Source of the DNA: a virus
DNA length: 22,083 nt
Reading direction: 5' to 3' (one strand)
Virus record (IMG/VR): IMGVR_UViG_3300037504_001132
Location: 1 to 22,083 of that record
The notes beneath the pieces were generated by a model. The model had not been told where the DNA came from. It ran no database searches and saw only the letters and a list, made by a program, of their open reading frames with translations. This document shows positions 1 through 22,083 of this stretch, in pieces (the stretch's first letter is position 1; each line of letters opens with the position of its first letter). The position numbers and the translations under genes were made by a program.

Positions 1-1
1 C

Positions 2-313
2 GATACTAATTTGTCAGCCGGGGTTAATGTTTTGAATACTACGGCCGTGCCATCTGGAGAAGTACACATCATAACGCACATTGGTTTATATTACAGTGGA
101 ACTGTACCTGGATCGATTGAAGCGTACGGTATGGGAACACTATCTGCTGCAACTTTGTTTCAGAAGAAAAGTCCGACCAGTACGGTTTGGTACAATGAAG
201 CTATATGGATACCACTTGCGCATAATGATTACATGAGAATGGGAATATATGATGCTACTGCTGGAGATACTGCCAGGTTTAGAATTGCAGGTTACAAGAT
301 GGGCGCCCCCTGA
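2..313 (+). CDS. Virion (tail-type) structural protein, C-terminal fragment
   Basis: The gene is cut by the left edge of the window; the frame is open from base 2, so the TTG at 11 need not be a start. About 103 residues remain, ending TGA at 311-313. The sequence is small, beta-rich and Gly/Thr/Ser-rich (VNVLNTTAVPSGEVHIITHI near the left end), with alternating hydrophobic residues as in receptor-facing or minor tail proteins. No catalytic motif is visible. It is followed after 13 bp by another small gene on the same strand and then by a terminator, so it is near the end of a late operon. The assignment rests on composition and position, not on a recognised family. Confidence 0.55.
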   Translation, partial: DTNLSAGVNVLNTTAVPSGEVHIITHIGLYYSGTVPGSIEAYGMGTLSAATLFQKKSPTSTVWYNEAIWIPLAHNDYMRMGIYDATAGDTARFRIAGYKMGAP

Positions 314-326
314 GGAGGATGAGATC

Positions 327-578
327 ATGGCAAGATACCGAATTGACAAAGTACAACGTCAGGGCCGGATCATCCGTGCCCACATCACACCCCCCAAAGG
401 CTCCGAACCCGTCACGCTGGTCTGGAACCTGAAACCAGGCGAGAGCGTGGAAGATCGAGCCGACCAGATCAACCAGGACATCGAGCGGGAGCTTGAAGAA
501 CTAAATACTCAGGAAAAGGTCGAAGAGCCTGTCGAGGACATTACCGATCAGGTGATGCGCGCTGTCCCCCAAAAATAA
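327..578 (+). CDS. Small acidic hypothetical protein, last gene of the late operon
   Basis: 83 residues. The ATG at 327 is chosen because a perfect GAGGAGG Shine-Dalgarno (313-319) sits 7 bp upstream, overlapping the previous stop; an in-frame start at 249 would overlap the upstream gene by 65 bp. The N-terminal half is basic and strand-like (MARYRIDKVQRQGRII), and the C-terminal half is a charged Glu-rich helix (IERELEELNTQEKVEEP). No family recognised. It converges on the leftward operon with only 3 bp between stop codons. Function unknown; probably a small virion-associated or assembly protein by position. Confidence 0.7.
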   Translation: MARYRIDKVQRQGRIIRAHITPPKGSEPVTLVWNLKPGESVEDRADQINQDIERELEELNTQEKVEEPVEDITDQVMRAVPQK

Positions 579-581
579 AGC

Positions 582-1139
582 TTACCCCTCTTGAAACAAC
601 GGCAGCCCCGCCGTGGGCTGCTCTTTTATTTTCTCCTCCGCCGCCTGGATGATCTCGGCGGTGGGGATCCAGTGATCGGACATTTGTTCTAAATGCCCAC
701 ATAAGCCGAAATAGGAGTCTCCGCTCTGGCCGCCAATGTAATCGATGGCGGCCTGTAGTTCGTCGGGGTAGAGTTCTGCTACGTCTGCGGGCGTGGGTGC
801 AACGATACGGCGGGGCAGGTCGCCGTAGTCTGTGTGGAGCTCCCATTCTGGATGTTGAGCAAGATAGCGCCCAAGAACGTATCGAACGATCTTGTTGAGA
901 TCATCTTCTACGTCCCAACTTGTTAGCCAGAGATCATCGCCGTCTTTTTCGAAGTGTTCCGGGCGCATTTGGGCATAGATCTCTTGCGCCCGGTCCATCA
1001 TCGGCTTGCCGAGCTTGATGATCAGTTGGACGTGCCAGGCTTGTTCTAGCAAACACTGGAAACGGTAGTCGTTCTCTTTGGCACTGGCGCGGTTGTCCCG
1101 AGCGGTTTGGTAGATTAGTTGGGTGGTTAGATCGTTCAT
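582..1139 (-). CDS. Hypothetical protein, last gene of leftward early operon
   Basis: 185 residues, soluble and mostly helical, with many aromatic and acidic residues (DLWLTSWDVEDDLNKIVRYV at about 68-87) and no transmembrane segment or recognisable catalytic motif. The ATG at 1139 has no good Shine-Dalgarno; the sequence just upstream is the palindromic repeat at 1154-1217 and a short TAAC-rich stretch, unlike the clear ribosome sites of its operon mates. The 3' end carries the terminator of the convergent operon. Function unknown. The lack of its own ribosome site and the adjoining repeat suggest the gene could have been inserted as a unit; that is inference. Confidence 0.7.
   Translation of the reverse strand: MNDLTTQLIYQTARDNRASAKENDYRFQCLLEQAWHVQLIIKLGKPMMDRAQEIYAQMRPEHFEKDGDDLWLTSWDVEDDLNKIVRYVLGRYLAQHPEWELHTDYGDLPRRIVAPTPADVAELYPDELQAAIDYIGGQSGDSYFGLCGHLEQMSDHWIPTAEIIQAAEEKIKEQPTAGLPLFQEG
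602..632 (+). terminator. Intrinsic terminator of the rightward late operon
   Basis: A perfect 7-bp GC-rich stem GCAGCCC/GGGCTGC (602-608 with 615-621, 6-nt loop) is followed by TCTTTTATTTT. Orientation is +, so it ends the late transcript. It lies inside the 3' end of the opposing gene at 582-1139, a compact convergent arrangement. Confidence 0.75.
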
Positions 1140-1153
1140 TGGTTAGGTAGTTA

Positions 1154-1217
1154 GCCAAGTCCGCTTCAGCGACCGGTGGCGCGTTGTTGGCGGCACCTAA
1201 AAGCTAAGCTGATTGGC
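1154..1217. repeat. 64-nt imperfect palindromic repeat, copy R1
   Basis: This copy matches R2 (11764-11827) at 57 of 64 positions with no gap. It can fold as a long hairpin on either strand: outer stem GCCAA/TTGGC, an unpaired spacer, an inner stem GCTT(C)AGC/GCTAAGC with one extra-helical base, and a terminal hairpin GGTG-G-CGC / GCG-G-CACC with a 7-nt loop. It lies in the 90-bp gap between the genes at 1230-1472 and 582-1139. The outer stem, unpaired spacer, bulged inner stem and variable tip resemble the folded form of an integron attC site, but the canonical GTTRRRY boxes are not seen in this copy. Confidence 0.8.
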
Positions 1218-1229
1218 GGGTTAGGTCGT

Positions 1230-1472
1230 TCATTGGTTGGGCGAATATCTGAAGGCGATACCCTTTTCTAGCGTTACTGTGTGCTTGGTTTCTCTAACGT
1301 GTTTCTTGATCTTTCGTCTCGCTAGTGCTTGATTGACATGATCCGAATATTCCCAATCGCAATCGTGGCATTTTGCATAATTATGAACAATCCCAATGTA
1401 GTATATATGCACCGGCGGGGTTCTTTTTGGCGGTTTGTGTTTTACATTTGGACTTGAGTCAAGAAAGCCCAT
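1230..1472 (-). CDS. Small C2H2-type zinc-finger protein
   Basis: 80 residues. A probable zinc site is built from CHDC (about residues 35-38) and HVRETKH (about 58-64), giving a C-x2-C...H-x5-H pattern like the small phage proteins with a C-x-x-C-x-W finger and a trailing helix. The intervening region is a basic helix (ALARRKIKKH), so nucleic-acid binding is plausible. The start at 1472 is supported by GCAAAGGAAGG upstream. It precedes repeat R1, and its last residues (YSPNQ) run up to that element. Role in the phage unknown; early-operon position suggests a takeover or replication accessory protein. Confidence 0.7.
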   Translation of the reverse strand: MGFLDSSPNVKHKPPKRTPPVHIYYIGIVHNYAKCHDCDWEYSDHVNQALARRKIKKHVRETKHTVTLEKGIAFRYSPNQ

Positions 1473-1502
1473 AGTTACCTTCCTTTGCTAATAATGGTTA
1501 GT

Positions 1503-2129
1503 TTAGATTTGACAAATAGCATCGATATCACCTTGCGTTAGCGTCTTCACGGTTTGATATTGTATCTCCATCTTCGGTTTTCTCTCCCAGGGCGGCAGGT
1601 CTGGCGGCAGGCCCAGGAACGATAAGAAGTCGCGCTCGGCGGGCATGGGGATGATCTGACCGCCGCGGCGGATTGCGCCATCTTTCATCTTGCAATCGGA
1701 CGGCAGCGCGCCACCGTACTTACGCTTGGTCACAATCCACTTGTTGAATTCGGCTGGGCCGGTGCGGAGCGTGTAGATAACGCCCCACTGCGCCGGGGGC
1801 AGGACCAGGAAGAGATCAAGATTGATCCCTTCGGGTAAGGCGATCTGCTTGTAGCGGTCGCCGTTTTTGATCAGCTGACTGCCGCCGTCCTCCATGAGAT
1901 ATTTGACAGCATCATCGGTTTGGTATCCTATGATGGTGGATTCGCCAAAGAGATTGTCGGTATTGTAGGATTTGGGGATAGCGACGATCTCGATGTCGCC
2001 GACGGTGGGCTTGCGCCGCCGGACGCTCCCGGCGATTTCGATATCATAACAGTATGGCTCAAAGTGGCGGACTAAACGCTGGGCAATCGGCAGGGCCTTG
2101 TCTAGCTTCAAGCGCTTCGTTTTACTCAC
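1503..2129 (-). CDS. PolX-like DNA polymerase / nucleotidyltransferase
   Basis: 208 residues when started at GTG 2129, which overlaps the upstream stop as GTGA and follows AAGGAGGG. The palm motif GSVRRRKPTVGDIEIV (about 34-49) supplies the paired acidic residues D45 and E47, and LDLFL (about 104-108) the third, D105. Further on, WGVIYTLRTGPAEFNKWI (113-130) matches the region after the palm in family X polymerases. It has only a polymerase-beta-like catalytic core, shorter than the cellular PolX enzymes with HhH and PHP domains. Expected activity: metal-dependent nucleotidyl transfer, perhaps short-gap filling or end processing. It is the penultimate recognisable enzyme of the leftward operon. 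Family assignment good; exact reaction inferred. Confidence 0.85.
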   Translation of the reverse strand: MSKTKRLKLDKALPIAQRLVRHFEPYCYDIEIAGSVRRRKPTVGDIEIVAIPKSYNTDNLFGESTIIGYQTDDAVKYLMEDGGSQLIKNGDRYKQIALPEGINLDLFLVLPPAQWGVIYTLRTGPAEFNKWIVTKRKYGGALPSDCKMKDGAIRRGGQIIPMPAERDFLSFLGLPPDLPPWERKPKMEIQYQTVKTLTQGDIDAICQI

Positions 2130-2332
2130 AGCGCCACCCTCCTTGTCTTGATCGCCTTCTTCTGGTAGATGTTCGCCCGCCGCCTGAACTCGTCTTCGTC
2201 GCCGCAGCAATCGCAGCGATTGTCGAGAATGAAGTCGATGGGCAGGGCGATGGTTAGCGTCTGCTGGGATAGGGCCGGGTGCGGCTTGGTGTGGAATTTG
2301 CCGTCTGCTCCCAGCCAAAGGTCGTTGATCAT
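2126..2332 (-). CDS. Small Cys-rich (putative zinc-binding) protein
   Basis: 68 residues. The start at 2332 is chosen because AAGGAG lies just upstream and the upstream stop TAA sits between that site and the ATG. It has a CDCCGDEDEF segment (about 43-52) that could hold a metal with another partner, and a basic C-terminus (YQKKAIKTRR). No family recognised. Its stop overlaps the GTG of the PolX-like gene, so the two are probably translationally coupled. Function unknown. Confidence 0.65.
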   Translation of the reverse strand: MINDLWLGADGKFHTKPHPALSQQTLTIALPIDFILDNRCDCCGDEDEFRRRANIYQKKAIKTRRVAL

Positions 2333-2334
2333 GG

Positions 2335-2715
2335 TTAGCTCCTTGGAGTCTGTTTGATCTGAACGTCGATGATAGATTTGCAATTTGGGCAGTGTAGCTC
2401 AGTGTATTTTGTCTGCGATTCTGCTGTAATGGTGACGGTGATCGCTTTGATCGGCACGCCGTTGGTGATGTACTTGGTTAGCATGTCCACGTCGTCAACC
2501 AAGAAACCGTCAATGTTCTCTCCGGCATATTCACCGTTGATGAATTCGGAGTAGGTCATTGGGAAGTTGATTATGTAGCCTTTACGTATTGCTTCGTTAC
2601 GCAGAGCGCGGGCGGCCTTGGCCGAATGCGTGACAATGTAATAGTTGCCACTGTGGGCAAGTTCTAGCAGGTCGGTTGTTTTGCCTTCGCCGCAGGGTTT
2701 TGCGATTACTTGCAT
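2335..2715 (-). CDS. Small P-loop NTPase with C-terminal zinc ribbon
   Basis: 126 residues. A Walker A motif is at the N-terminus (AKPCGEGKTTDLL, about 5-17), and a Walker B strand with acidic residues at about 70-75 (FLVDDVD). The C-terminus has a CPNC pair that may be half a zinc ribbon. It is far shorter than helicases or AAA+ loaders and resembles the small phage ATPases that carry only the nucleotide-binding core. The start at 2715 follows GAGGAGAAC, and the ribosome site overlaps the end of the upstream gene. Operon context suggests DNA metabolism, for example helping to load a replication protein; this is inferred. Confidence 0.75.
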   Translation of the reverse strand: MQVIAKPCGEGKTTDLLELAHSGNYYIVTHSAKAARALRNEAIRKGYIINFPMTYSEFINGEYAGENIDGFLVDDVDMLTKYITNGVPIKAITVTITAESQTKYTELHCPNCKSIIDVQIKQTPRS

Positions 2716-2717
2716 GG

Positions 2718-3107
2718 TTAGTTCTCCTCGAATAGGGATTTTACATATTGGACTTTGACCCGCTTGCCCCCGTGCGAGATTGTCTTGACGCGTTCGACCG
2801 GGGTGGGCAATTGTATTGAAGCGGGAATTTTCTTTCCCTCGAGATAGGCTTCGACGGCGGCTTTGTCTCTGCGGCGCTGAATCCAGTAGAGCATTTTCAG
2901 GGTGACTGTCTTGCCATCGGGCAGGGGGATCACTTTGCCGGTGGCGCTGCATCGTTCGCACTCGACAAGGCTTCCGCAGCAGGGACATTCTTCTTCGCCG
3001 TCGCCCCAACAGTCGGGACATCTGTCTTGCATCTCGACAAGATCGGGGTTGCGCCTCTTCCATTTATAGTAGGGGATGAAGTCGGTATCTTGCGGTTGGA
3101 ATGACAT
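2718..3107 (-). CDS. Protein with DnaJ-like double zinc finger
   Basis: 129 residues. The cysteine motifs CPDCWGDGEEECPCCG (about 29-44) and CERCSATGKV (about 49-58) follow the CxxCxGxG pattern of the DnaJ zinc domain, here without a J domain. The rest is basic and helical (YWIQRRRDKAAVEAYLEGKK). The ATG at 3107 is chosen because AAGGAGTCACA precedes it; that leader recurs before several genes in this window. Stand-alone DnaJ-type zinc proteins are frequent in phage early operons, where their role is mostly unknown; protein or DNA binding is likely. Confidence 0.75.
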   Translation of the reverse strand: MSFQPQDTDFIPYYKWKRRNPDLVEMQDRCPDCWGDGEEECPCCGSLVECERCSATGKVIPLPDGKTVTLKMLYWIQRRRDKAAVEAYLEGKKIPASIQLPTPVERVKTISHGGKRVKVQYVKSLFEEN

Positions 3108-3121
3108 GGTTATGTGACTCC

Positions 3122-3553
3122 TTATTGGTCTAAACTTCCAAATTGTCTGTAGGCTTCTCGCCGGCAGTCGTCGTTGTGATAGTGCTGCCACGGCACGCGG
3201 GGCACGAAGTGGATGTTACAGAAGGGATTAGCGCAGACTCTTGACGCTGAGAGCAGGAGCGCGCCTTCCTTTATCGCCCCCGGCGGGGCGTAGACGGTGA
3301 CAGGCTCGGCTTTGGCGTACAACTCCGGCACGCCGTCGATGGACAGGGCCATTGCGCGCATAGCGTGGTTCAGGCTCTTGCTGGGCTGCAAACTGCCGTT
3401 TAGGACGCTGAGCATGTAGCGGTAGGTCCAAGGCGGCTGCTTGTCGGCGATCTTGCTGAGATCGCGGGCGGTTTGCTCTAAATCGGCCTTCGTTCCAGAG
3501 CGTCCTAGAGCGTCGAGCAGGTCGTTTAGGTGAATTTGTATCTCTCTCATCAT
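3122..3553 (-). CDS. Hypothetical protein with C-terminal zinc-binding motif
   Basis: 143 residues. The N-terminal half is helical and may be a DNA-binding fold (DLSKIADKQPPWTYRYMLSV resembles a helix-turn-helix followed by a recognition stretch). The C-terminus has CANPFCNIHFVP...YHNDDCRREAYRQ, a C-x4-C...H-x3-C motif seen in small phage and transposase-associated zinc fingers. The start at 3553 overlaps the end of the ASCH gene by 4 bp (ATGATG), indicating coupling. A small DNA- or RNA-binding protein is the best guess; no specific family is claimed. Confidence 0.7.
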   Translation of the reverse strand: MMREIQIHLNDLLDALGRSGTKADLEQTARDLSKIADKQPPWTYRYMLSVLNGSLQPSKSLNHAMRAMALSIDGVPELYAKAEPVTVYAPPGAIKEGALLLSASRVCANPFCNIHFVPRVPWQHYHNDDCRREAYRQFGSLDQ

Positions 3554-3945
3554 TTTGCCGTTTCTGTACCGCTTCTGAACGTTTGAGCGGCGTCTGAGTT
3601 AGATATGAGAACATTGAAACGCACGACGGCGACCGTCTCGTCCGGGGTCATGCCGATTAGCTCGTAGAATTCGTCTAGAGTCTGGCACATGCCGCCTTCG
3701 GCGATCAGGTCTGATGCGGGCATGTCTGCCAATTGCTCCCAATAGGGGCGGCAGGTTAGTTTGAAGGAATGGAGCTCATAAGCGCCCTCGATGAAGGGCA
3801 AGGCGCTCCAGGCTTGATGAATGTAATTGCCTTTGTCGAATTGCTTTTGCCACGTTTTCATGTGGCTGGCTTTCCAGCTTCGGCGGGTGACGGTTTTCGT
3901 CCCGCTCAGGTATTCGTCTAGAGTCTTGGAGAAGCTGAGTATCAT
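3550..3945 (-). CDS. ASCH-domain protein
   Basis: 131 residues from ATG 3945, which overlaps the upstream stop as ATGA and follows AAGGAGAAGG. The N-terminus MILSFSKTLDEYLSGTKTVT followed by RRSW matches the start of ASCH proteins, where a Gly-Thr/Lys-Thr-x-Thr-Arg-Arg strand lines a nucleic-acid or nucleoside-binding cleft. ASCH proteins are PUA-related and bind RNA; some hydrolyse N4-acetylcytidine. Phages often carry them in early operons. Substrate cannot be predicted here. A longer open frame extends upstream through two other genes and is rejected. Confidence 0.75.
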   Translation of the reverse strand: MILSFSKTLDEYLSGTKTVTRRSWKASHMKTWQKQFDKGNYIHQAWSALPFIEGAYELHSFKLTCRPYWEQLADMPASDLIAEGGMCQTLDEFYELIGMTPDETVAVVRFNVLISNSDAAQTFRSGTETAK

Positions 3946-4262
3946 TGTTCCTTCTCCTTGGGCGGCTTGATTTTGACGACTTGCCCGGCGGGGTTGCGCT
4001 GTGCGCCGGTGCAGTCGTCGCAGCCGTGGATGGTGCCGTCTTTTCCGAGGGTGTAGGTTTTGTCGCAGTGGGGGCATTTCATGGTTTTGTGACTCCTTTC
4101 TAGTTTTGGATAGGCTCGTAAGACTCGAAAGAACGGTTCGCCAAAATGGGCTTTCTCGAATCTGAGCGCGTCCCTGGCCGAGACGGCCTGAACGTTGGCG
4201 GAGATCTTTCTGCCCGTGGCGATGTGTATGCTTTCGACCGTGTAAGGTGATAATTTCTTCAT
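3942..4262 (-). CDS. Zinc-ribbon protein with possible second, internal start
   Basis: 106 residues from ATG 4262. The first 60 residues have no recognised fold. The last 46, from an internal ATG at 4083, form a zinc ribbon: CPHCDKTYTLGKDGTIHGCDDC. The internal ATG is preceded by GAAAGGAGTCACA, the same leader that drives other genes here, and that ribosome site is translated in frame as LERSHKT. Either two proteins are made, or two once-separate genes became fused by loss of a stop codon. The full-length start at 4262 has no clear Shine-Dalgarno and sits directly after a palindromic repeat. The zinc ribbon itself is well supported. Confidence 0.65.
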   Translation of the reverse strand: MKKLSPYTVESIHIATGRKISANVQAVSARDALRFEKAHFGEPFFRVLRAYPKLERSHKTMKCPHCDKTYTLGKDGTIHGCDDCTGAQRNPAGQVVKIKPPKEKEQ

Positions 4263-4271
4263 CGTGTGCTT

Positions 4272-4316
4272 GCCAGGTCCGCTTTAGCGTCCGGTGGGCG
4301 GTAGTGTGCCCACCGG
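4272..4316. repeat. Palindromic repeat, copy R3
   Basis: It shares GCCA(A/G)GTCCGCTT and the ACCGGTGG-like core with R1 and R2, but the tip has become a perfect 9-bp hairpin CCGGTGGGC/GCCCACCGG (4291-4299 with 4308-4316, 8-nt loop). It lies about 10 bp upstream of the start codon at 4262, downstream of the methyltransferase gene. Confidence 0.7.
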
Positions 4317-4335
4317 TTTGCATAAGGCGCGGGGC

Positions 4336-4428
4336 TTATAACTGCCCTTTGCTTGTTGCGTTTGCCGAAAGCCGCCGCAGTTTCACGCGGGGCGCTCCGC
4401 GCACCGTCGCCTTGATGCTTTGTTAGGG
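4336..4428 (-). repeat. attC-like segment at the 3' end of the methyltransferase gene
   Basis: Read on the - strand, this begins CCCTAACAAAGCATCAAGGC, close to the 5' arm of integron attC sites (RYYYAAC box, spacer, TCAAG arm), and the host gene's stop codon falls inside it, as in many gene cassettes. The 3' end reads GGGCAGTTATAAGC, a degenerate match to a GTTRRRY box. A convincing long fold pairing the two ends was not found by eye, so this is a candidate only. Confidence 0.35.
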
Positions 4429-5105
4429 CTCAAGGCGAATTTGACAAGATACCTTCCGATCCATTCCGTGTAAACTGGCGGTATAGCTTCTCGAATTTCA
4501 TCCCACGTCATCCAATCTATGCCCATGATACGCTGCGCTTCTTCGATCGAATTGGCTGCCCGGCTGAACTTATTTGCATCCTTATGGCTAAGGCGGCGGC
4601 CATCTGGACGATCACCATATACGCCAATCGTCATCGTGTCAGAATGCCGGTGAGTACATCTTGGCACATTCAGAAATAATACGTTGCTTTCAAAATGTCG
4701 ATGGCGAACAATGTGCTTGAGGCCGAGCGACTTGCCACACAAGATAAATTGTGTATGTAGGGGAGAGTTTTGCACATTCTCGATAACGTAAGGCTTTCCG
4801 GTTGCAATCAAAGCCGCCCTTGTTGGCGCGACCAAATCGGGATGCTGCCTTTTGACGTGACCATATCGTGCTATAGTGACTTGTCGAAATCGCGTGTAGC
4901 CCTGGCAAGGTGGGGATGCGTGGATCACATCATACTCAAAATGACTTCTCCGGAGATACTCAATTGCATCAGACCGGTGGAACGCAAATGGGTAATTAGG
5001 CTGCGGGTCGATGTCAACCCCGACAACTTCAAAGCCCGCTCGAGCATACCCCATAGCAGCCCCACCGGCACCGCAATATAAATCGAGTAACTTTGGCTTA
5101 CACAT
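4383..5105 (-). CDS. DNA (cytosine-5-)-methyltransferase
   Basis: 240 residues. Motif I for SAM binding DLYCGAGGAAMGYARAGF (8-25), the nucleophile loop ASPPCQGYT with C67, motif VI IENV (108-111) and a C-terminal EAIPPVYTEWIGRYL (206-220) match C5-methyltransferases. It is shorter than the bacterial enzymes, in keeping with compact phage versions that have a reduced target-recognition region. It would methylate cytosine at a short site in phage DNA, probably to escape host restriction; no restriction partner is visible. Residues 226-240 (LSPNKASRRRCAERPA) look like translation of an attC-type sequence. The start at 5105 lacks a clear Shine-Dalgarno and lies 12 bp beyond a GTTGGGC box. Confidence 0.92.
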   Translation of the reverse strand: MCKPKLLDLYCGAGGAAMGYARAGFEVVGVDIDPQPNYPFAFHRSDAIEYLRRSHFEYDVIHASPPCQGYTRFRQVTIARYGHVKRQHPDLVAPTRAALIATGKPYVIENVQNSPLHTQFILCGKSLGLKHIVRHRHFESNVLFLNVPRCTHRHSDTMTIGVYGDRPDGRRLSHKDANKFSRAANSIEEAQRIMGIDWMTWDEIREAIPPVYTEWIGRYLVKFALSPNKASRRRCAERPA

Positions 5106-5116
5106 TTTAGCCTTGT

Positions 5117-5143
5117 GCCCAACTAAAAGCTAAGCGGCTTGGC
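5117..5143. repeat. Half-copy of the palindromic repeat (R4) with GTTRRRY box
   Basis: On the - strand it reads CCGCTTAGCTTTTAG followed by GTTGGGC, that is, an attC-like 3' arm plus a perfect GTTRRRY core. It shares CTAAAAGCTAAGC with R1 (1197-1209). It sits between the stop of the initiator gene and the methyltransferase start, which follows 12 bp later, as in integron cassettes. Confidence 0.5.
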
Positions 5144-5145
5144 CC

Positions 5146-6219
5146 TTACGCTTCCTTGGCTTCCCATCTGTACTCTTCTTGGCTTCCCGGGTAGATGAAT
5201 TCTACCGTTGCGCCGAGTCTCTCTTCAAGATCGGCTTTGACGTGCTCGGTCAGCCAGTTGCAGGCGTAGGCGTTGTTTAGACCGACGCGCAGGGTGTCAT
5301 CGATGTAAGCGACGAGTTTGGCTGGCTCTAGCCATGTTTCATATTGGACTTTCTCTAATTTGGTAGCCAGGGAATGTTTGGCACCTAGCCACGTTTCTAA
5401 GGCGGTGTGCCCGTTGCCCCCGAAGGGCGTGTGAATGCTCTCGTCGGGTTCAAGCTGGGCGGACTCTGTTTCTGGTTTGTAGTCTGGATCGGTAAAATAG
5501 GCATGGTTGCTGACGGCTCGATGCGCTGGCAGCTCGCAATCTTCGCAGTGGCAATCGACGGTGTGGCCGTTGTCGCGAAGCTCCGGGGCGGGCATCCCGG
5601 CGATCATGTTGTTGATCAGCTGTCCGATCCAACTGGCCTTGCCGTCTTCGACCAGGGCCCGGTGGCTGGCTCGAATGTACTCGGGGGTGATGTGTTCCAT
5701 CTCCAGGAGTTGGAGCGTTTTGCCGTTAGGGCTGATCCCAAGCCGCTTGAGTTCGGCAACGACATCGGCGTGCTCGTCGCGTTCCCAAAGTTCCAAGGCG
5801 GTATTTTTTACCGGTTTTGGTTTATTATTACTTTTAGAGTCTATGTCCTTATCTTTAGTAGATTCGTTATTAGAATCATGTATAGAGTCTTTAATAGTAA
5901 TAATAGGGGGAACCCGGTAACATTTACCGCTTTGGCCTTCAAACCGGTCATTTTTACCGGGTTCGATTTCAACCTGGTCATTTTTACCGGGTTGGAAAAA
6001 AGCGGCTCCCTTGGGGGTGAGCACGTATCCGGCGTGGAAGTGGACCCGCTCGGCAAGCTCAAAGGTGGCCAGACAGCGCAGGTAGCGCCGCGCTGTCTTG
6101 GGTGCGATCATGAGCAGATCGGCGACGTCGCTTTCTCCCAGGGGCCGGGCTTCGACCCAGAGCAGGATGAACGCGGCGGCGGCTCGTTTGATGCTGGCGA
6201 GTATGGCGGTTTGGTTCAT
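5146..6219 (-). CDS. Replication initiator: winged helix plus DnaA-N-like domain
   Basis: 357 residues. The N-terminus (about 1-75) is a winged helix-turn-helix (DVADLLMIAPKTARRYLRCL then a wing YVLTPKG). A linker holds three 10-residue repeats beginning PGKND, PGKND and SGKCY (77-101), then a Ser/Asn/Lys-rich low-complexity stretch (110-140). The C-terminal part (about 270-345) matches the DnaA N-terminal domain (ALETWLGAKHS, TWLEPAKLVAYIDDTLRVGL, ACNWLTEHVKADLEERLG), used by initiators to contact helicase and partner proteins. The linker is encoded by iteron DNA, as in lambda O, so the protein probably binds its own gene to start replication. No strong Shine-Dalgarno precedes ATG 6219. The role is inferred from architecture. 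Confidence 0.8.
   Translation of the reverse strand: MNQTAILASIKRAAAAFILLWVEARPLGESDVADLLMIAPKTARRYLRCLATFELAERVHFHAGYVLTPKGAAFFQPGKNDQVEIEPGKNDRFEGQSGKCYRVPPIITIKDSIHDSNNESTKDKDIDSKSNNKPKPVKNTALELWERDEHADVVAELKRLGISPNGKTLQLLEMEHITPEYIRASHRALVEDGKASWIGQLINNMIAGMPAPELRDNGHTVDCHCEDCELPAHRAVSNHAYFTDPDYKPETESAQLEPDESIHTPFGGNGHTALETWLGAKHSLATKLEKVQYETWLEPAKLVAYIDDTLRVGLNNAYACNWLTEHVKADLEERLGATVEFIYPGSQEEYRWEAKEA
5799..6000. other. Putative replication origin: iterons flanking an AT-rich tract
   Basis: Three tandem 30-bp units start at 5911, 5941 and 5971. Each contains CCGGT-N7-ACCGG or a close variant and TTTTTACCGG; a fourth partial copy (GGTATTTTTTACCGG) lies at 5800-5814. Between them, 5818-5907 is strongly AT-rich with TTTATTATTAC and TTAATAGTAATAATAG. 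Everything lies inside the initiator gene. Iterons next to an AT-rich unwinding region inside an initiator gene is the layout of lambdoid origins. Confidence 0.65.
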
Positions 6220-6303
6220 GGGTGATTGGTTGTTGAGAATGTGGGCGCTGGCTCGTTGGCGGGCCCAGATTTTGCTTTCGATAAATAAGATTATCAGAAC
6301 TTA

Positions 6304-6333
6304 GCGGGCGATTGGAATGCCAGGCTCGCCCGC
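6304..6333. other. Hairpin upstream of the initiator gene
   Basis: A perfect 8-bp stem GCGGGCGA/TCGCCCGC (6304-6311 with 6326-6333, 14-nt loop) lies in the 125-bp gap before the initiator start. There is no T-run on either side, so it is more likely a leader or processing structure than an intrinsic terminator. An ATAAT-containing stretch follows, but no convincing promoter was identified. Confidence 0.45.
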
Positions 6334-6344
6334 GGGCCTGGAGG

Positions 6345-6584
6345 CTAGAAAACGTCGTGTCCCAAATTGCCTGCGGCGGCGCTTGCAGCGATAGTGTCTG
6401 CCATGCTGTCTTGATGGGCGTGGGCTTCGGCATCGGCATAATCAATTGGCTGGTTTTGTCGTTGTGCTTCATGAGAATTGGGATCGATTGTTCCGCCATA
6501 CCGGTGATGCCGAAGCCGCAATCCGGCCATGATGTTGTCGTAAGTGTCTCGTAAACTGCCGCTCCTGCTGATTCGAACTTTCAT
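6345..6584 (-). CDS. Small hypothetical protein
   Basis: 79 residues, polar and rich in His, Asp and Ala (HAHQDSMADTIAASAAAG near the C-terminus), with a basic N-terminus (MKVRISRSGSLRDTYDN). The ATG at 6584 overlaps the previous stop (ATGA) and follows GAAAGGAC. No domain recognised and no membrane segment. Probably translated in coupling with the upstream gene. Function unknown. Confidence 0.55.
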   Translation of the reverse strand: MKVRISRSGSLRDTYDNIMAGLRLRHHRYGGTIDPNSHEAQRQNQPIDYADAEAHAHQDSMADTIAASAAAGNLGHDVF

Positions 6585-6775
6585 GAAAAACGTCCTTTCT
6601 TCAAATTGGGGAACGCATCGGTATCGCTTGGCCCCATGCGCTCTTTGACCTCAATGCCCTGCGGCATGGTTCTGAACCGCTTTGGTCTTTTTCTTGTTTG
6701 TACGCTCACTTTGCCGGCTTTTCTGAAAAAGCTTTGCAAGAGTCTCTCGGCTTCATCTGGTGATGTTTTTGGCAT
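6581..6775 (-). CDS. Small basic hypothetical protein
   Basis: 64 residues from ATG 6775, chosen because GGAAAGGAGTCGC, a version of the leader that recurs before other genes, ends right before it. The centre is very basic (TRKRPKRFRTMPQGIEVKER), suggesting nucleic-acid contact. It overlaps the end of the upstream gene by 23 bp and the start of the downstream gene by 4 bp. No family recognised. Confidence 0.6.
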   Translation of the reverse strand: MPKTSPDEAERLLQSFFRKAGKVSVQTRKRPKRFRTMPQGIEVKERMGPSDTDAFPNLKKGRFS

Positions 6776-7004
6776 GCGACTCCTTTCCGACACCCAGCCA
6801 GAAATGGTTGGGCATCATCGATATGGATGGTCTTAGCTCTAGGGTTGTTTTCTGATCAGCACCTCCTGTCAGCATGGAAGGATGCAGGAAACAAAGGTTC
6901 GGCGTCTGGCCGTATTTGTTTCGGTAGTACTCGGCGGCTCTTTTGACTTTGGCCGCTAGACTAGCTTTTTGATCGTTGTCGAACCAGAGCATTCCTTCTT
7001 GCAT
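6753..7004 (-). CDS. Hypothetical protein
   Basis: 83 residues from ATG 7004, preceded by AAGAAAGGTGTCACAC. An open frame continues upstream to 7133 through a hairpin-rich spacer and is not believed. The centre is a helical YYRNKYGQTPNLCFLHPSML segment resembling the small phage proteins that begin a helix with KVKRAAEYYRNKYG and contain a conserved HPS motif; no function is known to me for these. It is the first gene after a 223-bp structured gap. Confidence 0.6.
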   Translation of the reverse strand: MQEGMLWFDNDQKASLAAKVKRAAEYYRNKYGQTPNLCFLHPSMLTGGADQKTTLELRPSISMMPNHFWLGVGKESHAKNITR

Positions 7005-7030
7005 GTGTGACACCTTTCTTGATTGAGAAG

Positions 7031-7206
7031 CCACGGCGGCGGTATGGGACTGCCCGCCGCCGTGGGGGTGCGGCGTGTACGGTCGCCGCGAGAGAACGTT
7101 TCCGGGGGCCTCCTTTCGCTGAAAATGTGCCATTTTTGGGCGTATGCACTGCGTGTATGCGTGTGTATGCAGCCGGGGGGGTACTCTTTTGGGTCTGCAT
7201 ACGCCC
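7031..7206. other. Structured intergenic spacer with two hairpins
   Basis: The 223-bp gap 7005-7227 holds a perfect 12-bp stem CCACGGCGGCGG/CCGCCGCCGTGG (7031-7042 with 7054-7065) and an 11-bp inverted repeat GGGCGTATGCA/TGCATACGCCC (7138-7148 with 7196-7206). The second repeat encloses two further GTGTATGC direct repeats. No gene is credible here. On the - strand these would form structures in the leader of the gene at 7004. Confidence 0.55.
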
Positions 7207-7227
7207 GGGGAGGGGGGTTCAGCCAGG

Positions 7228-8247
7228 TTAGAAATCTCCGCTGGCGTACTTCTCGATGATCGGTCTGCCCCACTCCGACGGTTTTAGGGCCTGATTGTTT
7301 GACCCGTTCCCGGCGCGTTCGATGAGTTTGTTTTGTAGCCAGAATGCCTGGAAGTTTTTGTAGTATTCGGGCTCATTCTGGCTGCCGTCGAATTTGGTCT
7401 TGCGTTTGAAAGGTTTGTCTGTGCCTGTCCAGGCGTTGACGCCAAGATCGCCGTTGCGGGCTGCCACCGTGCACCATTGTTGCAAGATGTCTGCGTCGAT
7501 GCTCCACGGGGACCAGATACTCCCGCCTTTGTCCTTTTTGATGAAGATGCGTACTTTCCTTGGTTTCTTTTCTGCTTTGGCCTCGGCAAAAGTGTGGCCT
7601 TCGTCAAGAGCGGGGATCTCTTCGCCGTCGACCAGGATGATCGCTTGCTTGACGGCGAAAAAGATGATCAGGATCACGCCAATCAGGACTGCGCCGCCGA
7701 CAGAGAACAAGCCCGTGCGCTTCGCTGTTAGAAGTTTGCGCTCATGCTCTAGCTGATCGGCGTTTGCCGTTGCACTGGCCTGGGCCTGCTGCGTGCCTGC
7801 GCCCTGAGTCTGTCGGGCCTGCTGTGTGCTCGAGTCGCTGAGTAGTTGCGCTTGTTGCGTGCGCTGCGCCCGCTTGTGCTCCATCTCTTCGAAGGTCATC
7901 GTTGGAATTAGGCGGGCTGCTTCGATGGCTGCGGCGTTGATCGCCGCTTGCGCTGTTCCTTGTGCGCTGATGAATTGCTGCTCGACGATGGCCGTCCGTG
8001 TTCCGGCGTCCAGTGTGGCGGTTGCGTTCAGGGATGCCTGGGTAGCTTTGTAATCGGGCCGCTCGGTGGACTCTGGCCTTGGGGTGTTGCTTGATTTGGC
8101 TTGGACGTAGCTTGAGCCGGCGCGGGCTGGCTGCTCCGTTTCGCTGTAGAGAAAATAGAGTATCCCGGCGAAGATTAGGAACATGAACGTGACCAGGGCT
8201 GTTTTAGCGCCTGCGCTTTTTTTCTTTGGGCGTCTTGTTACAGTCAT
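7228..8247 (-). CDS. Two-TM membrane protein with extracytoplasmic Gln/Ala-rich helix
   Basis: 339 residues. A basic N-terminus (RRPKKK) precedes TM1 at about 17-34. A Thr/Ala/Gln-rich segment (about 37-165) with TPRPES and long helical, probably coiled-coil stretches (RTQQAQLLSDSSTQQARQTQ) is followed by TM2 at about 180-199. A basic cytoplasmic domain of about 140 residues (KPRKVRIFIKKDKGG...) ends the protein, possibly with a winged-helix-like fold (NFQAFWLQNKLIERAG...LKPSEWGRPIIEKYA). Positive-inside charge places both termini in the cytoplasm. A membrane-tethered, possibly DNA-binding protein at the head of a replication operon could anchor replicating DNA; this is inference. The start at 8247 has no strong ribosome site. 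Confidence 0.75.
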   Translation of the reverse strand: MTVTRRPKKKSAGAKTALVTFMFLIFAGILYFLYSETEQPARAGSSYVQAKSSNTPRPESTERPDYKATQASLNATATLDAGTRTAIVEQQFISAQGTAQAAINAAAIEAARLIPTMTFEEMEHKRAQRTQQAQLLSDSSTQQARQTQGAGTQQAQASATANADQLEHERKLLTAKRTGLFSVGGAVLIGVILIIFFAVKQAIILVDGEEIPALDEGHTFAEAKAEKKPRKVRIFIKKDKGGSIWSPWSIDADILQQWCTVAARNGDLGVNAWTGTDKPFKRKTKFDGSQNEPEYYKNFQAFWLQNKLIERAGNGSNNQALKPSEWGRPIIEKYASGDF

Positions 8248-8260
8248 AGCGATTTATGAT

Positions 8261-8294
8261 GGTCTTGGGCAGGTGAAAGCGTCTGCCCAAGACC
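8261..8294. other. Perfect 12-bp hairpin between two leftward genes
   Basis: GGTCTTGGGCAG/CTGCCCAAGACC (8261-8272 with 8283-8294, 10-nt loop). No T-run follows on either strand, so it is unlikely to be a simple terminator. It would sit in the leader of the membrane-protein mRNA, 14 nt before the start codon. Confidence 0.6.
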
Positions 8295-8305
8295 GTGGCG
8301 GCGGC

Positions 8306-8488
8306 CTATAAATCTGGTGAGCCGCCTAATGCTTTATAGATATCGTCTGCAAGATCTTCGTCTTTGTAGCGCTTACAGAAGAATACAAAAGCGCTCCAGT
8401 TGTCACCTATAAACTCTAATAAAACAGTTTTGAAAAACTCATCAATCATCGCTAGATACCTTTCGCCGTAAGCGGCATAATTAGTCAT
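8306..8488 (-). CDS. Small acidic hypothetical protein
   Basis: 60 residues from ATG 8488; a start at 8518 would add ten residues but lies close to the divergent integrase region. It is helical with many aromatics (MIDEFFKTVLLEFIGDNWSA, FVFFCKRYKDEDLADDIYKA) and net acidic. The hydrophobic patches are amphipathic rather than a membrane span. No family recognised and no clear Shine-Dalgarno. It is the first gene of the leftward early operon, next to the integrase, a position where small regulators or anti-host proteins are common. Confidence 0.5.
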   Translation of the reverse strand: MTNYAAYGERYLAMIDEFFKTVLLEFIGDNWSAFVFFCKRYKDEDLADDIYKALGGSPDL

Positions 8489-8650
8489 GGTACAATTTGC
8501 AACGACAACGTGATACAATGGTGGATGACCGGCTTGCTCGGGATTGTGACTCCGCTGGGTGGGCCGGTCACCGTGCCAGGCGTTGGGGCGTCTGGCGAGT
8601 ATCAGCCGTGGGGATGTGCCAAGGCTGAGACTTTCGCTGAGAATATAAAA
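8489..8650. other. Divergent region before the integrase
   Basis: About 160 bp separate the leftward gene at 8488 from the likely integrase start at 8651. It contains an inverted repeat GACCGGC/GCCGGTC (8527-8533 with 8563-8569) and TACAAT at 8491 and 8514, but no well-spaced promoter could be assigned by eye on either strand. Confidence 0.35.
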
Positions 8651-9499
8651 ATGAAAGAATTAGAGCAGTTTCTAATCTCTAATGGTTGGAGCGCAGAAAC
8701 GCGGGGCAAATACGGCCGCGTATTGCGCAGATTGCTAAATGACATCGATGATTTAGGGGAGATGACAGCGGGGGATTTAGCAGAATGGCTAGAGGAGCAG
8801 GATTGGGGCAACTCGCAAAAATGCGTTGCTCTGACAGCGACTCGGAATTGGCTGCGCTACAAGTACGGCGAAAGCCACCCGGCGATGGAGTTGAAGATCA
8901 AGCGGCCAAGGTCGAAGCCGCAAAGAAGCTTGAGCATGGATCAGGTAAATGATCTGCTCGCCCACTTCGACACAAGTACGAAGAAAGGGCGTCGCGATCT
9001 GGCGATGTGCTCGCTGTTCTTGGATACGGGCCTGCGTGTCTCCGAAATCGTACGCCTGGAGATGCAGTACTTGGACGTAGAAGAGCGCCGACTATCTGTA
9101 ATCGTGAAGGGTGGGGAATGGGAGGAAGCGGTGTTCTCCCCCTATACTGCTAGCTGTTTGTGTTCTTGGCTTGGTTGCCGTGAGACAGTTGCAAAGCCAG
9201 GTGTTACTGAAGTGTTTATCTCGGTAGGTGGCAATACTCCTGGTACGGGAATGACTCGGGATGGTGTTGGAACGGTTGTAAAATACTGGGGTCAGAAATC
9301 GGGCGTCGGAAAGTTATCCCCTCACGATTTCCGCCGCACGTTTGCGACGATAGGCAGTAGGCTTGGAGCTTCTGAGCGTGTGTTGATGGAAGCGGGGCGA
9401 TGGAGAAGCTCGGAGATGATCAAGCGATATACATCAGGGATCGAGGCGAAGGATATGGATCCGTATTCGCCGGTGATGGCGGCGATGGACTTGCGTTGA
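8651..9499 (+). CDS. int: Tyrosine-family site-specific integrase
   Basis: 282 residues from ATG 8651. The N-terminus (1-85) is a SAM-like core-binding domain (TRGKYGRVLRRLLNDI, ALTATRNWLRYKYG). The catalytic domain has R129 (DTGLRVSEIVRL), K153 (VKGGEW), H225 and R228 (SPHDFRRTF), W251 in the H/W position and nucleophile Y260 (MIKRYTS). The frame is open back to 8510, but residues there do not look like a domain, and starting at 8651 leaves room for divergent promoters. The stop at 9497-9499 directly abuts the tRNA-like attP core. It would integrate the phage at a host tRNA-His gene. It lacks a recognisable IntI-type insertion, so it is not an integron integrase. Confidence 0.93.
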   Translation: MKELEQFLISNGWSAETRGKYGRVLRRLLNDIDDLGEMTAGDLAEWLEEQDWGNSQKCVALTATRNWLRYKYGESHPAMELKIKRPRSKPQRSLSMDQVNDLLAHFDTSTKKGRRDLAMCSLFLDTGLRVSEIVRLEMQYLDVEERRLSVIVKGGEWEEAVFSPYTASCLCSWLGCRETVAKPGVTEVFISVGGNTPGTGMTRDGVGTVVKYWGQKSGVGKLSPHDFRRTFATIGSRLGASERVLMEAGRWRSSEMIKRYTSGIEAKDMDPYSPVMAAMDLR

Positions 9500-9541
9500 C
9501 TGTGGAAGCGGTCGTTGCGGGTTCAAGTCCCGTCATCCGCC
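9500..9541 (+). other. attP core: 3' part of a tRNA-His gene
   Basis: Base for base this fits tRNA positions 32-73: loop CTGTGGA with anticodon GTG (9502-9504), 3' anticodon stem AGCGG, variable loop TCGTT, T-stem GCGGG/CCCGT around TTCAAGT, 3' acceptor strand CATCCGC and discriminator C73, the base peculiar to tRNA-His. The 5' half is missing: upstream bases do not pair with the anticodon stem. It is thus a tRNA 3' fragment used as phage attachment site, able to restore the host gene after integration. Confidence 0.85.
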
Positions 9542-9543
9542 CT

Positions 9544-9669
9544 AAAGGGCTATTCAGTTTGTAATGTTCTGGTTTGCCGCTAAAACTTTGGTCGGTTGCA
9601 AGCGGCGATCAGTCCGAGGGGACTGGATAGCCTTTTTCTATTTGTAGAAGATTAAAAAGGCTATCAGAA
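9544..9669. repeat. Candidate integrase arm-type repeats beside attP
   Basis: Three related 13-14 bp copies lie just downstream of the core: AAAGGGCTATTCAG (9544-9557, +), AAAGGCTATCCAGT (inverted, 9624-9637) and AAAAGGCTATCAGA (9656-9669, +). Two of them face each other and make a perfect 12-bp inverted repeat (9627-9638 with 9655-9666). Such repeats beside an attachment core are typical of arm-binding sites of phage integrases. Confidence 0.5.
9611..9638 (+). terminator. Possible terminator of the integrase transcript
   Basis: A 6-bp stem with 4-nt loop, CAGTCC-GAGG-GGACTG (9611-9626), is followed 7 nt later by TTTTTCT. The gap before the T-run makes it imperfect, and the T-run also belongs to the inverted repeat described beside attP. 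Confidence 0.4.
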
Positions 9670-9778
9670 GGAAAGCGGCCAAGGCTAAGAGATAATCCCC
9701 TACGTTGGCCGGGGTTGTTGGTTTGGGCATCTTGCGCCAGATGTGGCGCTTTAGGTCGTTGCGTGAAAAGGGGTTCAT
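9639..9778 (-). pseudogene. Small membrane-protein gene with apparent frameshift
   Basis: An ATG at 9778 overlaps the upstream stop as ATGA, like its operon neighbours, and opens a reading frame beginning MNPFSRNDLKRHIWRKMPKQ that stops at 9701. In the -1 frame, without any start codon of its own, the DNA continues to 9639 and encodes TTPANVGDYLLALAAF plus LLIAFLIFYK, a clear membrane span of the right length. A single-base indel or a programmed shift near CCCAAACAACAACC (9714-9727) would join both into a 46-residue tail-anchored protein. Evidence is limited to reading frames and hydrophobicity. Confidence 0.35.
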
Positions 9779-10008
9779 TTGTTTTTCAGGAGTTCGGGGT
9801 CGATAATGGGAGAATGGCTAGGTTCGTAGAATGGCGCTACGGTCAACTTGATAGTCTCGCGGACACGTGCCCAAAAAACATCAAGCAGGATAAATTCTGA
9901 GCTATCTACTTCCGCATAGGCGGCGATGTTGGCTTGTGTTGCTTTGAATTCGATCTCTAGCATAGGGCCGCTTTGTTTGATTGAGATAGTGGCGATTTCT
10001 TTGCTCAT
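9775..10008 (-). CDS. Hypothetical protein, accessory operon
   Basis: 77 residues from ATG 10008, which overlaps the upstream stop (ATGA) and follows GGCGAAAGCGA. The first half alternates hydrophobic and polar residues as beta strands (EIATISIKQSGPMLEIEFKA), and the second half has FILLDVFWARVRETIKL. No family recognised. It belongs to a run of genes whose junctions share almost the same sequence, suggesting they are expressed in fixed ratio. Function unknown. Confidence 0.6.
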   Translation of the reverse strand: MSKEIATISIKQSGPMLEIEFKATQANIAAYAEVDSSEFILLDVFWARVRETIKLTVAPFYEPSHSPIIDPELLKNK

Positions 10009-10499
10009 TCGCTTTCGCCTTGTTGCTCTCGGTTTTTGAGTTCCCAAAGAACGGCCTGCAAGAAGCGTTTGTCGCTGTAGTTGTCTGACTTGCGAAGCTC
10101 GGCTTGCAGCTCGACGAGATCGAGCGTGTCCATGGTGGTCAAGACGGGGTAAAAAAAGGGTATCTTTTTGTCCCTGCCGACTTCGATGGTTTTGTTTATG
10201 GGTAAGGGACTGGCTTCATCCTTGCTGATTCTGTAATCGAGTTCGCCGTCTTCTCTTGTGGCAATGCTCATCGTGAAAGTGTCTGCTACGGTTGCCGATG
10301 GATGTTTCTTGATGGCGTGTTTGAGCGCATGTCCAAGGCTTGCCCAAATTAGCTGGAAGTCGTCAAGTTGGGTTTCGTGGAAAGCGGCGTTATAGTGGTA
10401 CTCGTTGGCGTCTGCCTTCACGGTGATGCGGCAGTTGATAAAGCCAGGCGTCGGGGTGTTGTGTAAAAAAGTGACGTCTATTTTGTGTAGTTGGCTCAT
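10005..10499 (-). CDS. Hypothetical protein, accessory operon
   Basis: 164 residues from ATG 10499, chosen because the junction GAAAAGCGAATGAGC, shared with neighbouring genes, places the start there in overlap with the upstream stop. The first 110 residues are beta-rich (HKIDVTFLHNTPTPGFINCR, TFTMSIATREDGELDYRIS), and the last 35 form a charged helix (LDLVELQAELRKSDNYSDKR). No catalytic motif or membrane segment. A small soluble phage protein of unknown function; co-transcription with the HTH gene at 11151 hints at regulation or superinfection control, which is inferred. Confidence 0.65.
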   Translation of the reverse strand: MSQLHKIDVTFLHNTPTPGFINCRITVKADANEYHYNAAFHETQLDDFQLIWASLGHALKHAIKKHPSATVADTFTMSIATREDGELDYRISKDEASPLPINKTIEVGRDKKIPFFYPVLTTMDTLDLVELQAELRKSDNYSDKRFLQAVLWELKNREQQGESE

Positions 10500-10954
10500 T
10501 CGCTTTTCTCCATCGTATCGATTCTCGCCTTCCATTCTTCGGGCAATTCTTTTGGTACGATTTCTGAGCAGATGACATGAACGTCGTCAAGAGCGCCAGA
10601 TTCGCTGGGGGGTTCGGCAAGGTGGGAGTTGTTGACAAGATGCATTAGCGCATGGAATCTAGACTCGCAAATGATGGGTAAGCGGCAGTCGGGATGATAG
10701 GCTTCGCCCTCCTTTTTCGGCAGCCATTTGCCGGAAGCTGTGATTGCCGACAAACTGACGATGTGGCCTTCGTCGTTGCGCTCAACTCGCCGGATGATGG
10801 CGTAGGAGTCTTTGTGGTCTTCGAAGTCGATGAAGACTTTGACGCTGATTTCTACACCCTTTCTGTTTATCAGGTTGACCGTTGTCTTGTAGATTGGATC
10901 ATCCGTCAATTCGTCTACAGACTCTTGTTTGATTGCGTCGAAAATGCCGCTCAT
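10496..10954 (-). CDS. Hypothetical protein, accessory operon
   Basis: 152 residues from ATG 10954, overlapping the stop of the HTH gene by ATGA after GGGAAAAGCGA. Early residues form a helix, followed by beta strands (ISVKVFIDFEDHKDSYAIIR). A central HPDCRLPIICESRFHALMHL includes possible metal ligands (His, two Cys), but no known zinc pattern is complete. The C-terminus is acidic. It ends in KSE, like the two other genes in this row. Function unknown; not similar to any family I recognise. Confidence 0.65.
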   Translation of the reverse strand: MSGIFDAIKQESVDELTDDPIYKTTVNLINRKGVEISVKVFIDFEDHKDSYAIIRRVERNDEGHIVSLSAITASGKWLPKKEGEAYHPDCRLPIICESRFHALMHLVNNSHLAEPPSESGALDDVHVICSEIVPKELPEEWKARIDTMEKSE

Positions 10955-11151
10955 TCGCTTTTCCCATCCCTAAGTAACTTATCAATGTAGTCCTGGACTT
11001 CTTGCTCCGGGATGCGGTAGCTTGACCGCATTTTCTCCGGGTCGATTTTATGAGCGCCTGGGAACTTACCGCGGTTGATTAGGTTGATGACGGTCTTGTG
11101 CGAGACCTGGAGCAGGTCTGCAACTTCGTTGGTTGAGAGAAATTTAGGCAT
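10951..11151 (-). CDS. Helix-turn-helix DNA-binding protein (MerR/excisionase-like)
   Basis: 66 residues from ATG 11151. FLSTNEVADLLQVSHKTVIN (about 4-23) followed by LINRGKFPGAHKID and SYRIPEQEVQDYIDKLL is the classic HTH_17/excisionase-type winged helix. These proteins act as recombination directionality factors or as small repressors. It is transcribed leftward from a near-consensus promoter and leads the small-gene operon beside attP, so an excisionase role is attractive, and a Cro/repressor role is the alternative. An earlier ATG at 11163 is possible; neither has a clear Shine-Dalgarno, so initiation may depend on a short leader. Confidence 0.8.
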   Translation of the reverse strand: MPKFLSTNEVADLLQVSHKTVINLINRGKFPGAHKIDPEKMRSSYRIPEQEVQDYIDKLLRDGKSE

Positions 11152-11190
11152 AGTTAGGAGCATAAGAAGTTATGTAAGTGATGTAGGGAC

Positions 11191-11220
11191 AGTATACGCC
11201 AGGCGGAGATTTGATGTCAA
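11191..11220 (-). promoter_or_regulatory. Strong sigma70-type promoter of the HTH operon
   Basis: On the - strand TTGACA (11220-11215), an 18-bp spacer and TATACT (11196-11191). Transcription should start near 11184, about 33 bp before the HTH start codon. TATGTAAGT at 11171-11179, just beyond the start point, recurs exactly at 15313-15321 over the -10 of another HTH gene and may be part of a shared operator. Confidence 0.8.
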
Positions 11221-11320
11221 GGGGTTTCCATTGCAGTTTCGTGACAATCACCCCCAATCGTGCCCAACGGGCTACAGATTCCCGTCAACCTGCGGAGCAG
11301 AGCGCCGGGCCAACTATTAA

Positions 11321-11620
11321 GAGTCGGTGGGGGGTCTGGGGGGCGCTAGGTTGCCCCCCAGCGCGCGCCGTCTTTTGCGCCTGCGCTCCGTCTTTTTCGA
11401 AAGCGGCTAAACTCGCCACCCGCCGCGGCGCTGGGCGTTGTGTGCCCAAGCGTCCGCAAGGGCGATAGCACAGAGCCCCCTGCCCGGAGGGCCGCCACGT
11501 TTTTGTTTTTTGTGGCGTGAGTGCCCCCCGCCCCCCACTTTCCACTGTACCGTGATGCGGGGGTAGCCTGGGGGGTTGGGGGGTGTGGGGGGAGGGGGGA
11601 CGGCAGGGGGCAGCGTGTGG
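11321..11620. other. Gene-free GC-rich structured block with G-runs
   Basis: Between the HTH promoter and the next gene (11221-11862) no credible protein gene is present. This part contains a perfect 9-bp hairpin CTGGGGGGC/GCCCCCCAG (11336-11344 with 11353-11361), a 5-bp stem CGTCC/GGGCG closed by a GCAA tetraloop near 11450-11463 and nested in TGTGC/GCACA, C-runs at 11524-11536, and six runs of 5-6 G between 11559 and 11610. Open frames through it have unnatural composition and are rejected. Confidence 0.6.
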
Positions 11621-11641
11621 CGTTTGCCGCTGTTTTGGTTT

Positions 11642-11660
11642 TGTGCCAAATTTTGGCACA
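11642..11660. other. 19-bp palindrome
   Basis: TGTGCCAAA-T-TTTGGCACA, two perfect 9-bp arms around one base. It lies just beyond the predicted small RNA on the - strand and could be an operator or the last part of a termination structure. Confidence 0.55.
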
Positions 11661-11733
11661 GAATCGAGAAACGCCCCGGGGTGTGATCCGGGGCGTTGGG
11701 GTGACCAGAGCGAGGGGAGCGCCCTGATCTGTT
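11660..11733 (-). ncRNA. Predicted small RNA with two hairpins and C-rich loop
   Basis: About 74 nt downstream of a promoter with perfect -10. Hairpin 1 has a 10-bp stem (11729-11720 with 11712-11703, including two G-U pairs) and the 7-nt loop CTCCCCT. Hairpin 2 has a perfect 10-bp stem AACGCCCCGG/CCGGGGCGTT (11697-11688 with 11679-11670) and is followed by TCTCGATTCT, a weak U-tract. No start codon with a useful frame lies inside. The C-rich loop could pair with Shine-Dalgarno sequences, as in C-rich-loop sRNAs of Gram-positive bacteria. Alternatively the RNA is the structured leader of the HTH operon. Confidence 0.5.
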
Positions 11734-11739
11734 GATGTG

Positions 11740-11768
11740 ATTATAGTACAGGCGTGCTAAAAAGCCAA
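11740..11768 (-). promoter_or_regulatory. Promoter of the predicted small RNA
   Basis: On the - strand TTGGCT (11768-11763), a 17-bp spacer and a perfect TATAAT (11745-11740). The -35 box is the outer stem of repeat R2, so the repeat and the promoter overlap. Confidence 0.65.
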
Positions 11769-11827
11769 GTCCGCTTGAGTGACCGGTGGCGCGTAGTTGG
11801 CGGCACCTATGAACTAAGCTGCTTGGC
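11764..11827. repeat. 64-nt imperfect palindromic repeat, copy R2
   Basis: Matches R1 (1154-1217) at 57 of 64 positions. Substitutions spare the stems: the outer stem extends to six pairs (GCCAAG/CTTGGC) and the tip hairpin GGTG-G-CGC/GCG-G-CACC is unchanged. On the - strand the outer stem is followed by TTTTT, so this copy could also act as a terminator for the operon ending at 11863. Confidence 0.8.
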
Positions 11828-11862
11828 GGCCTGGATGCGACCGCCAAGCGTGGGGGAATTGA

Positions 11863-12066
11863 TTAGTAGCGATAGTCTCTACTTGCTTGATAGACTCGGT
11901 GCGTCTCTTCGGCGTCTTGCGCCTGGGCGATATGCTCGAGGGCTTCGTCTGTCAGGGCGTCGAAGCCTAGCACCCTTACGGCTCCTAGGACGCTAGCATC
12001 ATCCAGGCCATAGAGCGAGTTGATCGCTTCGATGTGTTCTTTGCGTTTCTTGCGTTTGTTTTTCAT
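11863..12066 (-). CDS. Small hypothetical protein
   Basis: 67 residues. A strongly basic start (MKNKRKKRKEHIEA) is followed by an acidic helical body (DDASVLGAVRVLGFDALTDE) and a Tyr/Arg tail. The ATG at 12066 follows GAAAGGAGTCACA, the leader shared with several genes here. It is the last gene of the leftward operon from 14733 and ends just before repeat R2. No family recognised. Confidence 0.65.
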   Translation of the reverse strand: MKNKRKKRKEHIEAINSLYGLDDASVLGAVRVLGFDALTDEALEHIAQAQDAEETHRVYQASRDYRY

Positions 12067-12084
12067 CGTTCTTGTGACTCCTTT

Positions 12085-12282
12085 CTAATTTGGTTCTACG
12101 ATTTCAAGATCGCCTTCGACGATCAGGGTTCTCCCGGCGTCCAGTTGATCATAGATTTCGTGGTTGCCGCCAAAATTGTCGATGTGGACAACGGCGCTGG
12201 GGTAAAAATCTCCATTACCTGGGGCGAGTTCGACGATAACCGACTCGATTCCGATGGGCGTGAGTCTCATTTGCATTTTCAT
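12085..12282 (-). CDS. Small beta-rich hypothetical protein
   Basis: 65 residues, acidic, with alternating strand pattern (RLTPIGIESVIVELAPGNGD, RTLIVEGDLEIVEPN). ATG 12282 overlaps the upstream stop (TAATG); further Met codons at residues 3 and 5 leave the exact start open. Size and pattern suit a small OB-like or barrel protein, but no family can be named. Confidence 0.6.
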   Translation of the reverse strand: MKMQMRLTPIGIESVIVELAPGNGDFYPSAVVHIDNFGGNHEIYDQLDAGRTLIVEGDLEIVEPN

Positions 12283-12752
12283 TACTGCACCCTGGCTAGC
12301 TTGGTTGCGTCCAGATCTTCGATGTAAGCGAGACCAGCTTTTGCGAAGACAATCGTCTTGAAGGCGGACAGATAAGCAACCTGGCGGGCTTTCTCGCCGT
12401 TGTTGTTGATAATGCGAATTCCTACCCCATCGTTTTTGTTCTTGATTGTTAAGGACCGGTGACCGTTTTCCATTTTGGCGTATAGATCAAAGCCTAGTTC
12501 TTTATCGTTCTTTTTGTTGTGTCGGGCGGCCGGGCCTATCAACTGCCCGGTAATCATCTGCCCAAAAAGGGCGCGGGCATCGTGTACGTTTACGTAGAAT
12601 GAGCAAGGGCCGTCTGTGTTTCCGTTTGCCGGGATAATGGCGAAGCGTATTTTGGGATCGTCAAAGTCTGTAGCGTCTTCTAAAACCAGGCAGGTTTTAT
12701 CGCTTGTCCAGATTGAAATGATTTGCGATTTTTGTTCGTATTGCTGGGACAT
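12282..12752 (-). CDS. Hypothetical protein
   Basis: 156 residues. AAAGGAAA lies before ATG 12752. The N-terminal 60 residues are beta-rich with acidic loops (TCLVLEDATDFDDPKIRFAI), and the rest has polar loops rich in Lys and Asn (HNKKNDKELGFDLY, NKNDGVGIRIINNNGEKARQ). There are no membrane spans or recognisable active site. It is translated in coupling with the next gene. Unknown function. Confidence 0.65.
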   Translation of the reverse strand: MSQQYEQKSQIISIWTSDKTCLVLEDATDFDDPKIRFAIIPANGNTDGPCSFYVNVHDARALFGQMITGQLIGPAARHNKKNDKELGFDLYAKMENGHRSLTIKNKNDGVGIRIINNNGEKARQVAYLSAFKTIVFAKAGLAYIEDLDATKLARVQ

Positions 12753-12813
12753 GATTTGTTTCCTTTCGCTGGAGGGGATTGCTCCCCTCCAGCCTAATTA
12801 TAGAGTCTTTGTT

Positions 12814-13161
12814 CTAAAATGCAACGGGTTGGGGGGCTGCTTCGGGTATTCGGCGCTCGCGCTCCTGGAGCGGTTGGCGCTGCCGTTTGTAGACGAACAC
12901 ATTACCGGGCTCGCGTCCGGCGTAGTAGAAGCCAAAGCGGGTAAGGTGTGGAGCGGTGGCCGTCTCGCTGGGGAGCGTCTCGCTGCTCCCGTCTGCGTAG
13001 TGTCTGACTTGCTGGTAGTCGTGGAAGATGTCGAGGGGATCTTCGTTGGGCATGATCTCGATCTTGACCAGCTCGGGCTCGTTGGCGGGCCCGTAGCGGT
13101 CCTCCATTTCCGGAGTCTTTGCCAGATCGTCGAAGTAGTCGGATTGGTGTAGGTATGTCAT
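12814..13161 (-). CDS. Hypothetical protein
   Basis: 115 residues. AGGAGG lies ahead of ATG 13161 and overlaps the previous stop. Acidic N-terminus (YFDDLAKTPEMEDRYG), a likely strand-helix core (LVKIEIMPNEDPLDIFHDYQ) and a basic C-terminal stretch (KRQRQPLQERERR). No known domain seen. Position between two other unknown genes of the leftward operon gives no clear clue to role. Confidence 0.65.
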   Translation of the reverse strand: MTYLHQSDYFDDLAKTPEMEDRYGPANEPELVKIEIMPNEDPLDIFHDYQQVRHYADGSSETLPSETATAPHLTRFGFYYAGREPGNVFVYKRQRQPLQERERRIPEAAPQPVAF

Positions 13162-13163
13162 GG

Positions 13164-13721
13164 CTAGACCTCCTGACCGATCAAGAGTTCTTCCATCAGT
13201 TTTTCCCGCTCGGCTTTCCGGTCCTTCTCCTGCTCGGCTTCGATGACGGCTTGCGCTTCGTCCAGCGCGTGCATGATGCGGCTCACCCAGCGACCGGGGA
13301 CGAAAAGAGCATTTGTATCGCGGGCCGGATTGTTAGAAAAGCAGTAGCGGGCGACGACTTTGGCGTCTCCGATCTCCAGCGGAGCTTTGCCCTGGGGGAT
13401 GATGTGGGGCCCGTCGATGGCAACGGTTAAAAGCCATTGATCTTCAAATGCTCTGCGCGCCGGCATGTAGCCAGGGCAACGGTAAAAGACAGTGATCTCG
13501 ACGTTGCCGGATTTCCACATCCAGGCGGGCTTCTGATCCCAGGGGTGATGTAACGCTTTTTCGAAGCGCTTGCCCAAGGTTAGGGCAACGGTCTTGGCGG
13601 CTTCGAAGTAGCCGTTACGCTCGGCGTCTTGGACCCATTCGCTTTTTAGCGTTTGGAGTTCTTCGAGCGTGTAGGTTTTGGCGGGTGCGTTTGTTTTGGT
13701 TTGTGCTTGTGTAGCTAACAT
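13164..13721 (-). CDS. Hypothetical protein
   Basis: 185 residues from ATG 13721, with GGCAGGAG upstream. The frame stays open far upstream to 14738 only because the next genes have almost no A on the coding strand; that extension is not protein-like. The N-terminal helix (YTLEELQTLKSEWVQDAERN) leads to a mixed core with CPGYMPARRAFEDQWLLTVA, then a C-terminal coiled coil (EAEQEKDRKAEREKLMEELL). No catalytic motif recognised. It follows the adenine-poor SLOG gene after 128 bp, a gap that contains two weak hairpins. Function unknown. Confidence 0.65.
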   Translation of the reverse strand: MLATQAQTKTNAPAKTYTLEELQTLKSEWVQDAERNGYFEAAKTVALTLGKRFEKALHHPWDQKPAWMWKSGNVEITVFYRCPGYMPARRAFEDQWLLTVAIDGPHIIPQGKAPLEIGDAKVVARYCFSNNPARDTNALFVPGRWVSRIMHALDEAQAVIEAEQEKDRKAEREKLMEELLIGQEV

Positions 13722-13849
13722 GGTTTTGCGATCTCCTGCCGGTAACGAGGCCACCGGCGGGGCGCGTAAGAGTTGAATGATTTGACGGGCTTTTCGACCC
13801 ACCTCCCAGCCCCAGCCGACCAGCTGAGGTGGGGAAGCGGAGAGAGAAG

Positions 13850-14419
13850 CTAGAAAAGTTTTTGCTGCGCCGGTTGCCACTGCCAGCATTGCCGACCGGC
13901 GAACGACCCGCGCACCCACTGACCAGCCCCGGCCAGCGGAGCGGGAGAACCGGAAAAACCGCAAGCGAAGGCAAACACAGGCAAGCCAGCGGAAGCGGCA
14001 CGCCCGGCCACGGCCAAAGAGCCTTTGGAGTTTTTGGAAGCCAGGAAAAAGACAGCCTGAGCAGAGCCAGAAACCCCGGCCATGCTGCGCTTGATGAGCC
14101 TTGCTTGCAGCGGGACCTTGCGCACCGAGCCGCCAGCCGACCAGGACACAGCAGCACCGGCAGAAGCGGCGGCCTGAACAGCGGGCAGAGCAGAGCCAGA
14201 CCAGAACCCAGCCCCGGAAGCGGAGCCCACCGCGAACACGGAAAGCCGCCCAGCCTGACCGGCAGCCAACACGGAACGAATGACAGCAGCGTCGCCACCG
14301 GCGGCGCAACCAACACGAACCGACTGACCAGCTGAAAGAACCGACTGCACAACGGAAGCGACCAACGGGGAGAACTGAGAGGGCAGAGAACGAGAACCGC
14401 CGAAGTATGTTGAAGACAT
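13850..14419 (-). CDS. SLOG/DprA-like Rossmann-fold protein, adenine-depleted gene
   Basis: 189 residues. A start FGGSRSLP (6-13) and a second motif VRVGCAAGGDAAVIRSVL (34-51) match the phosphate-binding GxR and GxxxGxD loops of the SLOG (SMF/DprA-LOG) superfamily; later VFFLASKNSKGS (123-134) and GLPVFAF (145-151) fit the remaining strands. SLOG proteins bind nucleotides or nucleotide-derived signals, or DNA in DprA. The ATG at 14419 begins 2 bp after the previous stop. The coding strand has almost no A (8 of 240 bases at 14161-14400), which forces Ser, Ala, Gly, Val, Leu, Arg, Phe and opens all three frames on this strand. That this frame shows a coherent fold indicates it is the real one. 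Confidence 0.75.
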   Translation of the reverse strand: MSSTYFGGSRSLPSQFSPLVASVVQSVLSAGQSVRVGCAAGGDAAVIRSVLAAGQAGRLSVFAVGSASGAGFWSGSALPAVQAAASAGAAVSWSAGGSVRKVPLQARLIKRSMAGVSGSAQAVFFLASKNSKGSLAVAGRAASAGLPVFAFACGFSGSPAPLAGAGQWVRGSFAGRQCWQWQPAQQKLF

Positions 14420-14421
14420 GG

Positions 14422-14733
14422 CTACACCCGGGAGAACGAAGCGACCGACCGAAGCCCGCGAACCCGAACCGGCGGGCAAGCGAAGAACAAACCCCGGCGG
14501 ACCTGCACGGGAACACAGACCGAAAACAGCGCACCGGAGCGCCGGAGCGTGACTGACTGCCCCAGCCGACCAGCCCAGCGCTTGGCGAACGAAGCCGCCC
14601 GAGCACTGGAAGCAAAGCAGCAGACCAGAGACGCCTGCGCGCCTGAGCTGGCAAGCTGCAACGAGCGCAACGAGCCAGCGCGAAAAGCAGAGAAAGCGAG
14701 AGAGCGGGGAGAGGGGAAAGATTTGGAAGACAT
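14422..14733 (-). CDS. Small hypothetical protein, adenine-depleted partner of the SLOG gene
   Basis: 103 residues from ATG 14733, the first gene of this leftward operon, ending 2 bp before the SLOG start. FAKRWAGRLGQSVTLRRSGA followed by LFSVCVPV (about 49-76) looks like a helix-strand-strand unit; the rest is Arg/Ser/Leu-rich. The coding strand is strongly A-poor like that of the next gene. Both genes begin MSS after ACATTC/TTCC-poor leaders without a standard Shine-Dalgarno. The choice of frame is supported by the promoter-operator upstream and the tight junction with the SLOG gene, not by a known family. Confidence 0.55.
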   Translation of the reverse strand: MSSKSFPSPRSLAFSAFRAGSLRSLQLASSGAQASLVCCFASSARAASFAKRWAGRLGQSVTLRRSGALFSVCVPVQVRRGLFFACPPVRVRGLRSVASFSRV

Positions 14734-14756
14734 GACAACCTGCCTTTGTTGAAAGT

Positions 14757-14801
14757 AAGCTAACTTAGCTTATATTGTACCAAAACAGAGGGGGAAAGCA
14801 A
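14757..14801 (-). promoter_or_regulatory. Promoter and palindromic operator of the SLOG operon
   Basis: On the - strand TTGCTT (14801-14796), a 16-bp spacer and TACAAT (14779-14774). The perfect palindrome AAGCTAA-C-TTAGCTT (14757-14771) covers the predicted start point, as expected for a repressor operator. GTAAGCTAACTTAGC (14755-14769) matches GTAAGTTATATTAGC at 15316-15330 in 12 of 15 positions. Confidence 0.65.
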
Positions 14802-14976
14802 GAAGAAAGCCTTGCAAGTTTTGTAGCGCTTTTGTTGCAAAAAACAACGGGAAAAACCCCGGGCCACGCCGCCCCAGGAGGAGCAAAAAAACAAAAAAGA
14901 AAAACCGGAGGGGGGATATTCCGGCGGCGATTTGCTGGGGTCCCCAAGCAGCGCAATGTGAAAATGGGCGCTGGAC

Positions 14977-15095
14977 GGGAAGGCGGGCGTTTTGTGCCCA
15001 CCTTTCCCGGGCATCGCCCGTACAAACGCAGCGATCGGCACGGCGTACCAAATAAGCGAAAGGATGGGCAGGCGGGTGTTTTTGCCCACCTGACC
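14977..15095. repeat. Two similar hairpins in the 600-bp control region
   Basis: Copy A (14977-15008) and copy B (15066-15095) share GGCGGG(C/T)GTTTT...GCCCACCT and fold as stems GGGAAGG-c-GGGC/GCCC-a-CCTTTCCC and a similar CAGG-c-GGG/CCC-a-CCTG, each with a C-A mismatch at the same place and a T-rich loop. The rest of 14780-15286 shows TGGGG-T-CCCCA (palindrome near 14937-14947) but no believable gene. Confidence 0.5.
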
Positions 15096-15286
15096 AGCCT
15101 TTTGCTGTACCCTACGGCGTGGTGTGGGGCGGGCAAACAGAGCCGGGTTCACCTGCTGTTTTTTGTGCTTTCAAGTGGCTAGATGTATTTTGAGCGGGAT
15201 TCCTTCAAGTGCGTTGTAGAACAACGAGAAAGGGGCGAAGGCGTCTTTTGCCAGGTGGGTTTGCCCCGTGGTTTCGGGTTGTGTTG

Positions 15287-15334
15287 TTGACTTCTTTTGT
15301 GAGTTATGCTAGTATGTAAGTTATATTAGCTAAT
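15287..15334 (+). promoter_or_regulatory. Promoter and operator of the rightward HTH gene
   Basis: TTGACT (15287-15292), a 17-bp spacer and TAGTAT (15310-15315). The start point region carries ATTAGCTAAT (15325-15334), a perfect 10-bp palindrome, within a stretch similar to the operator at 14757-14771. The HTH product may repress itself and the divergent operon. Confidence 0.6.
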
Positions 15335-15355
15335 CGGATTAGAAAAGGAGTCACA

Positions 15356-15568
15356 ATGGCAATCAAGAAAAAGATGGTTACGTATGAAGAGGCAGATGTG
15401 GAGCGGGATGAGTTGATGACGATTTCTGAGGCGTCTCAAGAGTTGGAGATGTCTGTTCCGGGGGTTGTGGCTGCGATCAATCGGGGGGCGTTGACGGAGT
15501 ATATCGACGAATCGCAACGGTTTCACGGTAAGCGTTTGGTCTCAAGGCAGGAAGTCGCCCGGTATTGA
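15356..15568 (+). CDS. Helix-turn-helix regulator (HTH_17/excisionase-like)
   Basis: 70 residues. AAAAGGAGTCACA ends right before ATG 15356. MTISEASQELEMSVPGVVAA (about 21-40) followed by INRGALTEYI and KRLVSRQEVARY forms a small winged-helix DNA-binding domain like that of the protein at 10951-11151. It is monocistronic on the + strand, divergent from the SLOG operon, with an operator-like palindrome in its own promoter. It is a good candidate for an immunity repressor or Cro-like switch; no larger CI-type repressor is visible in the window. Confidence 0.8.
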   Translation: MAIKKKMVTYEEADVERDELMTISEASQELEMSVPGVVAAINRGALTEYIDESQRFHGKRLVSRQEVARY

Positions 15569-15645
15569 TGATTTGTATTTTTGGCGGAACCAGCGTTCGA
15601 GCGAGTCTGATCTTCCTTTTTCATCACCGGAAATGCACAGCCTTC

Positions 15646-15675
15646 TTGACAACGTTACAAAAGATCGTCTATAAT
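15646..15675 (+). promoter_or_regulatory. Consensus promoter P1 of the late leader
   Basis: Perfect TTGACA (15646-15651), an 18-bp spacer and perfect TATAAT (15670-15675); the strongest promoter by sequence in the window. Transcripts would begin near 15682 and run into hairpins, not into an open reading frame. Confidence 0.85.
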
Positions 15676-15681
15676 CAAAAC

Positions 15682-15828
15682 ATGGTTTTGTGAGCGTCCC
15701 CGGGCACCCCCTTGCGCCTGGGGACACTCCTCCTAAAATTATTTTTGAGTTCCCTGCTCTGTGGGAACGAACACGATGAAGTGATCCCCGGTTGGTATTA
15801 GCTCTCCAGAGCCGGGGATCACGCTTTT
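15682..15828 (+). ncRNA. Predicted structured leader RNA from P1
   Basis: Three hairpins follow P1: GTCCCCGGGC/GCCTGGGGAC (15696-15705 with 15716-15725, one G-U), GTTCCC/GGGAAC near 15749-15767, and a perfect 11-bp GTGATCCCCGG/CCGGGGATCAC (15781-15791 with 15812-15822) followed by GCTTTTAAT, a plausible terminator. Between the first two lies the unpaired ACTCCTCCT (15726-15734), complementary to a strong Shine-Dalgarno. No open reading frame is present (the ATG at 15682 reaches a stop after two codons). It may be a free small RNA or an attenuated leader. Confidence 0.55.
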
Positions 15829-15865
15829 AATAGAAATATTTACAATAGCTTTACACTCATCGATG

Positions 15866-15889
15866 ATCAGCTGGCGATCCCCAGCTGAT
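15866..15889. other. Hairpin between P1 and P2 units
   Basis: A perfect 9-bp stem ATCAGCTGG/CCAGCTGAT (15866-15874 with 15881-15889) and a 6-nt loop. There is no T-run; it may be an operator or RNA processing element. Confidence 0.5.
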
Positions 15890-15923
15890 AACCTATACAA
15901 ATTAACGACAAATAGAACCTTTG

Positions 15924-15932
15924 TGCTATAAT
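15924..15932 (+). promoter_or_regulatory. Extended -10 promoter P2
   Basis: TGC directly before a perfect TATAAT (15927-15932) makes an extended -10; no good -35 is present. A transcript would begin near 15939, only about 7 nt before a strong terminator stem. Confidence 0.7.
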
Positions 15933-15945
15933 TATGCTTGTCTGA

Positions 15946-16000
15946 AAGCCCCTTCCTCCGTAAATGGCGACGGTTGTGCTAAAACGGAAGGGGCTTTTTT
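15946..16000 (+). terminator. Intrinsic terminator just after P2
   Basis: A perfect 11-bp stem AAGCCCCTTCC/GGAAGGGGCTT (15946-15956 with 15986-15996) running into TTTTTT (15995-16000). The 29-nt loop has a small inner stem CCGT/ACGG. Any P2 transcript would end at about 60 nt unless antiterminated. Confidence 0.85.
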
Positions 16001-16051
16001 GACTCCGAGCCGCTAAGGGGCCTGTTTTGGGTGTGTCCGGGAAAAAAAGAC

Positions 16052-16071
16052 GAAACGAATAGAAACGAATA
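16052..16071. repeat. Tandem 10-bp repeat GAAACGAATA
   Basis: Two exact head-to-tail copies (16052-16061, 16062-16071), with a related inverted ACGAAAT at 16087-16093, upstream of P3. It may be an activator or repressor site. Confidence 0.5.
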
Positions 16072-16105
16072 CGGGTTTTTGATAGGATTTCGTTCTGACA
16101 TGCTC

Positions 16106-16134
16106 TTGCAATAGTAGAATAGATGTGCTAGGAT
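16106..16134 (+). promoter_or_regulatory. Promoter P3 before the terminase genes
   Basis: TTGCAA (16106-16111), a 17-bp spacer and TAGGAT (16129-16134) with a TGC extended -10. A transcript would begin near 16141 and meet a terminator within about 60 nt. Confidence 0.6.
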
Positions 16135-16153
16135 AGCCTTGATTCGATTTTTG

Positions 16154-16200
16154 AGGCCGTCGCAAACGAGTTCAAATCGTGGTCTTGCGACGGCCTTTTT
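16154..16200 (+). terminator. Intrinsic terminator between P3 and the small terminase gene
   Basis: A perfect 12-bp stem AGGCCGTCGCAA/TTGCGACGGCCT (16154-16165 with 16185-16196) and TTTTT (16196-16200). Its loop contains ACGA/TCGT. It stands between P3 and the late genes, so read-through or antitermination is needed for late expression. Confidence 0.85.
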
Positions 16201-16238
16201 GATTCTCGTTTGCCCGGCCTCAACAGTGTGGAGCAGGC

Positions 16239-16697
16239 ATGGCATGTTCATTTTGCGGAGAGAAGGGCCACAATATAAGGACATGCCCGCAAGCAACGGA
16301 CAAAGACCGCAAACGAGCAAAGAAGAAAGAGAAGCGGGCAAGAGGGGGACAGCCGGGCAATACCAATGCCCTAAGGCATGGGTTTTATTCAGATCGCTTT
16401 TTGCCCGGCGAGAAGTCCGCGCTCGACTTGATCGAAGAGCATATCGACGTACATCACGAGATCACGCTTTTGCGCGTGATCTCTTTGCGCGTTATCGACC
16501 AATTATTGACCAGAGAGAAATTACAAGAATACGACCCGGAAGATGCCGCCGGTCTGCTCAATTCGGCGTCGAGCATCGCAGCCAGGATCGGCCATCTCGT
16601 CCGCTTGCAGCACCGCCTATTTGGTCAAGGCGGCGACTGGAAAGATGCGCTCGATCAGGCTTTGCGGGAAGTGGCTGAGGAGTTGGATCTTGGCTGA
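16239..16697 (+). CDS. terS: Terminase small subunit with N-terminal zinc knuckle
   Basis: 152 residues from ATG 16239 after GGAG. The N-terminus is an exact CCHC zinc knuckle CSFCGEKGHNIRTC (C3-C6-H11-C16), then a basic linker (DRKRAKKKEKRARGG) and the GGQPGNTNALRHGFYS signature common in small terminase-like proteins. The rest is helical (LLNSASSIAARIGHLVRLQH). TerS recognises the packaging site and regulates the large subunit. A retroviral-type zinc knuckle in front of it is unusual and may add nucleic-acid binding. It is the first late gene, upstream of terL. The assignment rests on the GNTNA motif and position. Confidence 0.8.
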   Translation: MACSFCGEKGHNIRTCPQATDKDRKRAKKKEKRARGGQPGNTNALRHGFYSDRFLPGEKSALDLIEEHIDVHHEITLLRVISLRVIDQLLTREKLQEYDPEDAAGLLNSASSIAARIGHLVRLQHRLFGQGGDWKDALDQALREVAEELDLG

Positions 16698-16950
16698 TAA
16701 GCAGCAAGAAGACATTACATACATTCGAGAAAAAATAGACAAAATTCATGATTGCCTGTATGTCGGCAATGGCAATCCGCCGGTGATGACAAGATTGAAG
16801 GTGGCCGAAATTGCCATTGCCAGAAACGCTCAAAGGTTGGAATCGCATGGGGAGAACTGGTCTGAGTTTGCCAAGACTCTCTTGCGGGATGTGCTCACAT
16901 CCGGCGTGATGGCCATAGTTGTAGCAATCGTATTATCGAAACTGATCTGA
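16690..16950 (+). CDS. Small C-terminally membrane-anchored protein (XhlA/holin-like)
   Basis: 86 residues from TTG 16690, which overlaps the terS stop and has GAGGAG 10 bp upstream; no ATG fits. A helical, coiled-coil-like body (ITYIREKIDKIHDCLYV, RNAQRLESHGENWSEFAK) is followed by a single C-terminal membrane span SGVMAIVVAIVLSKLI (about 71-86). This layout is that of XhlA/holin-accessory proteins. It lies between the terminase genes, an unusual place for a lysis gene, so another membrane role is possible. Function inferred from topology only. Confidence 0.7.
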   Translation: MADKQQEDITYIREKIDKIHDCLYVGNGNPPVMTRLKVAEIAIARNAQRLESHGENWSEFAKTLLRDVLTSGVMAIVVAIVLSKLI

Positions 16951-16953
16951 TGA

Positions 16954-18480
16954 ATGACACTTGCGACCGAAACGATCAAAACGCTGCTCCTAGACCCGCC
17001 CAGGTTCATCGAACGGCTGGGGGGAATCAGGTTACGTACCTACCAGCGGGAGCCGGTCGAAGCGATCGTAGAGTCTGTGGTGGGCAACCTGGGACATACG
17101 ATTGTCGTCGAGATGGCCCGGCAGAGCGGCAAGAACGAGATTCAGGCCCAATTGGAGACCTACCTGCTATGTCTTTATCAGCAAGTGGCCGGGGAGATGG
17201 TCAAGGCCAGTCCGACGTGGAAGCCCCAGACTCAGAATGCTATGCGGCGGCTGAAAGCGAGACTGGACAAGAATCTGCTCACCCGGGAGATATGGAAAAA
17301 AGAAAGCGGGTACATATTCCGAATATCGAACTGCCTAATTGCATTCTTTTCGGGCCAACCAAAAGCGAACGTGATCGGCGCGACTGCGTCTTTGTTGCTT
17401 GTGGGCGACGAGGCGCAAGATATTTCTACTGCAAAGTGGGACAAAGACTTCGCCCCGATGGCAGCTTCGACAAATGCAACCACTGTCCTATTTGGGACGG
17501 CGTGGACGAAGAATACCTTGCTGGCACGGGAGAGACGATTTGCCCTGGAGCAGGAGAAGATTGACGGTATCAAGCGCTACTTCCGCGCCGACGCCGATGT
17601 GGTCGCGGCAGAAGTCGAAAGCTACAAACTGTACGTTGAAAAACAAATCGCCAAGCTGGGCCGGCAGCATCCGATCATCAAGACGCAGTATTTCTTGGAA
17701 GAGATCGATGCGTCCGGCGGGATGTTTCCGCCCGCTCGCCGGGCCCTGACCCGGGGCAAGCACCAGCCCTATGACGATCCCAAAGGCGATAAGCTCTATG
17801 CGATCACCATCGACGTGGCCGGCGAAGATGAGAATGCCAACGATGCCCTCCAGGAGTCTGAGCCGAGAATCGATAGCACGGCGCTGACGATTGCTGAGAT
17901 TGACTTGTCCACGGTTCAGGATGAATGGATTGGAGCGCCCACGTACCGGATCGTCAAGCGCCATTACTGGACAGGCGTCAAGAACGTGCGTCTATACGGC
18001 GAAATTCGGGCGATTTGCGAATTATGGTCCGCTGTGTACGTTTTAGTCGATGAAACCGGCATCGGGCAGCCCCTTAGAAGCTTTCTAACAGAGAAACTTC
18101 GCTTTTCGGACGTGATCGGCGTGCTTTTCACGTCAAAAACGAAGAGTGACATGGGCTATAGGATGCTTGCGGCGGTGGATATTGGCCGGATAAAGGATTA
18201 TTCGCACGATCATGATACTGACGGCCTGGCTGCACAGTTCCAAAAGGAAATGGAACATTGCACCTATGAGATCAAACCCGGCCCGGCAAAGCGGATGACC
18301 TGGGGTGTCCCGGATGGCACAAGAGACAACGACGGGAATCTGGTCCATGATGATTTGGTCATCGGTGCGGCCATGTTCACAGAATTAGACGATGAAGAGT
18401 GGCCGTCGCCGGGTGACACGGGCACAACGATTTTGCAAGGGGTTGATCCGCTTGCAGAGATTGATAAAGGTGAATGGTAA
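16954..18480 (+). CDS. terL: Terminase large subunit
   Basis: 508 residues. ATPase: Walker A-like MARQSGKNE (54-62), Walker B LLLVGDE (147-153), coupling motif LFGTAW (179-184). Nuclease: D287 in TIDVAG, D366 in LVDETGIG, and D466/D467 in HDDLVIGAAM form the RNase H-like metal site. It is the motor that cuts concatemers and drives DNA into the prohead through the portal. The ATG at 16954 follows the upstream stop by 3 bp, and its end overlaps the portal start (TAATG). Length and motif order are normal for the family. A nearby ATG at 16950 is in another frame and not used. Confidence 0.95.
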   Translation: MTLATETIKTLLLDPPRFIERLGGIRLRTYQREPVEAIVESVVGNLGHTIVVEMARQSGKNEIQAQLETYLLCLYQQVAGEMVKASPTWKPQTQNAMRRLKARLDKNLLTREIWKKESGYIFRISNCLIAFFSGQPKANVIGATASLLLVGDEAQDISTAKWDKDFAPMAASTNATTVLFGTAWTKNTLLARERRFALEQEKIDGIKRYFRADADVVAAEVESYKLYVEKQIAKLGRQHPIIKTQYFLEEIDASGGMFPPARRALTRGKHQPYDDPKGDKLYAITIDVAGEDENANDALQESEPRIDSTALTIAEIDLSTVQDEWIGAPTYRIVKRHYWTGVKNVRLYGEIRAICELWSAVYVLVDETGIGQPLRSFLTEKLRFSDVIGVLFTSKTKSDMGYRMLAAVDIGRIKDYSHDHDTDGLAAQFQKEMEHCTYEIKPGPAKRMTWGVPDGTRDNDGNLVHDDLVIGAAMFTELDDEEWPSPGDTGTTILQGVDPLAEIDKGEW

Positions 18481-19901
18481 TGAGTGACAGAAAAGGTTTA
18501 GCAGCGAGAGTCTGGTCTGGTTTGGTCGAGCGCGTATTTGGTGACGAGATTGCTCGGCGGGTTGAGTTCGCTGTCAAGGCGATTGACCGACCCCGTAATG
18601 ATATTAGCGTGAGCGCCGACGGGACCCGGAATCTGCGCGAGTTGTACCCAGCCGACCGGCGGGAACTGCTCCAGGATGCGCTTCGAGCGTGGAGAGAGAA
18701 TCCGCTTGCCAAGCGCTACGTCTCCCTGGTTGGTCAATACGTCGCCGGCGGCGGGCTGCGGGTTGAGTCTGATGACCCGGACGCTAACGAGTTCCTCCAA
18801 GAGTGGTGGACTCACCCGCTGAATCGGATGGACATTCGGGCAGTTGATTTCTGCGAAGAGCTGACCCGGGCCGGGAATCTGTTCGTTTTGCTGAATACCA
18901 ACGTCGCTGGAATGACGATACTCCGGGCTATTCCGGCTACAGATGGGCAAACCTACGGCGTCGCTGAGATCAAAACCAGAGAAGGCGACGCGGAGCAAGC
19001 GCTTGAGTTCATCGGCTTGAGCACGGCGGGGTTGTCTGACCCGCCGACGTGGCAAGCCTACGATCGCCAAAAGGATGTTCGCTCCGACAAAGGCGAGTAC
19101 AAACGCTTGATGCGGAATTATGCCATCAACCGGCCCGTAGGCGCTGCCTGGGGTGAATCTGATCTCGGCGCGGTGGCGAAATGGTTGAAACGCTATTCTG
19201 ATTGGCTGGCCCAGCGCGTCGCTCTCAACCATTGGCGCAATATCTTTGTGTGGGTGCTAACAGGAAAATTCAAGACAGAAGATGATCGCAAAGCCAGGGA
19301 AAAAGAAGTCAATGCTAATCCCCCGGCGGCGAATTCGATCTTGGTCAAAGATGAAACCGAAACCTGGGAGGTGATCAGCCCTGAACTACACGCCGGGGAC
19401 GCTGAAAAAGACGGACTGGCGATCAAGAAAATGGTTACTGCTGGGTTAGCGCTGCCGCTCCACTATTTAGCCGAGCCTGGATCTGCGACCCGGACAACGG
19501 CGGAGTCAGCCAGCGGGCCGACATTCCGGTTTTTGAGCCAGCGCCAGCGGTACTTTTTATACATCATCGAAGACTTGGCCCGGATTGCACTTCGACGGCG
19601 GTCCATGGTCGATGATGCGATAAGCGGTGACGAGCCGATCAAGGTTCACGGCGGGGATATCTCCGCTCGAGATAACAAGGCGCTATCCATATCGGCCAGC
19701 CGCATTGCGATCGCGGCTGCGAATCTGCGTGACCGTGAATTGATCGATGATACTGAGTTCCTGCGCCTTTTCTACAAGTTTACGGGCGAAGAAGGCCATG
19801 TTGACATCGATGATCTACTAGAGAAAGGCAAAGATGCCGGTCCGCCAAAGGTTTACGGGGTTGGAAAAGCGAATGTAGAAGAAACGGACGATAAGGAGTG
19901 A
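18480..19901 (+). CDS. Portal protein
   Basis: 473 residues. ATG 18480 overlaps the terL stop by one base (TAATG); an in-frame ATG at 18474 is less likely. The early region (AWRENPLAKRYVSLVGQYVA, then GGGLRVESDDPDANEFLQEW) is typical of HK97/SPP1-like portal proteins, and the wing and stem regions follow (LARIALRRRSMVDDAISGDE). The dodecameric portal forms the DNA entry vertex and docks the terminase. Position directly after terL and before the protease/capsid gene is the standard head order. The C-terminus is acidic and probably flexible. Assignment rests on position, length and pattern. Confidence 0.9.
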   Translation: MSDRKGLAARVWSGLVERVFGDEIARRVEFAVKAIDRPRNDISVSADGTRNLRELYPADRRELLQDALRAWRENPLAKRYVSLVGQYVAGGGLRVESDDPDANEFLQEWWTHPLNRMDIRAVDFCEELTRAGNLFVLLNTNVAGMTILRAIPATDGQTYGVAEIKTREGDAEQALEFIGLSTAGLSDPPTWQAYDRQKDVRSDKGEYKRLMRNYAINRPVGAAWGESDLGAVAKWLKRYSDWLAQRVALNHWRNIFVWVLTGKFKTEDDRKAREKEVNANPPAANSILVKDETETWEVISPELHAGDAEKDGLAIKKMVTAGLALPLHYLAEPGSATRTTAESASGPTFRFLSQRQRYFLYIIEDLARIALRRRSMVDDAISGDEPIKVHGGDISARDNKALSISASRIAIAAANLRDRELIDDTEFLRLFYKFTGEEGHVDIDDLLEKGKDAGPPKVYGVGKANVEETDDKE

Positions 19902-19905
19902 GTCT

Positions 19906-21906
19906 ATGCCAGATGGTCAAGTGCGTTTGACGCTGGAGTCTAATGCCCAAGTTGATAAAAATGGTAAGTTCTATGCTATTTTGATTAGCGAAGGCGAAGG
20001 CAACGGCTACAAGTTTAGCGCCGATGTGCTCAAAGAATCTGCTGATGTGTTCGAAGGGATTGAATGTTTCGTCGATCACAGTCTTTGGGGTCATTCAGTG
20101 CGCGATCTGGGCGGCGTGTTTTCTAACGCCGCTTGGGACGAAGATGAAAGCGGCCTTGGCGCTGACCTGCATACAAAAGGGCCCAGCGGCTCGATTGTGG
20201 CGGAGATGGGCCAAGAAATGCTCGGAGAAGGGCCTAAGCCTGATGTGGGCTTCTCTGCTGACGTGTTACTCAAAGTCGGCAGCGGCAAAGAAGTGTTGAA
20301 AATCTTGCGGGCTTACTCTGTCGATTTAGTTGTTAATCCTGCGCGTGGCGGCAAATTCATCAAGAGCTTGAATGCTGTCCAGGCGCGATTTAGTCCTGAG
20401 GAGGATGTACCTATGCCCAAGAAAGTTGATGTAGTAGAAGAGAAAGGGAAGAGTAAGCTCGAAGAGCAGTTGAAAGAAGATGAAGCTGCGGTCGAAGAGC
20501 TTTTGAGCTTCCAAGAGCAGCGGAAAGAGCTATCTGAGGAGAGCGCCAAGATGCGTGAACTACGCAAAGCTGGCTGTGCAAATCTCCTGACGATGGAGCT
20601 AAACGCTGCTAAATTACCGGCTGCTGCGGAGAAACGAGTCCGCAAGCAATTCGAAGGGCGGGTGTTTGAACCTGCCGAATTGACCGACGCGATTGACGAT
20701 GCCCGCGAACTCGTCGCGGAGCTTCAAGGCGGCGCGGTGGTTCAGGGTGTGCCTGGGGGTGTTGGACAGATGTTCAGTCAAGAAGATCAACTCCGGGCGG
20801 CTGTTCAAGACCTGTTCCAAGTCGAACGTGACGATGATCTGGCCCAGTTGCAAGTGCCCCGGTTGACGGGTATCCGAGAACTCTATACCGGCATGACCGG
20901 CGATCTCGAGTTCCGCGGTGGTATCTTCCCCGAGCGGGTGCGCTTCAACACCGGCGATTTCAACAACCTTGTTGCCGACGTGATGAACAAGGTGATGGTC
21001 TCCAAGTGGGACCAGCTCGGAAAAGCCGGTTACAACTGGTGGGAAAAGATCGTACACACTGAGCAGACCAAAGATTTGAAAGAGGTTGAATGGACGATCT
21101 TCGGTACGATTGCCTCCCTGCCAGAAGTCGCCAAGGGTGACGAGTACGAACCGCTGATGATCGGTGACAGCGTTGAGAAATCGGCCTACACCAAGTACGG
21201 CGGCTACGTGGGGATTGATCTGGAAGACCTGATCAACGACGATACCCGCAAGCTGCGCCAGACTCCCCGCGAGTTGGCGGCCGCCGGTATCCGCAACATC
21301 TCTGCGCTGGTCGCGGCGATCTTCACGGCCAACTCCGGCGTTGGGCCGACCCTGGAAGACACGGGCGCGTTGTTCAATGCGACTGCTGTGACTTCCGCCG
21401 GCGGACACAACAACTTGTTGACCACGGCGATCGGTTCGGATTATACGGCTTGGGATGCAATTGCCCAAGCGATGTATGACCAGCCGATGCTGGTTGCGAA
21501 CAAGGCCGGATACTACGGGACGGGCAAGAAAGTAGCTTTGAATCCCCCGTATTGTTTGGTTCCCCGTGCGCTGCAGGCGGCCGCCCAAGCGCTGTTCATC
21601 CCCCGCTGGAATGCCAATGTCGAGAGCATTCCTTCTGAAGGCGGCCCGACCTATGCCGGCGTTGTTGAGCCGATTACCGTCCCCGAGTGGACGGATTCGA
21701 ACAACTACGCTGCGGTGCAAGACCCTGACTTGATGCCTGGTATTGGCATCGCTCATGTCTTTGGTCTGAAACCGGAGATCTTCGTCGCCGGGAATGAGCT
21801 TGACCCGGCCGTGTTCATGAACGATGAAAGCCGGATCAAGGTTCGCCACTGGGTTGCCGTTGGCGTGATCGACTTCCGCGCTTTGCACAAATCGAATGTA
21901 GCGTAG
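19906..21906 (+). CDS. Prohead protease-scaffold-major capsid fusion protein
   Basis: 666 residues. The start follows AAGGAGTGAG, which overlaps the portal stop. The first 150 residues look like a prohead serine protease: H58 in CFVDHS, S138 and D140 in YSVDLVVNPARGG. A charged coiled-coil segment (about 175-235, KLEEQLKEDEAAVEELLSFQ) resembles a scaffold/delta domain. From about 300 the chain is an HK97-fold major capsid protein (LYTGMTGDLEFRGGI..., KYGGYVGIDLEDLINDDTRK). In HK97 relatives these are separate genes or a protease-MCP fusion. An internal ATG at 20413 with its own GAGGAGG would give a 497-residue scaffold-capsid product without the protease, so the full-length form may be the minor product. 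Confidence 0.9.
   Translation: MPDGQVRLTLESNAQVDKNGKFYAILISEGEGNGYKFSADVLKESADVFEGIECFVDHSLWGHSVRDLGGVFSNAAWDEDESGLGADLHTKGPSGSIVAEMGQEMLGEGPKPDVGFSADVLLKVGSGKEVLKILRAYSVDLVVNPARGGKFIKSLNAVQARFSPEEDVPMPKKVDVVEEKGKSKLEEQLKEDEAAVEELLSFQEQRKELSEESAKMRELRKAGCANLLTMELNAAKLPAAAEKRVRKQFEGRVFEPAELTDAIDDARELVAELQGGAVVQGVPGGVGQMFSQEDQLRAAVQDLFQVERDDDLAQLQVPRLTGIRELYTGMTGDLEFRGGIFPERVRFNTGDFNNLVADVMNKVMVSKWDQLGKAGYNWWEKIVHTEQTKDLKEVEWTIFGTIASLPEVAKGDEYEPLMIGDSVEKSAYTKYGGYVGIDLEDLINDDTRKLRQTPRELAAAGIRNISALVAAIFTANSGVGPTLEDTGALFNATAVTSAGGHNNLLTTAIGSDYTAWDAIAQAMYDQPMLVANKAGYYGTGKKVALNPPYCLVPRALQAAAQALFIPRWNANVESIPSEGGPTYAGVVEPITVPEWTDSNNYAAVQDPDLMPGIGIAHVFGLKPEIFVAGNELDPAVFMNDESRIKVRHWVAVGVIDFRALHKSNVA
20398..20415 (+). 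promoter_or_regulatory. Internal ribosome binding site inside the protease-capsid gene
   Basis: GAGGAGG (20398-20404), an 8-bp spacer and ATG (20413-20415), in frame with the fusion gene (169 codons in). It is as good as any start signal in the window. It falls exactly at the boundary between the protease and the scaffold segment. Confidence 0.75.
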
Positions 21907-21981
21907 TAGTGGTCGGCGAGAGTGGCCGGTCGTCAATGGCCGGCCACCCGCTTGCTGCTAACTAGAAAGTGAGAATGAAAC
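21907..21981 (+). other. Spacer with hairpin after the capsid gene
   Basis: 75 bp containing TGGCCGG/CCGGCCA (7 bp, 10-nt loop) around 21923-21946, without T-run. It might tune expression of the next gene relative to the very abundant capsid mRNA. Confidence 0.4.
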
Positions 21982-22083
21982 ATGGGTTATATCCATAATA
22001 CCGAAATGCAGTTTGTGATCCCCCCGGCGCTGATGCAGTTTGTCATCGGAACGTGGGCGGACGCGGTTGACTCCAACGTTTGG
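21982..22083 (+). CDS. Start of next head gene (partial)
   Basis: 34 codons from ATG 21982 to the window end: MGYIHNTEMQFVIPPALMQF then VIGTWADAVDSNVW. There is a GTGAGAA stretch but no strong Shine-Dalgarno. The gene after the capsid in this phage type is often a head-completion, capsid decoration or connector protein; too little is visible to choose. Confidence 0.6.
   Translation, partial: MGYIHNTEMQFVIPPALMQFVIGTWADAVDSNVW

Follow-up and report, generated by a model that had tools for sequence, protein, structure and literature searches.

A DprA-like gene and its small neighbour in phages and plasmids are kept almost free of adenine

The adenine-poor gene pair and its products

Why should two adjacent genes of a virus be nearly devoid of one base on their coding strand, and what do such genes encode? 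The question is raised by the 22,083-base IMG/VR record IMGVR_UViG_3300037504_001132 (the whole stretch of DNA analysed, referred to here as the window), which is probably derived from a temperate tailed phage because integrase, terminase, portal and head genes are all present. The original prediction had pointed to positions 14161-14400, and an exact recount found 8 T among the 240 bases of the + strand, that is, 3.3% A on the coding (-) strand. Both open reading frames that it named, at 14422-14733 (103 amino acids) and 13850-14419 (189 amino acids), are present on the - strand, and the coding strand of the two genes contains 5-8% A, compared with about 25% in the surroundings. The maximal adenine-poor segment of the coding strand extends from 13891 to 14721 (46 T in 831 bases on the + strand, log-odds score 110; window mean 24.8%). 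Segmentation of the whole window detected no further base-poor segment on either strand, which rules out that adenine depletion is a general trait of the carrier genomes. All three frames of the coding strand had been described as open; this is nearly so, but the remaining frames near both genes are open almost throughout rather than completely. A search of 185 genomes for A-free runs of 144 bases or more turned up chiefly simple repeats and GC-rich sequence, along with copies of the module in G001 (two) and G178.

The larger gene (13850-14419, - strand) has a coding-strand A content of 7.9%. The AF2 model of its product (pLDDT 93.9, pTM 0.90) matched DprA structures best (Z 15.3 to 14.2), followed by MCP and LOG proteins (LOG 13.6), ShosA (13.6) and ThsA (10.9). 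Profile comparison with DprA chains in the PDB yielded E-values of 5e-6 to 2e-4 with the GSR, GxD, R and GS motifs of the Rossmann/SLOG domain aligned, and chromosomal matches with DprA-sized frames reached E-values down to 2.5e-11. The scores nevertheless stay below the curated cut-offs for DprA (Pfam DNA_processg_A, 29.6 bits, best member 25.8 and window 10.7; NCBIfam dprA, 191, score 20.4), and we therefore regard the modelled product as a SLOG-fold protein that is DprA-like rather than DprA. It further differs from DprA in its single domain, its C-terminal Q-x-x-L-F tail and its almost A-free gene. The proposal that this frame encodes a SLOG protein has thus held up, whereas the suggestion that its kin are nucleotide-sensing effectors has not, as the nearest relatives are DprA recombination mediators. 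ShosA, the DprA-like component of the ShosTA defence system, belongs to the same fold family, and 4 of 27 members match its profile weakly (E 0.0037). The phage DprA-like family PHROG 768 is matched weakly by 4 of 10 members (E 7e-4), with BFVD models alike; in contrast to PHROG 768, the present family has no tblastn match in the GenBank phage collection.

Conserved features of the DprA-like family include an Arg and a pocket Asp. The latter, Asp43 in the window (Asp42 in alignment numbering, where the initial Met is not counted), is encoded by a GAC codon at 14291-14293 on the - strand and is invariant in 27 sequences; A-free members almost lack acidic residues apart from it. The C-terminal QQKLF (13853-13867, - strand) resembles the sliding-clamp-binding motif QL[SD]LF, and the C-terminus fits Qxx[LIMF][FLI] in 23 of 37 homologues. 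We take the Q-x-x-L-F tail to be a putative sliding-clamp-binding peptide.

The smaller, upstream gene (14422-14733, - strand; 4.9% A on the coding strand) encodes a basic protein with an alpha-beta-beta-alpha-beta-beta domain, whose core (residues 9-76) is predicted by AF2 with a pLDDT of about 85 and whose tail is unreliable in the model. Among the PDB structures, none matched it conclusively (Z no higher than 6.0). As had been anticipated, the small gene represents a conserved family that co-occurs with the DprA-like gene and adjoins it in many carriers.

Distribution of the depletion and the level at which it acts

Carriers of the DprA-like gene are IMG/VR contigs, one MAG and plasmids, the latter from Nitrosococcus (3), Methylobacter, Methylocaldum, Methylomagnum, Allochromatium vinosum DSM 180 and Thermus. 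The adenine content of homologues relative to their neighbours had been proposed as a check: in 36 of the 37 homologues, the A fraction of the larger gene was less than half that of its own flanks (median ratio 0.12), with 198 flanking open reading frames serving as control and those outside the modules having a median of 22.6% A. The remaining base composition follows the respective element, being T-rich in AT-rich elements and C/G-rich in GC-rich elements. Depletion is milder in the Thermus members (about 4% A versus 11-14% around them) and intermediate in members similar to that of the window from A-rich phages (12-13% versus 28-31%). The only exception among the 37 is L020, whose DprA-like gene contains 19.9% A; its small-gene homologue, located on the opposite strand with 16.5% A, is still recognisable (profile score 13.8, compared with a maximum of 11.1 in 1,984 shuffles). 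Since L020 has a normal A content, the fold does not require A-freeness. A C- or G-poor analogue around the module was not seen, except for one weak C-poor segment in L011.

The bias against adenine acts on the nucleic acid and persists while the genes diverge. Selection at this level had been suggested for the window, and the homologues confirm it: A is depleted at all three codon positions, four-fold degenerate codons end in A in only 1-5% of cases, and GTG (10) is nearly as frequent as ATG (11) among the start codons, some of which are approximate in this count. In A-free lineages even the Shine-Dalgarno sequence has changed from GGAGG to GGGGG (GGGGGTGTGTC; relatives GGAGGTGTGTC). It is this purging of third positions, start codons and Shine-Dalgarno sequences that indicates pressure on the nucleic acid. 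Depletion is restricted to the sense strand. Several leaders are A-free as well, and others (window, L013, L014, L018, L021) contain ordinary A, with 30-33% in the leader of the window itself; in L021 and L023 DNA with normal A content lies between the two depleted genes.

Adenine has survived chiefly at sites for which the protein requires an A-containing codon, such as the pocket Asp and the tail Gln. In L103 (651 nt), L105 (537 nt) and L019 (564 nt) a single A was counted per coding sequence, located in the codon of the invariant Asp, which is their sole A-containing codon; these extreme genes thus keep one A plus the stop codon. L004 has retained A only in the invariant Asp codon and the tail Gln codon. 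When the coding sequences of 23 loci are pooled, the A that remains is strongly overrepresented in CAG (25% versus 7% in the flanks) and rare in GAA, AAT, TAA and AAC, which may hint at the specificity of the agent or at CpG-derived mutation.

Comparison of close pairs shows that the pressure is current, as differences involving A/G are scarce inside the module but not outside: the ratio of A/G to C/T differences is 3:35 inside and 55:80 outside for L005/L006, and 4:52 and 75:125, respectively, for L013/L014. The Nitrosococcus pairs tolerate more A. These differences fall mainly on third positions of the named frame (the L005/L006 small-gene comparison being read one base off frame). Several other causes were also considered and rejected. 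The composition of the protein is ruled out by the four-fold degenerate codons, a need to avoid nothing but stop codons or palindromes by the rarity of A in every context, and selection for RNA structure by folding that does not exceed that of shuffled sequences (z -1.01 and +0.25).

A separate observation concerns L002 (5001-5603), which was compared with the window at 13850-14419: the small genes are 92% identical, and identity drops abruptly to about 65% in the adjoining SLOG genes, which might reflect either gene exchange or fast evolution.

Upstream region and genomic context

In the window the pair opens a leftward gene cluster behind a perfect inverted repeat, TAAGCTAACTTAGCTTA, at 14756-14772. 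Directly upstream of the first start codon, it consists of the arms TAAGCTAA-C-TTAGCTTA and, judged from its sequence, is probably an operator. A divergent small gene on the + strand (15356-15568), encoding an excisionase-like HTH protein (PHROG excisionase families, E 0.002 and 0.007), lies opposite the pair and possibly encodes a regulator. The hexamer TACAAT at 14774-14779 (- strand) is a possible -10 element, but a consensus promoter scan reported no - strand promoter at this position. Of the proposed promoter with a palindromic operator, the inverted repeat is thus present and perfect, and the promoter itself we only infer, because TACAAT was read by eye and is absent from the sites found by the scan.

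The depletion had been described as a feature of the operon start. This does not apply in general: it belongs to the two genes, as some loci carry only one of them or have a normal-A stretch between both, and in L013 the DprA-like gene follows the terminase and portal genes. In L070 only the small gene was seen (possibly frameshifted), followed by an AAA ATPase weakly similar to Sak4 annealing proteins, and plasmid neighbours of the module include genes for DUF932, Gp157 and ATPase proteins. The context thus suggests a role in phage and plasmid DNA metabolism, but it varies between loci.

Three further arrangements were observed. On two Nitrosococcus plasmids (L007:1407-2013 and L039:5628-6234) a HicA/HicB toxin-antitoxin pair is located directly behind the A-poor genes; in L019 (874-1866) the A-free frame continues without a stop codon into transposase-like sequence resembling IS200/IS605 TnpA; and L022 (4287-4637) contains an additional, wholly A-free open reading frame, resembling the small protein, ahead of the pair.

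Possible causes of adenine exclusion

The sense-strand specificity of the depletion, its restriction to two families and its reach into the Shine-Dalgarno sequence and leader of some lineages are more readily explained by selection acting on the transcript, or on the template strand, than by selection on codons or protein. We propose that these genes form a mobile-element module whose transcripts have been purged of adenine. The DprA-like protein would be a recombination mediator that is tethered to the sliding clamp and helps to load a recombinase onto single-stranded DNA at forks, and the small basic protein might be the partner of this mediator. Both proteins would have to be made during an adenine-dependent attack on RNA, and an A-free message would survive such an attack, candidates for which are endoribonucleases needing A, adenosine editing and adenine modification in mRNA. 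A requirement for A is shared by many toxin RNases: HigB cuts A-rich codons and YafQ cuts AAA (PMC7180214); MazF targets ACA, and ACA-less messages are still expressed (PMC9102682). The module would be the natural equivalent of the engineered ACA-less genes for MazF-expressing E. coli, where transcripts stripped of RNase target sites withstand the toxin (PMC9102682), but those genes are man-made and lack one trinucleotide, whereas the genes described here are natural and avoid a whole base.

Several observations weaken the explanation by an attack on RNA. L020 encodes both proteins with ordinary A, the leaders of the window and several other loci carry normal A, and one A and the stop codon persist even in the extreme genes. 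In addition, the enrichment of residual A in CAG is predicted by none of the named RNases, neighbouring genes of the same elements are unprotected, and the context varies (in L013 the gene is located beside late genes). We are highly confident of the DprA-like identity of the module and of nucleotide-level pressure by themselves, and advance the whole statement, which adds an adenine-dependent attack on RNA as the cause, only tentatively, though as the leading model. The same reserve applies to a more general notion, which we consider conceivable though somewhat doubtful, namely that of base-exclusion genes: a natural family whose transcripts stay nearly devoid of a single nucleotide, which would allow expression even while that nucleotide in RNA is attacked or unavailable. 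The product that must be made would here be the clamp-tethered DprA-like protein.

An A-free transcript and a T-free template strand are one and the same sequence fact, and the constraint might thus act on DNA: a template without T would keep thymine-directed damage or modification (DarT-type ADP-ribosylation of T, photoproducts) from blocking transcription. Depletion on one strand, extending to the leader and Shine-Dalgarno sequence in some lineages, is consistent with this. Pyrimidine dimers are argued against by the neighbours of the residual A, as AA and AG (TT and CT on the template) are not the most avoided and CAG is the most tolerated. We consider a DNA-level cause unlikely, albeit the least so among the alternatives.

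A-free codons need no tRNAs for Lys, Asn, Asp, Glu, Gln, His, Tyr, Ile or Thr. The genes could thus have remained translatable after anticodon nucleases destroyed the tRNAs for A-containing codons, and in the window, L013, L014, L018 and L021 the depletion indeed begins at the coding sequence. Evasion of tRNA-targeting defences by phages, by means of their own tRNAs, has precedent (PMC10264068, PMC11555353). However, starts have shifted to GTG despite the identical initiator tRNA, many lineages have lost A from the Shine-Dalgarno sequence and leader, and GTG and GCG are common though often needing U34 tRNAs, which makes this explanation rather improbable. Of much the same low probability is an A-specific mutator acting on these genes, with purifying selection sparing only indispensable A codons. 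It would account for the loss of almost all dispensable A next to the kept invariant Asp codon, and for the SLOG genes of the window and L002 being far more diverged than the adjoining small genes; against it are the normal-A DNA between the two depleted genes in L021 and L023, depletion edges that match gene edges and differences mostly at third codon positions. Moreover, a reverse transcriptase (PF00078) of a diversity-generating retroelement, which would perform A-targeted mutagenesis, is absent from 19 element records (several of them fragments, with host genomes left out).

The restriction of the depletion to two gene families would also be expected if either of the encoded proteins, or an associated one, attacked adenine in RNA or single-stranded DNA and their own A-less genes were exempt, and some SLOG relatives (LOG, PpnN) do cleave nucleotides. 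L020 has both genes with normal A, though, DprA is the nearest kin of the fold, and A-free members are almost without acidic residues except for the pocket Asp, so that we regard such self-immunity as improbable to a still higher degree. Chance composition, or coding in another frame, can practically be dismissed: the sense frames are all nearly open and an open reading frame alone thus proves nothing, but homology, the confident AF2 fold, the concentration of differences at third positions of the named frame and the depletion in 36 of 37 homologues rule it out.

The original prediction knew of no system of this kind, and in the open-access literature we likewise found no prokaryotic gene family of comparable base depletion. 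The observation of the original prediction is confirmed and proves stronger than it had described, and its interpretation is partly supported. The closest known cases are ALREX, short stretches without adenine in those parts of eukaryotic genes that encode signal sequences (PMC3635865, PMC3077370). They share with the module a functional absence of A within a coding region, but are short and tied to nuclear mRNA export in eukaryotes, in contrast to the whole phage and plasmid genes considered here. The novelty rests on whole genes being held almost free of one base, not on the encoded protein. Genes that contain just one A in 537 to 651 bases, at a site where the protein requires it, are an extreme natural example of pressure against a single base. 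They imply that two mobile-element genes of Proteobacteria and, in a milder form, of Thermus plasmids are under a strong and lasting constraint that is specific to the sense strand. The agent, once found, could bring to light that phage RNA or templates are widely attacked at adenine, or a new constraint on expression. Furthermore, the depleted homologues consist to 80-99% of ten amino acid types, yet are predicted to be well folded, which bears on the minimal alphabet of protein folds.

Gene finders skip or mis-annotate A-free genes, which may therefore be widely overlooked. This family is easily missed because public annotation omits its genes or places an antisense open reading frame there, and the low-complexity filter of BLAST probably hides it as well. 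Examples of A-free genes left uncalled, or covered by a called antisense open reading frame, are found in L010 (Methylocaldum), in L035 (Allochromatium) and at the small gene of L011.

Follow-up and report, generated by a model that had tools for sequence, protein, structure and literature searches.

Putative SOS-controlled late promoters with terminator leaders in a temperate phage, most likely of Anaerolineae

Described late promoters and the locus compared

The late genes of phage lambda are preceded by the promoter PR', a short leader and the intrinsic terminator tR', with Q as the antiterminator. In the sib/tI element of the same phage, which lies after int, a terminator hairpin lengthens on read-through, leading to decay by RNase III. 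According to the part of the published account on which we draw, the LexA box AGAACTTAAGTTCG controls operon I of SaPIbov1 in Staphylococcus aureus, which includes a homologue of the small terminase that is needed for packaging (PMC11442139). The late promoter of phage GIL01 of Bacillus thuringiensis, also named P3, is repressed by host LexA through tandem LexA boxes within the promoter; there is no dedicated phage repressor, the phage protein gp7 is a partner of LexA, and gp6 is required as an activator (PMC6182141, PMC4551915).

The locus described here comes from an entire viral record of 22,083 bp (hereafter, the window), which is probably part of a larger genome. Upstream of its late operon lie three promoters, P1, P2 and P3, each with hairpins behind it (Table 1). 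The lambda PR'-tR' layout is the best anatomical description of the last unit, in which H3 stands between P3 and the small terminase gene, terS. The initial annotation had likened the array to a multiplied PR'-tR' arrangement; the likeness holds in this layout. The units are not copies of each other, and Pfam and PHROGs searches of the tested ORFs, from what is probably a genome fragment, turned up no Q-like protein. Lambda PR', moreover, is not LexA-controlled, whereas P2, and probably P3, carry a LexA operator over the −10 element; in addition, terS here follows immediately on its promoter, and there are two or three successive units. What the window shares with GIL01 is a LexA box in the late promoter of a temperate phage. 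Counterparts of gp6 and gp7 were not found among the window ORFs tested, and we know of no terminator leader in GIL01. The likeness to SaPI operon I lies in the same LexA box core and in the position of the box before a terS homologue: boxes occur directly upstream of terS in the window and in 56 of 103 relatives. SaPI, however, is a phage satellite from another phylum, and the part of the account used here describes no terminator leader (PMC11442139).

Table 1. Positions of the array, its operators and neighboring genes in the window
Feature	Coordinates	Strand	Description
Integrase	8510-9499		
Possible weak SOS element	11741-11759	−	TAGCACGCCTGTACTATAAT; in L003, TAGCACATCCGTGCTATAAT; 7.8 bits; strand read by eye
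Small HTH_17-like ORF	15356-15568	+	70 aa; Pfam HTH_17 hit (E 1.6e-4) short of the curated threshold
P1	15646-15675	+	TTGACA-18-TATAAT; consensus sigma-70 promoter, 12/12 match, without LexA box
H1	15694-15725	+	Strong hairpin after P1; no adjacent T-tract
H1b	15781-15822	+	12-bp hairpin ending in GCTTTT
P2	15905-15932	+	ACGACA-16-TATAAT, 10/12; extended −10 (TGC-TATAAT, −10 at 15927-15932)
P2 LexA (SOS) box	15913-15928	+	TAGAACCTTTGTGCTA, running into TATAAT; recA/uvrA type
H2	15945-15997	+	Terminator-like; 12-bp perfect stem, 29-nt loop; T-tract 15995-16000 (six T)
P3	16106-16134	+	TTGCAA-17-TAGGAT, read directly from the sequence
P3 probable weak LexA box	16115-16130	+	TAGAATAGATGTGCTA; 9.7 bits; unchanged in L003
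Segment 1	16153-16170	+	5' arm of H3 with a portion of its loop
H3	16154-16196	+	Terminator-like; 12-bp perfect stem, 19-nt loop; T-tract 16196-16200 (five T)
Segment 3	16205-16221	+	Complementary to segment 1; starts just after the T-tract
terS	16239-16697	+	PHROG terminase small subunit; first late-operon gene, 43 nt after H3
terL	16954-18480	+	Large terminase gene
Portal	18474-19901	+	After terL
Protease-major capsid fusion	19906-21906	+	After portal

The phage host is most likely a member of the class Anaerolineae (Chloroflexota), because the closest large-terminase relatives found in bacterial genomes lie there. A sequence search of the relative loci that we collected returned one locus, L003, that matches the array over its length; identity with it is ~96%, starting at 15587 and reaching partway into the large terminase gene. 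Its homology starts abruptly at that position, 59 bp upstream of P1, which marks a module boundary, and the small HTH_17-like gene was not found at the equivalent place in L003. With the homology ending shortly before P1, the array belongs with the packaging genes rather than the small HTH gene. Across the noncoding stretch as a whole, 4.3% of positions differ from L003, whereas the interval from P3 to terS (16105-16238) holds 0 changes where ~6 are expected. No base pair of the H2 and H3 stems differs between the two loci; with a single close relative at 96% identity, the stems of the window itself carry no covariation signal. Elsewhere in the window, ~1.5 kb without a convincing gene (~13750-15300) separates leftward genes from the small HTH gene and is similar to L003 only in part, and the minus-strand ORF at 5149-6219 codes for a protein in which a DnaA N-terminal domain (Pfam E 3.5e-8) sits close to the C-terminus, making it an unusual replication protein for a phage.

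LexA-type operators at P2 and P3

The initial annotation had placed all three promoters correctly: P1 with its full consensus match, P2 with its extended −10 and P3 with its TTGCAA and TAGGAT elements. Promoter-like sites number 10 in 3 kb, vs 2.2 in shuffles, and a scan for them found no other good promoter between H3 and terS. P1 points toward the late genes, and its unit differs from the other two in having neither a LexA box nor a clean terminator. We rejected P1 as a LexA promoter for want of a box. The idea that one unit had been duplicated into three was also rejected, as the hairpins have no common sequence and the likeness is confined to promoter elements.

The P2 promoter, TAGAACCTTTGTGCTATAAT, contains a box that reads TAGAAC-CTTT-GTGCTA and continues into TATAAT, an exact match to the composite AGAAC-N4-GTGCTATAAT. 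Of 396 genomes in the Anaerolineae class, 74 contain this composite and none contains a reversed control pattern. Among 30 composite loci that were fetched, our reading of the proteins placed 10 directly before recA and 5 before uvrA, and NCBIfam confirmed three of each among the composite loci. When recA was sampled by gene and not by pattern, an exact box was present at only 5 of 25, vs about 0.6 expected. A box of GAAC-N4-GTTC type, typically TAGAAC-N4-GTTC, also accompanies 36 of 38 lexA genes in the class, in nearly every case 35 to 120 bp upstream. The perfect palindrome TAGAAC-N4-GTTCTA, by comparison, occurs at one site in eight isolate genomes, in which recA is mostly without a box; the doubt about LexA that this raised is resolved by the lexA upstream regions together with the GTGCTATAAT form. 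A further composite hit, in genome G029, lies before a lexA gene. GTGCTA-form boxes precede lexA in locus L188 and in contig 825 of that genome, tying the form to LexA itself.

The P3 box reads TAGAAT-AGAT-GTGCTA and continues into GGAT, agreeing with the pattern only with mismatches; like that of P2, it runs into the −10 of its own promoter. A matrix built from lexA boxes only, which yields about 0.9 chance hits of ≥10 bits per window, gives 11.2 bits to P2 and 9.7 to P3, vs 14.1 for the weakest lexA box. The case for P2 is made by the recA/uvrA form of the box and by its position: its operator agrees with that of the host group, and its overlap with the −10 is that of a LexA-regulated promoter. 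On these sequence features, P2 is very likely a LexA-repressed, recA-type SOS promoter. P3 is probably a weaker one of the same kind; the evidence for it is weak, as 9.7 bits falls below any lexA box and chance hits are expected.

Related elements turned up elsewhere. The palindrome at 11741-11759, a better palindrome in L003, and a second minus-strand LexA-like palindrome at 12798-12816 (2.7 bits) run into TATAAT and face the leftward genes, a hint, at weak scores, that these genes too might be under SOS control. Genomes G398, G312 and G328 have 8 to 24 copies of the AGAAC-N4-GTGCTATAAT composite each, and at loci L364 and L365 from these genomes it precedes mutually similar ORFs with the string NFSDREN, which may be a repeated family under SOS control or a mobile cassette.

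Terminator-like hairpins and a second pairing behind H3

Our strict terminator finder, which replaced one that accepted imperfect long hairpins and was too loose, identified H2 and H3 as the only terminator-like hairpins on the plus strand of the whole 22 kb. Two such hairpins in a 630-bp region compare with a mean of 0.01 in Markov shuffles, a control that understates terminator frequency, as real phage genomes hold more than shuffles do. Both have the GC-rich stem followed directly by a T-tract that characterizes an intrinsic terminator, which H1 lacks: the T-run lies 16 nt downstream of its GC stem. P1-H1 is thus no clean terminator unit, and none of the hairpins behind P1 is a classic terminator. 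In the put-type RNA antiterminator of HK022, paired stem-loops act in cis and carry polymerase past terminators. The earlier description of each promoter as followed by a hairpin with a T-tract therefore applies to H2 and H3 and not to H1; the stems of 11 and 12 bp that it gave proved to be 12 bp in both cases, and its statement that no unit precedes an ORF does not hold for P3, as H3 sits in the terS leader. RNAs started at P2 and ended at H2 would be about 64 nt long, and those from P3 to H3 about 61 nt. Against shuffles, single units fold with z-scores of about −4 to −5, and the 571-nt array as a whole reaches −5.95. The H2 loop (15957-15985) is complementary to the H3 5' arm (16154-16165) through GCGACGG/CCGTCGC at −17.3 kcal/mol, an interaction that is marginal against shuffles (p 0.066); its pairing letters are identical in L003. 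Rfam searches at gathering and relaxed thresholds returned nothing meaningful and no family that fits, and a tRNA search returned none.

A second pairing becomes available once transcription passes H3, as segment 3, which ends just before the terS ribosome site, can pair with segment 1. The predicted folding energy is −38.1 kcal/mol for this read-through fold, vs −26.4 for the H3 terminator. Pairings of this segment 1/3 type with z ≤ −3 were found in 6 of 18 SOS units, some of them mutually related, and in 13 of the 346 other terminators compared (Fisher p = 1e-4); the latter, drawn from the same loci, are a stricter control than shuffles. H2, tested for a partner after its T-tract, has none (p 0.83). 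Similar pairings made of different letters occur in L119 (17 perfect pairs), L279, L252, L077/L274, L297 and L315; between L297 and L315, segment 2 differs and the terminator stem is shifted, and both pairings are kept. The element resembles lambda sib in turning a terminator hairpin into a longer one on read-through, and differs from it in lying before terS and not after int. As a polymerase must already have cleared the terminator before it makes segment 3, this segment cannot act in cis to save that polymerase from termination. It could serve in RNA processing, like sib, or as the target of a trans-acting RNA or in shaping the mature leader. The refolding terminator may be a ratchet, a processing site or a trans-acting RNA target that gates virion production after damage. 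That an SOS promoter combined with a terminator that refolds from its loop on read-through constitutes a new kind of phage riboregulator is a tentative suggestion, and we think it rather doubtful.

Relatives, rival explanations and a proposed mechanism

Across 1.6 Mb of terminase-relative loci, we counted 94 copies of the LexA-type palindrome, vs 6 after shuffling. Most are single copies within a prophage, just upstream of the packaging genes, and the palindrome is common to very different prophages of the class. A box agreeing at 11 or more of 12 positions lies within 900 bp upstream in 56 of 103 distinct terS upstream regions. Of these box-bearing relatives, 16 have a −10 in register with the right half-site and a further 28 have a −10 that ends 5 to 15 nt before the box, so that, as judged from sequence, 44 of 56 boxes overlap or closely follow a putative −10, which is the position of a repressor. 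The box is so close to terS in 21 relatives that no leader fits, and in these the LexA-box promoter is the promoter at terS. A terminator is not essential to the scheme, since many relatives with a box directly at terS lack one.

Where the leader is at least 60 nt long, a terminator-like hairpin is present in 11 of 47 (2.3 expected; mean folding z, −2.05), and of 88 distinct viral loci that carry the SOS composite, 11 have a strict terminator within 150 nt, vs 0.05 in shuffles; the recA and uvrA promoters examined have no strict terminator before the gene. Leaders with terminators are scattered over the TerL tree, on which leader forms that we assigned ourselves require eight changes, at least seven of them forced by well-supported branches; this does not establish repeated gain. 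Four of the 11 terminator-hairpin leaders fall in a clade with a structured leader, for which the fold may matter more than termination does. In that clade (n = 12), 19 double-change cells were counted, vs 7.8 in shuffles (0 of 500), and its leader is a candidate new RNA family.

Several observations concern leader forms. The structured leader, CCGGGTGAC..GCCCTGAC..CGCTTTGCG..CACCCGG with compensatory changes, lies between the LexA box and terS in L073, L081, L091, L111, L114, L118, L120, L121, L122, L123, L127 and L130, which form one clade of the TerL tree; no Rfam match was found among the members tested. Larger multi-branched leaders, with an outer stem that closes immediately ahead of the ribosome site of terS, are predicted from LexA box to terS in L022, L096, L031, L056, L100, L101 and L023, again without an Rfam match among those tested. 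The hairpin conserved in the L068/L077/L087 group is still present in L063, where the LexA box and −10 before it have been lost; this hairpin can thus outlast its own promoter.

We consider it unlikely that the ~60-nt hairpin RNAs from P2 and P3 are SOS-induced small RNAs that act in trans, with terS driven otherwise. The predicted RNAs are compact, the succession of SOS promoter and terminator recurs in phages, and the H2 loop complements the H3 5' arm; the H3 unit, however, sits in the terS leader, the hairpins of different phages are mostly without a common sequence, no Rfam family fits, and a further good promoter was not found between H3 and terS. That last point also counts against regarding H2 and H3 as plain insulators, which would keep transcription from P1 and from upstream out of a lethal late operon in the lysogen, their placement after SOS promoters being incidental and another, unseen promoter driving the late genes. 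P1, a consensus promoter without a LexA box that is aimed at the late genes, is in keeping with insulation, as are the terminators that some relatives also have just upstream of the box. Yet H2 and H3 each stand directly behind an SOS-type promoter of their own, and the LexA-box promoter is the terS promoter in 21 relatives, leaving insulation alone a distinctly unlikely explanation.

The palindromes might instead be operators of a phage-encoded LexA-like repressor or activator, comparable to gp6 of GIL01, and not of host LexA; in GIL01 a LexA homologue activates the late promoter (PMC6182141), and P2 and P3 score below host lexA boxes. The P2 composite, however, is the one found at host recA and uvrA, the box spans very different prophages of the class, its placement over the −10 suits a repressor, and no LexA-like protein was detected among the window ORFs tested, all of which makes a phage regulator improbable. 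We judge it very improbable that the repeats are DNA packaging sites (cos or pac, bound by the small terminase) and not RNA structures, with segments 1, 2 and 3 as inverted and direct copies of one protein-binding site. Such sites often adjoin terS, and the repeats do sit between promoter and terS; but the T-tract is on one strand only, toward terS, such repeats are absent upstream of terS in many relatives, similar units precede other genes in L252, L256 and L287, and the letters vary between phages with complementarity kept.

We favor, with a probability of about 0.62, the interpretation that the region holds SOS-controlled late promoters with terminator leaders in a temperate phage of Anaerolineae (Chloroflexota), as suggested by the LexA-type operators, their placement over the −10, the terminator-like hairpins before terS and the alternative pairing, all read from the DNA. 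In the mechanism that we infer, host LexA would sit on P2 and, more weakly, on P3 over the −10 in the lysogen and block RNA polymerase, as at the host recA and uvrA promoters. Upon DNA damage, LexA would be cleaved and both promoters would fire toward terS. By default, most transcripts would stop at H2 or H3 and yield hairpin RNAs of ~60 nt, and the packaging and head genes would be expressed only from transcripts that read through by leakage or with an antiterminator, none having been found among the ORFs tested. On read-through of H3, its 5' arm and loop could pair anew with segment 3, converting the terminator to a longer hairpin ahead of the ribosome site of terS. H2 and H3 would also shield terS from P1, which has no LexA box. 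New virions would probably need both a damage signal and passage of a stop signal.

Direct LexA control of packaging or late operons has already been documented for single cases, SaPI operon I and GIL01. Here, a LexA box precedes terS in most of the relatives examined, prophages of one little-studied class, and an RNA layer is often added between the promoter and terS. Together, these features provide a testable model of prophage induction in Anaerolineae, and, should the refolding terminator prove functional, it would represent a new design of regulatory RNA.
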